Source: Prosthecomicrobium sp. N25 | GTDB taxonomy: Bacteria; Pseudomonadota; Alphaproteobacteria; Rhizobiales; Ancalomicrobiaceae | Direction: 5' to 3' | Length of the DNA stretch: 64,000 nucleotides | NCBI RefSeq assembly: GCF_037203705.1 | Contig: NZ_JBBCAT010000003.1 | Location: 124,001-188,000 of the forward strand | Shown: one piece after another, positions 1 through 64,000 of the stretch | How the letters are laid out: every line of letters begins with the position of its first letter | Numbering within the stretch: the stretch's first letter is position 1 | Position numbers and translations under genes: made by a program | Notes under the pieces: generated by a model | The model's database searches: none | What the model saw: only the letters and a program-made list of their open reading frames with translations | Told to the model about the DNA's origin: nothing

Positions 1-1440
1 GTGACCCCGCTGAAGACGGCGGACGGCCAGATCAAGCTGGTCGTCACCAAGCCGGCTCCGCCGATCGAGAACCTGATCCTGCGCGGCGGGGGCGCCAAGG
101 GCATCGGCAACTCGGCCGCCCTGGTGGAGCTCGAGAAGAGCGGCGCCCTGAGCGACCTCAAGCAGATCGTCGGCACCTCGGCCGGTGCGCTGACGGCTGT
201 GGGTCTCGCTTGCGGCATGTCCGCCGAAACCTTCGCGGAGTTCTCCAAGAACACCGACATCAACGGCCTGAAGGGCACGCCGAGCAACTTCAAGGAATGC
301 TACCCCATGGTCAGCATGGGGCACCGCGTCGGCCATACGGCCGGCACGGCTCTGAGGACCCTCGACGAAGTCTCCTCCATGCGCGCCTACGACAAGCTCG
401 ACCAGAACTGGGACACGGTCGTGCAGGCTCATGCCGACGGGACGCTCAGCGACGCCGAGTTCGCCCGCATGGAGATCCTGAAGGAGCCGCCGAATTTCGA
501 GGCGAACCGCACCGACAAGATGGTCACCTTCGGCGACCTCCGGGCCATGGCGAAGATCTTCCCCGATATCAAGGAACTGACCCTGACCGGCATGAACCGC
601 TCGGACTCCCAGCTCGCCTACTTCAACGCCGATACCGCGCCCGACATGCCGATCGCCGTCGCGGGACGCATCTCCATGAGCATCCCGCTGTATTTCGCCT
701 CCGTCGACTTCAACGGCAAGACCTGGGTGGACGGCGGCGTCGGCTCCAACATGCCGTCCAACGCCATCCTGCAGCCGTTCAAGGACAAGGTCGCGACCGC
801 CCAGGCCGAGATGGACGACGCCGTCAAGTCCCGGGACGCCGGGCGGATCGAGCTTGCCGGCAAGGCCCTCGCCGAGGCGACGCGGGACCTGGAACAGGCG
901 AACTCCAAGACCCTGCTGATGACCTTCGACGACGGCGGCAAGGCCTACAAGAAGATGCACGACCCGGAGGCGCCGCCGAAGACCAAGCCGGGCTTCATCG
1001 ACAAGCTCGTCGGCCGGATCGCCGGCGACAAGAACTTCGCGCTCAACAAGCAGCAGGACACCCAGAATGTCCGCGACGCCGGCCCCAACGTGATCGTCGT
1101 CCACCACGGCAGCATCGGCACGCTGGATCTGGACGCCTCCGAGAAGCGCATCGGCCAGGCCACGCTGGAATCGCAGATGCGGGCGCTCGAGTTCGTCGCC
1201 GCCCGCCAGGATCAGGCGGTCCAGGAGGTCTACACGAGCGTCGACCAGGTGGTGGCCAGCCTCTCGCCGCAGGAGCGCCAGCAGATGCTCGACGCCGGGC
1301 CGCCGACGCTCGGCCAGTTCCAGAACGACCGCCGATCGGACGGCGATGCCCGGCAGCTCTTCGCGAGCGCCATGGCGGTCTACGACAAGGTGAACGAGCT
1401 TGTGAACGGGCGCCAGGCCGGCGTTCTCATCGGCTCCTGA
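1..1440 (+). CDS. Patatin-like phospholipase, ExoU-type T3SS effector (5' end probably outside window)
   Basis: Predicted serine lipase acting on membrane phospholipids. The patatin oxyanion motif RGGGAKG lies at residues 28-34, the nucleophile motif GTSAG at 58-62 (Ser60), and the dyad aspartate in VDGG at about residue 244. Pseudomonas ExoU carries the same order of motifs but has about 100 more residues before the first glycine motif, which bind its chaperone. Here the frame opens with GTG at the first base of the window and only 28 residues precede that motif, so the true start is probably upstream. The C-terminal 200 residues are helical and charged, resembling the membrane- and ubiquitin-binding half of ExoU in position only. 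It sits beside T3SS chaperone and translocator genes, which supports an injected effector. A housekeeping patatin is the alternative. Confidence 0.8.
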   Translation: MTPLKTADGQIKLVVTKPAPPIENLILRGGGAKGIGNSAALVELEKSGALSDLKQIVGTSAGALTAVGLACGMSAETFAEFSKNTDINGLKGTPSNFKECYPMVSMGHRVGHTAGTALRTLDEVSSMRAYDKLDQNWDTVVQAHADGTLSDAEFARMEILKEPPNFEANRTDKMVTFGDLRAMAKIFPDIKELTLTGMNRSDSQLAYFNADTAPDMPIAVAGRISMSIPLYFASVDFNGKTWVDGGVGSNMPSNAILQPFKDKVATAQAEMDDAVKSRDAGRIELAGKALAEATRDLEQANSKTLLMTFDDGGKAYKKMHDPEAPPKTKPGFIDKLVGRIAGDKNFALNKQQDTQNVRDAGPNVIVVHHGSIGTLDLDASEKRIGQATLESQMRALEFVAARQDQAVQEVYTSVDQVVASLSPQERQQMLDAGPPTLGQFQNDRRSDGDARQLFASAMAVYDKVNELVNGRQAGVLIGS

Positions 1441-1452
1441 CCGTCCGGTCCC

Positions 1453-1476
1453 GGCGGACCGCTCCGGCGGTCCGCC
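1453..1476. terminator. Hairpin between convergent genes
   Basis: Perfect 8-bp arms GGCGGACC and GGTCCGCC are separated by 8 bases, 13 bases after the patatin stop and 10 bases before the stop of the facing reverse-strand gene. There is no T-run on either side, so it is terminator-like by position and stem only. Confidence 0.4.
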
Positions 1477-1485
1477 GCAGACCCT

Positions 1486-1845
1486 TCAGCCGATCTCGGC
1501 GAGGGTCTGGCGGGCCAGGTCCGCGGGGCCGCCCTCCCCGGCCGCCGCCACCGTCTCCAGCACCCGCCGGGCTTCCGCCAGCGCGCCCTGGCGCAGCAGC
1601 GCGATGCCCAGGAACGTCAAGGCCGCATCGGTCTTCGGCGCGGCCCGAAACTGCGCGACGGCCCGGTCGAACTCGCCCGCCGCCAGGCGGACGAGGCCGA
1701 GGCCGATGAGCGGCGCCTCCTCGCCGGGCCTGACCGCCCGCAGCGCTTCGAAGATGGCCTCGGCCTCCACGCCGAGCCCCCGCGACAGCGCCAGGAAGCC
1801 GAGATCGGCGAGCGCGCGGACGTCGTCTGGTTCGAGGTCGGTCAT
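1486..1845 (-). CDS. Small TPR protein, probable T3SS chaperone
   Basis: 119-residue helical protein with tetratricopeptide-like repeats: alternating small and large hydrophobic residues such as ALADLGFLALSRG and PLIGLGLVRLAAGEFDRA. No signal peptide or membrane segment. Class II T3SS chaperones (LcrH/SycD) and the YscG needle co-chaperone are small TPR proteins of this size, and this locus has a YscE-like partner but no obvious YscG, so this gene is one candidate for that role. ATG at 1845 was chosen because GGGGAG lies about 9 bases upstream; an in-frame ATG at 1866 lacks a good ribosome site. It lies 26 bases after the preceding reverse-strand TPR gene and is probably co-transcribed with it. 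The exact partner cannot be seen. Confidence 0.65.
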   Translation of the reverse strand: MTDLEPDDVRALADLGFLALSRGLGVEAEAIFEALRAVRPGEEAPLIGLGLVRLAAGEFDRAVAQFRAAPKTDAALTFLGIALLRQGALAEARRVLETVAAAGEGGPADLARQTLAEIG

Positions 1846-1871
1846 CCCGGTGGGCTCCCCAGCCATGGCGG

Positions 1872-2468
1872 TCACGTCAGATGCATGATGAGCAGGAGTT
1901 GCTGCGCGGCCCGCAGGTCCTCCCGGTACTCCGGGCGGCGCCGGGCGAGGCGCGCGGTGCCGGCGAGGAGCTGCTGCGCGCCCTTGCGGTCGCCGGCCGC
2001 CAGCGCCGCGAAGCCGGCGAGGCAGGCCGCGCGCGGATGGCCCGGCGCCAGCCGGAGCGCCTCGCCCGCGAAGACGGCCGCCGCGGCCACGTCGTCCCGG
2101 CGGACGGCGAGGGCCGCAAGGCCGATGAGACCGTCCGGACCCGACGCGTCGTTCCCGCACAGCATCACGAGGGGGGCGATCGCACCGGCGAGCGCGCCGG
2201 CCGGCGACGTCCCGTCGAGCGCAGCGAGCGCGGACGCTGCCGCGACCCGCAGATCGTCGAAGCGGACGACCCCCGTCGGGCCGGCGGACCCCGGCCCGAT
2301 GCCGACATCCCCCGCGAGGCGATCGAGCGCCTCCGCCGCCGGTCCCCCCAACCGCGCCAGCCCCGCCCGCCACAAGGCGCCGGACTCGGCGCTCCGGACG
2401 TCCGGGTCCGGCGACGCGGGCGGCAGCGTCAGAACCGCCTTCATGATCGCGACGGGTGCGTCGGGCAC
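1872..2468 (-). CDS. TPR-like protein in T3SS locus
   Basis: 198-residue alanine-rich helical protein. The C-terminal half has at least two TPR-like units (a run at about residues 100-165, for example LIGLAALAVRRDD and AACLAGFAALAAGDRKGA). No signal peptide or membrane span is visible. A GTG start at 2468 is preceded by GAGGACTGGAACGA; an internal ATG at 2444 has no ribosome site. It is first in a reverse-strand pair with the 119-residue TPR gene, transcribed from the leftward arm of a bidirectional CRP-like promoter centred near 2535. Likely roles are chaperone, co-chaperone or sorting factor for T3SS substrates. No specific family is recognised. Confidence 0.6.
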   Translation of the reverse strand: MPDAPVAIMKAVLTLPPASPDPDVRSAESGALWRAGLARLGGPAAEALDRLAGDVGIGPGSAGPTGVVRFDDLRVAAASALAALDGTSPAGALAGAIAPLVMLCGNDASGPDGLIGLAALAVRRDDVAAAAVFAGEALRLAPGHPRAACLAGFAALAAGDRKGAQQLLAGTARLARRRPEYREDLRAAQQLLLIMHLT

Positions 2469-2499
2469 TCGTTCCAGTCCTCGGGGATCTCGGCCTTCC

Positions 2500-2542
2500 A
2501 GGCTACCCGCCCGGGCGGGCCGCGCATGTCACGTTCGTCACA
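2500..2542 (-). promoter_or_regulatory. Leftward CRP-like dependent promoter
   Basis: Read on the minus strand, the CRP-like site at 2527-2542 (TGTCACGTTCGTCACA on the plus strand) is followed after 21 bases by TAGCCT (2505-2500), a plausible -10. The same 21-base spacing and a near-identical TAGGCT occur before the sctW gene. The transcript would start near 2493 and serve the GTG-start TPR gene at 2468. Confidence 0.45.
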
Positions 2543-2568
2543 GGGGACGCCGGCCTCTCGGCTAAAGT
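2527..2568 (+). promoter_or_regulatory. Rightward CRP-like dependent promoter of the front-end operon
   Basis: TGTCACGTTCGTCACA (2527-2542) fits the CRP/FNR layout of two 5-bp half sites around 6 bp. Exactly 20 bases later comes TAAAGT (2563-2568), a -10-like hexamer. The dyad centre would lie near -41, as in class II CRP promoters. The arrangement recurs at 5412, 20978 and 30535. The likely regulator is the Crp-family protein encoded at 15047-15739. Confidence 0.55.
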
Positions 2569-2604
2569 GGGGCGGGAGCCCGTGCGGGGCGGAGGACAGG
2601 CCGC

Positions 2605-3009
2605 GTGATGACGGACGTCGAGGATCGGGACGCAAGCCGCCCGCCGCCCGGGAAACCGGGAACCGGTTCGGCCGCGGAGGCGATCGCGGCGGCCGAGGCG
2701 TTCCTGGCGCGCCAGCAGCCGCGCGCGAGCGCCGAGGACTGGCGGCGGGTCCTCGAGGAGATCCGCCGAGCCCTGCAGACGGTCGCCGCCTCCGACCTGG
2801 TCCGCGCCGATCCCGTCGCGACCGGCATCGTCGCCGAGATGGCACATGCCCAGGACATGGCGGAGATCGACTTCCTGGTCGACATGCTGAACGCAAGGGT
2901 GCGCGTCCTCGTCGAAGCGCGGTCGGGTGAGCCCGCCCCGCCGCCCGCCCCGCCCGCAACCCCGGTCGCCGCCGAAGCCAGGCGCCGGCGGGTCGTCCTG
3001 AAGATCTGA
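2605..3009 (+). CDS. Hypothetical T3SS-associated protein upstream of tip gene
   Basis: 134-residue soluble protein: a helical core at about residues 22-108 (for example EDWRRVLEEIRRALQTVAA) and a proline-rich tail of about 20 residues ending in basic RRRR. No signal peptide or membrane segment. Adjacent GTG (2605) and ATG (2608) are both possible starts behind GGAGGA at 2591-2596. It lies 33 bases upstream of the LcrV-like tip gene, where Yersinia has lcrG, the tip-binding export regulator. The position is suggestive, but I see no convincing sequence match to LcrG, so function is left open. Confidence 0.6.
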   Translation: MMTDVEDRDASRPPPGKPGTGSAAEAIAAAEAFLARQQPRASAEDWRRVLEEIRRALQTVAASDLVRADPVATGIVAEMAHAQDMAEIDFLVDMLNARVRVLVEARSGEPAPPPAPPATPVAAEARRRRVVLKI

Positions 3010-3042
3010 GGGCCGCGCTGGCCCGCCGCGAGAGAGGGACCG

Positions 3043-4581
3043 ATGTCCAACTTCTGGTTCAACCCCGCGACCAGCATCGGCGTCCTCAACCCGCCGAGCC
3101 CCGGGCAGGCGGAGCCGATCCCCTACCACTACCTCCCCGGCAGCCAGGCGACCACCTCGCCAGTCATCGCCAACACGGTGGACAAGCTCTTCCCCTTCTT
3201 CGACGGCGTCACCAACAAGCTGCCGAACCCGCCCGCCGACATCACCAAGAGCCCGACCACCCTCGATCCCAACGAGTTCATGTCCTGGCACTCGGCCTAC
3301 CAGCTCGAATACGTACAGGCCAACGGGTCGTCCGCGTCCGGCAGCATTCCGGGCGCCACAGGCGCGCAGAAGGGGGTCACTATCAGGGGCGCCCAGCCGC
3401 CCATCACCGTGATCGTGTCGGACGACGACCAGCGGATCTATGTGGTGGAGAACCTGGCCAAGGCCGACTTCTCGAAGATGCCCCTCGTCGACCAGATCCG
3501 CATCACCAAGGAGGGGGCCTTCACGAGCTCGACCGGCGTCGGCCTCAAGCTCGGCCTCACACCGACCGGCACCGACACCTATCTGGACGCCCGTGCGGAC
3601 GCCAAGGCGGACGTCGACGCGGCCATCAGCGCCATCAACAGCACGCACACGGGCCGGCTCGATCAACTGGCCTACGACAATCCACCCGTGCGGAACTACG
3701 AGATCTTTCTCAAGGAGTTGAACAACATCAAGACTCGCCTCGACAACCAGGCGGTCTTCTCGCAGAAGGACATCGACGCGCAGATCGCCCTGATCAAGAC
3801 GCGCTATGATCGTGCGCTGGCCTTCGCGGTCACGACGCAGGAGAGCCTGTCGACCCGCTTTCCGTTCGGCACCCAGTGGGTGAACGTGGTCAGCACCGAT
3901 TCGGGACAAACCATAGCCAACGGCTTCAAAGCGTTCATGGAGCAGGAGAAGCGGATCCTGGCCCTGGACAACGACCGGCTGCGGATCGCCGCGACGGGGA
4001 CGGTCGCAGACAAGCGCCTCGACGTGCCGACCCTCGTATTCATGTTGCAGCTCAACTACAATCTGACGGTCGAGGCCCGGGTCATCGCCGAGACCGAGGA
4101 GGTCAATCAGCAGAACGCCCTGCTGCAGACCTATGCGGTGATGCAGCAGATCGTCAACGACGTGGCCGGCAAGTTCAACCCGGAGGAGACCGACGAACAG
4201 CGCAACGTCCTCGGCAACACCACCGACAACGAGTCGGTGAGCAACCTGACCGTGGATCAGCGCAAGATCGTGTCGATGTTCGAGGACGCGCTCGGCGGCA
4301 TAGCTCATCCGATCGAGTCCATGCGGGGCGCCGACCGCCCCGACGAGGACATGTTCAACAACGCCGGCAACTACTTGGAAAAGCACTACAAGACGACCTG
4401 GGACAGCTTGGGCACGCGGCTGTCGGACACGGTGACGATCATCAATCAGCAGAGCCAGATCAAGATGAACGACATCAATTCGCTCAACAAGCAGAAGGAC
4501 CGGCACTTCGACCTGGCGACCGGGGCGCTCTCCAAGCTGTTCGACACCATCCAGTCGATCGGCCGGGCGACCGGCGGCTGA
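3043..4581 (+). CDS. sctA: T3SS needle-tip protein, LcrV/PcrV-like (SctA)
   Basis: 512-residue hydrophilic protein without signal peptide or membrane span. The last 60 residues form a long amphipathic helix with the pattern seen at the C terminus of LcrV and PcrV: a threonine/serine-rich start (RLSDTVTIINQQSQIKMND), then LNKQKDRHFDLATGALSKLF and DTIQSI. That helix mediates tip assembly in known V antigens. Residues 180-400 contain further long helices that could form the central coiled coil, with a globular insertion. At 512 residues it is much longer than LcrV (about 325). Gene order tip, sctX, sctY, LcrH-type chaperone, sctE, sctB supports the role, as in the Yersinia lcrGVH-yopBD operon. 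A secreted effector remains a lesser alternative. Confidence 0.65.
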   Translation: MSNFWFNPATSIGVLNPPSPGQAEPIPYHYLPGSQATTSPVIANTVDKLFPFFDGVTNKLPNPPADITKSPTTLDPNEFMSWHSAYQLEYVQANGSSASGSIPGATGAQKGVTIRGAQPPITVIVSDDDQRIYVVENLAKADFSKMPLVDQIRITKEGAFTSSTGVGLKLGLTPTGTDTYLDARADAKADVDAAISAINSTHTGRLDQLAYDNPPVRNYEIFLKELNNIKTRLDNQAVFSQKDIDAQIALIKTRYDRALAFAVTTQESLSTRFPFGTQWVNVVSTDSGQTIANGFKAFMEQEKRILALDNDRLRIAATGTVADKRLDVPTLVFMLQLNYNLTVEARVIAETEEVNQQNALLQTYAVMQQIVNDVAGKFNPEETDEQRNVLGNTTDNESVSNLTVDQRKIVSMFEDALGGIAHPIESMRGADRPDEDMFNNAGNYLEKHYKTTWDSLGTRLSDTVTIINQQSQIKMNDINSLNKQKDRHFDLATGALSKLFDTIQSIGRATGG

Positions 4582-4595
4582 ACGGAGGCGTACCC

Positions 4596-4976
4596 ATGCG
4601 GATCCGCAGTCTCGACCGCGGCGTCGAGGAGATCACCCGGTGGCAGGTCCAGGACGAGGTCCACCTGCCCCGGGAGAGCGGGCTGCCGCCGGCCTTCCTG
4701 CCCCAGTTCCGCCCCCTGGACGAGGTCCTGCGCCGCCCTTCGCTGGATGAGCGCCTGCCGCTGCTGCTCCAGCCCGAGACGCTCGACCCCGACCTGCTCG
4801 AGCCCTCCGTCCTCGCCGATGCACGCCTGTCTGCCCGCACCATCTTCCGCGAGGCCGCCGAAGCGACCGCCGGCCGCCGCCGCGACGTGCTCGACCGCGC
4901 CGCCCAGCATCTCGAGGCGGCCGCGGAGCTCGACGAGGAGGTCCGGCGGGCCCTGGCCGTGCTGTTGCGCGGATGA
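4596..4976 (+). CDS. sctX: T3SS export component SctX (YscX-like)
   Basis: 126-residue protein. The segment GLPPAFLPQFRPLDEVL near residues 29-45 matches the YscX pattern ALPPDGHPVEPHLERL. The C-terminal helix (LDRAAQHLEAAAELDEEVRR then LAVLLRG) matches the YscX end with ELQAAAALLK and ILNLLHKV. YscX is an early substrate that binds YscY and the export gate SctV and is essential in Ysc-family systems. The ATG follows GGAGG at 4584-4588, and the stop overlaps the sctY start by four bases (ATGA), so the pair is translationally coupled. Finding X and Y places this injectisome in the Ysc family. Confidence 0.75.
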   Translation: MRIRSLDRGVEEITRWQVQDEVHLPRESGLPPAFLPQFRPLDEVLRRPSLDERLPLLLQPETLDPDLLEPSVLADARLSARTIFREAAEATAGRRRDVLDRAAQHLEAAAELDEEVRRALAVLLRG

Positions 4977-5395
4977 AGCACGAGAGCGACTTCGGATCCG
5001 CCGTGCCGCCCGACGGCGCTCCCCTGCCGGACCGCGTCCGCGGATTCCTTCTGCTCCACGTCTTCGTCCTCGCCCAGCACGGCTACGTCGACCGGGCCTC
5101 CACGATCCTCGAAGCCCTGCACGCCCTCGGCGACGCGGGCGCCGACGTGGTGCTCGGCCGCGCCGTCATGCGCTTCTTCCGTCAGGACTGGCCGGGCGCC
5201 CTCGCCTGCCTCGACGAACTCGACAGGATCGACCCCATCGAGCGCTTCGGCCAGTATCGCATGACCGAGCGCCAGCGCATGCGCCGCTACGTCAAGGCCC
5301 GTTGCCTCTTCGAGCTCGGCGACGGGGACCGGGCCCGCGACGCCGTCGAGAGCTACCTCCGGCACGGCACCGCCACGGGCCCGGACGAGCGCTGA
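4973..5395 (+). CDS. sctY: T3SS chaperone SctY (YscY-like)
   Basis: 140-residue TPR-like protein. Near residue 24, FLLLHVFVLAQHGYVDRAST followed by ILEALHAL matches the YscY pattern FLLLNGWLQLQCGHAERAC plus ILLDALL. A second repeat near residues 100-130 (RYVKARCLFELGDGDRARDA) aligns with the YscY C-terminal repeat. YscY is the cytosolic chaperone of YscX, and the pair contacts the SctV nonamer. It starts within the sctX stop (ATGA overlap). The next operon, encoding the translocator chaperone, begins about 100 bases downstream with its own CRP-like promoter. Confidence 0.75.
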   Translation: MKHESDFGSAVPPDGAPLPDRVRGFLLLHVFVLAQHGYVDRASTILEALHALGDAGADVVLGRAVMRFFRQDWPGALACLDELDRIDPIERFGQYRMTERQRMRRYVKARCLFELGDGDRARDAVESYLRHGTATGPDER

Positions 5396-5411
5396 GACGA
5401 ACCGTCCGGCC

Positions 5412-5453
5412 TGTCACCTTCGACACACCGCCCTGCCCCGGTCGAGCTAACAT
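5412..5453 (+). promoter_or_regulatory. CRP-like dependent promoter of the translocator operon
   Basis: TGTCACCTTCGACACA (5412-5427) is followed by exactly 20 bases and TAACAT (5448-5453). This is the same spacing as at 2527 and 20978. Expected transcription start is near 5460, about 40 bases before the chaperone ATG. Confidence 0.55.
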
Positions 5454-5499
5454 TCCGGTCATGCCCCACCTCGGCGGTGCGGGCGACGGAGACGAGACG

Positions 5500-6060
5500 A
5501 TGTCGATTCTGGACGGATTGCCCAGTTCGCCGGCGGAATGGGAGAACGCCATGGGGATCATGGTGCCCCGCATGGCCGAGTTCCTCGAGAAGGCCGACCT
5601 CACTCCGCGCCAGCGCAGCGTCATCGAGCACATGCGCGACGGCATGTCCCTCGGCGAGATCCTCGGCTTCAAGCCGGAGCACCGCGACGCCCTGTTCGTC
5701 CAGTCCTACCGGCTCCTGGAGGCGGGCGAGCCCGCCAAGGCGCGCGACGTCCTGACCGTGCTCTACCAGCTCGAGCCGCTCGACGCCCGGACCATCTTCG
5801 CGCTGGCCGGCACGTACCAGCTGCAGGGCGACTACGCCACCGCCGGCAAGCTCTACGTCCACTTCCTCGCCCTCGACGCGACCAACGGCGCCGGACACCT
5901 CCGGCTCGGCGAGTGCTTCCTCGCCAACCAGGAATACGAGAGCGCGGGCGACTGCTTCACCAACGCGCGGGACTTCGCCAACCGATCCAAGGACGCCGAC
6001 ACGGCGGCACGGGCCGAACAGCTCCTCGCCGTGGTGGCCGAAAAGGCCGCCGGGGCCTGA
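5500..6060 (+). CDS. Class II T3SS translocator chaperone, LcrH/SycD-like
   Basis: 186-residue TPR protein. After an N-terminal helix of about 55 residues it has three TPR units typical of LcrH: FVQSYRLLEAGEPAKARDV, TIFALAGTYQLQGDYATAGK and HLRLGECFLANQEYESAGDC. LcrH keeps the two hydrophobic translocators soluble before export. The two translocator genes follow immediately. ATG at 5500 was chosen over the in-frame ATG at 5461 because GGAGA lies 8 bases upstream and the expected promoter start falls at about 5460. Confidence is high for family and moderate for cargo. Confidence 0.85.
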   Translation: MSILDGLPSSPAEWENAMGIMVPRMAEFLEKADLTPRQRSVIEHMRDGMSLGEILGFKPEHRDALFVQSYRLLEAGEPAKARDVLTVLYQLEPLDARTIFALAGTYQLQGDYATAGKLYVHFLALDATNGAGHLRLGECFLANQEYESAGDCFTNARDFANRSKDADTAARAEQLLAVVAEKAAGA

Positions 6061-6098
6061 CGGCCCACGTCCCCACCCTCTCCCGAAAGGATCACCCC

Positions 6099-7100
6099 AT
6101 GTCCGACGTCAAGATCGGCTCCTCCTCCATCGGCTCGGTCGGCATCTACTCGAGCACCCTCGAAAGTCTCACCGGCCGCGACATCACCGGCTCCGGCGTG
6201 GTCGGCCAGACCGGCGCGGCGCCCGACCCTTCCACGCCGGCCTACAGTGCGGTCATGGGCGCCATCGCCCGGATGGTCCCGACGATGGTCGGCGACATGG
6301 TCGAGGTCCTTCTCGCCGAAATCACCGAGAAGATGAAGGACATCGAGTCGAAATCGCAGGAATCGAAGATCAACGTCGACACCGAGATGAAGCGCACGAG
6401 CCTCGCCGACAAGCGCGAGAAGCTCGAGGAGGCCGAGAAGAAGATCAAGGAGGCCGCCGAGGAGCGGAAGGGTCCCTTCGGCTGGATCAAGGCGATCTTC
6501 ATGGCGATCGCCTCCGCGATCGCGATCATCGCCGGCGCCCTCCTGTCGGCCATCCCCGGGTTCCAGGCGGTCGGCGCCCTGCTGATTACCGCCGGCGTCA
6601 TCGGCATGGTCATGGCCATCGACAGCATGGTCCAGCTCGGCACCGGATCGGGCATCATGGGCAACCTCGCCAAGGCCTTCGGGGCTTCCGACGAGGTCGC
6701 CATGGGCATCGACATGGGCTTCAAGGCCCTTCTCGCCGTGGCCGGCATCGCGGTCTCGATCGCCATGTTCTTCGTGCCCGGCGGCCAGGCCAACGCGGTC
6801 GCCAACATGATCCAGGCGGTCTCCACCATCGCCAACGCCATCGTGACCGTGGGCTCGACCGCCGCCGACGTCAGCTCCGCGGTGATCAACTACAAGGCCG
6901 CCGAGAAGGAGGCCGAGGGCCGCGACCTGCAGGCCGAGGCCAAGGACATGGAGGCCATGCTCGAGGTCCTCGACCAGTTCATCGACATGGCGATCAGCCG
7001 CCTGGTCGGATCGATGAACCGCTTCAACGACATGCTGGACGCGATCACCGACTCCATGAAGGACCGCGCCGACAGTCTCGCCCGCGTCCGCTTCAGCTGA
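6099..7100 (+). CDS. sctE: T3SS translocator SctE (YopB/PopB-like pore protein)
   Basis: 333-residue protein with the major-translocator layout: polar N terminus, charged coiled coil (about residues 66-124), hydrophobic hairpin at about 129-176 split by SAIPGFQAVGA, a third span near 207-228 (KALLAVAGIAVSIAMFFVPG), and an amphipathic C-terminal half. No signal peptide, as expected for a T3SS substrate. In the host membrane the major translocator forms the pore with SctB, docked on the needle tip. It follows the LcrH-type chaperone by 38 bases and precedes sctB by 15. Confidence 0.85.
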   Translation: MSDVKIGSSSIGSVGIYSSTLESLTGRDITGSGVVGQTGAAPDPSTPAYSAVMGAIARMVPTMVGDMVEVLLAEITEKMKDIESKSQESKINVDTEMKRTSLADKREKLEEAEKKIKEAAEERKGPFGWIKAIFMAIASAIAIIAGALLSAIPGFQAVGALLITAGVIGMVMAIDSMVQLGTGSGIMGNLAKAFGASDEVAMGIDMGFKALLAVAGIAVSIAMFFVPGGQANAVANMIQAVSTIANAIVTVGSTAADVSSAVINYKAAEKEAEGRDLQAEAKDMEAMLEVLDQFIDMAISRLVGSMNRFNDMLDAITDSMKDRADSLARVRFS

Positions 7101-7115
7101 GACCAGGAGGCCCCC

Positions 7116-7994
7116 ATGATCTCCGTCAACACCCAGTACCTGCCCGCCTCCTTCGTCGATCCCTCGACCGGCAACCTGAAGGTTCCCGAGCAGGAGGCCC
7201 AGGCCTTCGCGGACGGCATCCAGGCCCGCGTCGAGCACATGCCGCCCGCCGAGAAGGAGATCTTCCTGGCGCTGCTGCAGGGCTCCGACATCGCCCCGAC
7301 CGCGTCCGGCAACGTCCCGGGAGACACCGAGGCCTCGATCGACAACCTCGAGGGCGCCGCGGAGCGTCTCTCGCGCATCATGACCTCCTCGACCATCGAT
7401 CTCCTCGCGCGGGTCATGGTCGAGAACGCGGCACAGTCCCGCAAGGACGCGCTGCAGGACCGGCTCTCCGCGCACGAGACCGCAAAGAGCCAGCTCCAGT
7501 CCCAGGCCAACAGCATGCGGGACGCGGCGGACTCGCTCATGACCGGCGCGATCGTGTCCCTCGTCGTGTCGGTGGTGACGGCGGCCATCTCGATCGCCGC
7601 CGCCGGCATCTCGATCCGCGGCGGCGCCAAGGCCTTCGAGGACGCCGGGGCGGCGAATGCGCCGGGCGTGTCGAAGACCACCAGCGATTCCCTCCTCGCC
7701 CAGTCGGCCGCCAGCAACTCGAAGGCCGGCGGCGTCGGCGCGATCGGCGGCTCGGTGAACAGCCTGGGCGGTGCGGTCAGCGGCGCGTCCAACTCGTTGG
7801 GCCAGGCCGAGGCCAAGGAGGCCGACGCCGAGGGCGCCGACGCGGCGGCCACCGCCGAGTACGAGAAGAGCCAGGCCGACACCAAGAAGGAGATCGAGCA
7901 GTCGCTCGACGAGCTGATCAAGTCGATCATCAACTTCCTCAAGGAACTGCGCGACGCGCAGGCCAACCAGATGCAGGCCCTGACCAAGATCTGA
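7116..7994 (+). CDS. sctB: T3SS minor translocator SctB (YopD/PopD-like)
   Basis: 292-residue protein with one hydrophobic segment (about residues 142-166, AIVSLVVSVVTAAISIAAAG) between a helical N-terminal part and a low-complexity Gly/Ala/Ser region (about 170-240). An amphipathic helix closes the protein (EIEQSLDELIKSIINFLKEL near 268-287), the arrangement of YopD, where the C-terminal helix contacts the tip protein. Good ribosome site (AGGAGG) before ATG 7116. Position directly after sctE supports the assignment. Confidence 0.8.
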   Translation: MISVNTQYLPASFVDPSTGNLKVPEQEAQAFADGIQARVEHMPPAEKEIFLALLQGSDIAPTASGNVPGDTEASIDNLEGAAERLSRIMTSSTIDLLARVMVENAAQSRKDALQDRLSAHETAKSQLQSQANSMRDAADSLMTGAIVSLVVSVVTAAISIAAAGISIRGGAKAFEDAGAANAPGVSKTTSDSLLAQSAASNSKAGGVGAIGGSVNSLGGAVSGASNSLGQAEAKEADAEGADAAATAEYEKSQADTKKEIEQSLDELIKSIINFLKELRDAQANQMQALTKI

Positions 7995-8007
7995 AGCCGG
8001 GACCCCG

Positions 8008-8481
8008 ATGAGCCGCGCCTTCGAGCAGTCCGTGTCCGCCCTGTGGCGGTCTCTCGACCTTCCCGCACCCGACCTCGGCCGCGGCCCGCGCGTGGTCCTG
8101 TCGATCGACGGCGTCGAGGTCTCTCTGGAGGAAACACCGGACGGCGCCGGGATCTGGGTGTCGGCGCGGATCGGGCGGCTCTCGGAGGACACGGGGTTGC
8201 GCGCCCGGCAGGTCTCGCGCCTGCTCCGGCTCGGGTTGGGCCTCGTCGTCGGCAACCGGGGCTGCGTCGTGCTCGACCCGCAGACGCGGTCGACCGTGAC
8301 GGTCGAGGCCGCCGTCCCGTATGGCGCGGCCACGCCACCCCGTCTGCAGGAGACGGTGCAGGACGTGGTCTACCAGGCCGAGATCCTGGGCGCCGAACTC
8401 CGGCCGGGCGCCGCCGCGCCCGCGCGGCCGGCCCCCGTCTCGTCCGAACGCATCGGCGAGGACCTCATTTTCCGGCCGTAG
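8008..8481 (+). CDS. Class I T3SS chaperone, CesT/SycE family
   Basis: 157-residue acidic protein with the alpha-beta sandwich pattern of the CesT/Tir-chaperone family: N-terminal helix, strands VVLSIDGVEVSLEE and GIWVSARIG, helix LRARQVSRLLRLGLGL, strand GCVVLDPQTRSTVTVE, then a C-terminal helix. Such chaperones form dimers that wrap the N-terminal segment of one or a few effectors. It starts 13 bases after sctB and is the last gene of that unit. Its cargo may be the patatin effector or a protein elsewhere; the sequence does not say. Confidence 0.75.
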   Translation: MSRAFEQSVSALWRSLDLPAPDLGRGPRVVLSIDGVEVSLEETPDGAGIWVSARIGRLSEDTGLRARQVSRLLRLGLGLVVGNRGCVVLDPQTRSTVTVEAAVPYGAATPPRLQETVQDVVYQAEILGAELRPGAAAPARPAPVSSERIGEDLIFRP

Positions 8482-8584
8482 CGAACCGGGGACCGGCCCA
8501 CGGCCGAGCTCTCGTCTTCCGCGACGGTTCGCTTCGTGCTCAGATGAGAAATTCACAGTTTCGAATGTCAGGTGGGAGAAGGGC

Positions 8585-9055
8585 ATGGACCAGCGGATCG
8601 AGCCTTCTGCCGAGGCCCTCGACATGGGGCGGCAACTGGTCGAGGGACTGTTCCGGAAGGAGCTGGGCCTGGAGCCGGCCGATCTCCGCTACGGGCTCGA
8701 CATCGCCAAGGCGCTGATCGAGCGCGGCCAGCTCGAGCGGGCCATGCGCATCTACGCCGCGCTGGTGCTCTGCGACCCCGTCGACCCCGACTATCAGGTC
8801 GGCCTCGCCAATTGTGCGCTTGTCCAGGGCGAGAACCACCTCGCGCTCCAGGCCGCCTCCGCGGTGATCGTGATCGCCCCGACCGACCCGCGCGGCTGGC
8901 TGCTCTCCGGCCGCGCCTGCGCCGGCATGGCCGCCTACGCGGAGGCCGCGGAGGATCTCGCCGAGGCGGCCGCCCTGGCCGGCCGGAGCGGGGAGTCCGC
9001 GATCGCCGCCGAGGCCGAGCGGCTGCGCCGGCAGATCCAGGCCATGGCCGGCTGA
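8585..9055 (+). CDS. Second LcrH/SycD-like TPR chaperone
   Basis: 156-residue protein with three TPR units (LRYGLDIAKALIERGQLERA, YQVGLANCALVQGENHLALQ, WLLSGRACAGMAAYAEAAED). The LcrH-like features are the DPVDPDY link between repeats 1 and 2 and total length near 160. ATG at 8585 follows a strong GGGAGAAGGG. About 100 bases separate it from the preceding gene; that gap holds relatively AT-rich sequence but no match to the CRP-like motif. With the next three genes it forms a module of two TPR chaperones and two probable substrates. Confidence 0.75.
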   Translation: MDQRIEPSAEALDMGRQLVEGLFRKELGLEPADLRYGLDIAKALIERGQLERAMRIYAALVLCDPVDPDYQVGLANCALVQGENHLALQAASAVIVIAPTDPRGWLLSGRACAGMAAYAEAAEDLAEAAALAGRSGESAIAAEAERLRRQIQAMAG

Positions 9056-9078
9056 ACCCGACCGCCCCGGAGGAGCCG

Positions 9079-9672
9079 ATGTCGACCGCCGCCCGCGAAC
9101 CGGCCGCGCAGACCGAGAGCCCCGGCCTCGGCGCGGTGCTCGGACTGGACCCCCAGGAAGCGGGGCTCTTTGCGGGCCTCCTGGCCGAGGCGCTCGACGG
9201 CCTCGGGATGGACGGATCCCGCGTGGTCGCCGGCCTGCAGGCGGGCCGGTCGGTCGGCGACAGCCTCGCCCTGCCCGCCGGTGTCGCCGACCTCCTCTAT
9301 GCGCGCGCCCATCACTGGTTCGCGGCCGGGCGCTACGACCGTGCCGAAGACCTTTTCCGCACCCTCTGCGTTGTCGCGCCGACCCGCACCGACCACTGGC
9401 TCGGCTTCGGGATCTGCCTGCGCCTGCGCGGCCAGGGCGACGAGGCCCGCCGCGCCTTCGAGGCCGCCGCCATGACGGCGCCTGACAGCCTGGCGGTCGA
9501 GTTCCACCGCCTCGAACTGGCTCTGGCCGAGGGCCGCGCCGGGGACGCCGCCCGGCACCTCGAGAGCTTCGACGCCCGTGTCACCGACGAGACCCCGGCG
9601 GAGATGCGCGCCGAGGTCGAGCGCTTCAGGCTCGCCCTGGCGCTGCGCCGGCGCGAGGGCGTCCCGCCATGA
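9079..9672 (+). CDS. Third LcrH/SycD-like TPR chaperone
   Basis: 197-residue protein with an N-terminal extension of about 70 residues and LcrH-type TPR units: LLYARAHHWFAAGRYDRAED, LFRTLCVVAPTRTDHWLGFG, and LRLRGQGDEARRAFEAAAMT. The phrase LFRTLCVVAPTRTDHWLGFG closely follows LcrH (VFQALCVLDHYDSRFFLGLG). Strong GGAGGAG ribosome site before ATG 9079, and the stop overlaps the next start (ATGA at 9669). Probable chaperone of the two secreted-looking proteins downstream. Confidence 0.8.
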   Translation: MSTAAREPAAQTESPGLGAVLGLDPQEAGLFAGLLAEALDGLGMDGSRVVAGLQAGRSVGDSLALPAGVADLLYARAHHWFAAGRYDRAEDLFRTLCVVAPTRTDHWLGFGICLRLRGQGDEARRAFEAAAMTAPDSLAVEFHRLELALAEGRAGDAARHLESFDARVTDETPAEMRAEVERFRLALALRRREGVPP

Positions 9673-10865
9673 TGGTCGGAGCCGCCGACCGGCTGATCGG
9701 CCTCGTCGAACAGATGGCGCGCGTCAACGTGGCGCTCGACATCGCCCGCAACATCGGCGGCACCGCCGTCCAGGGCCCCGAGGCGGACGCCCCAGCGGCC
9801 CGCGACGAGAACCCGCTGCCCGCCACCGCCGAGCTGCGCCGCGCGCGCGAGCCGGTCGGCCTGGCCTTCGCTCCGCCTGGCGAGGCGCTCCCTGGAGCCG
9901 ATCCGGCACTCCGCCCGCCCCTGCCCGCATCGGTCGCGCTCCGGTTCCTGGCGGCCCCGGCCGCCCCCCCGCCGCGCGGCCACGAGGAGCACCCGACCGA
10001 AGCACCAGCGCCCGGCAGCCGCTCGAAGACCGAGGCCCGGGAGCCGCGGCGCGCCCTGCTGCAGCCGCCCGCCCTCGGTCCCGGCCAGCTCCCCACGCCC
10101 AGGCCGGCCCTTCTCGCGGCGATGCTTCGCCCTGCCGACCACGCCGCCGACGTCGATGCCGGAGACGCCGAGCCTTTCCGCGACCGCCGGGCCCCCGGAC
10201 CCCCGGGCGGCACCCGTCCGGGGTCCGCCCCGGATCGTCAGGCCGCCCCCGCTCCCGGGCAGGACGCCGGGGCGGCCGACCATCGCTTGGCCGAGGAGGG
10301 CGCGCGCGCGACCCGCGCGGATCGATCCGCGAGCCTTCGCGGGGCCGTGGCGGATGCAGCCGCCCCCCCGGGCACGGAGACGGCGGCGGCCGGCGCCCGG
10401 CCCTCGAGCGCCGTCCCGCTGCCCGAGGCGGCCGCCGCCGCGACGCTCGCCGCCCTGCCGCTCGAAAACCTGGACGCCTGGATCCTCAATGCCGCGATGA
10501 TCCCCGGCTGGCCGGCGCCGCGCCGGATCGTCGGCGCCGGGGAGGAGGCCGCGCCGCTGCGGCTCCTCGACGACACCGGCGGGAAGGATCCTTCGCTCGT
10601 CGGCGAGGCGGCGCTCGTGGCCTACCTGGCCGCCCAGGGAATCGGCGAGGCCGTCGTCGGGCGCATCCGGCAGGCGGTCGTCGACGCCGACAAGCGCTGG
10701 CGAATCCTGGTCTTCCTGGCCCGCCTCGCCAAGCTCCTGAAGTCGGTCGCGGCCACGCTCGAGCGCGACCTCGCGAGCCTCGAGGCGGACCTCGCCGAGG
10801 CCGAGCGGCTGGCGCACGAGGGCGTGGGCGGCCGGCGCCGCCGCAGGCGCCTCTACATGGAATGA
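9669..10865 (+). CDS. Proline/alanine-rich protein, probable T3SS substrate
   Basis: 398-residue protein, not recognised. Residues 1-35 form a short helix, 36-240 are a disordered Pro/Ala/Arg-rich region, and 255-398 are folded-looking, with LPLENLDAWILNAAMIPGW, a short helical domain and a C-terminal coiled coil rich in Leu/Glu/Arg ending in a basic cluster (GRRRRRRLYM). No signal peptide or membrane segment. Translationally coupled to the TPR chaperone upstream (ATGA overlap), which suggests cargo. The long disordered middle resembles needle-length rulers and effectors, but sctP is assigned elsewhere. Function unknown. Confidence 0.6.
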   Translation: MMVGAADRLIGLVEQMARVNVALDIARNIGGTAVQGPEADAPAARDENPLPATAELRRAREPVGLAFAPPGEALPGADPALRPPLPASVALRFLAAPAAPPPRGHEEHPTEAPAPGSRSKTEAREPRRALLQPPALGPGQLPTPRPALLAAMLRPADHAADVDAGDAEPFRDRRAPGPPGGTRPGSAPDRQAAPAPGQDAGAADHRLAEEGARATRADRSASLRGAVADAAAPPGTETAAAGARPSSAVPLPEAAAAATLAALPLENLDAWILNAAMIPGWPAPRRIVGAGEEAAPLRLLDDTGGKDPSLVGEAALVAYLAAQGIGEAVVGRIRQAVVDADKRWRILVFLARLAKLLKSVAATLERDLASLEADLAEAERLAHEGVGGRRRRRRLYME

Positions 10866-10922
10866 GGGACCGCCCGCACCGGCGGCCGCACGCAACGCTT
10901 CTGACGCGTCGGAGGGAATGAC

Positions 10923-12005
10923 ATGTCGTCCATCACCGGCCCCGCCTCGCTTCTCTCGAACCTCCTGACCGGCACGCTCCTGTCCCCGACCCAGGCGGCG
11001 ACCGCCCCGGCCGTCGGCCAGGGGCCGAATTCCGGCATCGCGCCGAGCCAGTACGGATCCCTGCCCTTCACCCGGCTGAGCCTCTCCAATCTCGGCCTCG
11101 CCGCGCCCCTCAACGTCGGCGACACCGCCTCGATCCTCGACCAGGTCTCGCTCGCCCTCGAGATCACCTTCGGGGAGAACGAGAACAAGCGGATCGAGAG
11201 CCAGTCGAGCGCCCGGCGCAGCGCCTGGGCCCAGCTGACAGACAGCATGAAGACCATCGACACGCTGAGGACCGAGAACGACAAGCTGAAGGCCGAGCGG
11301 ACCGGACTGGAGAAGCAGAAGGACGGCAAGGAGCAGGAACTCGCCACGGCCCAGGCGAACTACACCACTTACGACAACCAGTACGTCTACTACACCGGCC
11401 AGGTCGCCTCACTGAACGCGCAGATCGACGCCGCTCTCGCCGATCCCAAACTGGCGGGCCAGGTCCCGGGCCTGATCGCCCAGCGCGACGCCGCTCAGGC
11501 CCTGGCGGACCAGAACCTCGCGGATCGCGACGCGGAGGCCGCCAAGATCTCCACGCTGAAGGACGACATCGCCGCGCTGGAGACCAAGATCGCCGACCTG
11601 ACGGCGCGGATCGACGCCAACACCGCGAAGATCGACGCGCAGGTCGCCCTCATGAGCGTCGCCGCCACGGCGATCGCGGCCGACCTGGTGGACTCCGTGC
11701 CGGTGAAGCTGCAGACCGACCCGGCCCGGACCATGGTCATCGCCGACCTCTTCGACGAGATCACCGATTCCCTGCGCGGCGCCGCGATGCGCATGGAGGC
11801 CGAGCGGATCGCCACCGCCCTGCGCAGCGACAGCGCCGAGGCGCAGGAGAAGGCCCTCAAGATCGCCGGCGCGCTCGTGGCGGCCGTCGCGGCCCTGACC
11901 GACGTCGTCTCCACCCTGGGGGCGCTCCTCGGCGACGCGCCGCCCCCGGACGCCGTCGACGACGGAGCCCTGCGCCAGGGCGCGCGCTTCCGGATCCCGG
12001 CATGA
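10923..12005 (+). CDS. Coiled-coil protein with hydrophobic C-terminal helix, probable secreted T3SS protein
   Basis: 360-residue protein. Residues 1-80 are Ser/Thr/Pro/Gly-rich as in T3SS secretion signals. Residues 85-235 are long charged coiled coils (for example IDTLRTENDKLKAERTGLEK). A moderately hydrophobic helix near 313-337 (ALKIAGALVAAVAALTDVVS) follows, then an acidic tail. This resembles translocators or IpaB-type coiled-coil proteins in design, though the hydrophobic segment is short. Strong GGAGGG before the ATG. It is last in the module with two TPR chaperones, so a translocator-like or effector role is inferred. No family name recognised. Confidence 0.6.
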   Translation: MSSITGPASLLSNLLTGTLLSPTQAATAPAVGQGPNSGIAPSQYGSLPFTRLSLSNLGLAAPLNVGDTASILDQVSLALEITFGENENKRIESQSSARRSAWAQLTDSMKTIDTLRTENDKLKAERTGLEKQKDGKEQELATAQANYTTYDNQYVYYTGQVASLNAQIDAALADPKLAGQVPGLIAQRDAAQALADQNLADRDAEAAKISTLKDDIAALETKIADLTARIDANTAKIDAQVALMSVAATAIAADLVDSVPVKLQTDPARTMVIADLFDEITDSLRGAAMRMEAERIATALRSDSAEAQEKALKIAGALVAAVAALTDVVSTLGALLGDAPPPDAVDDGALRQGARFRIPA

Positions 12006-12146
12006 CGGGCCGGCCGGCTGCCGCGGACGGCGCGGCCGCCGTTGCTGCCGCCCGCTCACATTGCTACGGTAAAGTCTGACGGAATTTCAGTACGGCCGGT
12101 CCCGTGAGCGCCCGGCCCGGCGCGTGATGGCGGGCGTGGTGAGACG

Positions 12147-14366
12147 ATGTCGGACACGAGCGGCGGCGCGAGCGAACGGATCATCCTCAAGGTCCTGAGC
12201 GGCCTGCAGACCGGCGCGGAGGTGTCGCTGGTCGCGGGCGAGTACGGCGTCGGCTCGGGCCCGGACGACGACCTTCAATTCGTCGACGTGAGCTTGAAGC
12301 CGGGCCATGCCCGCCTGCGGGTGGCGGCCGGCAAGATCCAGGTGTCCGGCCGGGCCGGGTCCCTGAAGACCTCGAACGGCCTCGTGGTGGCGGCCGGCAG
12401 CGACGACTGGCAGGAGATCGAGCCTCTCGAGGTGGTCACCGCCGGCACGACCCGCTTCGCCCTCGGACCGCCGACCGCCAACTGGGCGACCATCACGGAT
12501 GCGGAGGACATCGGGCCGACCGACCCCCTCGCCCGCCGCGCCGGCGCCGCCGCCGCCAAGGCGAGGTCACCCGCCGAGACCGAGGCGGGCTGGTCGCGCC
12601 TCGCCGGGCCGCTCGTGGCGGTGCTGGTGGCGGCAGGCCTCGGCGCGGCCTGGTACACCTTCGGCATGGACGGCGCGTCGCGGGCGCGGGTCGCCGAAAC
12701 CCGCAGCGACCAGGAGATCGTCCGTGCGGCGCTCGACCAGTTTCCCTTCGGCCGCCCCGTGGAGGTTCGCCGGGAGGTCGACGGGACGCTCTACGCCAAC
12801 GGCTATGTCGAGACCGCCGCCGAGCGCCGCGCCCTGACGGCCGCGCTCGAGAAGACCGGCGTGCCCGTCCACGCCCGGCTCTGGGTGCTGACATCGCTGC
12901 GCCAGGAGGTCGACAACCTCGTCGCCTCCCGCCGCCTCAAGCTGCAGGCCAACCTCACCAAGTCCGGAGACCTTTCGCTGGAGGGCGTCGTGCTGAGCCA
13001 GGACGCGGCCGACCGGGTCGTCTCCCTGGTGCGCGACACGGTGTTCGGACTCAAGACGGTGGAGTCGCGCATCCGTACTGCGCCCGTCCTGCTGAAGGAC
13101 GTGGAACGGCTGGCCCGGCAGTCCCAGATCGACGGATCGGTCCTGTTCCGGCTCGATGCCGACCTGATCGAGGCGACCGGCTTCGTGACCCTCGACAAGG
13201 TCGATGCCTGGGTCGGCTTCCTGCAGGCCTACGGCCAGCGCTTCGCTGCCGATATCGGGCTCCGGTCCTTCGTCCAGCTCCAGGGCAACCCGGGACGGAA
13301 CCTCGTGGCCGACCCCCGCATGGCCCAGCGCGGCATCACGATCGGGCCCCAGGCGAGCGGCGACACCAGCCTCGACCTCGACCGGCTCCGGCAGGGCCTG
13401 TTCGACCTATCCGACGTCTTCGTCGGCCTGCGCAAGACGTCCCAGCCCGCCCCCGGGGCCGCGGAAGCTGCGGCCGACGCGGCCCGACCCGTGGCCCGGG
13501 TCGTCCGCGCCGAGGGCGCGACCCCGCGCATCCGCTTCACGGACCTGGTCGAGGCCCCTGCCGCCGCCACCCCGGCCGCGGCGCCGGAGCCCGTCCCCGC
13601 GCCCCAGCCCGCCGGGACGACGCCGCAGCCCGCGCCGAAGCCGGCCGAGGCCGCGCCGGCAACCCCGGACCGCGCCGTCGACCTCTCCCGCACCGCGCAA
13701 TCTTTGATCGACGCCTGGCGGCGCGGACGCCTCAACGGCCCGGGGCAGGATCGAACCCTGTCGGAGGCGCTCTCCACCCTGGACCGGTCCCTCGCCCGCG
13801 AGGGAGGCGCCGACGCCCTCACCCGCCTCTACGGCCCGCTGCTGGCCGAGCGCCTGCAGCCCCGCACCAGCGACGGCGCGCCGTGTTGGCCGGGGGCCCA
13901 GCTCAGCGCCCACGCCCTGCCCGGCGTCCTTCTCTGGCTCGATCTCCTCAGCGTCAGCGACGCCATGACGATCTCCTCCTTCGATCGGCCCACCCAGGTC
14001 CTGCTGCTCGAAGCCGCCCTGAACCCGGGCGCCGCGGCGGCCTGCGCACGCGCCATCGATGCGGCATCGCGCTCGGCCGCCCTCGCGACGGGATCCCTGT
14101 ATCTCCGCGAGACCCGTGCCAACCCGGACTTCGTGCGCTTCGTCACCCGCGATCTCACCGCCTACAAGCTCGACGTGACCGGCGTCAGCGTCGGGCGGGA
14201 CCGCTTCCTGCAGGTGCGCGACGGTCGCAAGCTGCCGGAGGGCTCGGCGCCCGACCCCGACAACCGCCTCGCCGTCATCGGCGAACTCGGCTCGGCGCTC
14301 CAGGGCAAGGAGCGTTTCGCGATCATCATCTACGGCCAGGACGTGAACTGGCTGGTCGCCAACTGA
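12147..14366 (+). CDS. sctD: T3SS inner-membrane ring protein SctD (YscD-like) with large C-terminal extension
   Basis: 739 residues. An N-terminal cytoplasmic FHA-like domain (about 12-108, GEYGVGSGPDDDLQFVD) is followed by an acidic/Ala linker, one membrane span (about 152-172, PLVAVLVAAGLGAAWYTFG), and three periplasmic ring-building repeats to about residue 400. This is standard SctD (about 420 residues). Beyond it lie a Pro/Ala-rich linker (about 440-515) and an extra 220-residue domain with two cysteines (PCWPGAQ and AAACARA). SctD forms the outer part of the inner-membrane ring and contacts the secretin. The extension would lie in the periplasm. A 141-base gap upstream holds TAAAGT at 12070 but no CRP-like site. 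Confidence 0.85.
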   Translation: MSDTSGGASERIILKVLSGLQTGAEVSLVAGEYGVGSGPDDDLQFVDVSLKPGHARLRVAAGKIQVSGRAGSLKTSNGLVVAAGSDDWQEIEPLEVVTAGTTRFALGPPTANWATITDAEDIGPTDPLARRAGAAAAKARSPAETEAGWSRLAGPLVAVLVAAGLGAAWYTFGMDGASRARVAETRSDQEIVRAALDQFPFGRPVEVRREVDGTLYANGYVETAAERRALTAALEKTGVPVHARLWVLTSLRQEVDNLVASRRLKLQANLTKSGDLSLEGVVLSQDAADRVVSLVRDTVFGLKTVESRIRTAPVLLKDVERLARQSQIDGSVLFRLDADLIEATGFVTLDKVDAWVGFLQAYGQRFAADIGLRSFVQLQGNPGRNLVADPRMAQRGITIGPQASGDTSLDLDRLRQGLFDLSDVFVGLRKTSQPAPGAAEAAADAARPVARVVRAEGATPRIRFTDLVEAPAAATPAAAPEPVPAPQPAGTTPQPAPKPAEAAPATPDRAVDLSRTAQSLIDAWRRGRLNGPGQDRTLSEALSTLDRSLAREGGADALTRLYGPLLAERLQPRTSDGAPCWPGAQLSAHALPGVLLWLDLLSVSDAMTISSFDRPTQVLLLEAALNPGAAAACARAIDAASRSAALATGSLYLRETRANPDFVRFVTRDLTAYKLDVTGVSVGRDRFLQVRDGRKLPEGSAPDPDNRLAVIGELGSALQGKERFAIIIYGQDVNWLVAN

Positions 14367-14389
14367 CCGCGTCCGTCCGCGCATGAAAA

Positions 14390-14415
14390 AGGCCGGCGCG
14401 CCCCGCGGCCGGCCT
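14390..14415 (-). terminator. Rho-independent terminator of the sctF operon
   Basis: Arms AGGCCGGC and GCCGGCCT (8 bp, 10-base loop). Read on the minus strand the stem runs directly into TTTTTC, so it terminates the needle operon whose last stop is at 14441. It lies between convergent sctD and sctF. Confidence 0.75.
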
Positions 14416-14440
14416 CCTCTCCGCGTCTTCCGCGCCGATG

Positions 14441-14752
14441 TCAGGCGACGTTGCGGGCGATCGACTTCAGCGTGTCCGAGACGCTCTTCAGCATGTTGGT
14501 GCGCAGGTTGCTCACTGCCGACCACGTGTTCATGGCCATCTGCATGGAGAACATCTTCTCGGTGTCCGAGAGGTTGGCGTTGAGCTCGATGGCGCGGATG
14601 TCGTCCTCGATCTTCGCCATCTGGTCCTGCAGGTAGCGCTGGCGCCAAACCAAGTCGAAGCCGTCCCGGTTCACGTAGTCCTTGACCCAGGATGCGCCGT
14701 TGTTGCCGCTCGAGCCCACGGTCGGTGCGTAGAGTTGTGCTGTACCCGCCAT
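14441..14752 (-). CDS. sctF: T3SS needle subunit SctF (YscF-like)
   Basis: 103-residue helical hairpin protein. The C-terminal 40 residues (MFSMQMAMNTWSAVSNLRTN, then MLKSVSDTLKSIA) align with YscF (LQHSINKWSVIYNINSTIVR, then SMKDLMQGI), including the Asn-x-Trp-Ser turn. The N-terminal half has an aromatic patch (WVKDYVNRDGFDLVWRQRYL) before the first helix and is about 15 residues longer than YscF. Needle subunits polymerise into the hollow export filament. It lies 34 bases after the YscE-like gene, matching the yscE-yscF order. Confidence 0.8.
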   Translation of the reverse strand: MAGTAQLYAPTVGSSGNNGASWVKDYVNRDGFDLVWRQRYLQDQMAKIEDDIRAIELNANLSDTEKMFSMQMAMNTWSAVSNLRTNMLKSVSDTLKSIARNVA

Positions 14753-14786
14753 GGCCCTGCTCCCTCGACGACGCGCCGGCCGCTAC

Positions 14787-15050
14787 CTACCGGACCGGAT
14801 CTGAAATTACAGGAAAGGCTAACACGAGCTTGGACGCGGCGGCAAGGCCGCGCAGCAGGGCTTCCGCCTTGGCGAAATCGTCCGGCGTCAGGCCCGCGTC
14901 CATGGCGGCGCGGGTCTCCTCCTGCAGCACCCGGAAGCGCTCGATCAGGCCGGCCCGCACGAAGGCGCCCTCGGGTCCGCGCAGGACCTCCTCCAGGTCG
15001 GTCATCCCGAAGTCGACCGCGGTCCCGCCCGCGCCGGTGTCGTCCGTCAT
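14787..15050 (-). CDS. Needle co-chaperone, YscE/PscE-like
   Basis: 87-residue helical protein. From its second methionine it reads MTDLEEVLRGPEGAFVRAGL, then IERFRVLQEETRAAM, and LLRGLAAASKLV. PscE and YscE (about 67 residues) start MTALETRL or MTQLEEQL and share the two-helix layout. YscE, with YscG, keeps needle subunits unassembled in the cytosol. ATG 15050 overlaps the stop of the regulator gene (ATGA) and has GAGGACGAGGACGC upstream. The inner ATG at 15005 would give 72 residues, nearer family length, but has a weaker site. Confidence 0.7.
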   Translation of the reverse strand: MTDDTGAGGTAVDFGMTDLEEVLRGPEGAFVRAGLIERFRVLQEETRAAMDAGLTPDDFAKAEALLRGLAAASKLVLAFPVISDPVR

Positions 15051-15739
15051 GCGTCCTCGTCCTCGATGGCCAGCGCCTCCAGGCGCGGGCGGTCCAACAG
15101 TATGATGGAGCGGTCCCGGAGCGCGATCCACCCGGCCCGCTCCCACATCTTCAGGGCCCGGTTGACGTTGCCCCGGGCGCCGCGCGCCATCAGGCCGAGG
15201 TCGGTCTGGGTGACCACCGACCCGACGCAGGGCACCCGCCGCCCCCCGTGCTCGGCCGTGGTGCCGAGCCCGTCGGCGAGCCGCAACAGCGACTGCGCGA
15301 GCCGCGCCGGCAGGGACCGGAGGCTCAGGATCCGGGTCAGGTCGATATAAGACCGGTAGCGCCGGGCCACGACCCGCGACAGCGCGCGCCCGATCTCGCC
15401 GTGGCGCGCCGCCAGGTGGTGGAAGCCGCCGATCGGGATGGCGGCCACCACCGTGTCGCCGATCGCCGTCGCCATGTCGCAGTGGACGCCGCCGTCGAAG
15501 ATGCCCAGTTCCCCGAAGCTCTCCCCGGCCGGCAGGATGGCGTAGAGCACGGCGGACCCGTCCTCCATCAGATAGGAGAGGCGGACATGGCCGGAGCGGA
15601 CCACGTAGAGGTGCTCCGCCTCCTCCTCCTGGATGTAGATGAAGGCGTTGTGCCCGTAGCGGCGCCGGATGGCGGCGGCCTGCAGCGCCGCGCGCGCGTC
15701 CGGCCCCAACTGGTCGAACTCCGAACCGGCCAGAAACAT
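15047..15739 (-). CDS. Crp/Fnr-family transcription regulator of the T3SS locus
   Basis: 230 residues. An N-terminal cyclic-nucleotide-binding fold (about 20-125, with LYVVRSGHVRLSYLMEDGSA and the PAGESFGELGIFDG loop) is followed by a dimer helix and a C-terminal winged helix (about 150-225). The recognition helix reads ARGNVNRALKMW where CRP has SRETVGRILKML: both arginines are kept and the glutamate is glycine. No FNR-type cysteine cluster. ATG 15739 (upstream GGGGGGAAG) is preferred over the GTG at 15793. It is co-transcribed with the needle genes and divergent from sctV. Four CRP-like sites in this locus make it the likely T3SS activator, an inference. The ligand is unknown: the usual Arg-Ser pair for cAMP is not evident in GESFGELGIFDG. 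Confidence 0.85.
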   Translation of the reverse strand: MFLAGSEFDQLGPDARAALQAAAIRRRYGHNAFIYIQEEEAEHLYVVRSGHVRLSYLMEDGSAVLYAILPAGESFGELGIFDGGVHCDMATAIGDTVVAAIPIGGFHHLAARHGEIGRALSRVVARRYRSYIDLTRILSLRSLPARLAQSLLRLADGLGTTAEHGGRRVPCVGSVVTQTDLGLMARGARGNVNRALKMWERAGWIALRDRSIILLDRPRLEALAIEDEDA

Positions 15740-15948
15740 CCGCCCGCTTCCCCCCGGACCGGCGGCCGCGCGACCGGCCGGACGGCGCGGCACGGCCCCG
15801 TTCCGCGCGTTTCTACTTCCGACATTATTGATGGTTCTCCAAAGCGCAAGCCAGCTTCCGCAGGGCCCAGACGGGATGGTACTTTCGTCCGTGGCGGCTT
15901 AAGCTCCAGCGAAGCCCTTCCGGTCGCAATCACGATTGCGGAGCATCC
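15740..15948. promoter_or_regulatory. Divergent regulatory region between crp-like gene and sctV
   Basis: 209 bases without a gene. It is locally less GC-rich near 15810-15840 (CGACATTATTGATGG). No full CRP-like site with the spacing seen elsewhere was found. A perfect inverted repeat sits directly before sctV (separate entry). Promoters for both directions must lie here, but I cannot place them with confidence. Confidence 0.4.
15925..15940. promoter_or_regulatory. Perfect palindrome overlapping the sctV ribosome site
   Basis: CGCAATCACGATTGCG: 6-bp arms around CACG. Its last base is the first of GGAG (15940-15943), the ribosome site of sctV (ATG 15949). It could be an operator or a small mRNA hairpin limiting sctV translation. 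Confidence 0.4.
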
Positions 15949-18081
15949 ATGACGCGCTTTCTGCAGGCCCTGTCCAGCCGGAACGATCTCTTCCTGGCTG
16001 TTCTGCTCGTCTGTATCGTGTTCATGATGATCCTGCCGCTTCCGACGGCACTCATCGACACTCTGATCGGCGTCAACCTCGCGCTGTCCGCCATTCTTCT
16101 GATGGCCGCCATGTACCTGACGGACGTGGTCCAACTGTCGTCGTTCCCCTCGATCTTGCTTCTCACGACCCTGTTTCGACTTGCCTTGGCGATTTCGACG
16201 ACGCGCCTGATCCTGATCCAGGCGGATGCGGGCCACATCGTCGAGACCTTCGGCCAATTCGTGATCGGCGGCAACCTCGTGGTCGGCCTCGTGGTCTTCC
16301 TGATTTTGACCATCGTCAACTTCATGGTCATCACCAAGGGCTCCGAGCGCGTCGCCGAGGTGTCGGCCCGCTTCTCGCTGGATTCGATGCCCGGCAAGCA
16401 GATGTCCATCGATTCCGACATGCGCGCCGGCATGATCGAGCTCGACGAGGCCAAGCGCCGGCGCTCCAAGCTGGAGAAGGAGAGCCAGCTTTACGGCGCC
16501 ATGGACGGCGCCATGAAGTTCGTGAAGGGCGACGCCATCGCGGGCCTCATCATCATCGCCGTGAACCTGATCGGCGGCATCACCATCGGCACCCTCCAGC
16601 GCGGCATGAGCGTCGGCGAGGCGCTCGAACGCTACGCGCTGCTCACCATCGGCGACGGCCTCGTCCAGCAGATCCCCGCGCTCTTCATCTCCATCACGGC
16701 CGGCTTCATCGTCACCCGCGTCTCCTCGGAGGAGAACAAGGACCTCGGCTCCGACATCGCCGCCCAGCTCGTCAACGAGCCGAAGGCGCTGCTGATCACC
16801 TCCGCCATCCTGGCCATCTTCGCGGTGGTGCCGGGCTTCCCGGCGATCGTCTTCGTCTGCCTGTCGGCGGCCTGCGCCGGGGGCGGCCTCCTGATCCTGA
16901 AGCGCCGCAAGACCCTGCGCTCGGAGAGCCGGTCGAAGGAGATGCCGGCGCTCGCCCCGGCCCTGTCCCCCAAGGGCGCGGTCCCGTCCTTCCCCGCCTC
17001 CCGCGACGACGCCGAGGACCTTGAGCCCGTGGAGGCCGTCACCTTCGCGCTGACGGTCCCGCTCATCGTCGACATCGCCTCGAGCGTCCGCAACTCGATC
17101 CGCCCCGACAAGCTGGACCGCGAGGTCGCCCGCGTCCGCCGCGCCCTCTACTTCGACCTCGGCGTCCCCTTCCCGGGTGTCCACCTGCGCCTCAACGACA
17201 ACCTGCGCGAAGGGGAATACCGCATCCTCGTCAACGAGATCCCGGTCGCCTCGGGGCTCTACCGGCCGGGGTACTTCATCGTCCGGGAGACCGAGGCGAA
17301 CCTGAAGATGTTCGACATCCCCTTCGAGCGCGGCAACGACTTCCTGCCCAACACGCCGAGCTACTGGGTCGCCATGAAGCACCACGGCCTCGTCGAGAAG
17401 GCCGGCATCCAGATCATGACCCTCTCCAACATGCTGACCTTCCACCTGGCCCACGTGCTGAAGAGCCACGCCAGCGAATTCGTCGGCATCCAGGAGACCA
17501 TGTATCTGATGAACCAGATGCAGAAGAACTTCGGCGACCTCGTCAAGGAGGTCACCAGGACCCTGCCGGTGATCACCATCAACGACGTCCTGCAGCGCCT
17601 CGTCGGCGAGGAGATCTCGATCCGCGACATGCGGACCGTCCTGGAGGCCCTGGTCGAGTGGGGCCAGCGCGAGAAGGACCCGATCGTCCTCGCCGAGCAC
17701 GTGCGCGGCGCGCTCAGCCGCTACATCACCCACAAGTTCTCCGGCGGGCAGAACGTGATCCCCGCCTATCTGATCGCCAAGGAGATCGAGGACGCCGTGC
17801 GGGGTGCCGTGCGCCAGACGAGCGGCGCCTCCTACCTGGCCCTCGCCCCCGACGTGCACCGCCAGCTGATCGCCTCCATGCGCAACGTCATCGGCTCGGT
17901 GAACAACCGGACGCTGCCCCCTGTGATCCTCGCCCCGATGGACATCCGGCGCTTCCTGCGCAAGATCGTCGAGCGGGATTTCCCCGACCTGGCCGTGCTG
18001 TCCTACCAGGAGCTCGCCCCCAACGCGAACGTCCAGCCGCTCGAGCGCATCAAGCTCGTCAGCCAGATCGCGTCCGGCTGA
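15949..18081 (+). CDS. sctV: T3SS export gate protein SctV (YscV/LcrD, FHIPEP family)
   Basis: 710 residues, near family length. The N-terminal half has about eight membrane spans (starting at about residue 20), with the FHIPEP signature region at about 115-200 (GSERVAEVSARFSLDSMPGK and QMSIDSDMRAGMIELDEAKR). A cytoplasmic linker is followed by a C-terminal domain from about 365 that forms the nonameric ring. SctV binds SctX/SctY and chaperone-substrate complexes and couples the proton gradient to export. It is the first gene of the main operon and precedes the ExbB-like gene by 20 bases. Long antisense frames here are coding shadows. Confidence 0.97.
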   Translation: MTRFLQALSSRNDLFLAVLLVCIVFMMILPLPTALIDTLIGVNLALSAILLMAAMYLTDVVQLSSFPSILLLTTLFRLALAISTTRLILIQADAGHIVETFGQFVIGGNLVVGLVVFLILTIVNFMVITKGSERVAEVSARFSLDSMPGKQMSIDSDMRAGMIELDEAKRRRSKLEKESQLYGAMDGAMKFVKGDAIAGLIIIAVNLIGGITIGTLQRGMSVGEALERYALLTIGDGLVQQIPALFISITAGFIVTRVSSEENKDLGSDIAAQLVNEPKALLITSAILAIFAVVPGFPAIVFVCLSAACAGGGLLILKRRKTLRSESRSKEMPALAPALSPKGAVPSFPASRDDAEDLEPVEAVTFALTVPLIVDIASSVRNSIRPDKLDREVARVRRALYFDLGVPFPGVHLRLNDNLREGEYRILVNEIPVASGLYRPGYFIVRETEANLKMFDIPFERGNDFLPNTPSYWVAMKHHGLVEKAGIQIMTLSNMLTFHLAHVLKSHASEFVGIQETMYLMNQMQKNFGDLVKEVTRTLPVITINDVLQRLVGEEISIRDMRTVLEALVEWGQREKDPIVLAEHVRGALSRYITHKFSGGQNVIPAYLIAKEIEDAVRGAVRQTSGASYLALAPDVHRQLIASMRNVIGSVNNRTLPPVILAPMDIRRFLRKIVERDFPDLAVLSYQELAPNANVQPLERIKLVSQIASG

Positions 18082-18101
18082 CCGCCCGGCTCGGAGGACC
18101 G

Positions 18102-19232
18102 ATGTCAGTCGACGGGGCGCGCGTGGCGATCTACACCGGCGGCCTCATGGCCGCGCTCGCCCTGCATGTCCTCGTCCACGCGGAAGCGCGCGGGGCCCCG
18201 GCGCTCGTCGCGGCCGGCATCGTCCTGGCCGCCCTCGCCCCCGGCCTCGTCGGGGCCGGCGGTCGCCTCGCCGCGCTGCGCCGCCCGGCCGCCGCGGCCG
18301 CCGCGGTCCTCGTGCTCCTGGTCCCGCTCGGTCTCGCGGCCCCCGAGGCCGGCCTGGCGGCCACGATCGCCTCTCGCCCCCTGCTCACCGAGCTCCCGGC
18401 CGTCTTCTTCGCCGCCCGCCTCGTCGCCTGCGAGGACGAACGGCGCTTCGACGCCTTCTGGCGGAAGCCGACGGCCGCCGTGCCGCCCGCGAGCCTGCCG
18501 TCCACTCTCGCCGCGATCCTGACCGGCGCCTTCCTGACGCTCGTCTTCTACAAGCTCGCCGCCGACCTCAAGGGAGCGGGCCCGGATCCGGCGACCCGGT
18601 TCGCCATCGCGGCGGCACTCGGCGAGACCGCCGTCCACCACGCGATCGTCTTCCTGTTCTTCGTCATCCTCGCCCACGCCTTCGAGATGCACCGCCTCGC
18701 CCGCGCCGACGCGCGCGCACTTGGCCGGCTGGCACGGCTCATCGACCTCGATCCGCACGGCTTCGCGGCCGACCCGGCCCGCGCCGCCGCGAGCCTCGCC
18801 GGGGAGGCACCGGGCCGGGTGCCGGGCCTCGTGCTGGCGTCCCTCGACCAGGCCGGCCGGCCCCAGGACCGGGGCGGCCTGCTCTCCGCCCTCGCCTACG
18901 AGGGCTTCCGTCGCGCCGGCGACCGCTTCGTCCGCACCCTCGTTCCGCTCCTGCCCCTGCTCGGCTTCGTCGGCACCGTGGTCGGCATCGCCACCGCCAT
19001 GGCCGACCTGCCGCGCGGCCTCGGCGCCGGCACCGAGCGGGGCTTCGACATCGGCCAGAGCCTGGCCGGCCTCGCCATCAAGTTCGAGACCACCCTCCTC
19101 GGCCTCGTGGCCAGCCTCGTCGCCATGCTGGTCCTCGGCGCCCTGGAGCGTGGCGAGGCCGAACTCGCCGCACGCACCGAACGCCTGGTCGATGCCGGGC
19201 TAGCCGCCGCCGGCCCGGAGCCGGCCCGGTGA
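18102..19232 (+). CDS. MotA/TolQ/ExbB-like proton-channel protein inside the T3SS operon
   Basis: 376 residues. Three to four N-terminal spans (about 8-75), a span near 135-150, one near 175-195, a cytoplasmic loop (about 200-260), then the conserved ExbB/TolQ pair of helices. The first contains LVPLLPLLGFVGTVVGIATA and the second QSLAGLAIKFETTLLGLVAS, followed by a charged helix GALERGEAELAARTERL. The GTVVGI and TTLLG threonines correspond to channel residues in ExbB. ExbB/TolQ/MotA proteins form pentamers that convert proton flow into rotation of a central dimer. It lies 20 bases after sctV with GGAGGA upstream, and its stop overlaps the next start (GTGA). I know of no described injectisome with such a gene. 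A contribution to export energetics or rotation is inference. Confidence 0.8.
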   Translation: MSVDGARVAIYTGGLMAALALHVLVHAEARGAPALVAAGIVLAALAPGLVGAGGRLAALRRPAAAAAAVLVLLVPLGLAAPEAGLAATIASRPLLTELPAVFFAARLVACEDERRFDAFWRKPTAAVPPASLPSTLAAILTGAFLTLVFYKLAADLKGAGPDPATRFAIAAALGETAVHHAIVFLFFVILAHAFEMHRLARADARALGRLARLIDLDPHGFAADPARAAASLAGEAPGRVPGLVLASLDQAGRPQDRGGLLSALAYEGFRRAGDRFVRTLVPLLPLLGFVGTVVGIATAMADLPRGLGAGTERGFDIGQSLAGLAIKFETTLLGLVASLVAMLVLGALERGEAELAARTERLVDAGLAAAGPEPAR

Positions 19233-19741
19233 ACCCGGACCTGTTCGCCGGCCGCTTCGACGCCGCGCCCCGGTCTGCGCCGGACGAGCCGCGGACCGCC
19301 CTCGCGTCGGATCTCTTCTTCAGCCTCACCGCCGTCATCGCCCCCCTCCTGGCGCTCGTGCTGCCGCTCGTCGGGCTCGGCGCCGGGCGCGCGGCGCTGG
19401 ACGTCGAGGCCGCCGCCGCGCTCCTGCGGACGGCCAGGATCACGGATGGCGGCGCCGAGGCCGCGGTCGTCGTCGCCGGCCCGCGCCGGCTCGCCTACGG
19501 GCACGACCGGACCGCCCCGGTGCCCCTCGACGCGGCACCGGACGACCCCGGGCTCCGCGCCTACCTGGCGGAGGCGGCGCGGGACGGCAGGCCCGTCCTG
19601 CTGGCCATCGAGCCCGGCGGCGAGGAAGGCGGCTTCGTCGCCGAGCCGCTCGTCGCCCGCGCGGGGGTCGGCCGCCTGCTGCGCCTCCGCCTCGGACCGG
19701 GCTGCCGTCCCGACGGCCTCGCCAGGGGAGAGTGCCGGTGA
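19229..19741 (+). CDS. ExbD/TolR-like single-span protein (first of two)
   Basis: 170 residues. A short cytoplasmic N terminus of about 26 residues, an aspartate just before one membrane span (ASDLFFSLTAVIAPLLALVL at about 26-45), then a periplasmic domain of about 115 residues with two cysteines near the end. ExbD, TolR and MotB share this topology, with the aspartate at the start of the span carrying protons. GTG start overlaps the ExbB-like stop (GTGA), and the stop overlaps the next gene in the same way, so all three are coupled. The periplasmic part shows no peptidoglycan-binding OmpA motif. Confidence 0.6.
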   Translation: MNPDLFAGRFDAAPRSAPDEPRTALASDLFFSLTAVIAPLLALVLPLVGLGAGRAALDVEAAAALLRTARITDGGAEAAVVVAGPRRLAYGHDRTAPVPLDAAPDDPGLRAYLAEAARDGRPVLLAIEPGGEEGGFVAEPLVARAGVGRLLRLRLGPGCRPDGLARGECR

Positions 19742-20523
19742 CCCCCGCACGGCGCGCGGCCGCGCTCCGACCCCAGTCCGCCGGAGCGCCGTTGGACCTG
19801 ACCGCCACGATCCTCACCGACCTGTCGGCGAACGTCTTCGCGGTCTTCGTCCTCGTCCTCATGCTCGCCCTCGCCGCCCCGAAGGGCCGCGACGCGACGC
19901 CGCCCGCGAGCCTGGAGGCCGCGACGCTGGGGGCCCGGGCGGCGAAGCCGCTCGACCCGGACGCCATGGTGGCCATGCTGCACCGCCGGGGCGAACCGGG
20001 CGGCGTCTCGGTCGACGTCTTCGCCGATCGCGTCGTCCTCCTGTCCTCCGACGGGACCTCGGTGCTGACCGGGGCCGCGCCGGCCGGCGCCCTCGCCGGC
20101 CTGCCCCCGGACCGGCGCGTCGACGTCTTCGTCTTCTCCGCCGGCCGCTACGGCGCGGTGGCCGCCGCTTTGGACGGGCGCGCCGGGGTGGCCGAGATGT
20201 CCGTGCCCGGCGCGCTGCGCCGGCCGCCTGGCACCGGCGAGGGCTGGTCGCGCGGCTTCGAGCGCCTGCAGGCGCGCCGGCTCGACCGGCAGGCCTTCAG
20301 GTCCGAGCTGGCGGCCCTGGTCGCGGGCGCGGGCCGGGACCGCGCCGATGCGCCGGCTGGCGGGCGGGGAGCGGCCGGCGGCACCGGTCTGCCCGGCGGC
20401 ACGCCCCCTGAGGACCTCTCCGCGCGGCTCGCCGCGATGCTGACCCGCGGCCTCGACGCCCTCGCGCTCCTGGCCATCGCGGTGCTCGCCGGCTTCGCCG
20501 AACGTCGCCGCCGGCGCGCCTGA
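19738..20523 (+). CDS. ExbD/TolR-like single-span protein (second of two)
   Basis: 261 residues. The N-terminal span reads LTATILTDLSANVFAVFVLV (about 20-39) with an aspartate where ExbD and TolR have theirs, then MLALAAPKG. A periplasmic region of about 190 residues contains an ExbD-like stretch (VDVFADRVVLLSSDGTSVLT, and PPDRRVDVFVFSAGRYGAV) that fits the ExbD beta-alpha fold. An unusual second hydrophobic helix lies at the C terminus (GLDALALLAIAVLAGFAERR). GTG at 19738 is preferred over GTG 19732 because GGGGAG ends at 19730. Two different ExbD-like proteins could form a heterodimer inside the ExbB-like pentamer. Confidence 0.7.
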   Translation: MTPARRAAALRPQSAGAPLDLTATILTDLSANVFAVFVLVLMLALAAPKGRDATPPASLEAATLGARAAKPLDPDAMVAMLHRRGEPGGVSVDVFADRVVLLSSDGTSVLTGAAPAGALAGLPPDRRVDVFVFSAGRYGAVAAALDGRAGVAEMSVPGALRRPPGTGEGWSRGFERLQARRLDRQAFRSELAALVAGAGRDRADAPAGGRGAAGGTGLPGGTPPEDLSARLAAMLTRGLDALALLAIAVLAGFAERRRRRA

Positions 20524-20610
20524 GCGCTCGGTGACACCCCCTGCGGCATTCCCATGCAAAAGGCGATATGCTTTAGTTCCAGCCTGGAGATCGGCGCAGG
20601 GAGGGCGGCC

Positions 20611-20898
20611 ATGAGCGACAGCATCCAGAGGGTCTCGTCCGTGCCCTTGCCGGAGCACGTGACTCAGCGCGTGGACCGCAACCCACTCCCGGTCTCGTCG
20701 AGCCAGGCCCGCGAGGCGGCGGACGAGAAGCGCCTGGAGCCCGCCCGCCAGGAAACCCGCGACGGCTTCGAGACGTACCTCGAGAACCAGGCGATCCTGC
20801 ATCTCGAGCAGGTCCAGGCCTCGACCCGGTTCGATCCGGTCGAGGAACTCCGCAAGGCCAGCGTCTATCAGGACCCGACGACCCGCCCGCCGGTGTGA
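20611..20898 (+). CDS. Small hydrophilic protein, T3SS operon
   Basis: 95 residues, not recognised. A disordered N-terminal half (PLPVSSSQAREAADEK) is followed by a helix (RDGFETYLENQAILHLEQVQ) and a short tail. No signal peptide. ATG 20611 follows GGGAGGG. It lies between the ExbB/ExbD-like cassette and sctI, with 87 bases upstream containing TATGCT (20567-20572). Small size and Ser-rich start are compatible with an early T3SS substrate or a chaperone partner. Confidence 0.55.
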   Translation: MSDSIQRVSSVPLPEHVTQRVDRNPLPVSSSQAREAADEKRLEPARQETRDGFETYLENQAILHLEQVQASTRFDPVEELRKASVYQDPTTRPPV

Positions 20899-20950
20899 CC
20901 GGCCGGCCCGCGCGACACATCATCCTTTACGTCGATGATGAGATGCCAGT

Positions 20951-20960
20951 TGTCATGACA
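20951..20960. promoter_or_regulatory. Short perfect palindrome upstream of sctI promoter
   Basis: TGTCATGACA, two abutting TGTCA half sites, 17 bases upstream of the CRP-like site at 20978. It may be a second operator. Another inverted repeat (CATCATC at 20918 and GATGATG at 20934) lies just before it and may mark the end of the previous transcript. Confidence 0.3.
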
Positions 20961-20977
20961 TTGTATGCAGAGCGTCT

Positions 20978-21019
20978 TGTCAGCTGCGGCGCAGCCGTGA
21001 GAAGGTGAAGCGCTAGAAT
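20978..21019 (+). promoter_or_regulatory. CRP-like dependent promoter before sctI
   Basis: TGTCAGCTGCGGCGCA (20978-20993), then 20 bases, then TAGAAT (21014-21019). I located the -10 first and found the CRP-like site at exactly the spacing predicted from 2527 and 5412. It would start a transcript near 21026 for sctI through sctU. Confidence 0.5.
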
Positions 21020-21054
21020 AGGCTGATGTCGATCCCGAGGGCGGAGTTCCTGCG

Positions 21055-21537
21055 ATGGCCACCATCACGACCGTACCGGGAGCACCCCGCACGGAGTCGC
21101 TTCGCGGCGTCGGGCTCGACCGGCCGACCGGCCCGGGCGGCGACGGCTTCGACGCGGCGATGCGCAAGGCCCTCGGGGCCGCACAACCGACGCACGTGGC
21201 GCAGGCTGCGCCGCCGGTGGTGACCGACGCCCAGCCGGTCGCCGACCCCGGTGCGGCGGAGCGCGCCCGGCGCGGCTTGGGCCTGGAGGGCCCGTCCCCG
21301 GTGGCGCCCGAGCCCAACACGGGCGACGCCATCATCGAGGGCCTGCAGAAGCTCCGGGGCGTCTTCGACGACCAGAATGCGCGGCTGAACGCGGTCGCCA
21401 ACGCCGCCAACACGGATTTTTCCTCGCTGATGGCCATGCAGATGGAAATGGTCCGCTTCTCGCTCCTCGTCGAGGTGACGAGCAAGCTGACGGGCAAGTC
21501 CACCCAGGCCTTCGACACCCTGATGAAGGGTCAGTGA
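21055..21537 (+). CDS. sctI: T3SS inner rod protein SctI (YscI-like)
   Basis: 160 residues with a long Pro/Ala-rich N-terminal region (YscI is about 115) and the conserved C-terminal helix: SSLMAMQMEMVRFSLLVEVT, then SKLTGKSTQAFDTLMKGQ, aligning with YscI LMLMQWSLIRITIQEELIAK and AGRMSQNVETLSKGG. SctI forms the short rod that anchors the needle in the export gate. Its stop overlaps the sctJ start (GTGA). Order sctI-sctJ-sctK-sctL matches Yersinia. Confidence 0.85.
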   Translation: MATITTVPGAPRTESLRGVGLDRPTGPGGDGFDAAMRKALGAAQPTHVAQAAPPVVTDAQPVADPGAAERARRGLGLEGPSPVAPEPNTGDAIIEGLQKLRGVFDDQNARLNAVANAANTDFSSLMAMQMEMVRFSLLVEVTSKLTGKSTQAFDTLMKGQ

Positions 21538-22367
21538 CTTCCGGGAGATCCGTGTTGCGTAGCCATCGCATGCCCTTGCGCGCCGCCGCGCTGATCTTGG
21601 GCGCCGTGCTTCTGGCCGGATGCCAGCAGGATCTCTACTCCAACCTCGTGGAGACGGAAGCCAACCAGATGCTGGCGATCCTGATGTCGAACGGCATCCC
21701 GAGCGAGAAGGTCGCGCGCGGCAAGGAGGGCTTTGCCATCACGGTGGAAGGCCGCGACATGCTGCGCGCCATCGCGGTCCTGAAGGACGCGGGCTATCCC
21801 CGCTCCAGCCGCGACTCGATCGGCAAGGTGTTCCAGAAGTCCGGCATCATGTCCTCCCCCTTCGAGGAGCGCGTCCGCTACATCTACGCCCTCGGCGAGG
21901 ACGTCGCCCAAACCTTGAGCAACATCGACGGCGTGGTGACCGCGCGGGTCCACATCGTGCTCCCGGACGCGCCCCAACTCGGCCAGCCCGTGAAGCCGTC
22001 CTCCGCGGCGGTCTTCATCAAGCATCAGCCCGGCGTCGACCTCGACTTCTTCGTGCCCCAGATCCGCCGGCTGGTCTCGAGCTCGATCGAGGGCCTCGAG
22101 TATTCGGCCGTGACGGTCGTGCTGGCCGATGCGCAGCCCACGAAGGTGACCGCACAGGCCGAGACGAGCGGTGTCGTGGAGGTCCTGCCCGGGCTTGCGA
22201 TCCGCGAGTCCGACACCACGCGCTTCTGGCAGATTGCCGGCGCCGCGGCCGCCGTGATCGGGCTCCTCCTGATCAGCACCGTCACGGCCGTCCTGATGCT
22301 CGCCCGCCGCAGCCGCGGCCGGGGCGCCGCCGCCGACAAGGCGGTTGCCCTCGTCGAACCGACCTGA
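21534..22367 (+). CDS. sctJ: T3SS inner-membrane ring lipoprotein SctJ (YscJ/PrgK)
   Basis: 277 residues. Signal peptide with lipobox LLAGC (cysteine near residue 30), the two YscJ ring-building domains with SNLVETEANQMLAILMSNGI and the ARVHIVLPDAP motif, then a C-terminal membrane span (about 225-248) and a basic tail. SctJ oligomerises with SctD in the inner membrane. GTG 21534 overlaps the sctI stop; GTG at 21552 with GGGAG upstream is an equally good start and would shorten the leader by six residues. Confidence 0.95.
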   Translation: MTSGRSVLRSHRMPLRAAALILGAVLLAGCQQDLYSNLVETEANQMLAILMSNGIPSEKVARGKEGFAITVEGRDMLRAIAVLKDAGYPRSSRDSIGKVFQKSGIMSSPFEERVRYIYALGEDVAQTLSNIDGVVTARVHIVLPDAPQLGQPVKPSSAAVFIKHQPGVDLDFFVPQIRRLVSSSIEGLEYSAVTVVLADAQPTKVTAQAETSGVVEVLPGLAIRESDTTRFWQIAGAAAAVIGLLLISTVTAVLMLARRSRGRGAAADKAVALVEPT

Positions 22368-22393
22368 ACCGCGCGCCGGGAGGGGGGAGCCGC

Positions 22394-23128
22394 ATGACCG
22401 CCGGTATCGCTGATCTCCGCCGGCTCGACCTCCTCGCCCGCCTCGCCCATGCGGTCCTGCGTCCGGCCGACCGCGCCCACCCTGACCGGCTCGCGCCCGC
22501 CTTCGGGACCGGCACGATGACGGCCGGGAGCCTTGCGGCACTGCTCGCCGTGCCGGCGTTCCGCGGTCCCGTCAACCGCGCGCTCGCCGCAGCGCTGGAC
22601 CTCGACCAGCTCCCGATCGGCCCCGGCCTCCTGGCCAGGATCGACGCGGCACCCGCCACGCGCGCAGCCATCCTGCTGGTGACAGCCGACGGCCAGTCCC
22701 TCGCCGGCGCGGCCCGGGCCCTGGCCGCCGCCGTCCTGCACCGCCGGATCGCCGGCATGGTCCTGAAGGCCGAGCGGTCGAGGGCCGCCGCGATCCTGGG
22801 CGAGGCCGGGTTCGCCGTCGCGGTGCACGAGGCCCCGGTCCTGCACGCCGGGCTCGGCGCGCTCGCGGGCTCCGCCGACGTTCTCGCCGGCGACCCCGCC
22901 GACCCGGAGACCTCGGCCCGCATGGACCGCTACGGCCTCGCCTGCGTCGGCCGCTATGTCGAAGCGGTCGAGCCCGAGCTGCTTCCGCTGCTTTTGCTGC
23001 GCGTCCGGCCGGCCTCGGGATACGACCCGGAGCGGCTCGGCATCGCCGCCATGGCGAACACCCATGTCGAGCAGGTCGTCAGGCTCATGCGACGGAGGCG
23101 GCCGGCATGGTCGGATACTATCGGCTGA
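22394..23128 (+). CDS. sctK: T3SS sorting-platform protein SctK (YscK-like)
   Basis: 244 residues, alanine- and leucine-rich, soluble. SctK proteins diverge strongly. The call rests on position between sctJ and sctL, length near YscK (about 210), and a pattern of helices with a C-terminal [16 protein letters not shown]. SctK links the SctQ-SctL-SctN sorting platform to SctD at the inner ring. Strong GGGGGGAG site before ATG 22394. The 3' end overlaps sctL by 22 bases. Confidence 0.7.
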
Positions 23129-23748
23129 ACGCCCTCGGCTTCGCCCTGCCGGCCGGAACCCACGTCCTCGGCCCCGCCGAGACGGGTGCCCTGAACGGCG
23201 CCGCCGACCTCGTCGCCGCCGCGGAGGCGGAAGCCGCGCGGATCGTCGAGGCCGCCCGCGCCGCCTACGAAGAGGAGAAGGCGCGCGGCCGGGCCGACGG
23301 CCTCGCCGAGGCCCAGCTCGCGGCGGTAGACCGCCTGGTCGAGGAGAGCCGGGTGCTGGACGAGGGCCTCGCGGCGGTGGAGCGCGGTCTCGCCGACCTC
23401 GTCGTCTACTGCGTGCGGCGCCTCGTCGACGGCTTCTCGGCCAACGAGCAGGCCGAGGCGGTGGTGCGCGCCGCGCTGAAGCAGATGCGCCGAGCCGCGC
23501 GGGCCCAGGTCCGGGTCGCGCCGGCCCAGTACGCCCCAGTCAAGGCCGCGGTCGAGCGGATGATGGCGAACTTCCCCGAGATGGAGCTGATCGACGTCGT
23601 CGAGGATGCCGCGCTGGATCCGCCGCGGGTCATCGTCGAGTCCGCCATCGGGCGCGTCGACGGCGATCTCGGCGCCCGCCTTCACGACATGGTGGCGATC
23701 CTGACCCGCGCCCGCGCCGTCGACGCGGAGGAGGGCGCCGGGCCATGA
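23107..23748 (+). CDS. sctL: T3SS ATPase stator SctL (YscL, FliH/HrpE family)
   Basis: 213 residues. An N-terminal region is followed by an alanine/glutamate-rich helix ([20 protein letters not shown]) typical of FliH/YscL, then a C-terminal domain with [20 protein letters not shown] and [18 protein letters not shown] resembling the V-ATPase subunit E fold. SctL dimers form spokes joining the ATPase SctN to SctQ and restrain ATPase activity. Start overlaps sctK; its stop overlaps the sctN ATG (ATGA). Confidence 0.9.
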
Positions 23749-25130
23749 CCGAGACCGCCCGGTTCGGCCGGATCGAGGCCGTGGCCCACGAGCGCCGGCG
23801 CCGCATCGCCGAACGCCTCGGCCTTTTCGCCGACGACGCCCGCGCGCGCCTGGTCGACTTCCAGCCCTACGCGCTGACCGGCCGCGTCCGGAAGGTCGTC
23901 GGCACGATCATCCACGCGACGGTCCCGGAGGTGCAGGTCGGGGAGATCGTCGAGCTCCACACCCGGTCGACCGGCGCCCGCCTCATGGCCGAGTGCGTCG
24001 GCTTTCTCGACGACGAGGCGCTGCTCTCGCCCATCGGGGAGACCCAGGGGGTCTCGCCGAAGACGGAGGTGCGCCTCACCGGCCGGGTCCAGGCCGTGCC
24101 GGTCGGTGCCGGCCTGCAGGGCCGGGTCCTCGACGGCCTCTGCAACTTCATCGACGGCAAGACAGACCCCTTCGTGCCGGAGGCCTGGTACCCGGTCTAC
24201 AAGGACCCGCCCGACCCGATGACCCGGCGGGTCATCGACAGCCCCCTGTCGCTCGGCGTGCGCGCGATCGACGGCATCCTGACCTGCGGCGAAGGCCAGC
24301 GGATGGGCATCTTCGCGGCCGCCGGCGGCGGCAAGTCCACGCTCCTGTCCATGCTGGTCAAGGGCGCCGCCGTCGACGTGACGGTTCTCGCCCTGATCGG
24401 CGAGCGCGGCCGCGAGGTGCGCGAGTTCATCGAGCACGACCTCGGCCCGGAGGGGATGCGCAAGTCGGTGATCGTGGTGGCGACCTCCGACAAGAGCTCG
24501 ATGGAGCGCGCCAAGGCGGCCTTCGTGGCGACCGCCATCGCGGAGTTCTTCCGCGACCAGGGCAAGCGCGTGCTCTTCCTGATGGATTCGGTCACGCGCT
24601 TCGCCCGCGCCCAGCGCGAGATCGGCCTCGCCTCCGGCGAGCCGCCGACGCGGCGCGGCTTTCCGCCCTCCGTCTTCGCCAACCTGCCCAAGCTGATGGA
24701 GCGGGTCGGCATGAACGACAAGGGATCGATCACCGCGCTCTACACGGTGCTGGTCGAGGGCGACGACATGAACGAGCCGGTCGCCGACGAGACCCGCTCC
24801 ATCCTGGACGGCCACCTGATCCTGTCCCGCAAGCTCGCCGCGGCCGGTCACTACCCGGCGATCGACGTGCTGACCTCGAAGAGCCGCGTGATGGACAACG
24901 TCACCAGCAAGGAGCACGTGCGCATGGCGCGGCGCGTGACGTCCTGGCTCGCCACCTATGCGGACGTCGAGCTCCTGGTGAAGGTCGGCGAATACAAGAA
25001 GGGCAGCGACGCCGAGGCCGACATGGCGATCGCCAAGTACAAGGACATCAACGCCTTCCTGCAGCAGGGCACCGAGGAGTTCGACAGCTTCGACACCACC
25101 CTCGCCAAGCTGAAGGCGCTGACCCGATGA
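23745..25130 (+). CDS. sctN: T3SS ATPase SctN (YscN)
   Basis: 461 residues, F1-beta-like hexameric ATPase that strips chaperones and unfolds substrates. Walker A is AAGGGKST (about residues 194-201), Walker [13 protein letters not shown] (about 278-289), and the YscN/FliI signature [15 protein letters not shown] is seen as [20 protein letters not shown]. The C-terminal chaperone-binding helices ([20 protein letters not shown]) are intact. ATGA overlaps on both sides couple it to sctL and sctO. Confidence 0.97.
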
Positions 25131-25606
25131 TCGGACAGCTGAAGGTCCTGCTGCGCGTCAAGACCCTGAAGCTCGACCAGGCCTTCCGGGTCATGCAGGC
25201 CAAGCGCGCGCAGCTCGAGGACGCCAAGGCCGCCACCGCCGCCGCCCGCGCGATCGTCGAGGAGAGCCGCCGCACCCTGCCCGCCCGGATCGACGCCGCC
25301 TACGCCGCGATCATCGGGTCGGTCGTGGACCTCGGCCGCATCGACGACGTGAAGGGCGCGGTGCTCGCGCTCGAACAGGCCCACGCGGACCTCGTCGACG
25401 ACCTCGCGCGCGCCGAGCACGTCGAGAAGCGCATCGCCGGCGAACTGGAGGAGGCGACCCGCCGCTACCGCCAGGCGACCAAGGACCGCGACAAGTACGG
25501 CATCCTGACCGACGAACTGGCGCAGGAGATCGCGTCCGGCGAGGCCGCCCGCGAGGAGGTCGAGATCGAGGACCTGTTCGGCCGCAAGAGGAAGAAGACC
25601 GCATGA
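25127..25606 (+). CDS. sctO: T3SS ATPase stalk protein SctO (YscO/FliJ-like)
   Basis: 159 residues forming a two-stranded antiparallel coiled coil: basic first helix ([20 protein letters not shown]) and second helix ([20 protein letters not shown]), with a basic end RKRKK. YscO/FliJ proteins insert in the SctN ring like F1-gamma and contact SctV. Overlaps sctN by four bases and sctP by four. Confidence 0.85.
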
Positions 25607-26349
25607 GCGAGATCGGCAAGTCCGGCGGCCACGACCGCGACCCCGGCCTGTCCATGCGGCAGGGCGACCGGGACGCCGTTCCGCGCGGCCAGGGACGGCG
25701 ACCCGACACGGGCGACGCCCGCGGCCGGCCGCCGGGCACGGCGGCGCTCCAGGCCGAGCGGGCGCATTTCGAGGCCCGGCTCGAGCGCGCCCGCGCCGGC
25801 ACCGAATCCCGGACGGGCGAGCGCGACGGCGATCGGGACCGCGACCCCGGCCGCGACGCCCGCCTGCTGGCGGAAGCCGGCGCCGGCGGCCTCCTGCTGC
25901 CGCTCGCCCCCGGCATGTCCCCCCTGGCGCCGCCCGCCGGCGACGGGCCCGGGGCCGGCGCTGCGCCCTCCGGCGGCGAACCCGCGCGGGCCGCCATGGC
26001 GATCGCGGAGCGCGTGGCCGTCCTCGCCGAGGCGCCGCCCGTCGGGGGGACGGCCGGCCGGGCGAGCGTCGTCCGGCTGGAGCTCGCGGCCGACACGGGC
26101 CTCGCAAGCGTCACGGTCGACCTCGCCGCCGGCCGCATCGACGTGATGCTGTCCCATGCCGGCGGGCTCGGGGCCGAGACCTTGTCGGCGCTGGCGTCCG
26201 ACCTCGCCCTCCGCCTCCGCGCCCGCTTCCCGGACCGCACCGTCCGGATCCTGGACCGCATCGAGGCGGAGGCCGCCCCGGAGACCGCGGACGGCGGCTT
26301 CGGCCTCATGGCCGCGGTGTTCCGGGCGGCGGGCGGAGGCAGCCCATGA
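25603..26349 (+). CDS. sctP: T3SS needle-length regulator SctP (YscP-like), short form
   Basis: 248 residues. A disordered Arg/Asp/Gly-rich N-terminal region (1-110), a short link, then a folded part (about 135-248) with VVRLELAADTGLASVTVDLA and LRARFPDRTVRILDRIEAE, which resembles the substrate-specificity-switch/FliK-like C-terminal domain. YscP measures needle length and switches export through SctU. Ruler length correlates with needle length, and this ruler is only half the size of Yersinia YscP, so a short needle is possible. Assignment relies mainly on position between sctO and sctQ. Confidence 0.7.
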   Translation: MSEIGKSGGHDRDPGLSMRQGDRDAVPRGQGRRPDTGDARGRPPGTAALQAERAHFEARLERARAGTESRTGERDGDRDRDPGRDARLLAEAGAGGLLLPLAPGMSPLAPPAGDGPGAGAAPSGGEPARAAMAIAERVAVLAEAPPVGGTAGRASVVRLELAADTGLASVTVDLAAGRIDVMLSHAGGLGAETLSALASDLALRLRARFPDRTVRILDRIEAEAAPETADGGFGLMAAVFRAAGGGSP

Positions 26350-27404
26350 ACGCACCGTGGATCGCCGGCCCAGGGGGCCGGCTCGCCCGCCCTGAGGCCG
26401 TCTGGAACGCCCTCGTCACCTATGCGCGCCAGCCGCTGCCGCTCGCCGCCAAGGGCGCGACCCTGACCTTCGAGCCCGCGCCGCGGCCGGCCGACGACAC
26501 CGTCGCGCTGGACGTCGCCTTCGCGTCCGGGCCGCGGCTTCTGCTGGTGATCGCCGCGTTCCCGTTCCAGGCGCTCTTCGGCCTGGACATCGAGGCGGAC
26601 GAGATCGCCGCCCTGCCGGCCGCCCTGTCCGGTGGCCTGCAGGAGGGCATCCTGGCCCTCCTCGCCGCTGCCGCGCCCGAGAACGCCCTCGGCGCCCCCC
26701 GCCTGCTCCGCGCCGGGTCGCTCGCTCACCTGGCCCGCGCCCCCGACCGCGGGCCCGAACCGCGGGAGTGGCTGTCGCTCACGGTCGCCGGCCTGGTCCC
26801 CGCCCCCGTCCGGCTCGTCGCCGGCATCGATCCCGACAGGCTCGTGGCCTTGGTCCGCGACGGCGCGCTCGCGCCCCGGCAGGTCTGGCCGGCCCTCGCC
26901 GCGACGATCCCGGTCGAGGTCTTCGTCACCCTCGGCGCGATGCGGACCACGGTCGGCGAGCTCCTCGACCTCAAGGCCGGCAGCCTCGTGGTCCTCGCCG
27001 CGACCCCGCCCGGCACCGCTCGCCTGCGGGTCGCCGACCGGACCGCCACGCTCGCCGCCGGCGCCAACGGCTGGACCTTCGCCGCCGTCACCGACCAGGA
27101 CCGCTACCGCCCCGCCCCAGGAGACACCGCCCCCATGACGGACGACCCCCTCGCCCGGCCCGAGGAGGGCCGGGGCCTCGCCGGCCTGCCCCTCGTGATC
27201 GACTTCGACATCGGGCGCCTGACCGTTCCGCTCGCCGAGGTCGAGCGCTGGACCGCCGGCACGGTCGTGCCACTGGACCTCGCTGCCCCCGGGCCCGGGA
27301 CGGAGGTCACGGTCCGCGCCAACGGGCAGGCGATCGCGACCGGCGATCTCGTCCGGATCGACGACCGCATGGCCGTGCGGCTGACCCGCCTCATGCTCGG
27401 CTGA
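26346..27404 (+). CDS. sctQ: T3SS sorting-platform protein SctQ (YscQ, SpoA domains)
   Basis: 352 residues. The N-terminal two thirds include a first SpoA-like region (about 195-245, VFVTLGAMRTTVGELLDLKA and GSLVVLAA). The C-terminal SpoA domain (about 278-352) holds LPLVIDFDIGRLTVPLAEVE and DLVRIDDRMAVRLTRLM. SctQ builds the cytoplasmic pods that recruit chaperone-substrate complexes. It overlaps sctP by four bases. An internal in-frame start gives a separate C-terminal product (separate entry). A 69-base gap with a G/C hairpin separates it from sctR. Confidence 0.92.
   Translation: MNAPWIAGPGGRLARPEAVWNALVTYARQPLPLAAKGATLTFEPAPRPADDTVALDVAFASGPRLLLVIAAFPFQALFGLDIEADEIAALPAALSGGLQEGILALLAAAAPENALGAPRLLRAGSLAHLARAPDRGPEPREWLSLTVAGLVPAPVRLVAGIDPDRLVALVRDGALAPRQVWPALAATIPVEVFVTLGAMRTTVGELLDLKAGSLVVLAATPPGTARLRVADRTATLAAGANGWTFAAVTDQDRYRPAPGDTAPMTDDPLARPEEGRGLAGLPLVIDFDIGRLTVPLAEVERWTAGTVVPLDLAAPGPGTEVTVRANGQAIATGDLVRIDDRMAVRLTRLMLG
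27135..27404 (+). CDS. Internal translation product SctQ-C
   Basis: ATG 27135 is in frame with sctQ (codon 264) and preceded by AGGAGA (27119-27124), 10 bases upstream. Translation from here yields 89 residues that are exactly the C-terminal SpoA domain. In Yersinia, Salmonella and Shigella the same internal start makes a short SctQ form that assembles with full-length SctQ. Here it is predicted from position and ribosome site only. Confidence 0.55.
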   Translation: MTDDPLARPEEGRGLAGLPLVIDFDIGRLTVPLAEVERWTAGTVVPLDLAAPGPGTEVTVRANGQAIATGDLVRIDDRMAVRLTRLMLG

Positions 27405-27473
27405 GCCGAGAGGCCGGCTTCCGGCCGGGCAGGACCACCCGCCGCGCGAGTCCGCGGCCGCTTCGAGGGGCGC

Positions 27474-28115
27474 ATGACCGATCCGTTGAACCTCATCATG
27501 GTGCTGGCGCTGGCCGCGCTGGTGCCGTTCCTGGCGGTGGTCGCCACCTCCTTCATCAAGCTCTCGGTCGTCTTCCTGCTCGTCCGCAATGCGCTCGGCG
27601 TGCAGCAGATTCCGCCCAACATGGCGCTGAACGCGCTCGCCATCATCCTGTCCGGCTACATCATGACCCCGGTCGCGATGGAGACCTACGACATCCTGTC
27701 GAAGGCCGACTACACGGTGGATTCCGTCGACGGCCTGCGCCGGGCCTACGACGACGGCAAGGGCCCGCTGACCCGCTTCCTGAAGGAGAAGGCGGCGGAG
27801 CGCGAGAAGCTGTTCTTCCTGGAGTCCGCCAAGAGCCTCTGGCCGAAGAGCCTGTCCGACCGGATCGACGCCGACAGCATCGCGGTCGTGCTGCCGGCCT
27901 TCACGGTCAGCCAATTGCGCGAGGCCTTCGAGATCGGCTTCCTGCTCTACCTGCCCTTCATCGCCATCGACCTCATCGTCTCCAACATCCTGCTCGCCAT
28001 GGGCATGATGATGGTGAGCCCGCTGACCATCTCCCTGCCCTTCAAGCTCTTCCTGTTCGTCATGGTCGACGGCTGGTCGCGGCTGATCCTCGGTCTCGTC
28101 AAGACATACCTCTAG
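27474..28115 (+). CDS. sctR: T3SS export-gate protein SctR (YscR/FliP)
   Basis: 213 residues with four membrane spans and the FliP-family segments SFIKLSVVFLLVRNALGVQQ, VLPAFTVSQLREAFEIGFLL and MVSPLTISLPFKLFLFVMVD. Five copies with four SctS and one SctT form the helical export gate. It lacks a cleavable signal, as do other YscR proteins. The start follows GAGGGG. Confidence 0.97.
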   Translation: MTDPLNLIMVLALAALVPFLAVVATSFIKLSVVFLLVRNALGVQQIPPNMALNALAIILSGYIMTPVAMETYDILSKADYTVDSVDGLRRAYDDGKGPLTRFLKEKAAEREKLFFLESAKSLWPKSLSDRIDADSIAVVLPAFTVSQLREAFEIGFLLYLPFIAIDLIVSNILLAMGMMMVSPLTISLPFKLFLFVMVDGWSRLILGLVKTYL

Positions 28116-28126
28116 GAGACGCCCGC

Positions 28127-28393
28127 ATGTCGCCCAACGAAGCCGTCCACCAGGTCACCGAGGCGATGATCCTGGTCATGCTCCTGTCCATGCCGCCGAT
28201 CCTGGTCGCCTCCGTGGTCGGCATCCTGGTCAGCCTCCTGCAGGCCCTGACCCAGGTGCAGGAGCAGACGCTCTCCTTCGCCATCAAGCTCATCGCGGTG
28301 GCGGCCACCATCGCCGCCATGGCGAGCCTCCTCGGCAACGAGGTGCTCGTCTACACGCTGAAGCTCTTCAACGAATTCCCGAACATGACCTGA
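28127..28393 (+). CDS. sctS: T3SS export-gate protein SctS (YscS/FliQ)
   Basis: 88 residues with two membrane helices (about 15-38 and 51-73) linked by the conserved LLQALTQVQEQTLSFAIK motif of FliQ/YscS. It follows sctR by 11 bases with TAGGAG overlapping the sctR stop as the ribosome site. Confidence 0.95.
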   Translation: MSPNEAVHQVTEAMILVMLLSMPPILVASVVGILVSLLQALTQVQEQTLSFAIKLIAVAATIAAMASLLGNEVLVYTLKLFNEFPNMT

Positions 28394-28424
28394 GGGACCG
28401 TCCGGCGACCGGACGGTGAGCGCC

Positions 28425-29273
28425 ATGCAGGAAGCCTTCAAGGTCCTGACCGGGTTTCTGGACGAGCAGTTCATCGCGCTTCTGCTCACCTGGCCGCGCA
28501 TCCAGGCCTTCCTGCTCGCCTCGCAGATCCTCAACCCGACCGCGGTGCCGCGCCTCGCCCGCACCGCGGCGGTGCTCGCCCTATCGATCCACATCCTCCC
28601 GGTCAACCTCGACTACGCGGCCCGTTTCGACCGGACCGTGCCGAGCCTGGCCCTGCACTTCTTCAAGGAATTCGCGATCGGCTTCCTGCTCGGCACCCTG
28701 ATCGGCTGGATCTTCTGGGTCGTCCAGGCCTCCGCGGCCCTCATCGACAACCAGCGCGGCGCCGCCATCGCGTCGAGCGTCGACCCGCTGCACGGCCACG
28801 AGACCTCGCCCCTCGGCATCCTCTTCGCCCAGGCCTTCCTGACCTACATGTTCATCACCGGCGCGGTGCTGCCGATCATCGGCATCCTGTACCAGTCCTA
28901 CGTCGCCTGGCCGATCGACCGGGGCCTGCCGCTCTTCGGCGCCGAGTTCCCGCGCGCCATGCTGGCCATCTTCGACCACAGCATGCGGTTGATGTTCCTG
29001 CTCGCGGCGCCGATCGTCGCCGTCATGTTCATGGCCGAGTTCGCGCTCGCCATGGTCAGCCGCTTCGCCCCCCAGATCCAGGTCTTCGTCCTGGCGATGC
29101 CGATCAAGAGCGGCCTCGCGATCTTCATGCTCATCTTCTACTTCTCGATCCTGCTGCCCTACGCCGCCAAGGAATCCGAGCGCGGGCGCAGCTACATCCA
29201 GGGCTTCTATTCCCTGCTCGAGGGCGCCTGGGGGGTGAAGCCGCCGGCCGGGCCCCCGGAGGCCCCGCGATGA
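28425..29273 (+). CDS. sctT: T3SS export-gate protein SctT (YscT/FliR)
   Basis: 282 residues, about six membrane spans, with family segments FFKEFAIGFLLGTLIGWIFW and ASAALIDNQRGAAIASSVDP (DNQRG is typical of SctT). A single copy caps the SctR ring. ATG 28425 was preferred to the GTG at 28416, which lies in the same frame. Its stop overlaps the sctU ATG (ATGA). Confidence 0.95.
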   Translation: MQEAFKVLTGFLDEQFIALLLTWPRIQAFLLASQILNPTAVPRLARTAAVLALSIHILPVNLDYAARFDRTVPSLALHFFKEFAIGFLLGTLIGWIFWVVQASAALIDNQRGAAIASSVDPLHGHETSPLGILFAQAFLTYMFITGAVLPIIGILYQSYVAWPIDRGLPLFGAEFPRAMLAIFDHSMRLMFLLAAPIVAVMFMAEFALAMVSRFAPQIQVFVLAMPIKSGLAIFMLIFYFSILLPYAAKESERGRSYIQGFYSLLEGAWGVKPPAGPPEAPR

Positions 29274-30499
29274 GCGAGGGCGGCGAGAAGACCGAGAGCC
29301 CGACACCCAAGAAGGTGCGCGACGCCCGCGCCAAGGGCCAGGTCGCGCGCAGCCAGGAGGTGGTGACGAGCGCCTCGCTGATCGCCGCGATCGCCTACAT
29401 CTGGGTCGCCTGGAACTCGATCCTGGTGCGGCTCGTGGGGCTGATGGACCAGGTCGCGCTGCTGGCGACCGGCGACTTCCGCACCAACGGCTACAACGCC
29501 CTCTCGATCGCCTTCTGGGACGTGGTCGGCATCATGATGCCCCTGCTCGGCGTGGTGATCTTCGCCGGCGTGGCCGCGAACTACGCGCAGTTCGGATCGA
29601 TCTTCGCGATGGAGAGCCTGATGCCCAGCCTGGACAAGATCAGTCCGGCGGCCGGCTTCAAGCGCATCTTCTCGATGAAGAACCTGGTGGAGAACCTGAA
29701 GTCGATCGCCAAGATCGTCTTCATGTCGATCCTGCTCTACATCGTCGTCCGCGACGCGATCGGGCCCTTCCTGGCCGCCCTGCCCTGCGGCATGACCTGC
29801 GTCATCAACGTCGCCGGCTGGACCTTCGACAAGGTGCTGCTCTACTCGGCCTTCGCGCTGATCGTCGTGGCCCTGATCGACCTCGTCTACCAGCGGCACG
29901 CCTACACCAAGAGCCTGATGATGTCGAAGGACGAGGTGAAGCGCGAATACAAGGAGAGCGAGGGCGACCCCCACATCAAGGGCAAGCGCAAGCAGCTCGC
30001 GCACGAGCTGATCATGAGCGATTCCGGCAAGGCCGCCCGCAAGGCGACCGCCGTCGTGGTCAACCCGACCCACCTCGCCATCGCCATCTCGTACCGGCCC
30101 GACGAGATGCCGCTGCCCATCGTGGTCGCCAAGGGGCGCATGCTGCACGCCCACTTCATCCGCACCGAAGCCGAGCGCGCCGGCGTTCCGGTCTTCCGAA
30201 ACGTGCCGCTCGCCCGCATGCTCTACGCCGACGTCGAGGTCGAGCAGTATGTCCCCGAGGAGCTCTTCGACGCCGTCGCCGAGATCCTCGCCTGGGTGTC
30301 GCGCCACCGGGACACGCTCTACGGCGGACCGCTCGACCACGGCGTCATCGACATGGAGGCCGGCGACCACAGGCCCGGCGGCCCGGCCCCCGCCGACGGG
30401 CCGGCGCCCCCGCCGCCCCGGCGCCCTCCCCCGCCCGGCGCCATCGACGCGGCGCGCCTCGGGCCCGGCCCGGTCGTCCCGGACCTGCCCCAGCCGTGA
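29270..30499 (+). CDS. sctU: T3SS export switch protein SctU (YscU/FlhB)
   Basis: 409 residues. N-terminal SEGGEKTESPTPKKVRDARA signature, four membrane spans (about 30-210), a basic linker, then the cytoplasmic domain with the self-cleaving NPTH motif at residues 265-268. Cleavage at Asn-Pro allows the switch from needle to translocator export with SctP. The last 60 residues form a Pro-rich tail (for example APPPPRRPPPPGA), which YscU (354 residues) lacks. Last gene of the main operon. Confidence 0.96.
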   Translation: MSEGGEKTESPTPKKVRDARAKGQVARSQEVVTSASLIAAIAYIWVAWNSILVRLVGLMDQVALLATGDFRTNGYNALSIAFWDVVGIMMPLLGVVIFAGVAANYAQFGSIFAMESLMPSLDKISPAAGFKRIFSMKNLVENLKSIAKIVFMSILLYIVVRDAIGPFLAALPCGMTCVINVAGWTFDKVLLYSAFALIVVALIDLVYQRHAYTKSLMMSKDEVKREYKESEGDPHIKGKRKQLAHELIMSDSGKAARKATAVVVNPTHLAIAISYRPDEMPLPIVVAKGRMLHAHFIRTEAERAGVPVFRNVPLARMLYADVEVEQYVPEELFDAVAEILAWVSRHRDTLYGGPLDHGVIDMEAGDHRPGGPAPADGPAPPPPRRPPPPGAIDAARLGPGPVVPDLPQP

Positions 30500-30534
30500 C
30501 GGCGCCCGCACCTGACGGCCGGCTGAGAACGGCC

Positions 30535-30577
30535 TGTGATGTTCGCGACACCGGCCCCCGGCCGCCTCGGCTAGGCT
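30535..30577 (+). promoter_or_regulatory. CRP-like dependent promoter of sctW
   Basis: TGTGATGTTCGCGACA (30535-30550), 21 bases, then TAGGCT (30572-30577). Expected start is near 30584, about 37 bases before the sctW GTG. The inner TTCG is shared with the sites at 2527 and 5412. Confidence 0.5.
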
Positions 30578-30620
30578 TTCGACCGGCCACCCGATCACGC
30601 CCGGCACGGAGGCTCGCCCG

Positions 30621-31874
30621 GTGAGTTCGATCGAGACCCTCCGCCAGTCCCTCGCGACCAGCAACGTCATCTCCCCCGTCGGCGCCGAGGTCATGTCCGA
30701 GGTCCGCGGCGACTGGCGCGGCCGGGAGGTCGCCCTCAGCGACTCCACCTCCAAGCTCAACGACGCCGCCGAGGAGATCGGCATGTCGGTGGCCCACCGG
30801 GCCGACAAGAAGACCCTCGGCCAGCGCCAGGTCCGCCAGGGCCAGGGCACCAACATCGACGCCCTGCAGCGGATCGCCGACTACCTCGACAAGCTCCCCA
30901 ACATGCCGCGCGAGGATGCGCTGAAGCAGTTGGTCGAGCAGTTCAAGACCTTCGAGGAATTGCTCGAGAAGGGCCGCAGCGGCGGGGGGCAGCCGACCAC
31001 GGAGGACGTGCTGGCCGCCCTGCAGCAGCTCGATCCGGACGTCACCCACCAGTTTGCCGCCCTCGAGGTGGCGCGCGAGTATTTCGAGACCGCCGGGGCC
31101 TCCGACGAGCTCCACGCGCTGCTGGACGCCGCCAAGGCCGAATTCGAGAAGGGCGACCTAGCGCGCGACGTGCGGGCCGGCTTCGCGGCCGCCAAGGCGG
31201 CCGACAGGGCCGCCGCCACCATGGAGACCGACCCCGGCGCGGTCCGCGACACCTATCGGTCCATGCTGCGCGAGCAGCCGAACCTCGGCACGCTGTTCGA
31301 CGGCCTCCGCCGCTTCGACATCGACAAGAACTTCGCCGCCCTGGTCGATGCCTTCATGTCGGCCGCCGGAACCGATCTCGCATCCACCGGTCCCTCGAGC
31401 GATCCCGATTTCCTGCATGCGCTCCTGACCGAGCTCGGCAAGCTGAAGCGGATGCAGAGCGCCTTCGAGGGCACCCGGTCCCTCCTGTCGCAGACCGAGC
31501 GGCTGATGCCCCGTTCCGAGCGCGGCCTATCCAGCCCGGCCGAGATGACCAGCCGCCTCCTGAACTTCGCCGCCAAGGCCGCCGTGAACCTCGCCGACGC
31601 CCGCGGCCTCCTGGGCGGCTACGAGAAAGCCTCCCTCGGCAGCCAGGTCGTGCTCGCCAACGGGCTCCGGGGCCTGCACGGGGATCTGCCCGACGACGTG
31701 ATGCCCTCGCTGCAGGCGCGCCAGCAGCAGGTCGCCACGCTCGGGACGCTGCTGAACCAGCTCGTCGGCGCCGAGGACGAGGAGTACGAGGCCGCCGAGG
31801 AGGACAAGGAGCGGGAGCGCGAGGAGGACGCCCGTCGGCCGTCCCGCAACAAGCACCAGCCGGAGAACCGCTGA
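30621..31874 (+). CDS. sctW: T3SS gatekeeper SctW (YopN-TyeA fusion type)
   Basis: 417 residues, helical. The N-terminal region (about 1-75) is polar with Ser/Thr residues and a chaperone-binding type sequence. The middle (about 80-290) matches the YopN/InvE/HrpJ helical repeats (NIDALQRIADYLDKLPNMPR). A TyeA-like domain follows at about 295-385 (ARGLLGGYEKASLGSQVVLA), then an acidic/basic tail. The gatekeeper blocks early effector export until the translocon is set. YopN and TyeA are separate in Yersinia and fused here as in InvE. GTG 30621; the stop overlaps the next ATG by one base. Confidence 0.8.
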   Translation: MSSIETLRQSLATSNVISPVGAEVMSEVRGDWRGREVALSDSTSKLNDAAEEIGMSVAHRADKKTLGQRQVRQGQGTNIDALQRIADYLDKLPNMPREDALKQLVEQFKTFEELLEKGRSGGGQPTTEDVLAALQQLDPDVTHQFAALEVAREYFETAGASDELHALLDAAKAEFEKGDLARDVRAGFAAAKAADRAAATMETDPGAVRDTYRSMLREQPNLGTLFDGLRRFDIDKNFAALVDAFMSAAGTDLASTGPSSDPDFLHALLTELGKLKRMQSAFEGTRSLLSQTERLMPRSERGLSSPAEMTSRLLNFAAKAAVNLADARGLLGGYEKASLGSQVVLANGLRGLHGDLPDDVMPSLQARQQQVATLGTLLNQLVGAEDEEYEAAEEDKEREREEDARRPSRNKHQPENR

Positions 31875-32254
31875 TGGCCGCCTATTCGCCGCGCGCCGCC
31901 GCCGCCGTGGAACGCTTCGCCGCCAGCGTCGGCCTCGCGCCGCGCCCCGCCCGCGACGGCACCGTCTCCTTCCTCATCGCCGGCGCCGGCCTGCTCACGC
32001 TGACCCCGGCCGAAGATGGAGACCGGCTCCTCGTCAGCCTGGCCTGGGCACCGGACCGCCCCCGCCCCGAGGACGAGCTGGCCCTGCTCGCCTGCGCCGG
32101 TCGCAACCCGTCGACCGGCCGCTACACCCATGCGGGCATCGCCCCCGACGACAGCTTCGTCCTGACGCTCGCCATCGAAGACGCCGAGGTAGACCTGCCG
32201 GCCCTCGACGAGACGCTGCGCGCCCTCACGGACCTGCGCGCCGGCTTCCCCTAA
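31874..32254 (+). CDS. Class I T3SS chaperone (CesT/YscB/SycN-like)
   Basis: 126 residues with CesT-type layout: N-terminal helix, strands VSFLIAGAGLLTLTPAEDGD and RLLVSLAW, a helix, strand DSFVLTLAIEDAEVDLPALD, and a C-terminal helix. It is translationally coupled to sctW (TGATGG), so it is probably the gatekeeper chaperone, equivalent to one half of SycN-YscB. It converges with the secretin gene 13 bases later. Confidence 0.75.
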   Translation: MAAYSPRAAAAVERFAASVGLAPRPARDGTVSFLIAGAGLLTLTPAEDGDRLLVSLAWAPDRPRPEDELALLACAGRNPSTGRYTHAGIAPDDSFVLTLAIEDAEVDLPALDETLRALTDLRAGFP

Positions 32255-32267
32255 CGCGAGCGTTCGG

Positions 32268-34673
32268 TCAGGGCCGCGCCCGTGCGGGGTTCTCCATGTT
32301 GCGCGGGTAGAGCTGCCCGTGCAGGAGGCGCGTGATCCCCTCGATCTGCGAGGTCTGCCGGATCACCCGCGGGGTGATCATGACGACCATCTCGACCCGC
32401 TGGACGTTGTCCGAGTTGGTCTTGAAGAGGTTGCCGACCAGCGGGACCGTGCGCAGGACCGGCACGCCGTCCTCGCCCTTCTCGGTGCGCTCCTGGATCA
32501 GCCCGCCGAGCAGCGCCGTATGCCCCGACTGCACCACCACGTCCGACTTGAGCTGGCGGTTGGAGATGACCGGCGTGGTGTTGCCGAGGAGCGCGCTGTT
32601 CTGCGCCTTGCTGACCGACTGGTTGACCGACAGGAGCACGCTGTTGTTGGAGCGGATCCGCGGCGTGACCTCCAGGATGATGCCCGTGTCCCGGACCTCG
32701 ATCTCCTGGGTGACCGTCACGGTCCCGAGATTGTTGGACGACTGTGTGCGCGACGCGAAGGGAACCTGGTCGCCGATCTGCAGCCGGGCGGCGCTGCCGT
32801 CGACGACCGTGAGATAGGGCGAGGACAGGATCTTCACCGAGGTGATCGACTGCAGGGCGGTGATGACCGTGCCGGCCTTGATGTCGTCCCCGAGCGAAAC
32901 CGTCGCGGCCACGATGCCGCCCGCCGTGCCGGGATCCCGGACATTCGGGTCGGCTGCCGACCGGACCAGCAGTCCCGCCCCGCGCAGGAACCACTGCACG
33001 CCGTACTGGAGCTTGTCGTTGATGTCGACCTCCAGCACGGTCGCCTCGATGACCACCTGCGACTGGGGCACGTCGAGCGCCTTCAGCACCTCGCGCACGC
33101 GCTTGAACATGGAATAGTTGGAATAGACCATGATCGTGTTGTTGCGGGTATCGGCCGCGATGCGGATGCCCAGCCCTCCGCCGGCGACCACGCCGGCCGA
33201 GCTCCCGCCGGAGCCCGGCGCCGTCCCGCCCCGGCCGCCGGGGCCGCTGCCGCCGGCGCCACCGGCCCCGCCCATCGCGAAGCCCGGAGCCGGCATGTCG
33301 CCACCGTCCTCGTCGCTTCCGCCGCCGGACTGTCCGGGCCGCACGGTCGGCATGGGACGGGCCGGCGCCTGGTTGCCCGCGCGGCCGCCGGACGCCCCGG
33401 CCTCCCCAGGGCCGCGCGCCGCCGCTAGGCCGCTGCGCCCCCCGCCCGCGGAGCCGTTGCCGCCGCCCAGGATGGCGGTGAGCTGCTCGGCGGTCTGTTC
33501 GGCGGACAGGTTCTCGAGCGGGATCACCCGCAGCGTCACGTCCTCGCCGAGGTCGCGGTCGATCTGCGCCGCGAGCGCCCTCACGCCGTCCATCAGCCGC
33601 CGGTCGCTGGCCCCGACCAGCAAGGCCTGCTGCGGCTCCAAGGGCAGGATGGTGACGCTTTCGGCCGCGCTGGCGATGCGGGCCCGGTAGAACTCGTTGA
33701 GCTGCAGCGCCACCTTGTCGGGCGCGCTGTGGGCGAGCGGGATGATGGCGACCCGATCCTCGGTGAGCCCGCCCGCCGAGACCACGTCGATCAGCTCGCC
33801 GAGCTTGTCGACGTCCATCTGCGGGCCGCGCACGAGCAGCGAATCGGGCGCGTTGGTCGGCAGGATCTGGACGTAGTCGGGCACGACCTGGCGCACGAAG
33901 CCGACGACCTCGTTGGCGCTGCCGCGGCGGATCTTGATGACCCGGGTCACCGCCTCGCCGCTGCGCCCGGCATTGCCGACCGCCTCCAGGCTGGCGATCA
34001 GCTCGGGCCGGCCGATGTGGTAGACGCCGTTCAGGTACTTCATGGTCAGGCCGTTCCGCGCGAGGATGTCGCGCACGACCTGCAGGACCTGGTTCTTGGG
34101 CAGCGGCTGCTCGGTGCGGAACGAGATCGAGCCCCCGAGCGACTCCGGCGCCACGTAGTTGACCCCGAGCGCGCCGGACAGCATCTGCTTCAGGAACTGG
34201 TCGATCGTGACCTTGTCGAAGTTGACGGTGACGCGCTCCCCACGGTCGTCGGGCTTGCCGCCGGCGTTGCGCAGGTCCGTGAGGTCGCGCCCCGTGGCGG
34301 CGCCGTCGTAGGCGTACTCGACCCGCATGGAGCCCACCCAGCCCACGACCGGCGCCTGGCTGGCCGGCGCCTTGTTGATCGCCGTGGTGTCGACCACCGG
34401 CCCCTTGCGGGCGGGCTCTCCGGTCCACAGTTTCGGCGAGCTGTCTCCGCCGAACAGCACCGCCCGCTGGTTCACCGCCGACAGGAAGCCCCCGTCGCAG
34501 TTGCCGTCGTTGACCCGGTCGTTGGTCTCGCTGTGATAGACCGAGCAGCTGTCGCCCGCGATGCTGCCGCATCCGGCCAGAACGAGGCAGAGCGCCAGGA
34601 CGGGCCACACCGGGGCGGGGCCGCGCGGTTGCGCGGGCCGGGCTCGGGAGAGGGACCACTCGACTGAAGACAT
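32268..34673 (-). CDS. sctC: T3SS outer-membrane secretin, GspD-like lipoprotein (SctC)
   Basis: 801 residues. Signal peptide with lipobox LVLAGC (Cys35), then about 100 residues with two more cysteines (DSCSVYHS and GNCDGGF), N0 at about 145-215 (VTVNFDKVTIDQFLKQMLSG), N1/N2/N3 modules with a Gly/Ser-rich insert (about 400-490), and the secretin barrel with IRIAADTRNNTIMVYSNYSM and VEMVVMITPRVIR. Canonical YscC is about 600 residues and not a lipoprotein. The lipid anchor, three N modules and Gly-rich insert resemble T2SS GspD. Secretins have been recruited into T3SS more than once. It converges with the sctW operon, and no pilotin or other T2SS gene is visible, so it most likely serves this injectisome. 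Confidence 0.85.
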   Translation of the reverse strand: MSSVEWSLSRARPAQPRGPAPVWPVLALCLVLAGCGSIAGDSCSVYHSETNDRVNDGNCDGGFLSAVNQRAVLFGGDSSPKLWTGEPARKGPVVDTTAINKAPASQAPVVGWVGSMRVEYAYDGAATGRDLTDLRNAGGKPDDRGERVTVNFDKVTIDQFLKQMLSGALGVNYVAPESLGGSISFRTEQPLPKNQVLQVVRDILARNGLTMKYLNGVYHIGRPELIASLEAVGNAGRSGEAVTRVIKIRRGSANEVVGFVRQVVPDYVQILPTNAPDSLLVRGPQMDVDKLGELIDVVSAGGLTEDRVAIIPLAHSAPDKVALQLNEFYRARIASAAESVTILPLEPQQALLVGASDRRLMDGVRALAAQIDRDLGEDVTLRVIPLENLSAEQTAEQLTAILGGGNGSAGGGRSGLAAARGPGEAGASGGRAGNQAPARPMPTVRPGQSGGGSDEDGGDMPAPGFAMGGAGGAGGSGPGGRGGTAPGSGGSSAGVVAGGGLGIRIAADTRNNTIMVYSNYSMFKRVREVLKALDVPQSQVVIEATVLEVDINDKLQYGVQWFLRGAGLLVRSAADPNVRDPGTAGGIVAATVSLGDDIKAGTVITALQSITSVKILSSPYLTVVDGSAARLQIGDQVPFASRTQSSNNLGTVTVTQEIEVRDTGIILEVTPRIRSNNSVLLSVNQSVSKAQNSALLGNTTPVISNRQLKSDVVVQSGHTALLGGLIQERTEKGEDGVPVLRTVPLVGNLFKTNSDNVQRVEMVVMITPRVIRQTSQIEGITRLLHGQLYPRNMENPARARP

Positions 34674-34840
34674 ACGACCTGCCCCGACCCGCCACGCGGC
34701 GGTCTCCGACCGGGTTCTCGGCGGGCATCGCCGCCCTCTCGCCCCGGATACAGAAGTTGCGCTGCTTCTTTTTCTTGTCAGCTGATATTGCAGTTAGGTT
34801 CGAGCTGTATGCAAGGCGTCAGCTTGGGCTTGCGGCCCGG

Positions 34841-35104
34841 TCACGGCCGGCAGACCTGATAGCCGTACCGCCAGTAGCAGTTCGGTCCCCACCACGGCCG
34901 ATAGGATCCCCAGTAGACGTCGTGCAGGAAGCGCCGCGGATTCGGCCGCACGGCGTAGGGCGGCAGCGGCTCGACGACGCGAACCTCCGCGGCCGGAGGC
35001 GGGGCGACCAGCACCGGTGGCCCCACCGGCCGCGCCCCGAGGTCGGCCGCCGCGGCCGGCACCGACCAGGCCACAATCGCCAGTAAAGCCAGGACCTGCC
35101 TCAC
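34841..35104 (-). CDS. Small exported protein
   Basis: 87 residues. Clear signal peptide (VLALLAIVAWSVPAAAA, cleavage near residue 20) and a mature part with Pro/Val stretches and an aromatic end (YWGSYRPWWGPNCYWRYGYQ). GTG 35104 has GAGGAGGGGGC directly upstream; a longer reading from 35281 would add 59 unlikely residues. Such Tyr/Trp/Cys-ending small exported proteins are frequent in Rhizobiales, with no known function. About 167 bases upstream of the secretin start and on the same strand. Confidence 0.6.
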   Translation of the reverse strand: MRQVLALLAIVAWSVPAAAADLGARPVGPPVLVAPPPAAEVRVVEPLPPYAVRPNPRRFLHDVYWGSYRPWWGPNCYWRYGYQVCRP

Positions 35105-35277
35105 GCCCCCTCCTCGACCGGCCGCCTTCTCTCGATCAGCGCGAGCTCTGCTTGAATTCAGGTTTTCGCATGGAACAGCCCGAGCGTGAAGTGACCGATC
35201 GGCAACAAAGGCCGGGCTCTCGGGACCGGGCCGACGGAGTGCCGGCGCGGGGCAGCGGCGGCGGGGTACCGGGACGG

Positions 35278-35667
35278 TCAATCCGTCGGGCAGCGGCGGC
35301 CGATCCGGTAGGCGACCAGCCGCGCGAGCAGCCGGTCGCGCTGGGCCTGGTCGATGCCGGCCATGGTCACGATCATCTCTTCATAAAACCTGTGGAAAGG
35401 CAGGATCGCCATCTCCACCGCCCTTCGCGCCGGCATGCAGCTGGCCATCGTGGCGGTGACCACGACCATGGCGGGCTCGCAGGAGTCCTTCAGCCGATCG
35501 GCCGCGTCCTCGATGCACCGCACGTAGCCGTCCATGGCGGCCTCCGCCGGACCTTCCTGCCCGGCGCCGCCCGTGGTGCCGGCGAGGACGAGGACAGCCG
35601 CCAGCAGGCCGGGAACGGCGACCCGCTTCTGCCGTGCCGGACGCTCCGACCTGTTCCCGTCAGCCAT
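35278..35667 (-). CDS. Exported hypothetical protein
   Basis: 129 residues. Basic N terminus, hydrophobic segment VAVPGLLAAVLVLAGTTGGA (about 18-37) as signal peptide, and a helical mature domain with three cysteines (YVRCIEDA, DSCEPAMV, ASCMPAR) plus one near the end (RRCPTD). Four cysteines suggest two disulfides in the periplasm. ATG 35667 has GCAGGAAC upstream. No family recognised. Confidence 0.6.
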   Translation of the reverse strand: MADGNRSERPARQKRVAVPGLLAAVLVLAGTTGGAGQEGPAEAAMDGYVRCIEDAADRLKDSCEPAMVVVTATMASCMPARRAVEMAILPFHRFYEEMIVTMAGIDQAQRDRLLARLVAYRIGRRCPTD

Positions 35668-35759
35668 GGCATGCTGGTTCCTGCATGGATGCAGGATCAT
35701 CGGCCGCGCGTCCCGCCCCGTCAACACCGCGAGCGCGGCCGGAACCCGCCCTGCGTCCC

Positions 35760-36383
35760 TCATCCGGACGACGTGTCGGCCTCCGCCCGGTCCGCCGCGC
35801 GCGGCGCGCCCTGGCACAGGCCGTCGACGAAGACGTCCAGGAGCCGCAGGACACTGTCCTGCCAGCCAGGCTGGGTGTGCATGTAGCACATGCCGACCAG
35901 CGCCCTCAGGAGGTCCTGGGGCCCGATGTCCGCGCGGATCCGGCCGGCCGCCACCGCCCGGTCGAGAAGGGCGCCGACCGCGGAGGCGAGCCGCTCCGCC
36001 GAGCAGACGGTCAGGCTGGAGGAGGCGTTGACGGTGAGTTCGAGCGCCGACGCCATGCCCTTCTTGGTGGCCACGAAGGCGACGTTGGAGCCGAGCCAGC
36101 GGCGCAGCGCCTTGACCGGGTCCGGCTCCGAACCGAGGCTCTCGGCGAGTTCCACGAGTTGCTCCACCTCGCGGCGGTAGACCGCCTCGAACAGCGCCTC
36201 GCGGGTCGGGAAATGGCGATAGAGCGTGCCGATTCCGACGCCGGCCCGGCGCGCCACCGCCTCGAGGCTCGCCTCGGCGCCGCCCGCGCTGAAGACCGCC
36301 TTGGCGGCCTCCAGCACGCGCTCCCGGTTGCGCGCCGCGTCCGAGCGTGGCCGCCGGGGTCTTGTGGTGAGGTCGCTCGTCAT
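35760..36383 (-). CDS. TetR-family repressor
   Basis: 207 residues. N-terminal TetR helix-turn-helix (about 15-62: RERVLEAAKAVFSAGG, ASLEAVARRAGVGIGTLYRH, FPTREALFEAVY) and a helical ligand domain. Divergent from the molybdenum oxidase operon with 205 bases between starts. A perfect 17-bp palindrome lies in the spacer of the predicted oxidase promoter, 30 bases from the tetR start, so it probably represses both. The inducer is unknown but may be an aldehyde or aromatic substrate of the oxidase. Confidence 0.9.
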   Translation of the reverse strand: MTSDLTTRPRRPRSDAARNRERVLEAAKAVFSAGGAEASLEAVARRAGVGIGTLYRHFPTREALFEAVYRREVEQLVELAESLGSEPDPVKALRRWLGSNVAFVATKKGMASALELTVNASSSLTVCSAERLASAVGALLDRAVAAGRIRADIGPQDLLRALVGMCYMHTQPGWQDSVLRLLDVFVDGLCQGAPRAADRAEADTSSG

Positions 36384-36405
36384 CGCGTCCGGCCGGTTTC
36401 GCCTC

Positions 36406-36434
36406 TTGCAAAACGGAGGCACCCTCCGTATAAG
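36406..36434 (+). promoter_or_regulatory. Oxidase promoter with TetR-type operator in the spacer
   Basis: TTGCAA (36406-36411), 17-base spacer, TATAAG (36429-36434). The spacer is occupied by ACGGAGG-CAC-CCTCCGT (36413-36429), a perfect 7-bp inverted repeat. A TetR dimer there would block RNA polymerase. The start codon of the Fe-S subunit is at 36589, leaving a long leader of about 150 bases. Confidence 0.65.
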
Positions 36435-36588
36435 TGATTTCACGGTCGCTGGCGACCGCGCTCTCCGGCCCCGCGATCGGGCGCCGACGAACCCGACCTT
36501 TTCAGAGCCATCCGACGCGCGGCGCCGACCGGCCGCCGCGGGCCCCTTCGCGTCGAGCCACTCCACCCTAACACGATCGGAGCACGGC

Positions 36589-37086
36589 ATGTCCCATTCC
36601 ATCGTCCTCACCGTCAACGGCAGCCGCCGGGAGATCGATCTCGACGATCCGCGCATGACGCTCCTCGACCTCCTGCGCGAGCGCCTCGACCTCACGGGCA
36701 CCAAGAAGGGCTGCGACCGCGGCCAGTGCGGAGCCTGCACGGTCCTGGTCGACGGCCGGCGCATCAACGCCTGCCTCGCCCTGGCGGTCAGCCTCGACGG
36801 CGCCGAGATCACCACCATCGAGGGCGTCGGCCGGGAGGGCGCGCTCGACCCGGTGCAGGCCGCCTTCATCGCCCACGACGCCTTCCAGTGCGGCTTCTGC
36901 ACGCCCGGCCAGATCATGAGCGCCATCGGGCTCATCCGCGAGGGCCAGGCGGGCGCCGACCCGGAGCGGATCCGCGAGGCGATGAGCGGCAATCTCTGCC
37001 GCTGCGGCGCCTATGCGGGCATCACCGAGGCGATCCTGGAGGCCCAGGCCGCCCTCGCTGGCACCGACGCCCGGAGGTCCGCATGA
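36589..37086 (+). CDS. Aldehyde/xanthine oxidase-family 2Fe-2S subunit (PaoA-like)
   Basis: 165 residues. Plant-type [2Fe-2S] motif GCDRGQCGACTVLVDGRRIN ending in AC, and the second [2Fe-2S] motif CGFCTPG with NLCRCGAY. The small subunit passes electrons from the molybdenum centre to FAD. Unlike E. coli PaoA, it has no Tat leader, so the enzyme should be cytoplasmic. ATGA overlap with the FAD subunit. In a three-gene operon divergent from tetR. Confidence 0.95.
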   Translation: MSHSIVLTVNGSRREIDLDDPRMTLLDLLRERLDLTGTKKGCDRGQCGACTVLVDGRRINACLALAVSLDGAEITTIEGVGREGALDPVQAAFIAHDAFQCGFCTPGQIMSAIGLIREGQAGADPERIREAMSGNLCRCGAYAGITEAILEAQAALAGTDARRSA

Positions 37087-38141
37087 ACCGCTTCGACTAC
37101 GTCCGCCCCGCCACCCTCGCCGAGGCCGTCGAGGCCGCCCGCGCCCCCGGCTCCGCCTACCTCGCCGCCGGCACCAACCTGCTCGACCTGATGAAGGGCG
37201 GCGTCGCGCGCCCCGCCCGCCTCGTCGACGTCACCCGCCTGCCCGGCCTTGACCGGGTCGAGACGATGCCCGACGGGGGCTTGCGCATCGGCGCGCTCGT
37301 CCGCAATGCCGACCTCGCCCACGATCCCGCCTTCGCCCGCACCTGTCCGGCGGTCGCCGAGGCACTGCTGTCGGGCGCCTCCGCCCAGCTCCGCAATGCC
37401 GCGACCGTCGGCGGCAACCTCCTGCAGCGCACCCGCTGTCCCTACTTCTACGATCCCGCCAGCGCCTGCAACCGCCGCGACCCGGGCACAGGTTGCGACG
37501 CGCGAGGCGGCGAGAACCGCCTGCACGCCGTGCTCGGCTGGTCCGACGCCTGCATCGCCACCCACCCGTCCGACTTCGCCGTCCCCCTCGTCGCCCTCGA
37601 CGCGTCCGTCGAGGTCGAGGGGACGTCCGGCCGCCGCGAGATCCCGCTCGAGCAGCTCCACCGCCTTCCCGGCGACACGCCCGAGCGCGAGACCGTGCTG
37701 GAGCCGGGAGACCTGATCGTCGCCCTCCGCCTGCCGGCGGCGGCCCTCGGCTTCGCCGGCCACGCCCGCTACGTGAAGCTCCGGGAGCGCACCTCTTACG
37801 CCTTCGCGCTCGTCTCCGCCGCCGCCGCGCTGCGGCTGGACGGGGACCGGATCGTCGAAGCCCGCATCGCCCTGGGCGGCGTCGCCGCGAAGCCCTGGCG
37901 GGCCCGCGAGGCGGAGGCCGCCCTCCTCGGCGCGACGCCCGGCCGGGACGCCTTCCGCCGGGCCGCCGGCCTCGCCCTCGCCGAGGCCCACCCCTCCGGC
38001 GACAACGCCTTCAAGATCGAGCTGGCCCGCCGCGTGGCGGCCCGCGCCCTTGCCCTAGCGGCGGCCGGCACGCCCGAGCGCCTGCCCGCCCTGCCCGCCT
38101 CGCCCTTCGCCACCGCCCCGGGAGTGCTCCAGGATGCCTGA
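37083..38141 (+). CDS. Molybdenum hydroxylase FAD-binding subunit with extra Fe-S cysteines (PaoB-like)
   Basis: 352 residues. FAD motif YLAAGTNLLDLMKGGVARP and the TVGGNLLQRTRC segment. Cysteines in RCPYFYDPASACNRRDPGTG then C match the extra [4Fe-4S] cluster loop that distinguishes PaoB/YagS and 4-hydroxybenzoyl-CoA reductase-type subunits. It transfers electrons from Fe-S clusters to the acceptor. Overlaps the large subunit by eight bases. Confidence 0.92.
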   Translation: MNRFDYVRPATLAEAVEAARAPGSAYLAAGTNLLDLMKGGVARPARLVDVTRLPGLDRVETMPDGGLRIGALVRNADLAHDPAFARTCPAVAEALLSGASAQLRNAATVGGNLLQRTRCPYFYDPASACNRRDPGTGCDARGGENRLHAVLGWSDACIATHPSDFAVPLVALDASVEVEGTSGRREIPLEQLHRLPGDTPERETVLEPGDLIVALRLPAAALGFAGHARYVKLRERTSYAFALVSAAAALRLDGDRIVEARIALGGVAAKPWRAREAEAALLGATPGRDAFRRAAGLALAEAHPSGDNAFKIELARRVAARALALAAAGTPERLPALPASPFATAPGVLQDA

Positions 38142-40392
38142 CCTCCGTCTCACCGAGAACGCCCTGCACCAGCGCCACGGCTCGAACGTCGGCCAGCCGC
38201 TGACCCGCCGCGACGGCGTCCTGAAGGTCACCGGCGCCGCCCCATTCGCGGCCGACCACCGTCCGCCGGGCCTGCTCCATGCCGTGCTCGCCACGAGCAC
38301 CGTCGCGCGCGGCCGCGTGGTCCGCCTCGACCGCGCGGCGGCGCTCGCCCATCCGGGCGTGGTGGAGGTCATGACCCCGGCGAACCGCCCGCCCCTCGCC
38401 ATGGACCCCGACGCCAAGCTCAACCCCTTCATGTTCAGGATCGACGTCCTGCAGAACGACCGCGTGCGCTATGCCGGCCAGCCTATCGCGGTCGTGATCG
38501 CCGAGACGCTCGAGGCTGCGACCGAGGGGGCGGCCCTGCTCGCCCCGGACTACGAGGTCGAGCCCCCGCGCATCGGCCTCGACGCCGAGGCGCCGCACGT
38601 GCCGCCCGTGGTCGGCCCCGGCCATCCGGCCGAAGTCCGCCACGGCGACGTCGAGGCGGGCCTCGCCGCCGCCGCCCACCGGGTCGACCTGACCATCGAG
38701 ACCCCGCCGCAGTATCACAATGCCATGGAGCCCCATGCGGTGGTCGCCGCCTGGGACGGCGACCGGCTGACCGTCGACACGCCGAGCCAGGGCCTCGGCA
38801 TGGCGCGGATGCGGCTCGCTGGCCTCTTCGGCATCCCCCTCGACAACATCCTGATCCGCAGCCCCTTCCTGGGCGGCGGCTTCGGCTCCAAGGGCTTCCT
38901 GACCGGCCCGCAGATCCTCGGCGTGCTGGCGGCCCGCCTCGTCGGCAGGCCCGTGAAGCTGGTGCTGCGCCGAGAGCAGATGTACGGCCCGACCGGCCAT
39001 CGCGCCCCGACGCGCCAGCGGCTCCGCATCGGCACCGACGCGGAGGGGCGGCTGACCGCGCTGGAACACCGGGCCAAGGTCGCGACCTCGAGCTTCGACG
39101 AGTTCTACGAGCCCGCCGCGGACGCCTCGCATGCGCTCTACGCGAGCCCCGCCATCGTGACCGCCCACGAGGGCGTCCGCAACGACACCGGCACGCCCCT
39201 CTTCATGCGCGCGCCCGGCGAGGCGACCGGCTCGATCGCGCTGGAGAGCGCCATCGACGAGGCCGCGGCGGCGGCCGGCATGGATCCGCTCGCCTTCCGG
39301 CTCGCCAACTACGCGGAGGTCGAGCCGATCACCGGCAAGCCCTTCTCGTCCAAGGCCCTGCGCGCCTGCTACGACCGCGGCGCCGAGGCCTTCGGCTGGG
39401 CCGGACGACCGCTCGAGCCCCGCTCGATGCGCGACCAGGACGGCTTCCTGGTCGGCTGGGGGGTCGGCACGGCGCTCTTCCCCGCGCTCATGTTCCAGGG
39501 CGAGGCCCGCGCCGTGATCGCCGCCGACGGCCGCGGCCGCATGGAGATCGGGGCGCACGACATGGGCCAGGGCGCCTGGACCGCGCTGGCCCAGGTCGCC
39601 GCCGACAGCCTCGGCCTCGACCTCGACGCGGTCGAGTTCCGGTCCGGCCGCTCCGACCTGCCCGATGCCGGCATCGCGGGCGGCTCCGCCCATACGGCCA
39701 CGGCCGGCATGGCCATCCACAATGCCGGCGCGGCCGTCATCGCGCGGCTCGCCGACCTCGCGACGGCCGACGACCGCTCGCCCCTCTACGGCGCCGGCAA
39801 CGCCGGGGTGGTCGCGCGCGGCGGACGCCTGCACCGGCGCGACGACGAGAGCCGCAGCGAGGCCTATGCCGAGATCCTCGCCCGCGCCGGCCTCGCCGAG
39901 ATCGACGCCCGCGGCCAGGCCGCCATGGACCCCGCCGCCCAGGCCGCCTACGCCATGCACGCCCACGGGGCCGTCTTCGCGGAGGTCAAGGTCGATCCGG
40001 AGCTCGGGCAGGTCCGCTGCACGCGCCTCGTCGGTGCCTTCGCGGCGGGCCGGATCGTCAACCCGCGCCTCGCCCGCAGCCAGCTCCTCGGCGGCATGAT
40101 CTGGGGCCTCGGCTTCGCGCTCCACGAGGAAGCCCTGACCGACCCGCGCACGGGCCGCATCGTGAACGCCAACCTGGCCGAATACCGCGTGCCCGTGAAC
40201 GCCGACCTGCCCTACCTGGAGGCGCTGACGGTTCCCGAGGAGGACCGGATCGTCAACGCCCTCGGCATCAAGGGGGTCGGCGAGCTCGGCATCACCGGCT
40301 CGGCCGGCGCCATCGCCAACGCGATCCGCCACGCCACCGGCATCCGCCCGCGCCGCTTCCCCGTGCGGATCGAGGACCTGATCGGTCTTTGA
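38134..40392 (+). CDS. Molybdenum-binding large subunit of aldehyde oxidase (PaoC-like)
   Basis: 752 residues. Molybdopterin-cytosine-dinucleotide enzyme features: LGGGFGSKGF (about 247-256), FMRAPGEATGSIALESAIDE, ARRLVGRP-type dimer region, and the catalytic glutamate in GIKGVGELGITGSAGA near residue 711. Oxidises aldehydes (aromatic in PaoABC) to acids. No maturation gene (PaoD/XdhC) is visible next to it, so cofactor insertion must be supplied from elsewhere. Last gene of the operon; a palindromic repeat follows. Confidence 0.93.
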   Translation: MPDLRLTENALHQRHGSNVGQPLTRRDGVLKVTGAAPFAADHRPPGLLHAVLATSTVARGRVVRLDRAAALAHPGVVEVMTPANRPPLAMDPDAKLNPFMFRIDVLQNDRVRYAGQPIAVVIAETLEAATEGAALLAPDYEVEPPRIGLDAEAPHVPPVVGPGHPAEVRHGDVEAGLAAAAHRVDLTIETPPQYHNAMEPHAVVAAWDGDRLTVDTPSQGLGMARMRLAGLFGIPLDNILIRSPFLGGGFGSKGFLTGPQILGVLAARLVGRPVKLVLRREQMYGPTGHRAPTRQRLRIGTDAEGRLTALEHRAKVATSSFDEFYEPAADASHALYASPAIVTAHEGVRNDTGTPLFMRAPGEATGSIALESAIDEAAAAAGMDPLAFRLANYAEVEPITGKPFSSKALRACYDRGAEAFGWAGRPLEPRSMRDQDGFLVGWGVGTALFPALMFQGEARAVIAADGRGRMEIGAHDMGQGAWTALAQVAADSLGLDLDAVEFRSGRSDLPDAGIAGGSAHTATAGMAIHNAGAAVIARLADLATADDRSPLYGAGNAGVVARGGRLHRRDDESRSEAYAEILARAGLAEIDARGQAAMDPAAQAAYAMHAHGAVFAEVKVDPELGQVRCTRLVGAFAAGRIVNPRLARSQLLGGMIWGLGFALHEEALTDPRTGRIVNANLAEYRVPVNADLPYLEALTVPEEDRIVNALGIKGVGELGITGSAGAIANAIRHATGIRPRRFPVRIEDLIGL

Positions 40393-40423
40393 CACGGGCC
40401 CCACGGCGATCCGACCTTTCGGT

Positions 40424-40510
40424 CTGTCATTGCCGGGCTCGTCCCGGCAATCCACGCCACGAAGACCGAACGCGGTTCAAGGATGCCCGGGACAAGCCCG
40501 GGCATGACAG
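40424..40510. repeat. Rhizobiales-type paired-hairpin intergenic repeat
   Basis: CTGTCAT (40424-40430) and ATGACAG (40504-40510) frame two perfect hairpins: TTGCCGGG/CCCGGCAA (40430-40450, 5-base loop) and ATGCCCGGG/CCCGGGCAT (40483-40505, 5-base loop). Such CTGTCATTGCCGGG...CCCGGGCATGACAG elements are abundant in Rhizobiales. It sits between convergent operons and may also stop transcription. Confidence 0.8.
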
Positions 40511-40593
40511 AAACGAAGGCCGTGCAAGGGGTTGAGACGTCATAGGCCGGGCACGAGACCGTCGTTCGGGCGCGGCCTCGCCCGCCCCGGGCA

Positions 40594-41766
40594 TCAGCCG
40601 ATCACGAAGTCGAACACCGCCTCCTGCGGCTCGACCCCTATACCCGCCCCGGTCGGGACCGTGTAGGCCCCGTCCGCGCAGGCCATGTCGCCGGTCACGA
40701 AGCGCAGGTTCTTGTCGAAGATCGAGTGCTGGTACTCGTGGTAGGGCACCTTCTTGAGCGCCGCCGTCGCCTGCAGGCTCGCCGCCATGAAGACGCCGAT
40801 GCCGATCGCCGCATGCGGGATCGTGTCGACGTGGAAGGCATGCGCCATCCGGCCGATCTGCAGGAATTCGGTGACCCCCGTGTGCCCCATCTCGGGCTGG
40901 ATCACGGACATGCAGCGCTTCTCGAAGCGCGGCCGGTACTCGAAGACGGTCCGCCACTCCTCGCCGAGCGCCAGCGGACAGCCGATGCCGCGCGCGACCG
41001 CCGCCTGGCCCTCGATGTCCTCCGGCTCCACGGGCGCCTCGGCGAAGGTGAGGTTGTGGGCCTCCAGCCGCCGGATCAGCCGGATCGCCTCCGCGGCGTT
41101 GAACTTCCAGTGCAGGTCGACCATCAGGTCCACCGTCGGCCCGACCGCCTCGCGCAGAGCCGCCATCTCGGCGAGGATGCCGTCGTCCGACATCGCCGCC
41201 GCGAACTTGATGCCCCGGAAGCCCTTGCCGACCCACTCCACCGCCAGGTCGCAGCGCTCCTGGAGCGTCGCCTTCGGCAGGCCGGAGACGTAGGCCGGGA
41301 TGGTCGGATGCCGCGTGCCCCCGAGAAGGCTCGCGAGCGGCCGGCCGACCGCCTTGCCGAACAGGTCCCAGACCGCGATGTCGACCCCCGCCAGCGCATC
41401 CACGTAAAAGCCGCCGAAGAAGCCCCGCACGCGCATGAGGTCGTAGAGGTCCTCGTGCAGCACGACCGGGTCGCCGGGATCGCGCCCGCGCATGACCGGA
41501 CCCAGCACGTCGTCGATGATGTGCTTCACCGCATGCGGCGCCACGATGCCGTAGGTCTCGCCCCAGCCGACCCGCCCGCTCTCGCCCGTGATCTTGATAA
41601 GCACAGACATGTCGGACGTCGGGTAGATCGAGCGGTTGCCCTTGCGGATCACGTAGCCCTTCTCGTTGACGGTCTCGCCCGGCCGGAGGGGGCCGAGATA
41701 GGGCACGTCGCGCGGGATCGAGACGATGAAGCTCTCGACCTTGGCGATGGCGTCAAGCGGCGGCAT
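40594..41766 (-). CDS. Enolase-superfamily sugar-acid dehydratase (mandelate racemase group)
   Basis: 390 residues. N-terminal capping domain, then barrel with metal ligands in LMVDLHWKF, TFAEAPVEP and ALGEEW, and the catalytic His in VDTIPHAAIG. The second-strand site reads RGIKFAAA, so the usual KxK pair has only one lysine. Expected reaction is dehydration of an aldonate to a 2-keto-3-deoxy acid. It is the last gene of the sugar operon, starting inside the DapA-family gene (14-base overlap). Confidence 0.85.
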   Translation of the reverse strand: MPPLDAIAKVESFIVSIPRDVPYLGPLRPGETVNEKGYVIRKGNRSIYPTSDMSVLIKITGESGRVGWGETYGIVAPHAVKHIIDDVLGPVMRGRDPGDPVVLHEDLYDLMRVRGFFGGFYVDALAGVDIAVWDLFGKAVGRPLASLLGGTRHPTIPAYVSGLPKATLQERCDLAVEWVGKGFRGIKFAAAMSDDGILAEMAALREAVGPTVDLMVDLHWKFNAAEAIRLIRRLEAHNLTFAEAPVEPEDIEGQAAVARGIGCPLALGEEWRTVFEYRPRFEKRCMSVIQPEMGHTGVTEFLQIGRMAHAFHVDTIPHAAIGIGVFMAASLQATAALKKVPYHEYQHSIFDKNLRFVTGDMACADGAYTVPTGAGIGVEPQEAVFDFVIG

Positions 41767-42688
41767 GGCGGGCCTTCGGGCTCGTGACGGGGTGGATGGC
41801 GAAGAGATCGGCCGCCTCGTCGACGAGCGCCTCGAGCTCCTCACCGTCGTGGGCGTCGAACCGCGGCCCCGCCGCCCGGGCGTGGGTCGACCGCAGGAGC
41901 CCGCGGGCGGCCAGCACCGCCTTGGTGAGCCGGACCCGGAACACGGCCTGGACGAGGAGGAGCGGCAGGCTCCGCGCATAGAGCCGCCGCGCGATCGCGC
42001 GGTCGCCCGCCCGGAAGGCCCTGACGAGCGCCACGTGGACGTCGGTCAGCTCGCTCGCCGGCATCGTCCCGGCCGCCCCGCGGGCCAGTTCGTCCATCAC
42101 ATAGCGCGCCCCCGCGCCGCCGAAGACCCCGTCGAGCCGGTCGCCAACCGCCGCGAGGAGCGCCGTCACGTGCTGCCCGCAGGGCAGCGTCTCCTCCTTG
42201 ACGAAGCGGATCGCGGGCACCGCCCGGACGATCTCGGCCACCGCCTCGGGGGAGAGGCCGGCGCCCATCGGCTGCGGCGCGTTCTGCAGCATGATGGGAA
42301 GGTCAGTCGCGGCTGCGACGGCCGCATAGAAGGCGACGTGCTTGGCCACGTCCGGCCCGTTGCCGGCCGGCGCCATGATCATCGCCGCCCGTGCCCCGGC
42401 CCGTCGTCCCTCCTCGGCCCGCGCCGCCGCTCGCCCCGGGTCCGCGTCGCTCGCCCCCACGATCAGGGGCACCCGGCCGCCGACGAGGCGTCCCACCTCG
42501 GCGACGAGCAGGGCCCGCTCCTCCGGCGCCAGCGTCTCCACCTCGCTCGCCATGCCGGGATACACGACCCCGTCCGCCCCCGCCTCGAGCACGAAGGCGA
42601 CGATCGGCCCGAGCGCCGCCGGGTCGATCGACCCGTCCTCGGCGAAGGGGGTCGGCAGGACGGGGAAGACCCCGGAGAGCTTGGTCAT
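41753..42688 (-). CDS. DapA-family aldolase/dehydratase with altered active site
   Basis: 311 residues, (beta/alpha)8 class I lyase fold. Schiff-base lysine in IRFVKEETLP. The normal GTTGE loop is PGMASEVETL and the catalytic tyrosine in YNxP is glutamine (LQNAPQPMG). Classical DapA and KDG aldolase keep both, so reaction type is uncertain. From context it should act on the 2-keto-3-deoxy sugar acid made by the neighbouring dehydratase. Overlaps the permease stop (ATGA) and the dehydratase start. Confidence 0.85.
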   Translation of the reverse strand: MTKLSGVFPVLPTPFAEDGSIDPAALGPIVAFVLEAGADGVVYPGMASEVETLAPEERALLVAEVGRLVGGRVPLIVGASDADPGRAAARAEEGRRAGARAAMIMAPAGNGPDVAKHVAFYAAVAAATDLPIMLQNAPQPMGAGLSPEAVAEIVRAVPAIRFVKEETLPCGQHVTALLAAVGDRLDGVFGGAGARYVMDELARGAAGTMPASELTDVHVALVRAFRAGDRAIARRLYARSLPLLLVQAVFRVRLTKAVLAARGLLRSTHARAAGPRFDAHDGEELEALVDEAADLFAIHPVTSPKARHAAA

Positions 42689-43521
42689 TTCACGGATCCC
42701 GCGGTGACGCCCTGGATGAACCAGCGCTGGAGGAACGCGAAGGCCACGACGATGGGGGCCGAGGCGACGATCGAGGCAGCCATGGCCCCGCCCCAGTCGG
42801 CGTTGACCTCGTTCAGGTAGGTCAGCAGCATGCCCGGCCCGATCGTCCGCTTGTCCTCGGAGACGATCAGGGTCATGGCGTAGAGGAGGTCGTTCCACGA
42901 CCACATGAAGCCGTAGAGGAAGACGGTCACCACCGCCGGCACGCTGACCGGCAGGATGATGGTGTGGAAGATCCGGAGTTCGCTCGCCCCGTCCGCCCGC
43001 GCCGCCTCGATCATCTCGGACGGCACCTGGGTGAAGTAGGAGTAGAACATGTAGGTGGAGACCGGCAGCGCGAAGACGATGTAGCTGAAGACGAGCGCGA
43101 TCCGGGTATCAATCAGCCCGAGCGACGTGACGATCGGGTAGAGGCTGATCAGCAGCAGGCCGAAGGGAAAGACCTGCGCGGAGAGCAGCATCACCATCAC
43201 CAGGCGCCGTCCGGCATACTGGAACTTGGCGAAGGAATAGCCGGCGTAGATGGCGAGCGCCGTGTTGACGGAGGCCGACGAGAGCGAGACCGTCAGGCTG
43301 TTGCGGAGCTGCTCCGGCAGCCGCCCCTGGCCCAGCGCCGTGCGGAAATGGTCGAGCGTCGGCTCGTGCGGAAAGAGAGTCGGGACGATCCGGTAGAGCT
43401 CGCCATTCGCCTTGAAGGCGGAGATAACCAGCCAGTAGATCGGGAAGAACAGGTAGAGGGCGATCGCCCCGGCCACCGCCAGGAACACCGTGCGCGCCAT
43501 CGGCGACGAAAGGTCGAGCAT
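42685..43521 (-). CDS. Sugar ABC transporter permease (MalG-type)
   Basis: 278 residues, six membrane spans, EAA loop MIEAARADGASELRIFHTII followed by LPVSVPAV. Pairs with the adjacent MalF-type permease to form the channel. Overlaps by one base with that gene and by four with the DapA-family gene. Confidence 0.93.
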   Translation of the reverse strand: MLDLSSPMARTVFLAVAGAIALYLFFPIYWLVISAFKANGELYRIVPTLFPHEPTLDHFRTALGQGRLPEQLRNSLTVSLSSASVNTALAIYAGYSFAKFQYAGRRLVMVMLLSAQVFPFGLLLISLYPIVTSLGLIDTRIALVFSYIVFALPVSTYMFYSYFTQVPSEMIEAARADGASELRIFHTIILPVSVPAVVTVFLYGFMWSWNDLLYAMTLIVSEDKRTIGPGMLLTYLNEVNADWGGAMAASIVASAPIVVAFAFLQRWFIQGVTAGSVK

Positions 43522-44447
43522 CAGGCGCCCCTCAGGAGATGGCGGAGGTAGAAGTAGGCGGCCGGCAGAATGGTGGCGACCCACAGGAGGCCGATCGCCG
43601 AGGCCATGCCGATGTCCCACTGGTCGAAGGCGCGGCGATAGACCTCGATCGACAGCACCGAGGTCGCCCGCACGGGCCCGCCGCCCGTCAGGGCGAAGAT
43701 CGTGTCGAAATGCTGCAGGTTGCCGATCACCCCGAGCACCACGACGACCAGCAGCACCGGCCTGAGGTGCGGCAGGATGTGGTCGGTGAGGATCGCCCGG
43801 TTCCCCGCCCCGTCCACCCGCGCCGCCTCGATCTGTTCCTTGTCGAGGCTCTGCAGCCCGGCGAGGAAGAAGGACATGAAGAGCGGGATCGAGAACCACA
43901 CCTTGGTCATCACGATCGCCGTCATGGCCCCGCTCGGCGTGGAGAGCCACGCGGTCGGATACGGGATCGCGCCCATCGAGAGGAGGAGCGCGTTGAGGAC
44001 GCCGAAGCGGGAGTTGAAGATCCAGCCCCACACGAAGGCCGTCACCGTCGACGGCAGCACCCAGGGGATCAGCGAGAGCGCCCGGAGCGCCGCACGGCCC
44101 CGGAACGGCTGGTTCAGGATCAGCGCCCAGGCGAGCCCGAGCACGACCGACCCCGCCGTGGCGAAGACCACGTAGAGGGCGGTCGTCGCGAAGGCGCCGA
44201 GGATCTCGGGGGTCGCCAGGATGGTCCGGAAGTTGGCGAGCCCGACGAAGACCGGTTCCGGCGTCTGCAGGTCGTAGCGGGTGAAGCCGAGGCCGAGCGC
44301 CCTGAGGAACGGCGTCAGGATGACGATCGCGAAAGCCGTCAGCGCGGGCAGGAGGAAGAGCCACCCGGTCCGGCGCTCGGCCGCCTTCAGGCCGCCCCGC
44401 CGGGCCAGGGGAGAGATGCGGAGGGAGGTGCCGGCGACGAGGGTCAC
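43521..44447 (-). CDS. Sugar ABC transporter permease (MalF/UgpA-type)
   Basis: 308 residues, six membrane spans beginning near residue 28 (GWLFLLPALTAFAIVILTPF). EAA loop reads QIEAARVDGAGNRAILTDHI followed by LPHLRPV. GTG start at 44447. Preceded by a strong hairpin after the binding-protein gene, which would reduce its expression relative to the binding protein. Confidence 0.93.
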   Translation of the reverse strand: MTLVAGTSLRISPLARRGGLKAAERRTGWLFLLPALTAFAIVILTPFLRALGLGFTRYDLQTPEPVFVGLANFRTILATPEILGAFATTALYVVFATAGSVVLGLAWALILNQPFRGRAALRALSLIPWVLPSTVTAFVWGWIFNSRFGVLNALLLSMGAIPYPTAWLSTPSGAMTAIVMTKVWFSIPLFMSFFLAGLQSLDKEQIEAARVDGAGNRAILTDHILPHLRPVLLVVVVLGVIGNLQHFDTIFALTGGGPVRATSVLSIEVYRRAFDQWDIGMASAIGLLWVATILPAAYFYLRHLLRGA

Positions 44448-44594
44448 GGACGGTTGCTCGCTGTGGTTCGCTGAAGGCCGGGGGCGCGACGGGTCCCCGG
44501 ACCGTGCCGGGGGCTCGGATCGTCAAGGCACGACCGTCCCGCCCAGGCATGCCCGTCGCGCGGTCGCGGTCGGGGCGGCGGGTCGTCGGAACGG

Positions 44595-44625
44595 GGCGGG
44601 CCGCCGCGCTGTCCGGCGGCCCGCC
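44595..44625 (-). terminator. Attenuating hairpin between binding protein and permeases
   Basis: GGCGGGCCGCC and GGCGGCCCGCC are perfect 11-bp complements with a 9-base loop, 10 bases after the binding-protein stop on the minus strand and no T-run. Such hairpins stabilise the upstream mRNA and give binding protein in excess over permeases. Confidence 0.55.
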
Positions 44626-44634
44626 TCCGGGCCG

Positions 44635-45918
44635 TCACCCCTTCTTCGCCATGCTGGCTTCCATGCGGCTCGCCATCGAGCCGATGGCCTGGTCGGCCGT
44701 CTTCTGCCCGAGCAGGGCCGCCTGGACCTCCTCCGACAGGATCGTCGAGAGCTCCGGCGCATTCGACCAGACGCCGATCTCGTTGGTGAGCGGCGTGCCC
44801 GTCGCCTCCGCCCAGGCCTTGAAGAAGGGATCGTTCTGCACGATCGGCATCGCCTGCGCCGACTTGGTGGTCGGCAGCGCCGAGAGGGCCGGCGGGAAGG
44901 ATCCCTGCGCCGCGTCGGAGAGCAGGTAGGCGAGCCACTTGACCCCCGGCGAGTCGGCCCCGGACACGGCCGGGCTCTTGAAGGCCGAGACCAGGTGGCC
45001 CCACTGGATCGAGCGCGGCGTGTCGCCGGCCTTCAGGACCGGGGTCTTCATCGGCAGCACGAAGGCGTCCGCGGCCTCGCCCTTGCCCGAGAAGGAGCGC
45101 ACGAAGGCGCGCGTCTGCGGCGCGTCGATGTAGAAGGCCGCCGCCCCTTGCGCGAACAGCCGGCGCGAATCCGGCCGGTCGATCTCCGGCGCGATCAGCC
45201 GGTCCTTCATCATGCCGGCCATGAGCCCGAGCGCCGCCTTGGCCTCCGGGCTGTTGACCAGGACCTTGCCGGTCTCGTCGATGATCCGCCCGCCATGCGC
45301 CCAGACCATGATCATGAAGTCGAGCGGGATCGAATTCGGGTTCTTGGTGGCGGCCGCGAAGGGCACCGAGTTCGCCACCTTGTCGCGCACGGCCAGGCAG
45401 GCGGCGCGGAACTGGTCGATCGTCTGCGGCACGCCGACGCCCGCCTTCTCCAGCACCTCCTTGTTGGCGATCATGCCGATGGACCCGGTGATCAGCGGGA
45501 TCGCGAAGGTTTTCCCGCCGACCTGCCCCATGGCCAGCACCTTCGGGTCCATGACGGCGAGGAGCTTGTCCCGGCCGATCGCCTCGTCGAGGTTCACGAT
45601 CTCGGGGAGCTGCGCCATGGCGGGCAGCCACCGCTCGGAGAGCTGGGCGGTGGTCGGCAGCGTGCGCGAGCGCTGGCGCAGCAGGATGTTCTTCTGCACG
45701 TCGCCCCAGGCAGAGCCGATCGGCTCCACCGAGACGCCCGTCGCCGCCTTGCAGCCGTCGAGCAGCTTCTGCACCAGCGGCTTGTTGGGCTCCTCGGCGT
45801 AACTGAAGCTCATGAAGCTGACGCCGTCCCCCTGGGCCGCGGCTCCGCGGGTGAGCGCCATCGAGGCGGCGCCCGCGGCGAGAAGCCCGCCGAACTGCCG
45901 GCGCGAAATCGTGGTCAT
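44635..45918 (-). CDS. Sugar ABC transporter binding protein, Tat-exported
   Basis: 427 residues. Tat signal SRRQFGGLLAAGAASMALT with cleavage near AAAQ (about residue 29). Family 1 extracellular solute-binding fold with LDGCKAATGVSVEPIGSAWG. A Tat leader is unusual for this class but frequent in Rhizobiales importers. Works with the two permeases and the ATPase encoded in the same operon. Ligand unknown, likely a sugar or sugar acid from the catabolic genes alongside. Confidence 0.92.
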   Translation of the reverse strand: MTTISRRQFGGLLAAGAASMALTRGAAAQGDGVSFMSFSYAEEPNKPLVQKLLDGCKAATGVSVEPIGSAWGDVQKNILLRQRSRTLPTTAQLSERWLPAMAQLPEIVNLDEAIGRDKLLAVMDPKVLAMGQVGGKTFAIPLITGSIGMIANKEVLEKAGVGVPQTIDQFRAACLAVRDKVANSVPFAAATKNPNSIPLDFMIMVWAHGGRIIDETGKVLVNSPEAKAALGLMAGMMKDRLIAPEIDRPDSRRLFAQGAAAFYIDAPQTRAFVRSFSGKGEAADAFVLPMKTPVLKAGDTPRSIQWGHLVSAFKSPAVSGADSPGVKWLAYLLSDAAQGSFPPALSALPTTKSAQAMPIVQNDPFFKAWAEATGTPLTNEIGVWSNAPELSTILSEEVQAALLGQKTADQAIGSMASRMEASMAKKG

Positions 45919-45999
45919 GGCATTGTCCTCCGGTTCAGGCCCGCGGGCGGCCTGGCACGTCTCTTTGCGCCGGGGCCCCGCGCCGCCCCGGTTTGAATG

Positions 46000-46773
46000 T
46001 CAAACGACGCCCCCGTCGACGACGTAGGTCTGGCCCGCGCAGCGCCGGCTCTCGTCGGAGGCGAGCCACAGTGCGAGCCGCGCCACGTCGCCGGCGTCGA
46101 GGTGTTCCTTGATGCACTGGCGGTCGAGGTAGCGGTCGAACTTGGCCGGGTCATCGGCCTTCGCCCGCGCGATCTGCTTCTCGGTCCAGATCATGCCGGG
46201 CGCGATGGAATTGACCCGGATCTTCAGGGGCCCGAGCTCGCGGGCGAGCGACTTGGTCAGCCCCATGATGGCCGACTTGCCCGTCGTGTAGGCGATCAGC
46301 CCCGCGGCGCCCATCATCCACGAGATCGAGCCCAGGTTGACGATCGACCCGCCGCCCGCCGCCGCCATGCCCGGCGCCACCGCCTTAGCGGCGAAGAACT
46401 GGTGGCGGACGTTCACGGCGAAGCGGTCGTCCCAGTAGTCCGGCGTGACCTGGTCCCAGGGCAGCCGCGCGTCGTCCCCGGCATTGTTGACGAGGACGCG
46501 GAACGCCCCCGTCTCCGCCGCGAGCGCCTGGATGGCGGCCTCCATGGCCCCGATGTCGCGCAAATCGACGACCGCGGTAGCGATCCGGCGGCCGGTCTGC
46601 GCCTCGATCTCGGCGCGGGTCCGCGCGAGCGTCTCGCCGTTGACGTCGATGCCGGCGACCCGCGCGCCCTGCCCGGCGAAATGCGCCGCGACGACCGAGC
46701 CGATGCCCGAGCCCGCGCCCGTGACCAGCACGGGCCGACCGTCGAGGTCCGGATAGCGCGCCCCGCCCGTCAT
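46000..46773 (-). CDS. Short-chain dehydrogenase/reductase (sugar dehydrogenase candidate)
   Basis: 257 residues. Cofactor motif TGAGSGIG (about 19-26), NNAG (about 95-98), catalytic Ser in LGSISWM and YTTGK (YxxxK near 160). Asp in GIDVNG after strand 2 favours NAD. Would oxidise a sugar to its lactone, feeding the SMP-30 lactonase. Overlaps the ATPase gene by four bases. Confidence 0.9.
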
Positions 46774-47861
46774 GCCGCACTCGCCCGCTGGAGCCGGGGC
46801 GCCACGCGGCGGCCCTCGGCGTCGAAGAGATGGACCTGCGCCGGGTCGAGGCCGACATGCACCCGCTGGCCGGTCGACAGCGTGCCGTCGCCCGCCTTGC
46901 GCACGATGACCGGCGTCTCGACACCCTCCACCGCCACGTGGGCGTAGAGGTCCGATCCGAGATGCTCGACGAGCCGGGTGACGCCGGCGAGGCTCGTGCC
47001 GGTCGGCTGCTCCAGGATCGTCAGGTGCTCCGCCCTGACCCCCACGGACGCCGTCGCGCCCGCCGGCATTCCGGTGTCGACCGGCAGCACGATCCGGCCC
47101 GGCAGGACCGGCGCGCCGCCCGCGATCGTGGCCGGGATCAGGTTCATGCGCGGCGAGCCGATGAAGCCCGCCACGAACAGGTTGGCGGGCGCCCGATAGA
47201 GGTCGAGCGGCGTGCCCACCTGCTCGATGCGCCCCGCGTTGAGCACCACGATCTTGTCGGCGAGCGTCATCGCCTCGACCTGATCGTGGGTGACGTACAC
47301 CATGGTGGTTCCGAGCCGTTGCTTCAGCGCCGCGATCTCGCCGCGCATGTCGACCCGGAGCGCCGCGTCGAGGTTCGACAAGGGCTCGTCGAAGAGAAAG
47401 ATGCGCGGCTTGCGCACGATCGCCCGGCCGATGGCGACCCGCTGACGCTGGCCGCCGGAGAGCTGGCGCGGCTTGCGGTCGAGCAGACGATCGAGCCTCA
47501 GCACGGCCGCAGCCTCGCCGACCCGCCGGGCGATCTCGGCCTTGTCGGTGCCGGCGAGCTTGAGGGCGTAGCCCATGTTCTCCGCGACCGTCATGTGCGG
47601 ATAGAGCGCGTAGCTCTGGAACACCATGGCGATGCCGCGCTTGGCCGGCGGCACGTCGTTCACCACCTCGCCCTCGAACGCGATGGTGCCGGCCGTCACC
47701 TCGTCGAGCCCGCAGATGAGCCTGAGCAGGGTCGACTTCCCGCAACCCGAGGGACCGACGAAAACGACGAACTCGCCGTTGCCGATCGCGAGGTCGATGC
47801 CGTGCAGCACGGGCGTCGTGCCGAAGCTCTTGGTGACGCCGGACAGCGCGATGGACGACAT
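46770..47861 (-). CDS. Sugar ABC transporter ATPase (UgpC/MalK family)
   Basis: 363 residues. Walker [10 protein letters not shown] (about 36-44), signature [15 protein letters not shown], Walker [13 protein letters not shown], and a C-terminal TOBE/MalK-type domain. Energises the importer in this operon. The second importer (51101-54191) has no ATPase gene, so this protein may serve both. Confidence 0.95.
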
Positions 47862-47870
47862 GGGCGGCCC

Positions 47871-49589
47871 TCAGCCGGCGAAGGGGGTTTCGGGGAGACC
47901 GCGCACGCCGGCCTGCACGGCGAAGACGCTGCCGGACAGCGGCGCCTCGGCGAGCTGCTGGGCGTTGAGCCGGATGCGCGCACTGGTGACGTAGAGCGTC
48001 GAGAGGTCCGGCCCGCCGAAGCAGCAGCTCGTCGGCCGCGGGACCGGCAGGTTGATCACCCGGTCGACCCTGCCGTCCGGGTCGTAGCGCGTGATGCACC
48101 AGCCGTCCCAATGAGCCGACCAGACGAAGCCCTCCGCGTCGACCGCGAGTCCGTCCGGCACGCCGGTCCCCGGGGCGACCTCGGCGAACAGGCGCCGGTT
48201 GGCGATCGTCCCCGTCTCCAGGTCGAAGTCGTAGACGTGGATGCGGCCGGCGCCGGTATCGGTGAAGTAGAAGCGCCGGTCGTCGGGACTCCAGCCGAGC
48301 CCGTTGGAGACGTGGAAGCCCTCGTCCATCCGGGTGCAGCGCCCGTCCGCGTCGAGCCGGTAGAGGCTGCCGTGGCCGGGTGTCGTGTCGATGGCGAGGG
48401 TGCCGGCCCAGAAGCGGCCGCGCCGGTCGCACTTGCCGTCGTTGAAGCGGTTGCCCGGCTTGCCGGCCTCCGGCGCCGCGATGGTGGTCACCTTGCCGAA
48501 GTCCGGGTCGACCGCCTTGAGGCCCGTCTGCATGGCGACCAGCCAGCCCCCGCGCCGCCGCGGCACGACCGCGCTGACGAGCTCGGGCATCGGGTGCGCC
48601 TGGAACGACCCGTCGGCCGGGTCGGCGACGATCACGGCCGGCGCCAGGATGTCCACGAAGGCGATCCGCCGCTCCGCCGGCAGCCAGGTCGGCCCCTCGC
48701 CCAGGAAGGCGGTGGTGGGCACCACGGAGGCGACGTCGCCGCGGTCGGGGCCGAGCGGACGGGGACTGGTCGTGATGGACATCGCCACCTGTCCGGCATT
48801 GCCCGAGATGCGCCGCGCCGCCGCCATGACGTCGCGCCCGAGCGCATGCAGGCGGTCGAGGCCGAGCCGGTAGGCCGGCCCGACGATGGCCACCGCGCCG
48901 ATGGCCCTGGCCTTGTGGTCGAGGATCGCGGCGGCGACCGAGCTGACCCCGTCGTTCTGCTCCTCGAACGAGACCGCGTAGCCGCGCGCCTTGGTGAGGT
49001 CGAGGTGCTGGGCGAGGTCGGCGCGGTCCGTGATGGTGTTGGGGGTGAAGCGCCGGAGCGCGAGACGGTTGAGGAGCTGCTCGCGGATCAGCGGCTCCAG
49101 ATGCGCCAGGATCGCCTTGCCGGCCCCGCTCGCATGGGCCGCTGCCCGGCCGCCGACCCCGTTGCCGAGCCGCACCGCCTGGTGCGCCTCGCGCTGGTCC
49201 ACGTAGAGGATCTCGTCCCGGTCCAGGATGGCGAGCCGGACGGTCTCCCCGGCGAGGTCGCGCAGGCGCTCCAGCTCCGGCTCGGCGGCGCTGCGGAGGT
49301 CGAACTGATCCCACACCCGGTGCGCCATCTCGAAGAGGCGGAAGCCCAGGTGATAGCTCTGGTCGCGCTCGTCGACCCGGAGCAGGCCCGCCTCCACCAG
49401 GGTCGACAGCATGCGATGGGCCGTGGCCCGGGTGAGCCCGGCCCGCTCCGCGATCTCGGAGAAGCGCAGCCCCGCCTCGTCGGCCACGATGTCGAGCAGG
49501 GACAGGCCGCGCCGCAGGGCCTGCGCGCCGGGAATCTCCCGCCCCGCCGCGTCCTCGCCCCCCGGATCCACCACCGCCAGCCGCTTCAC
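47871..49589 (-). CDS. IclR regulator fused to SMP-30 gluconolactonase
   Basis: 572 residues in one uninterrupted frame. Residues 1-265 are a complete IclR regulator: winged helix with LRFSEIAERAGLTRATAHRM and effector domain with LAILDRDEILYVDQREAHQA and FEEQNDGVSSVAAAI. Residues 285-572 are an SMP-30 lactonase: metal ligands in FLGEGPTW, RFNDGKCD and VPDGLAVDA. GTG 49589 has AAAGGAG and GGAGG upstream. An ATG at 48782 could give a separate 303-residue lactonase but has only a weak ribosome site. The fusion would couple sensing with hydrolysis of the sugar lactone. Heads the sugar operon. Confidence 0.85.
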   Translation of the reverse strand: MKRLAVVDPGGEDAAGREIPGAQALRRGLSLLDIVADEAGLRFSEIAERAGLTRATAHRMLSTLVEAGLLRVDERDQSYHLGFRLFEMAHRVWDQFDLRSAAEPELERLRDLAGETVRLAILDRDEILYVDQREAHQAVRLGNGVGGRAAAHASGAGKAILAHLEPLIREQLLNRLALRRFTPNTITDRADLAQHLDLTKARGYAVSFEEQNDGVSSVAAAILDHKARAIGAVAIVGPAYRLGLDRLHALGRDVMAAARRISGNAGQVAMSITTSPRPLGPDRGDVASVVPTTAFLGEGPTWLPAERRIAFVDILAPAVIVADPADGSFQAHPMPELVSAVVPRRRGGWLVAMQTGLKAVDPDFGKVTTIAAPEAGKPGNRFNDGKCDRRGRFWAGTLAIDTTPGHGSLYRLDADGRCTRMDEGFHVSNGLGWSPDDRRFYFTDTGAGRIHVYDFDLETGTIANRRLFAEVAPGTGVPDGLAVDAEGFVWSAHWDGWCITRYDPDGRVDRVINLPVPRPTSCCFGGPDLSTLYVTSARIRLNAQQLAEAPLSGSVFAVQAGVRGLPETPFAG

Positions 49590-49622
49590 CGCCGCCTCCG
49601 TCTCCTTTGTGGAGTACCAATA

Positions 49623-49641
49623 TGTGGACGCATGTTCCACG
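49623..49641. promoter_or_regulatory. Candidate IclR operator
   Basis: TGTGGACGCATGTTCCACG contains GTGGA and TCCAC around 7 bases, 34 bases upstream of the IclR-SMP-30 start and in the divergent gap to the enolase gene at 49880. IclR proteins often bind 5-6-bp inverted repeats of this sort. Another GTGGA lies at 49609. Confidence 0.4.
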
Positions 49642-49692
49642 TCAAGCGCGAGCGCCCGGCACCGCAGCCGGAACTCCCACACCCTCCCGCAT

Positions 49693-49722
49693 TCCCGGCC
49701 GGAGCGAAGCGGAGAGCCGGGA
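49693..49722. repeat. Short hairpin repeat-like element
   Basis: TCCCGGC (49693-49699) and GCCGGGA (49716-49722) flank a purine-rich centre GGAGCGAAGCGGA. Similar cores occur as dispersed intergenic elements in alphaproteobacteria. The copy number cannot be judged from this window. The rest of the 290-base gap (49590-49879) shows nothing else clear. Confidence 0.35.
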
Positions 49723-49879
49723 TCCAGCGCCCTCCGCCGGCCGCGGCCCTCCGTCGTGCCGCCCGCGCCGGTCCGCGGATCTGCGGCGCGGTCCGGGAAT
49801 GCGGGTCGAAAGGTCCGGGCCAAAGGAACCCCTTGGACCGGCCCCTCCGTCTTGACTCCACCCCCGCGCCGGAATTCAT

Positions 49880-51067
49880 ATGATGGACATGACATCCACG
49901 CCCCGTGACCCCGCTGCCGAGATCGCCCGGATCGACCACTGGCTCGTCCGCATGCCCTTCGCCGAGACGATCCACTGGGGGTCGGGGGCGCGGTCGGGCA
50001 CCACGCGCCTCGTCGTCCGTCTGGAGACGCGCGACGGCGGCGTGGGCTGGGGCGAGACGATCTCGCTTCTCGACGCCGTTCCGGCCGTCTTCGCCCGCGC
50101 CGTCGCACCGCTCGCCGCGGGGATGAACGTGGCGGATGCCGAGAGGCTGCACCGCAAGGTCCTCGGCGCCGGCTACTACCACCACAAGCGGGCCGCCGTG
50201 ATGGCGATCGCGGCACTCGAGATGGCCATGTGGGACGCGCTCGGCCGCCGCGCCGGCCTGCCCCTCCACGCCCTCTGGGGCGGGCTCTGGCGCGATCGGG
50301 TCGAGGCCTCCGGCTACATCTTCGTCTCCCGCCCGTCCGACGTCCGCGACGCCGCGAAGCGCTTCCTCGACGCCGGCTTCTCCACCTTCAAGATCAAGAT
50401 CGGCGTCTCGATGGAGAGCGACGTGCCGCTCGTCGACGCGGTCCGCTCCGTCGTCGGCGAGCGCGACGTGCGTGCCGACGTCAACGGCGCCTGGACGCCC
50501 GGCACGGCGAAGCGCCAGCTCGCCCGCCTCGCGCCCTACAACCTCGCCTACGTGGAGCAGCCGCTCGAGCTGGACGACCTGCAGGGCCACGCCGACCTGC
50601 GCCGCGCGACCCCCGTCCCGATCGCCCTCGACGAGAGCGCCTATACCCTGTCGGACGTTGGCAACATCGTGCGCCTCGGCGCCGCCGACGTCGTCCTGCT
50701 CGACCCGCACGAGGCCGGCGGATGCTGGCAGGTGGTCAAGCAGGCGGCGATCTGCGAGGCGGTCGGCATTCCGGTGACGCTCCATTCCGGCGGCGAACTG
50801 GCCCTGTCGCAGGCCGCCTACGTGCACCTCGCCGCCGCGCTTCCCAACATGACCCTCGCCATCGACACCGAGCAGACCTACCTCGCCGGCGACATCGCCC
50901 CGAACGGCCCCCGGCTCGACCGCGGCGCCTTCCCGGTGCCGCAGGCACCCGGCCTCGGCGTCGACCCGGACGTCGGCCTCCTCGAGCGCTACCGGGTCGA
51001 CGGCATCTCCGGCGCCTACCTGGACCCCGCCCGCCCGGACTGGTTCCCCGTCAAGCCGCTCTACTGA
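49880..51067 (+). CDS. Enolase-superfamily enzyme (muconate-lactonizing/mandelate racemase type)
   Basis: 395 residues. KxK motif in STFKIKIG (about 172-174), metal ligands in VRADVNGAW, AYVEQPLEL and IALDESAYT, and the downstream HSGGELALSQAA segment. Here the KxK is intact, unlike the other enolase-superfamily protein at 40594. Starts with three methionines within ten residues; ATG 49880 is the longest. Divergent from the IclR-SMP-30 operon and sharing its regulatory gap, so likely another dehydratase or epimerase for a related sugar acid. Confidence 0.85.
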   Translation: MMDMTSTPRDPAAEIARIDHWLVRMPFAETIHWGSGARSGTTRLVVRLETRDGGVGWGETISLLDAVPAVFARAVAPLAAGMNVADAERLHRKVLGAGYYHHKRAAVMAIAALEMAMWDALGRRAGLPLHALWGGLWRDRVEASGYIFVSRPSDVRDAAKRFLDAGFSTFKIKIGVSMESDVPLVDAVRSVVGERDVRADVNGAWTPGTAKRQLARLAPYNLAYVEQPLELDDLQGHADLRRATPVPIALDESAYTLSDVGNIVRLGAADVVLLDPHEAGGCWQVVKQAAICEAVGIPVTLHSGGELALSQAAYVHLAAALPNMTLAIDTEQTYLAGDIAPNGPRLDRGAFPVPQAPGLGVDPDVGLLERYRVDGISGAYLDPARPDWFPVKPLY

Positions 51068-51100
51068 GCCGCCGCGCCGGAACGCCGGTCGACGAGGGCG

Positions 51101-52021
51101 TCAGGGCCCCCGGCGATCGGTCTCCCCGCCCGCCAGACCCGCGACGAACCAGCGACCGCTCAAGAAATAAACGAGCAGCGGGACCAGGCTGGTCAGCAGG
51201 GTGGCGGCCATCTGGATGTTGTAGAATTTCGAGCCGGATTCGGACTCGACCAGATGCGCCAGCTGCACCGTCATGGGCAGGTTGGCTCGCCCCGCGAAGG
51301 TGAGCGCGATCTGGTAGTCGTTCCACACGACCGTCACGGCGAGGATCGCCGCGACGCCCATCGCGGGCAGCGACACCGGCAGGACGATGCTGACGAGCAG
51401 TCGCCAGAACCCGGCACCGTCGACCCGGGCGGCATTGAAGAGCTCCGTCGAGACCGTGCGGAAATAGTTGAAGAACAGGAGCGTCATCAAGGGCATGTGG
51501 TAGATCACGTGGACCAGCACGGCCGCCGTCACGGAGTTGGACAACTTGGCGGCCGTGACCAGGCGGACGAGCGGGTAGACGATCACTTGGTAGGGGATGA
51601 AGGCGACCACGTAGGTCACGTTGAGCATGAGCGCCGATCCCCAGGGTCGCCAGAAGGCGAGCGCGTAGCCGTTCAGCACCCCGACCGCCACCATGGCGAG
51701 GACACTCGGTACAGCGAGCTTGACCGAGTTGACGAATCCCGGTTGCAGGCCCCGGCAGACGGCGCCCGTGCAGGCGCGCAGCCAGGCATCCGCCCAGGGC
51801 ACGACGCTCGGCGCCGACGGCCAGTGGAACATGGTGCCGAGCCGGACCTCGTCCATCGGCTTCAGCGAGGTCGAGATCATCAGGTAGAGCGGCGTCGCGA
51901 AGAACACGAGGCAGACCACCAGCCACGCGGTGATCAGGAGGCGGCCGGTCCCGAGGCGTCGGGGCCTGCGCCCGGTCGGCTCCGCGACGACGATCCACCG
52001 GCCGACGACGGGGGCCGTCAT
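51101..52021 (-). CDS. Second sugar ABC permease (MalG-type)
   Basis: 306 residues, six spans, first at about 29-50 (ITAWLVVCLVFFATPLYLMI). EAA loop LFNAARVDGAGFWRLLVSIV followed by LPVSLPA. Overlaps its MalF-type partner by four bases. Two cysteines (RACTGAVCRG) in the first periplasmic loop are unusual. Confidence 0.92.
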   Translation of the reverse strand: MTAPVVGRWIVVAEPTGRRPRRLGTGRLLITAWLVVCLVFFATPLYLMISTSLKPMDEVRLGTMFHWPSAPSVVPWADAWLRACTGAVCRGLQPGFVNSVKLAVPSVLAMVAVGVLNGYALAFWRPWGSALMLNVTYVVAFIPYQVIVYPLVRLVTAAKLSNSVTAAVLVHVIYHMPLMTLLFFNYFRTVSTELFNAARVDGAGFWRLLVSIVLPVSLPAMGVAAILAVTVVWNDYQIALTFAGRANLPMTVQLAHLVESESGSKFYNIQMAATLLTSLVPLLVYFLSGRWFVAGLAGGETDRRGP

Positions 52022-52926
52022 CGGCCGAACCGCCGGCGCCCGGCGGACTTCAGGCTGCGCATGAAGAGGAGGGGCGAGACCACGATCGCCACGGTGGACA
52101 GCATCACGACGACGCCGGCGCTCGCCAGCCCGGCGCTCTGGCGCTCGAAGAGATAGTCCATGATGAAGCGCGCGGGCACGTCGGACGCGAAGCCCGGCCC
52201 CCCGTTGGTCATCGAGACGACGAGGTCGTGGAGCTTCACGACACCGACGGAGAGGATCATCATGCTGGTCACCCAGAACGGGCCGAGCGACGGGAACACG
52301 ATGGAGACGTAGACGCGCCACGACGGAATGCCGTCGACGCGCGCCGCCCGCCAGATGTCCGGGTCGATGCTGCGCAGGCCCGCGAGCACGATCAGCATCA
52401 CCACCCCGGCGCTGTGCCAGACGCCCGCGAGCGCCAGCGCGTAGATCACCGTGTGCGGATCCGAGAGCCAGCGGATCCCGGTGGCGGGCAGGCCGGCCGA
52501 ACGCAGCAGGGAATCGATGCCGAAGGTCGGGTCGAGCGCCCAGCGCCAGACCACGCCGGTGACGATGAAGGAGGTCGCGAACGGATAGAGGACCAGCGCC
52601 CGCACGATGCCCTCGTGACGGACCCCGCGGTCGAGCGCCACCGCCAGCGACGTCCCCAGCGCCGTCGTGGCGACGACCGAGATGATGCCGTAGGCGGCGA
52701 CGTTGCCGGTCGCCCTGAGCCAGCGCGTGTTGCCGAAGAGCTCCCGGTATTGCTCGAGCCCCACGAAGGTGAAGCTCGGCATCAGCCCCGTGTCGGTGAA
52801 CGAGATGACCAGCGAATAGGCCGCGCTGCCGACCAGCCCGCCGAACAGCAGCAGCATGCCGGGCAGGATCGCCGCCTGCGCGATCCAGCGCGAGCGCACG
52901 CCACGCCGCCCGGCGCCGGTCGTCAT
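52018..52926 (-). CDS. Second sugar ABC permease (MalF-type)
   Basis: 302 residues, six spans, first at about 17-40. EAA loop IWRAARVDGIPSWRVYVSIV followed by FPSLGP. Forms the channel with the MalG-type partner. Preceded by the binding-protein gene at 23 bases. No ATPase in this operon. Confidence 0.92.
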   Translation of the reverse strand: MTTGAGRRGVRSRWIAQAAILPGMLLLFGGLVGSAAYSLVISFTDTGLMPSFTFVGLEQYRELFGNTRWLRATGNVAAYGIISVVATTALGTSLAVALDRGVRHEGIVRALVLYPFATSFIVTGVVWRWALDPTFGIDSLLRSAGLPATGIRWLSDPHTVIYALALAGVWHSAGVVMLIVLAGLRSIDPDIWRAARVDGIPSWRVYVSIVFPSLGPFWVTSMMILSVGVVKLHDLVVSMTNGGPGFASDVPARFIMDYLFERQSAGLASAGVVVMLSTVAIVVSPLLFMRSLKSAGRRRFGR

Positions 52927-52949
52927 CGGGGTCCGCCCGTCCCGGACAC

Positions 52950-54191
52950 TCAGCGACCGTCCCTGGCGGCGACGGCGGCCTTGAGCTTGCCCGCGAAGGC
53001 CTCGATGCTCTCGTCTTCGTTGGCCCAGAACTCGACCACCGCGTCCTGGACCGCCCCGATCCGGCGCGGGTCCATGGTCAGCGACGGGTCCTTGACGGTC
53101 CGCGCCGGGTCGGCGAGGCCCTCGCCGGCGCTCTCCATGCAACCGTTGAGCGTCGATCGGTCGGCGTCCCGCCGCGTCGGAAACCCGCCGTAGGCTTCGA
53201 CGAACAGGGCCTGGACCTCCGGGTCCATGACGGTCGCCGCGAAGCGGTTCTGCGCCTCGCGCTGCGCCTCGCTCTCCGGCCGGCCGTACATGAACCCGTT
53301 CGGGCCGAGGATCGCGACGCCGCCGAGGTTGGCGCATTCCACGTCCTCGCCGGGCAGCTTGCCGGCGGTGATGAAGGGCTGCAGCGCGAAGGTGCCGTAC
53401 ACCAGCGCGCCGGCGCGCCCCGAGGCCACCATCATGGCGGCGTCCTGCCAGACCCGCGAGGTGCGCCCCGGATCCGTGAAGGGCTTCAGCCGGCGCAAAG
53501 CCTCGGCCACCCTTCTGAACTCCGGCCGGTCGAAGGCGCGGGGGTCGTGCTCGACGAAGATCGACTGGTAGAGCGGCCGTCCTCCCAATCCCGCCACGAG
53601 GTTGTGGAAGGTCTGGAAGAGCTGCACCGGCGCATCCGTGAAGGCGAGCGGAACCACGCCGCCGAGCCCGCGGATGCGCTGAAGGACGACGAAGAACTCA
53701 TCCCAGGTCTGAGGCGTCTCCGCCCCCGCGCGCTTCAGGATGGCCTTGTTCAGGAAAGCGACGTTGTGGATGCCGAGGATGATGGGCGTGAAGATCACCC
53801 GCCCGTCCGCGCCGGTCATCTCCTCCCAGATCTCCGGGGCCACCTTGTCCTTCCAGTCCCGCCAGCCCGGCGGACCGACCGACGCCGTCAGGCCGCGTTC
53901 GGTCAGTTCCCGGAACAGGAGCTTGGAATGGACGAACATGACCGCCGCGGGCTCGCCGGTCGCGGCCCTGTGGACCATGGCGGCCCGGGCGGCGGGCCCC
54001 GTCGCGAAGGCGTTGTCCACCCAGCGGACGCCCCGTTCCTTCAGGGCGTCGACGAGGACCTGCACGGCCGGCTGCTGGGACTGGGCCGACATGTTGTGGA
54101 TCACTTCGATCTTCAGCCCGTCTGCCGCGGGGACACGCGAGATCGAAAGCAGGAACGCGGCTGTGAACGCCAGCTTTCCAGCGCCTTGCAT
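52950..54191 (-). CDS. Second sugar ABC binding protein
   Basis: 413 residues. Sec signal peptide (AFTAAFLLSISRVPAADG, cleavage near residue 23), family 1 solute-binding fold with LKIEVIHNMSAQSQQPAVQV and FTPIILGIHNVAFLNKAIL. ATG 54191 has GGGAGGAA upstream. Heads the operon with two permeases. Ligand not predictable, but sugar acids are favoured by the neighbourhood. Confidence 0.9.
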   Translation of the reverse strand: MQGAGKLAFTAAFLLSISRVPAADGLKIEVIHNMSAQSQQPAVQVLVDALKERGVRWVDNAFATGPAARAAMVHRAATGEPAAVMFVHSKLLFRELTERGLTASVGPPGWRDWKDKVAPEIWEEMTGADGRVIFTPIILGIHNVAFLNKAILKRAGAETPQTWDEFFVVLQRIRGLGGVVPLAFTDAPVQLFQTFHNLVAGLGGRPLYQSIFVEHDPRAFDRPEFRRVAEALRRLKPFTDPGRTSRVWQDAAMMVASGRAGALVYGTFALQPFITAGKLPGEDVECANLGGVAILGPNGFMYGRPESEAQREAQNRFAATVMDPEVQALFVEAYGGFPTRRDADRSTLNGCMESAGEGLADPARTVKDPSLTMDPRRIGAVQDAVVEFWANEDESIEAFAGKLKAAVAARDGR

Positions 54192-54495
54192 CGACAATTT
54201 TCCTCCCGGATGTCTTCTCGGCCGGCACGGATCTCCAAGTCGGTACGGTCCCGGACTCTTGAGGAATCCAGCACGCGCCCGTCGATCGGAGTCGATGCTC
54301 TTGTCTTGGTCGGATAACTTCCGCCTTGCGGAGCCCAGCGTCAAGGAACGGCTTGCCTGTCGCAGCGGTGACGAGGCATGCGTCTCCGTCATTCCTCCGC
54401 AGCCGCCGCGTTGCGGCCGTGCCCGCACGCTCCTACAATCGGCTGGGCCGGCTCCCGGGGAGCCTGGGACGTCGAAGGGATCCCGAAGCGACGCC
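54192..54495. other. Divergent intergenic region
   Basis: 304 bases between the reverse-strand binding-protein gene and the histidine kinase. It must hold promoters for both directions. I found no clear -35/-10 pair, palindrome or RNA structure. Confidence 0.4.
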
Positions 54496-55740
54496 ATGGC
54501 GACGGATGCGGACGGTCACGCAAGGAGGCTCACCCAGGCGGAGCTCGAGGAACTGATCGCGGGGATCGACGGCCTCGCGGGAATCCTCGATCCCGTGGTC
54601 GTCGCCACGCGTGCGGCCGAGAAGGCCCGGGCCCTTTCCGGGGTCGACGTCGTCGGCCTGGCCGCGCCGGGGTCCGACCGGACCGTCGCGATGCTCGGCA
54701 ACGCCGGTGCGATCAGCGAATGGTTCGCCCGGCTTCGCGTCGACATCGACTTCGGGCAGGGCTTCATGGGCACGATCATGTCCCTGCGGCTGCCGCTCCT
54801 GTTCGAGCCCCACGCGGCGCCGGAGGCGATCTACGCCTTCAACCCGGAATCCGGCCGCCGGGCCGACCTGGTCCTCGGAGGACGCTACGCCGCTCACCTC
54901 GCGAACCGCGTCGAGCCCGAGCAGCTGGAGGAGTATATCGGCCTGCCGATCGAGCTGAACGGCGGGCTCGTCGGCCTGCTCCTCGCGGGAAACCGGGTCG
55001 CCAAGCCGGACCCCGCACACAGCCGTGTCCTGCTGGCGCGCTTCGCCCGCATGGTCGCGCCGGCCCTGGCCGCCGCCCGCCAGGCCCGCGAGAGGGCCGC
55101 CACCGAGATCGCTGCCGAGCGGGAGCGGATCGCCGTCGACCTGCACGACACCATCGGCCAAATCCTGTTCGGGATCGGCGCCTCCGCCAAGCGCTCCGCC
55201 TCCCGCGCGGAGCAGATCGCCCCGGAACTCGCCGGCACCCTCAGGGCCATCGAAGCGGAGGCCTCGCGCGCCGGCGCTCACCTGCGCGAGATCCTGCGCA
55301 CCATCGGACAGCCGCAGAAGGATCTCGAGCTCGAGACCGAACTTCGGATCCTCGCCGGCATGTTCAGTGCCCGAAGCGGCATCCCCTCCGACGTCGTCGT
55401 GTCGGGGGCCCGCCGTGCCCTGCCGCCGGACGTCTTCGGCACCCTCGTGGCGGTGGCCCGGGAAGCCCTGCACAATGTCGAGAAGCACGCCGAGGCGCGC
55501 ACAGTGGTCCTCACCCTCCATTTCGACCCCGAGCGGACGTCGGTCGTCGTCCAGGACGACGGCATCGGCCTGCCCGGTGCGTCCCGGGCGGCCGCGTCCA
55601 AGGGCTGGACGGGAGCCGGCATGGGCCTCTCCTCCCTCCGGCGCCGCCTCGACCGGCTGGGCGGGCGCCTGACCACCCGCCGCCTGCAGGGCGGAGGCAC
55701 GGTCGTGAGCGCGACGCTCGACACCCGGAGCCGCGCATGA
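54496..55740 (+). CDS. NarL-type sensor histidine kinase with GAF domain
   Basis: 414 residues, no membrane span, so a cytosolic sensor. GAF-like domain (about 25-185) followed by HisKA_3 with phospho-acceptor His217 in VDLHDTIGQILFGIG, then a HATPase with ALHNVEKHAEA, DDGIGLPG and GMGLSSLRRR. Ligand of the GAF domain unknown. The response-regulator gene overlaps it by four bases (ATGA). Confidence 0.9.
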   Translation: MATDADGHARRLTQAELEELIAGIDGLAGILDPVVVATRAAEKARALSGVDVVGLAAPGSDRTVAMLGNAGAISEWFARLRVDIDFGQGFMGTIMSLRLPLLFEPHAAPEAIYAFNPESGRRADLVLGGRYAAHLANRVEPEQLEEYIGLPIELNGGLVGLLLAGNRVAKPDPAHSRVLLARFARMVAPALAAARQARERAATEIAAERERIAVDLHDTIGQILFGIGASAKRSASRAEQIAPELAGTLRAIEAEASRAGAHLREILRTIGQPQKDLELETELRILAGMFSARSGIPSDVVVSGARRALPPDVFGTLVAVAREALHNVEKHAEARTVVLTLHFDPERTSVVVQDDGIGLPGASRAAASKGWTGAGMGLSSLRRRLDRLGGRLTTRRLQGGGTVVSATLDTRSRA

Positions 55741-56375
55741 CGCCGGCGCGCGTGGTCGTGGTCGACGATCATCCGATCGTGCTAAGGGGCGTGGCGGACA
55801 TGATCGGCGACGCACCCGAGTTCGAGGTCGTGGGGACGGCCCAGGACGCCCGGCAGGCCCTGCAGAAGGCCGAGACGACCCGCCCGGACCTCATCCTGCT
55901 CGATCTCCGCCTCAAGGACGACCTGGCGACGGACCTGATCGGACTCTTGAAGGAGCAGGCGCCCGGGGCCCGCATCGTGATCCTCACCGCCTACGACGAC
56001 GGCGAGGCGATCCGGGAGTGCCTGAAGCGCGGCGCCTCCGGCGTCCTGCTCAAGGACGCCTCGACGCTCGACCTCGTCAGGGCGCTCCGCTCGATCCTCG
56101 GCGGCGCACGGGTGGTCGACCCGCGCCTGACCGGGCGGGAACGGCGGGACGCGCGCGACGAGGACTACATCGAGGGCGGATACCAGCGCCTGTCCGAGCG
56201 GGAGCTCGAGGTGCTGCGCCTGCTCGCCCGCGGCCTCAGCACCCGCGAGATGGCCGCCGAACTGGCGCTGAAACCCAACACGATCCGCAGCTACACCCAG
56301 TCGATCCTGGAGAAGCTGCAGGCCAACAACCGGGTGATGGCCCTCGCCAACGCCCGCCGGCTCCGGCTGATCTGA
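55737..56375 (+). CDS. NarL/FixJ-family response regulator
   Basis: 212 residues. Receiver with acidic pocket D10/D11, phospho-acceptor D56 (LILLDLRLKDD), T in ILTAYD and K in LLKDAS. C-terminal LuxR helix-turn-helix LSERELEVLRLLARGLSTRE then MAAELALKPNTIRSY. Partner of the kinase upstream. Converges with the reverse-strand redox cluster, which is a possible but unproven target. Confidence 0.93.
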   Translation: MTPARVVVVDDHPIVLRGVADMIGDAPEFEVVGTAQDARQALQKAETTRPDLILLDLRLKDDLATDLIGLLKEQAPGARIVILTAYDDGEAIRECLKRGASGVLLKDASTLDLVRALRSILGGARVVDPRLTGRERRDARDEDYIEGGYQRLSERELEVLRLLARGLSTREMAAELALKPNTIRSYTQSILEKLQANNRVMALANARRLRLI

Positions 56376-56385
56376 CGCCTCGGCC

Positions 56386-56964
56386 TCACTTCGGCCGGCG
56401 ATAGGTCCCGATCACGCTGGAGAGGCCGAGAACCTTGCCCTTGACCTTCTCGAGGAACTGGTCGCGGGTCAGCCCGGCCGGCAGTTCGTCCTTCGCCACG
56501 TCGAGGGCGTAGACGCTGTAGATGTAGTGGTGCGGCGCGTCCGTCGCCGGGCCGCAGCCGCCGAAGTAGGTCGGCAGTTGCCGCGAACTGGACCCGCCGA
56601 CCCAGTCGGACGACGGCGTGTTGCCGGCGCCCTCGGCGAGCGACGTGGTCTCCGGCGCGATCCCGTAGGCGATCCAGTGCACCACGCCCGGGCCCCGACC
56701 GCCCTCGAAGTCGAACACCACGACGGCGAAGCTTTTGGTGTTGGCCGGCGGATTGGCCCAGTCGAGCGGCAGCGAGACGTTCTCCCCGCCGCAGGCCGCC
56801 TGCGCGGTGGTCGGCCCGGCGTAGCGCGGGTCGATCGGCTGTCCGTCCTTGAGCTTCGTCGACGTCACCGTGAAGGGGCCGGTGCCCTGGGCGCGGGCCT
56901 CGACGCCCGCGAGCACCATGGCACCGGCGAGCGCGGCCGAACGGATCGGGAGGGCTTCGAACAT
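56386..56964 (-). CDS. Exported PEBP/YbhB-YbcL family protein
   Basis: 192 residues. Signal peptide (AALAGAMVLAGVEARAQG) and the phosphatidylethanolamine-binding fold with SLPLDWANPPANTKSFAVVV, GVVHWIAYGI and GGCGPATDAPHHYIYSVYAL. Bacterial members bind small anionic ligands in the periplasm; activity unknown. Last gene on the reverse strand before the convergent regulator. Confidence 0.88.
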   Translation of the reverse strand: MFEALPIRSAALAGAMVLAGVEARAQGTGPFTVTSTKLKDGQPIDPRYAGPTTAQAACGGENVSLPLDWANPPANTKSFAVVVFDFEGGRGPGVVHWIAYGIAPETTSLAEGAGNTPSSDWVGGSSSRQLPTYFGGCGPATDAPHHYIYSVYALDVAKDELPAGLTRDQFLEKVKGKVLGLSSVIGTYRRPK

Positions 56965-57005
56965 GGGGCGTTCCTTCCGTGGTTGCGCGGGAGAGATCAG
57001 GGCTG

Positions 57006-57260
57006 TCAGCCGTGGCCGTAGCCGAGCGTGGTCGCCACCATGGCGCTGCCCAGGCTGAACACGCCGACGCCCGCGATCAGCAGGCCGGCGAGCGCGAGCC
57101 CGAAGGCGAGATGCGACCGCGGCACGCGGGCCGAGACCGTGTCGTTCGGGCTGACGACCTCGCCCGGGAAGAGCCGAGGCTGCACCTTGAGCGTCAGATA
57201 GAGGAACAGCAGGATGGCGACCGAGCCGGCTGCGATGAGGATCGATCCGATGGCGATCAT
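57006..57260 (-). CDS. Small two-span membrane protein
   Basis: 84 residues with two hydrophobic helices: MIAIGSILIAAGSVAILLFL near the start and LAFGLALAGLLIAGVGVFSL at about 51-70, linked by a polar loop. Part of the reverse-strand redox block. No family recognised; could be an accessory of the neighbouring membrane proteins. Confidence 0.6.
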   Translation of the reverse strand: MIAIGSILIAAGSVAILLFLYLTLKVQPRLFPGEVVSPNDTVSARVPRSHLAFGLALAGLLIAGVGVFSLGSAMVATTLGYGHG

Positions 57261-57283
57261 GGCTGGCGACCTCGCGGGACCCG

Positions 57284-57724
57284 CTACTGCGGCTTGGGTT
57301 GGGCGGCGGCACGCGCCAGGAACGCGATCACGTCGGCGACCTCCTGGTCGGTGCCGAGACCGCCGAACTGCATGCGCGTGCCGGGGATGAGGCTCTTCGG
57401 CGACTTGATGAATCGCGCCAGGTAGGCCTCGTCCCAGGTGATCCGGGAACTGCGCAGCTGCGGCGAATAGGTGAACCCCTGCACCGAGGCGGCCCGGCGG
57501 CCGATCACGCCGTCGAGGGGCGGCCCGGCATTGACCTCGGCCGGCTTGTCGCCGAGCGCGTGGCACTTGGCGCACTGCTCGAAGACCACGCGCCCGGCCT
57601 CCGGGTCGCCCTGGCCGACGTCGGCGAGGGCCGGCGTCGCGGCGAGCGCCGCCGCTGCGGCGAACGCCGCCGTGAGCGCAAGAAAGCCCGGTACGGCGCG
57701 GGACGGGGTGAAGCGACCGCCCAT
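57284..57724 (-). CDS. Periplasmic c-type cytochrome (class I)
   Basis: 146 residues. Signal peptide (about 1-35), haem motif CAKCH at 51-55, and axial methionine in GTRMQFGG near residue 116. Fold and size match mitochondrial-type or CycA-like cytochrome c, with GPPLDGVIGRRAASVQGFTY characteristic of that group. Probable electron carrier for the redox block. The upstream membrane-protein stop lies one base away. Confidence 0.93.
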   Translation of the reverse strand: MGGRFTPSRAVPGFLALTAAFAAAAALAATPALADVGQGDPEAGRVVFEQCAKCHALGDKPAEVNAGPPLDGVIGRRAASVQGFTYSPQLRSSRITWDEAYLARFIKSPKSLIPGTRMQFGGLGTDQEVADVIAFLARAAAQPKPQ

Positions 57725-57725
57725 C

Positions 57726-58226
57726 TCAGTTCGTCCCGACCGTGAAGATCGGCAGCCAGCGGCCGAGGAGCAGCACGGCGAACCAGAGCAGGAGCGAGGA
57801 CCCGGCCAGCATCTTGGTGAGCGCCGGCGTGTCCTGGCCCGGCCCGACCTTCAGCATCGCCCTGTGCTCGATCAGCGTGAACGCGGCCGCGTTCAGGCCC
57901 GCCAGCACGATCAGGAGCATCTTCAGCAGGAAGGCCGGGTTCTCGATGTAGGAGGCCGGGTTCGAGGTGAAGAAGATCCAGCCGCTGAAGGCGTTGAGCA
58001 GGAAGCCGAACAGCGTCCACGGCAGGAAAGCCAGGACCGAGCGCACCGACGCGCCCCGGTAGAAACCCATCAGGCGCAGGTCGATGAAGAGGAGCGAGCC
58101 GAGCAGCAGGCAGAGCCCGATGAAATGCAGGATCTCGCCGAAGGAGAAGAGCCAGCTGGTCGACCGGACGATCGGCCCCGGCCAGGCCTGCTTGAACCAT
58201 TCGAGCTGGTGCGGGTCGAGCAGCAT
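57726..58226 (-). CDS. DUF6644-like integral membrane protein
   Basis: 166 residues, four membrane helices: SFGEILHFIGLCLLLGSLLF, FLPWTLFGFLLNAFSGWIFF, FLLKMLLIVLAGLNAAAFTL, SSLLLWFAVLLLGRWLPIFT. Histidine in the first helix (ILHFIG) and near the third (IEHRAM) might bind haem, as in b-type cytochromes, an inference. Directly precedes the cytochrome c gene. Confidence 0.75.
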   Translation of the reverse strand: MLLDPHQLEWFKQAWPGPIVRSTSWLFSFGEILHFIGLCLLLGSLLFIDLRLMGFYRGASVRSVLAFLPWTLFGFLLNAFSGWIFFTSNPASYIENPAFLLKMLLIVLAGLNAAAFTLIEHRAMLKVGPGQDTPALTKMLAGSSLLLWFAVLLLGRWLPIFTVGTN

Positions 58227-58269
58227 GCGCGAGTGTCCTCGATGCGGGGTGCGGGCGCGGGCGGCGGGC

Positions 58270-58794
58270 TCAGAGCGGCGGGGGCGGCTGGGTGTATCCG
58301 ACGAGCCGGCCGGACACGATGGCGAGGATCCAGGCGAGGCTCACGACGGCGGCCGCGACGCGGACGGCATGGGGCACCAACTCGACGACGTCGGCGGCCC
58401 CCCGCCCGGCCGGCCGCGCGGACTCGAGCCCGCGTCCGAGCGCCCTGAGGCCCCAGACCGCGACGACGATCATCAGCATCTTCCCCCAGAAGAGCGGGGT
58501 CATCATCTCCCGCCGCGGCTGCGCCAGGATGAGCAGCAGGCCGGAGATCAGGTTGAGCCAGAAGCCCCACCAGGCCAGGCCGAGCAGGCGGCGCGCCTCG
58601 ACGAGCGACACGACGAGCTGGAAGCCGAGCACCCGGGACGCCAGCATGAACGAGATGCCGACCACCATCGCCATGCCGATGGCATGCAGGCCGAGCAGCA
58701 CGTAGTAGGTCGCGAAGGGCTCGGCGATGAAGTTCCCTTCGCGCAGCCAGGACGAGAAGTCCCCGGCCTCGAAGTTGCGCAGGGTGTTCCACAT
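58270..58794 (-). CDS. Second DUF6644-like membrane protein
   Basis: 174 residues, four membrane helices with the same layout as the protein at 57726: YYVLLGLHAIGMAMVVGISF, LAWWGFWLNLISGLLLILAQ, FWGKMLMIVVAVWGLRALGR, VRVAAAVVSLAWILAIVSGR. Histidine in the first helix is at the equivalent place. The pair looks like a paralogous heterodimer. Three bases separate its start from the upstream hydrolase stop. Confidence 0.7.
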   Translation of the reverse strand: MWNTLRNFEAGDFSSWLREGNFIAEPFATYYVLLGLHAIGMAMVVGISFMLASRVLGFQLVVSLVEARRLLGLAWWGFWLNLISGLLLILAQPRREMMTPLFWGKMLMIVVAVWGLRALGRGLESARPAGRGAADVVELVPHAVRVAAAVVSLAWILAIVSGRLVGYTQPPPPL

Positions 58795-58797
58795 GGT

Positions 58798-59979
58798 TCA
58801 GCTCCGTGCCGCCGGCGGTGGCCTCAGGAACATCCCGAGCCCCTTCTGGCTGACGTCCTTGTAGGGCGGGATGTTCTCGAGCTCGATCGTGTTGTCCGGA
58901 TGCAGCTCGTTCCAGGCGTTGACCACCTCCTCGACGGTGGCGATATGCCGGGCGACGCGCACCCGGAGCGGCCAGCCGTTGTGGTCGAATTTCACGAAGA
59001 GGCGGTTGAGCAGCGCCGCCTTCTCGTAGCCGCTGTCGCGCCCCTCCACGACCAGGTCCGTGCCGGTCCGTCCGCGGAAGCGCCCCATGGCCGGGTTGGC
59101 GGTCTCCGCCAGCATGGCCTCCGCCTTGGTGAAGTCGCCGAACTCGCGGTGGCTGAGCCCGTGCAGGTTCTTCGGCGAGGCCGCGAGCCCCATCGGGATG
59201 CGTCGCGCCTGCAGGGCCGCGACGGCCGTCGCCGCCGTCTCGAAGGCCCGCTCGTGCACCACCATCATGTTGATGACCGGATATTCCGGCTGCGCCTCGT
59301 GCAGGTCGAACACGATATCGCTCTCGCTCGCGAGCCCGGTGAGCGCCGCGCTGACCCGGGAGGTCAGCCAGCGGTTCGCCCGGCCCGGATGCACCCGGTT
59401 GAGGTTGCGGACCTCGTGGCCGACCATCCCCTCCCCGCTCGGCGCATGCACGAAGATGTCCGGGTCCGGCCACTGGTCGGCCGGGTTGGTGAGCCGCATG
59501 CCGACCCGGAACCAGCGCGGCCCGCCGGGCGTGTCGATCTCGAAGCTGTGGAGGTGCGCCTCCATCGGGTCCGTGTGGCCGAAGCCGGAGCGGTTGGCCT
59601 GCGGGACGATCAGGAGCCGACCCTTTTTCACCGTGACGTTCTCGACCATCAGGACGGCGGCCAGCATGCCGCCGATCTCCTGCGGGTGGGTGCCGCCGAG
59701 CACCATCACGGTCGCGCCCGGCTCCTTGCCGACGAGTTCGAAGACCGGCGTGTCCCCCGGCCCGCCGGTCAGGTCGGCGGCCCGCTCGCCGAGCATGTAG
59801 TGCCTGGTCACACCGGGCCCAGCCACGATCGGCTCCGGCTCCCGCATGGCCTCGAACACCGACCCGGCGGCGGCCGCGATGGCCACCGCCAGCGTCGTGA
59901 AGACGAGCGGCCCTGCCCGCTCGCGGAGGGTGCCGGCAAGACCGGGCGGCCGCTGTTGGGGGGCGCGGTCCAGCATCAC
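58798..59979 (-). CDS. Aspartoacylase/succinylglutamate desuccinylase-like zinc hydrolase, membrane-anchored
   Basis: 393 residues. One N-terminal span (about 25-42) and an M14-type zinc site: GGTHPQEIGG (His98, Glu101) with a further ligand in IVFDLHEAQ. The active domain would face the periplasm. Family members cleave amide bonds of small acyl-amino acids; substrate here unknown. Its start overlaps the stop of the small upstream gene (ATGA). Confidence 0.8.
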   Translation of the reverse strand: MMLDRAPQQRPPGLAGTLRERAGPLVFTTLAVAIAAAAGSVFEAMREPEPIVAGPGVTRHYMLGERAADLTGGPGDTPVFELVGKEPGATVMVLGGTHPQEIGGMLAAVLMVENVTVKKGRLLIVPQANRSGFGHTDPMEAHLHSFEIDTPGGPRWFRVGMRLTNPADQWPDPDIFVHAPSGEGMVGHEVRNLNRVHPGRANRWLTSRVSAALTGLASESDIVFDLHEAQPEYPVINMMVVHERAFETAATAVAALQARRIPMGLAASPKNLHGLSHREFGDFTKAEAMLAETANPAMGRFRGRTGTDLVVEGRDSGYEKAALLNRLFVKFDHNGWPLRVRVARHIATVEEVVNAWNELHPDNTIELENIPPYKDVSQKGLGMFLRPPPAARS

Positions 59980-60131
59980 TTCACCCCCAGCCCGCGCAGC
60001 ACGAAGGGAATGAAGACGAGCGCGGCGTAGAGCTGTTCGCGCCAGTCGCGCCGCCGCCAGATCACCACCAGCATGGTCGCCGCGATGACGAGCGCTAGCA
60101 GGCGGTAGGTGTACATAAGGCCGAGTTCCAT
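59976..60131 (-). CDS. Short single-span membrane protein
   Basis: 51 residues: MYTYRLLALVIAATMLVVIW (about 6-25) then basic RRRDW and a second weakly hydrophobic stretch. ATG 60131 has GAGG upstream; an upstream start at 60194 would add an unlikely 21 residues. Overlaps the zinc hydrolase by four bases. Confidence 0.6.
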   Translation of the reverse strand: MELGLMYTYRLLALVIAATMLVVIWRRRDWREQLYAALVFIPFVLRGLGVK

Positions 60132-60219
60132 CGTGCCTCGCTCATGCGTGGTCGGTCGGGATCGGAAAGGCGGGGTGACGGGGGCGGCCGGCACGGCCCG
60201 CCACCCCCGGGATGCGGCG

Positions 60220-61086
60220 TCAGCCGCGGTAGTTCGGGTCCGTCAGCTTGCCGAGGGAGCGGTCGATGTAGGGTACGTCCTGCATCAGCTGCGCCTTCGG
60301 GTTCTTGTTGCGGGCGAGCTTCGCCGTGTCCCAGACCCAGTCCTGCATGAAGTAGACCGGGTCCTGCACCGTCACGTCGTACAGGAGCGTCTCGCCGTCC
60401 AGCTTCAGCTTCTCGATGACCACCATCTCGTTGCTGTGGATGTAGCCGGGCCAGTCCAGCCAGGTGACGTCCGTGAAGCCCATCGTGGTGATGACCAGCG
60501 TGTCGCCCTCCCAGCACCCGACCGCGAGGCCGTTCGGCGACTGGTCGTACTTCAGGACGGGATCGTGCTCGCGGCAGTCCGTCGGGATCGACCGGAAGGT
60601 GTTCTGGTTCTCGTAGAGGAAGAACATGTTGTCGCCGACCTGGACGATCTGGTTCGGCGGACCGATCCGCGGGACGCCCAGCGGGTAGTTCTTCCACTGC
60701 GGATCGGCGTACTCCTCGTACTTGCCGCCCGCATTGGCGTAGTTGTCGTGCATCCGCACCTTTTCCCAGTACTGCGGCTTGTAGAGCGGCTTGCTCACCC
60801 GCCCGCGATGCTGCGGTCCGCAGTCCTGCTCGAAGGTGATCCAGCCGGCCGCGCCCTTGTTGCCCTCGGCGACGCCGCCGACGGCGCCGGACTTGTAGCG
60901 GTCGTTGTTCGACTGGGCGAAGCCGTCGACCTTCTCGCCGCAGGTGGCGGCCTTGAGGTCGGCGACGCCGGCACCGCCGTAGATGCCGTTGAAATTGGGA
61001 CGCGTCTGGGCCTGGGCCGCGAGCGCGGTGGCCGCCAGGAGGGCTCCGCCGAGGAGCGCCGTCCCGAGACTTGCTCTGAAGGTCAT
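60220..61086 (-). CDS. Exported hypothetical protein of the redox block
   Basis: 288 residues. Sec signal peptide (LLGGALLAATALAAQAQ) and a mature domain rich in Tyr/Trp/Asn (RPNFNGIYGGAGVADLKAA and WLDWPGYIHSNEMVVIEKLK). Repeated features such as GPPNQIVQVGDNMFFLYENQ suggest a beta-rich fold. Three cysteines. Similar exported proteins of this length often accompany DUF6152 genes. Function unknown. Confidence 0.7.
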   Translation of the reverse strand: MTFRASLGTALLGGALLAATALAAQAQTRPNFNGIYGGAGVADLKAATCGEKVDGFAQSNNDRYKSGAVGGVAEGNKGAAGWITFEQDCGPQHRGRVSKPLYKPQYWEKVRMHDNYANAGGKYEEYADPQWKNYPLGVPRIGPPNQIVQVGDNMFFLYENQNTFRSIPTDCREHDPVLKYDQSPNGLAVGCWEGDTLVITTMGFTDVTWLDWPGYIHSNEMVVIEKLKLDGETLLYDVTVQDPVYFMQDWVWDTAKLARNKNPKAQLMQDVPYIDRSLGKLTDPNYRG

Positions 61087-61126
61087 GCTGGTCTCCCTTG
61101 TTGGGTTCCGGCTCGGGGTCGGGCGG

Positions 61127-61561
61127 CTACTGGCCGATCTTCGGCGCATCCGCCGGGATCTCGCCGGTCGGGCTCTCCGGGAAGCCGACCTTCACGAACT
61201 TCCCGTCCGGGAACCAGAAGGCGTTGGTGAAGCCGAGCGTCGCGCCGGAGCGGTCCGGGCAGAGGTCGACCTTGTAGGTCTCGCCGATCACGAAGAGCCG
61301 GCGGTCGCTGAGGCCGAGGCGGCGCAGGCCGTTCGGCCCCACGGTCTCGGTCGACCAGATCTCCGTCGTGCCGTCGGCCTTGGTCACCTCGAAATGGAAC
61401 CACGCATGCGGGTTCTGCCATTCGACCTTGATGAGCTTGCCGGTGATGATGACGTTCTTGGAGACGTCGAACTGGGCCTGCACGGCGTGGTGAGCGACGG
61501 CGGCGGTGCCGAGCCCGGCGGCGAGCGCCAGGGCGGCGGCGAGTGTGCGGATCGTTCCCAT
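61127..61561 (-). CDS. DUF6152-like exported protein
   Basis: 144 residues. Signal peptide ending AVAHHAVQAQ and the family pattern of a HH pair at the mature start plus GKLIKVEWQNPHAWFHFEV, a single-domain beta barrel. A lone cysteine (DLCPDRSG). Role not known. Located between two exported proteins of the same cluster. Confidence 0.75.
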   Translation of the reverse strand: MGTIRTLAAALALAAGLGTAAVAHHAVQAQFDVSKNVIITGKLIKVEWQNPHAWFHFEVTKADGTTEIWSTETVGPNGLRRLGLSDRRLFVIGETYKVDLCPDRSGATLGFTNAFWFPDGKFVKVGFPESPTGEIPADAPKIGQ

Positions 61562-61624
61562 GGGTGATTGCTCCCTGTCTTGTTCGGACGCGCCGGTCGG
61601 GCCGGGCCCGCCGGGCGCCCCGTG

Positions 61625-62566
61625 TCACTGCGCCTTGGCGATGAGTTCGGGCTCCGGATAGACCGTGTAGGGATTGCCCCAGCCGCCCTGGACCGTAATG
61701 TCGAGCACGGTCCGGCCCTCGATCGTGTAGGTGATCCGCTCCGGCCAGAAGACGCCGTTGTGGAACTTGTCGAGCGCCTGGTCGCCTTCGGCGCTCAGGT
61801 CCTTGGGGTCGTTGGTGTCGCGGGCGCCCGTCCGCCAGCCGGTGTAGGTCGCCTGCAGGAGCTTCGGCCCGCCGGGCAGCGAGACGGTCGCCTCGACCGA
61901 GCCGATGCGCTTCTTCTCATCGAGCGCCCCCTTGTAGGTTACGCCGTTGATCTCGACGGTCATCACCGTCTTGCCGCCCTCCTGGGTTACCGAGTGGGCG
62001 GTGGTGCAGGGCTTGACCGTCTCCGTCAGGCACCGCTTGCCCGCCGCGAAGGCGACCTGGGTGAAGAAGGAGTGCGGCTCGAACCAGACGAGCTGGCCGC
62101 GCAGCGTGGCCGCCGCGTCGGCCGGGGCGGTCCTGAGCTTCTGGACCACGCCGGTCCTCGTCTTCTCGTCGTACCAGCTCTCGTCCCAGGCCCGCTTGCC
62201 CTTCACGACCCGGATCTTGCGCGGCACCGACGGACCCTCGAAGTCGACCCGCGAGGCCCACTGCTGCTGCTGCACGTTGGCGACGTAGCGCGTGACCTCG
62301 ACCGGCTGGCCGAGCGTGGGCGCCTCCAGGTCCACCATCGTCCCCTTGCCGAGGATCTCGTAGTTGTTGACCTGCCCGATCAGCAGCTGCTGCGACCGGA
62401 CGAGCCCCATCGCGGTGCCCGCCTCGCCGAGGATGCGGGGGATGTCCTTGATGGCGACTTGCGAGCCGCACTGCGGACAGGGGCTCTGGGCCCAGGCCGC
62501 GGGCGAGACGAGCGCCCCGGCCGCCGAGGCGGCAAGCGCGAATATCAGAGTGTTCATCCTGTTCAT
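61625..62566 (-). CDS. Exported hypothetical protein with CxxC
   Basis: 313 residues. Signal peptide (FALAASAAGALVSPAAWAQ) and CPQC near residue 30 of the precursor, possibly a metal or redox motif; CxxCH is not present, so it is not a haem site. Beta-rich mature domain with conserved-looking GKGTMVDLEAPTLGQPVEVT. A second pair of cysteines lies near residues 179-188. First gene after the AT-rich promoter region. Confidence 0.65.
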   Translation of the reverse strand: MNRMNTLIFALAASAAGALVSPAAWAQSPCPQCGSQVAIKDIPRILGEAGTAMGLVRSQQLLIGQVNNYEILGKGTMVDLEAPTLGQPVEVTRYVANVQQQQWASRVDFEGPSVPRKIRVVKGKRAWDESWYDEKTRTGVVQKLRTAPADAAATLRGQLVWFEPHSFFTQVAFAAGKRCLTETVKPCTTAHSVTQEGGKTVMTVEINGVTYKGALDEKKRIGSVEATVSLPGGPKLLQATYTGWRTGARDTNDPKDLSAEGDQALDKFHNGVFWPERITYTIEGRTVLDITVQGGWGNPYTVYPEPELIAKAQ

Positions 62567-62667
62567 GGCGTTCCTACCCTATGGCTCGTTCCCACCGGCA
62601 TGTCTCGCCGAAGAGACGATCATGTCCGAAGACCCGAACGTTCGCTCTTTAACTGGTATTTTTTTAT

Positions 62668-62695
62668 TCTCTACTCACATTTCCACATATGTCAA
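62668..62695 (-). promoter_or_regulatory. Sigma-70-type promoter in AT-rich gap
   Basis: On the minus strand TTGACA (62695-62690), 16-base spacer, TAGAGA (62673-62668), in the most AT-rich stretch of the window. It would start near 62661, about 95 bases before the exported-protein ATG at 62566, and could drive the block down to 56386. Confidence 0.5.
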
Positions 62696-62731
62696 CTCAG
62701 CGTCATCTTTATGGGACGAAGAGCTGACTTT

Positions 62732-63259
62732 TCACTTCTGCGGCACGCTCGGCTGCCCGGTCGACCCCATGAATCCCGCATGGCAGCCGTCGCAGGCCTG
62801 GCGGAGGGCGCGCGCCCCCTTCGCCACCCCCGCCTGATCCTTCGCCTGCGAGGCCTCCAGGGCGGCCGCCGACGCCGTCCGGGCGAGGTCGTAGAAGGCG
62901 TCGTACCGGGCCCACACCGACGGCAGTGCATTCGTCGCCGTGCCGTCGGGGCCGATCTGGTCCGGCCTGGTCCCGTCCGGGAAGAGGTGCGGGAAGGCCG
63001 CGATCAGCGTGCTGATCAGGTAGGCGCGTTCGGTCAGGTCCTTGAGCGGACCGGTCCCGCCGGCCGCCAGGCCGTCGAGCGCCGTCACCCGCTCCTCGAC
63101 CGCATCCATCAGCAGCTGCCGCGCCTGCACGATGTCGTCCCGGCGCTCCGGTGTGAGCGGCGCCTCGGCGCTCGCACCGGGCGCCACCGCCGTGACGAGG
63201 GCGACGAGTGCGACGACGGCGATCCGGCCCCGCCTCCCTCCCCGATCCGTCCCGAGCAT
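62732..63259 (-). CDS. Cytochrome c'-like (class II) protein
   Basis: 175 residues. Signal peptide (VVALVALVTAVAPGASAEA), four-helix pattern, and a C-terminal haem motif CDGCH at 156-160, the layout of cytochrome c' and related c-552. Such proteins bind NO or transfer electrons in the periplasm. It ends before the AT-rich gap and is separated by about 60 bases from the upstream DUF6351-like gene. Confidence 0.85.
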   Translation of the reverse strand: MLGTDRGGRRGRIAVVALVALVTAVAPGASAEAPLTPERRDDIVQARQLLMDAVEERVTALDGLAAGGTGPLKDLTERAYLISTLIAAFPHLFPDGTRPDQIGPDGTATNALPSVWARYDAFYDLARTASAAALEASQAKDQAGVAKGARALRQACDGCHAGFMGSTGQPSVPQK

Positions 63260-63318
63260 CGGCCCTTCTCCTGCAAGGGGTGCCGCGGACCGGGAGCCCG
63301 GCCCGCGGCGGACCCGCG

Positions 63319-64000
63319 TCACTGCACCTTGTCGAGGAAGCGGTACTGCCCGTCGGCGCTGAAGAAGGCCCAGGTGCCGCCGGTCTTCACCTGCCCGACG
63401 CCGGGCTTGGTGTAGTCGCAGACGCCGTCCGGGAAGATCTTCCTCAACTGGTCGAGCTGTTCGGCCGACAGCGAGACCTTGTAGTCCTTCGGATCGACCG
63501 GCTTCAGCGCACACTTGAAGACGTCGTCGGTCGCCGGAGCCCCCGCCGCCAGCCGGGCATCGCCGGCGAAGCGGAAGAGAGTGTCGCAGGTCTTCCGGTC
63601 CGTGATCTTCTCGATCTCGCCGACCAGCGCGCCCTGCTTGGTCGGGTAGCAGGCGTCGACGAGCCCTGCCGGCCGGTGCTTGGCCACCTTGCGGGCGAGC
63701 GGCTCGTCCGACTTGTCGTTGACGACCGCGGTCAGCCAGGTGTCGATGGCCGCGAGCCCTTCGCCCGAGACCCGGATCAGCGGCGAGCCGCCGGTGCGCG
63801 TGTCGAGCTGGACCCGTCCGAGGCTGGCCGTGGTCAGCATGACGTGGTTGGCGGCCGACGCCTGGTACTTCTCCAGCCGGGCGCGCATGACCGCGCTGTG
63901 GTAGCCGTCGTGCACGTCCACGCCCGGATCCCCGAGGCCGAGCGGGTCGCCGTCCACGTAGGAGCGGATGTCGACCATCGGCACGGTCGCGAGCGCCCCC
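63319..64000 (-). CDS. C-terminal part of a DUF6351-like protein (5' end beyond window)
   Basis: The open frame continues to the window edge; about 227 C-terminal residues are visible. Motifs include PAGLVDACYPTKQGALVGEI, DVFKCALKPVDPKDYKVSLS and FPDGVCDYTKPGVGQ, the last being typical for the C terminus of DUF6351 proteins (alpha/beta-hydrolase-like, about 700 residues). Substrate unknown. It leads into the cytochrome and exported-protein cluster. Confidence 0.7.
   Translation of the reverse strand, partial: GALATVPMVDIRSYVDGDPLGLGDPGVDVHDGYHSAVMRARLEKYQASAANHVMLTTASLGRVQLDTRTGGSPLIRVSGEGLAAIDTWLTAVVNDKSDEPLARKVAKHRPAGLVDACYPTKQGALVGEIEKITDRKTCDTLFRFAGDARLAAGAPATDDVFKCALKPVDPKDYKVSLSAEQLDQLRKIFPDGVCDYTKPGVGQVKTGGTWAFFSADGQYRFLDKVQ

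Follow-up and report, generated by a model that had tools for sequence, protein, structure and literature searches.

Injectisomes are thought to be powered by the SctN ATPase and by proton flow at the export gate. What role could be played in such a system by a further unit of the ExbB/ExbD type, encoded directly behind the gene for the export-gate subunit SctV? This question is raised by a 64,000-nucleotide stretch of DNA from Prosthecomicrobium sp. N25 (the window; source genome 5.95 Mb, same genus as genome G012 of our survey), in which sctV is followed by three genes for a putative channel subunit (B) and two unlike partners (D1 and D2), hereafter the cassette.

Layout of the locus and its secretion system

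Searches with Pfam and NCBIfam profiles identified the type III secretion system (T3SS) of the window as non-flagellar, with all main parts present (Table 1). SctV, SctN, SctR and SctU pass the NCBIfam cut-offs, and a secretin, an SseC-like translocator and an HrpJ-type SctW were identified as well, while the needle gene scored 40.4 bits against PF09392 (cut-off 29.4) and 30.7 bits against TIGR02105, under its cut-off of 41.7. The genes which we take to be sctL, sctO, sctP, sctQ, sctS and sctT were named from position; all of them except sctP are conserved in relatives. In SctD the YscD-type match is limited to residues 12-347, the remainder being an extension. Relatives of the Crp-type regulator gene, whose product is likely a regulator of the T3SS, were found in the T3SS loci L023, L044 and L116.

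Table 1. Features of the window around the cassette
Feature	Coordinates	Strand	Evidence and remarks
sctD, 739 aa	12147..14366	+	PF16697 above cut-off; TIGR02500 57.8 bits, under cut-off 86
Crp-type regulator gene	15047..15793	-	divergent neighbour of sctV, near needle gene
sctV	15949..18081	+	export-gate subunit of T3SS; heads presumed operon; PF00771 763.8 bits; NCBIfam TIGR01399 SctV 920.5 bits (cut-off 692)
B, ExbB/TolQ/MotA-like channel subunit, 376 aa	18102..19232	+	PF01618 28.7 bits (curated cut-off 22.9)
D1, TolR/ExbD-like, 170 aa	19229..19741	+	one span with Asp28 at its head
D2, second partner, 261 aa	19738..20523	+	N-terminal span (Asp28 at head), periplasmic alpha/beta domain, C-terminal second span and basic tail
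Small hydrophilic ORF, 95 aa, conserved	20611..20898	+	tblastn in relatives; Pfam: no match
sctI, sctJ, gene between sctJ and sctL, sctL, sctN, sctO, sctP-like, sctQ, sctR, sctS, sctT, sctU	21055..30499	+	SctI/SctJ by Pfam; SctN/SctR/SctU by NCBIfam
sctC secretin, 801 aa	32268..34673	-	PF00263 152.2 bits; Secretin_N 69.4

The cassette adjoins sctV with 20 bases between the sctV stop and the B start, and GTGA overlaps join both B to D1 and D1 to D2, in agreement with the coordinates of the original prediction made from the reading frames. The start of D2 was placed at the GTG at 19738, with an alternative in-frame GTG at 19732. That the cassette lies between sctV and sctI is correct as to position, except that one more small gene, the ORF at 20611-20898, separates D2 from sctI. 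The same ORF is found directly 3' of sctV in the cassette-free genome G281, indicating that its retention is independent of the cassette. A promoter and terminator scan of the locus gave no signal above shuffled sequences.

The channel subunit and its two partners

B had been described as a MotA/TolQ/ExbB-like protein, and the profile search bore this out: it matches Pfam MotA_ExbB (PF01618) with an E-value of 1.2e-6, above the curated cut-off, and all 16 aligned B members match the same profile at E ≤0.01. Both channel motifs singled out beforehand, LLGFVGTVVGIATA and FETTLLGL, are present in B, and LP.LGF.GTV and F.TT.LGL are invariant across the B alignment. On this profile and motif evidence, B can be placed in the MotA/TolQ/ExbB channel superfamily. 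By our reading of the motifs, GTV and TT.LGL of B hold the threonine positions of ExbB (Thr148/Thr181) and TolQ (145/178). These pore threonines are placed beside the essential Asp23 of ExbD/TolR in the accessible part of PMC12215075.

Hydropathy analysis of B gave seven to eight candidate spans, about four to five hydrophobic segments preceding a three-span core, and the loop between core spans 1 and 2 measures 58-82 residues in 13 of the 16 members and 18-30 in the other three. The N-terminal extension and the short loop match the non-flagellar 'generic ion transporter' relatives of MotA, which have condensed cytoplasmic domains and varied terminal extensions according to the accessible text of PMC12505986. 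Among the NCBIfam equivalogs, the sole match of B was exbB2 at 17.6 bits, far under the cut-off of 135.35, and a search of PDB sequences with the B alignment returned only cytochrome b (E 0.044). An ordinary TolQR or ExbBD copy was rejected as the identity of the cassette, given this equivalog score and a PF02472 match of the genome's own elsewhere.

Asp28 stands at the head of the first span in both window proteins, D1 and D2. This aspartate, noted beforehand at the start of each ExbD-like span, is indeed kept in 16/16 D1 and 15/15 D2 aligned members. A proline at position -3 of the aspartate (P-x-x-D) is found in 13 of the 16 D1 members, the window D1 being among the three without it; P-x-x-D also occurs in 27/27 ExbD/TolR comparison genes picked from 30 loci, for which the selection motif already contained the proline, so that the real test is the spacing of the aspartate alone. 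The two partners had further been described as single-span proteins. This holds for D1, in which hydropathy revealed one span only, but not for D2, which has a second hydrophobic span at residues 236-254 and, in its predicted model, a helix at 227-260.

The ExbD/TolR-like character ascribed to D1 and D2 was upheld in part. Pfam ExbD (PF02472) matched none of the 16 D1 members and none of the 15 D2 members at E-values up to 1, D1 is absent among the PF02472 matches of its own genome, and comparison of D1 and D2 with the ExbD profile led nowhere. On the other side stand the aspartate spans and the predicted fold of D1: TolR and three ExbD entries fill the first four rows of the 997 chains aligned to the single-chain D1 model, and TolR/ExbD entries are three of the first four rows in the Foldseek search with that model. 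A TolR/ExbD-like fold of the D1 periplasmic domain is thus supported by prediction. Neither D1 nor D2 gave a Pfam match to the MotB plug or to an OmpA-like wall-binding domain. Searched against PDB sequences, the D1 profile hit only 8qyd_F, presumably ZorB, on the aspartate span (E 1.2, not significant), and nothing related came up for the D2 profile, whose hits had E-values of 0.18 or worse. D2 is shortened in L022 (6806-7132, 108 aa) and L039 (3212-3601, 129 aa), and the short D2 of L022 keeps both spans with the periplasmic part nearly gone. By PF02472 search coordinates, adjacent ExbD gene pairs exist in at least 19 of 61 genomes (e.g. G034:C17:54123-54886), and two side-by-side D genes are therefore not unique to this locus.

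Set against known stator-family systems, the cassette resembles TolQ-TolR and ExbB-ExbD in its channel subunit, its spans headed by a single aspartate and the predicted periplasmic fold of D1, whereas its unlike partners, the second span of D2, the N-terminal extension of B and the position of D1 and D2 outside Pfam ExbD set it apart, and no gene resembling TonB or TolA was noticed in it. It resembles MotA-MotB in that B falls in the same Pfam superfamily and both are tied to a type III export machine, but it is without the MotB plug and OmpA-like domain, has a shorter loop and accompanies an injectisome instead of a flagellum. The likeness to ZorA-ZorB consists of weak matches of B to ZorA (E 0.008-0.025) and the D1 hit on 8qyd_F; B is without the long cytoplasmic tail, D1 and D2 have no PADLOC match, and Zorya defence was rejected since the ZorA matches are weak ones only.

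Occurrence beside sctV and divergence of the cassette

A genome survey of co-occurrence with sctV, as proposed in the original prediction, located B directly behind sctV in at least 18 genomes of several alphaproteobacterial families (G012/L037 and G267/L058 each entered once), and the cassette is thus not confined to the window. All three genes are present in 17 of the 18; D2 of L045 is interrupted by a contig end, and the contig of G267 stops inside B. Within the window's family, B is present in 4 of 15 genomes. A GTDB scan with B yielded at least 46 loci, and among the matches listed 13 of 46 have sctV directly upstream, at 73-86% identity. These 13 belong to Bradyrhizobium, Prosthecomicrobium, four Aureimonas, Rhizobium oryzicola, Breoghania, Chelatococcus, Aquibium and three further MAGs (two labelled Rhodobacteraceae, one Rhizobiales), and the other 33 listed loci, generic relatives, revealed no sctV in the flanking DNA examined. 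The GTDB loci were retrieved with B as query, and the presence of B in them is accordingly not independent.

To this was added a sample of 397 genomes of the order chosen without reference to the cassette. The sctV type of the window occurs in 13 of them, with the cassette in seven (G000, G013, G012, G008, G225, G709 and G267), without it in five (G281, G289, G744, G708 and G732) and undecidable in one (G238), whose contig stops within sctV. A profile search of the five cassette-negative whole genomes detected no orthologue. Three weak, partial hits, in G708, G732 (E 3.5e-6) and G289 (2.1e-4), compared with 5.4e-17 for the true copy in G709, have no D1-like, D2-like or T3SS gene in the roughly 3 kb around them and were taken as generic relatives. 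Further same-type T3SS genes persist in the four cassette-free genomes read in more detail: G281 retains sctD, sctF, sctI, sctJ, sctL, sctN, sctO and sctW, G289 retains sctI, sctJ, sctL and sctN, and in the stretches read G744 retains sctI, J, L, N, O, Q, R, S and T and G732 sctQ to sctU. Right behind sctV, G289 carries a pair of transposase genes, which Pfam assigns to integrase-core and DDE_5 (L113:8242-9950).

About 1.5 kb behind sctV was likewise examined in other T3SSs (L091-L101 and L159-L166). In eight class-level genomes whose sctV stands at 47-57%, the 1.5 kb behind it contains no cassette; with filters off, one class-level locus, L165, gave weak D1 and D2 profile matches (6.5e-4 and 0.0057) in antisense orientation to sctV, which were taken as chance. 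In trees of sctV the cassette is found in every main branch of the clade, and the likeliest history is therefore that it was ancestral to this clade and was lost at least three times, with the deep forks of the trees left open. A tblastn search of 72,556 plasmid records, among which those from the window's own genome or close to it may be missing, gave no cassette match, and with the same caveat a plasmid-borne element was ruled out.

The dN/dS values of the cassette in two species pairs, 0.06-0.34, mark its genes as being under purifying selection. Together with conservation in at least 18 genomes, these values exclude chance ORFs. Distances of the three cassette genes follow those of sctV across 13 genomes (Mantel r 0.84, 0.76 and 0.85; 0 of 5000 permutations each) in a set which left out L022 for its short D2, L037 as nearly identical to L021, and L039, absent from the D2 alignment. 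The D2 alignment was made without L039 because of its short D2, and the B, D1 and D2 alignments without G709 and without L058, whose contig stops in B. This agreement in distances, along with the gene order, indicates that the cassette travels with this T3SS. Median pairwise identity is 0.28-0.31 for the cassette genes versus 0.76 for SctV, so the cassette diverges much faster.

Possible function of the cassette

No report of an ExbB/ExbD-type unit in an injectisome or T3SS operon appeared among the open-access literature matches listed, in keeping with the statement of the original prediction that no injectisome was known to carry one. ExbB is absent from the accessible part of a T3SS phylogeny paper (PMC3459982), which mentions MotA and MotAB as flagellar genes only, and the accessible part of a paper on MotAB evolution (PMC12505986) does not contain the terms 'type III' or 'injectisome'. 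The parts are known in kind; as far as our searches show, the injectisome location, the pairing of two unlike partners and D2's second span are apparently new.

Stator-family units are found with other secretion systems. GldL-GldM, a stator-family motor serving type IX secretion, can be likened to the cassette by description, and type 9 secretion is named in the accessible part of PMC11890865. SiiAB of Salmonella SPI-4, described in the accessible part of PMC12607715 as a Mot/Exb/Tol-family proton channel dispensable for SiiE secretion and required for invasion, is similar by that description in being a proton-channel family member encoded in a secretion-system locus, but it belongs to a type I system and has the single partner SiiA with a wall-binding domain, in contrast to the two partners of the cassette, which have no such Pfam domain. 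A stator unit in a T3SS therefore has precedents in type I and type IX systems. Loss of tolB lowers T3SS secretion in EHEC, as stated in the accessible part of PMC7511404, which shows that envelope motors of this sort can influence an injectisome.

We consider it somewhat probable that B, D1 and D2 form a stator-type accessory unit of this T3SS clade, acting in the manner of SiiAB and not as the core export engine. Five of the 13 genomes with the same sctV type are without the cassette while related T3SS gene sets persist, which argues against an export engine; judged from gene content, the cassette is linked to the T3SS but dispensable for the existence of such a T3SS. In the arrangement we propose, B subunits, a pentamer by analogy, would enclose the spans of D1 and D2 in the inner membrane, with two D spans by analogy, perhaps one of each. 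Protons or another cation would cross the Thr ring of B via the aspartates of the spans, setting the D pair in motion, and the periplasmic domains of this pair would most likely act, by force or by a gating signal, on an injectisome part in the periplasm or outer membrane or on the nearby wall (secretin, peptidoglycan). Expressed as an accessory from the presumed sctV operon of one T3SS clade, the unit might in this way tune the timing or the firmness of needle action. Ion flow, the 5:2 stoichiometry, rotation, the partner and the effect are what we infer by analogy with the known stator family.

A more specific version, which we put forward tentatively and rather doubt, is a dedicated rotary proton motor of one injectisome lineage, with two unlike central subunits (5:1:1), that turns or pulls a component of the needle complex in the periplasm or outer membrane, either with unequal half-cycles or with separate tasks for D1, a TolR-like arm, and D2, a membrane-re-entering anchor. 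If an accessory unit of this kind is indeed present, at least one injectisome lineage would have gained a separate proton-driven actuator, inherited with sctV in several families, and its role is directly testable since related T3SSs with and without the cassette exist in nature. It would also be a natural example of one channel with two unlike D subunits, bearing on the motor mechanism of ExbBD, TolQR and MotAB.

Direct support of export was also considered, in which the unit would supply or adjust the proton gradient at the SctV gate, or else set the export gate or the C-ring in motion. The position of the cassette right behind sctV and its co-divergence with sctV would fit, as would the dependence of type III export itself on the proton gradient, with proton use stated for flagella and injectisomes in the accessible parts of PMC4778876 and PMC7911332. 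However, the original suggestion that the cassette energises export is not supported as a requirement, given the five cassette-free genomes of this sctV type, four of which (G281, G289, G744 and G732) keep other same-type T3SS genes. The torque interface of flagellar MotA lies in the cytoplasmic loop region, the very loop that is down to 18-30 residues in three of the 16 B members. We regard direct export support as unlikely.

A general envelope role, such as Tol-like upkeep of wall and outer membrane at injectisome sites by a unit merely co-expressed with the T3SS, agrees with the predicted D1 fold, closest to that of TolR, and with the effect of tolB loss on the EHEC T3SS (PMC7511404, accessible part). 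It too is unlikely, because the window's own genome has a separate PF02472 gene next to a MotA_ExbB gene, and because among the 46 loci listed this sctV type lies upstream of every one of the 13 close B genes, whereas the 33 with generic relatives have no sctV in the flanking DNA examined.

Lower still do we rate a non-conducting role in which the three proteins help to assemble or scaffold the SctV ring or the basal body, with the channel motifs as structural relics. The multi-span N-terminal extension of B and the rapid divergence of the cassette relative to SctV could be read in this sense, but the presumed ion-path residues, namely the span aspartates and the Thr motifs, are among the best kept. 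Highly improbable is the original proposal of SctD, with its extended periplasmic part, as the element that the unit turns or pulls, for although this SctD is unusually long at 739 aa with a match to a part of it only, the SctD of cassette-free G281 is equally long (aligned over 8-735, 39% identity), which argues against the extension as the sole target. In the secretin SctC, encoded on the opposite strand, about 148 residues precede a weak N0 match.
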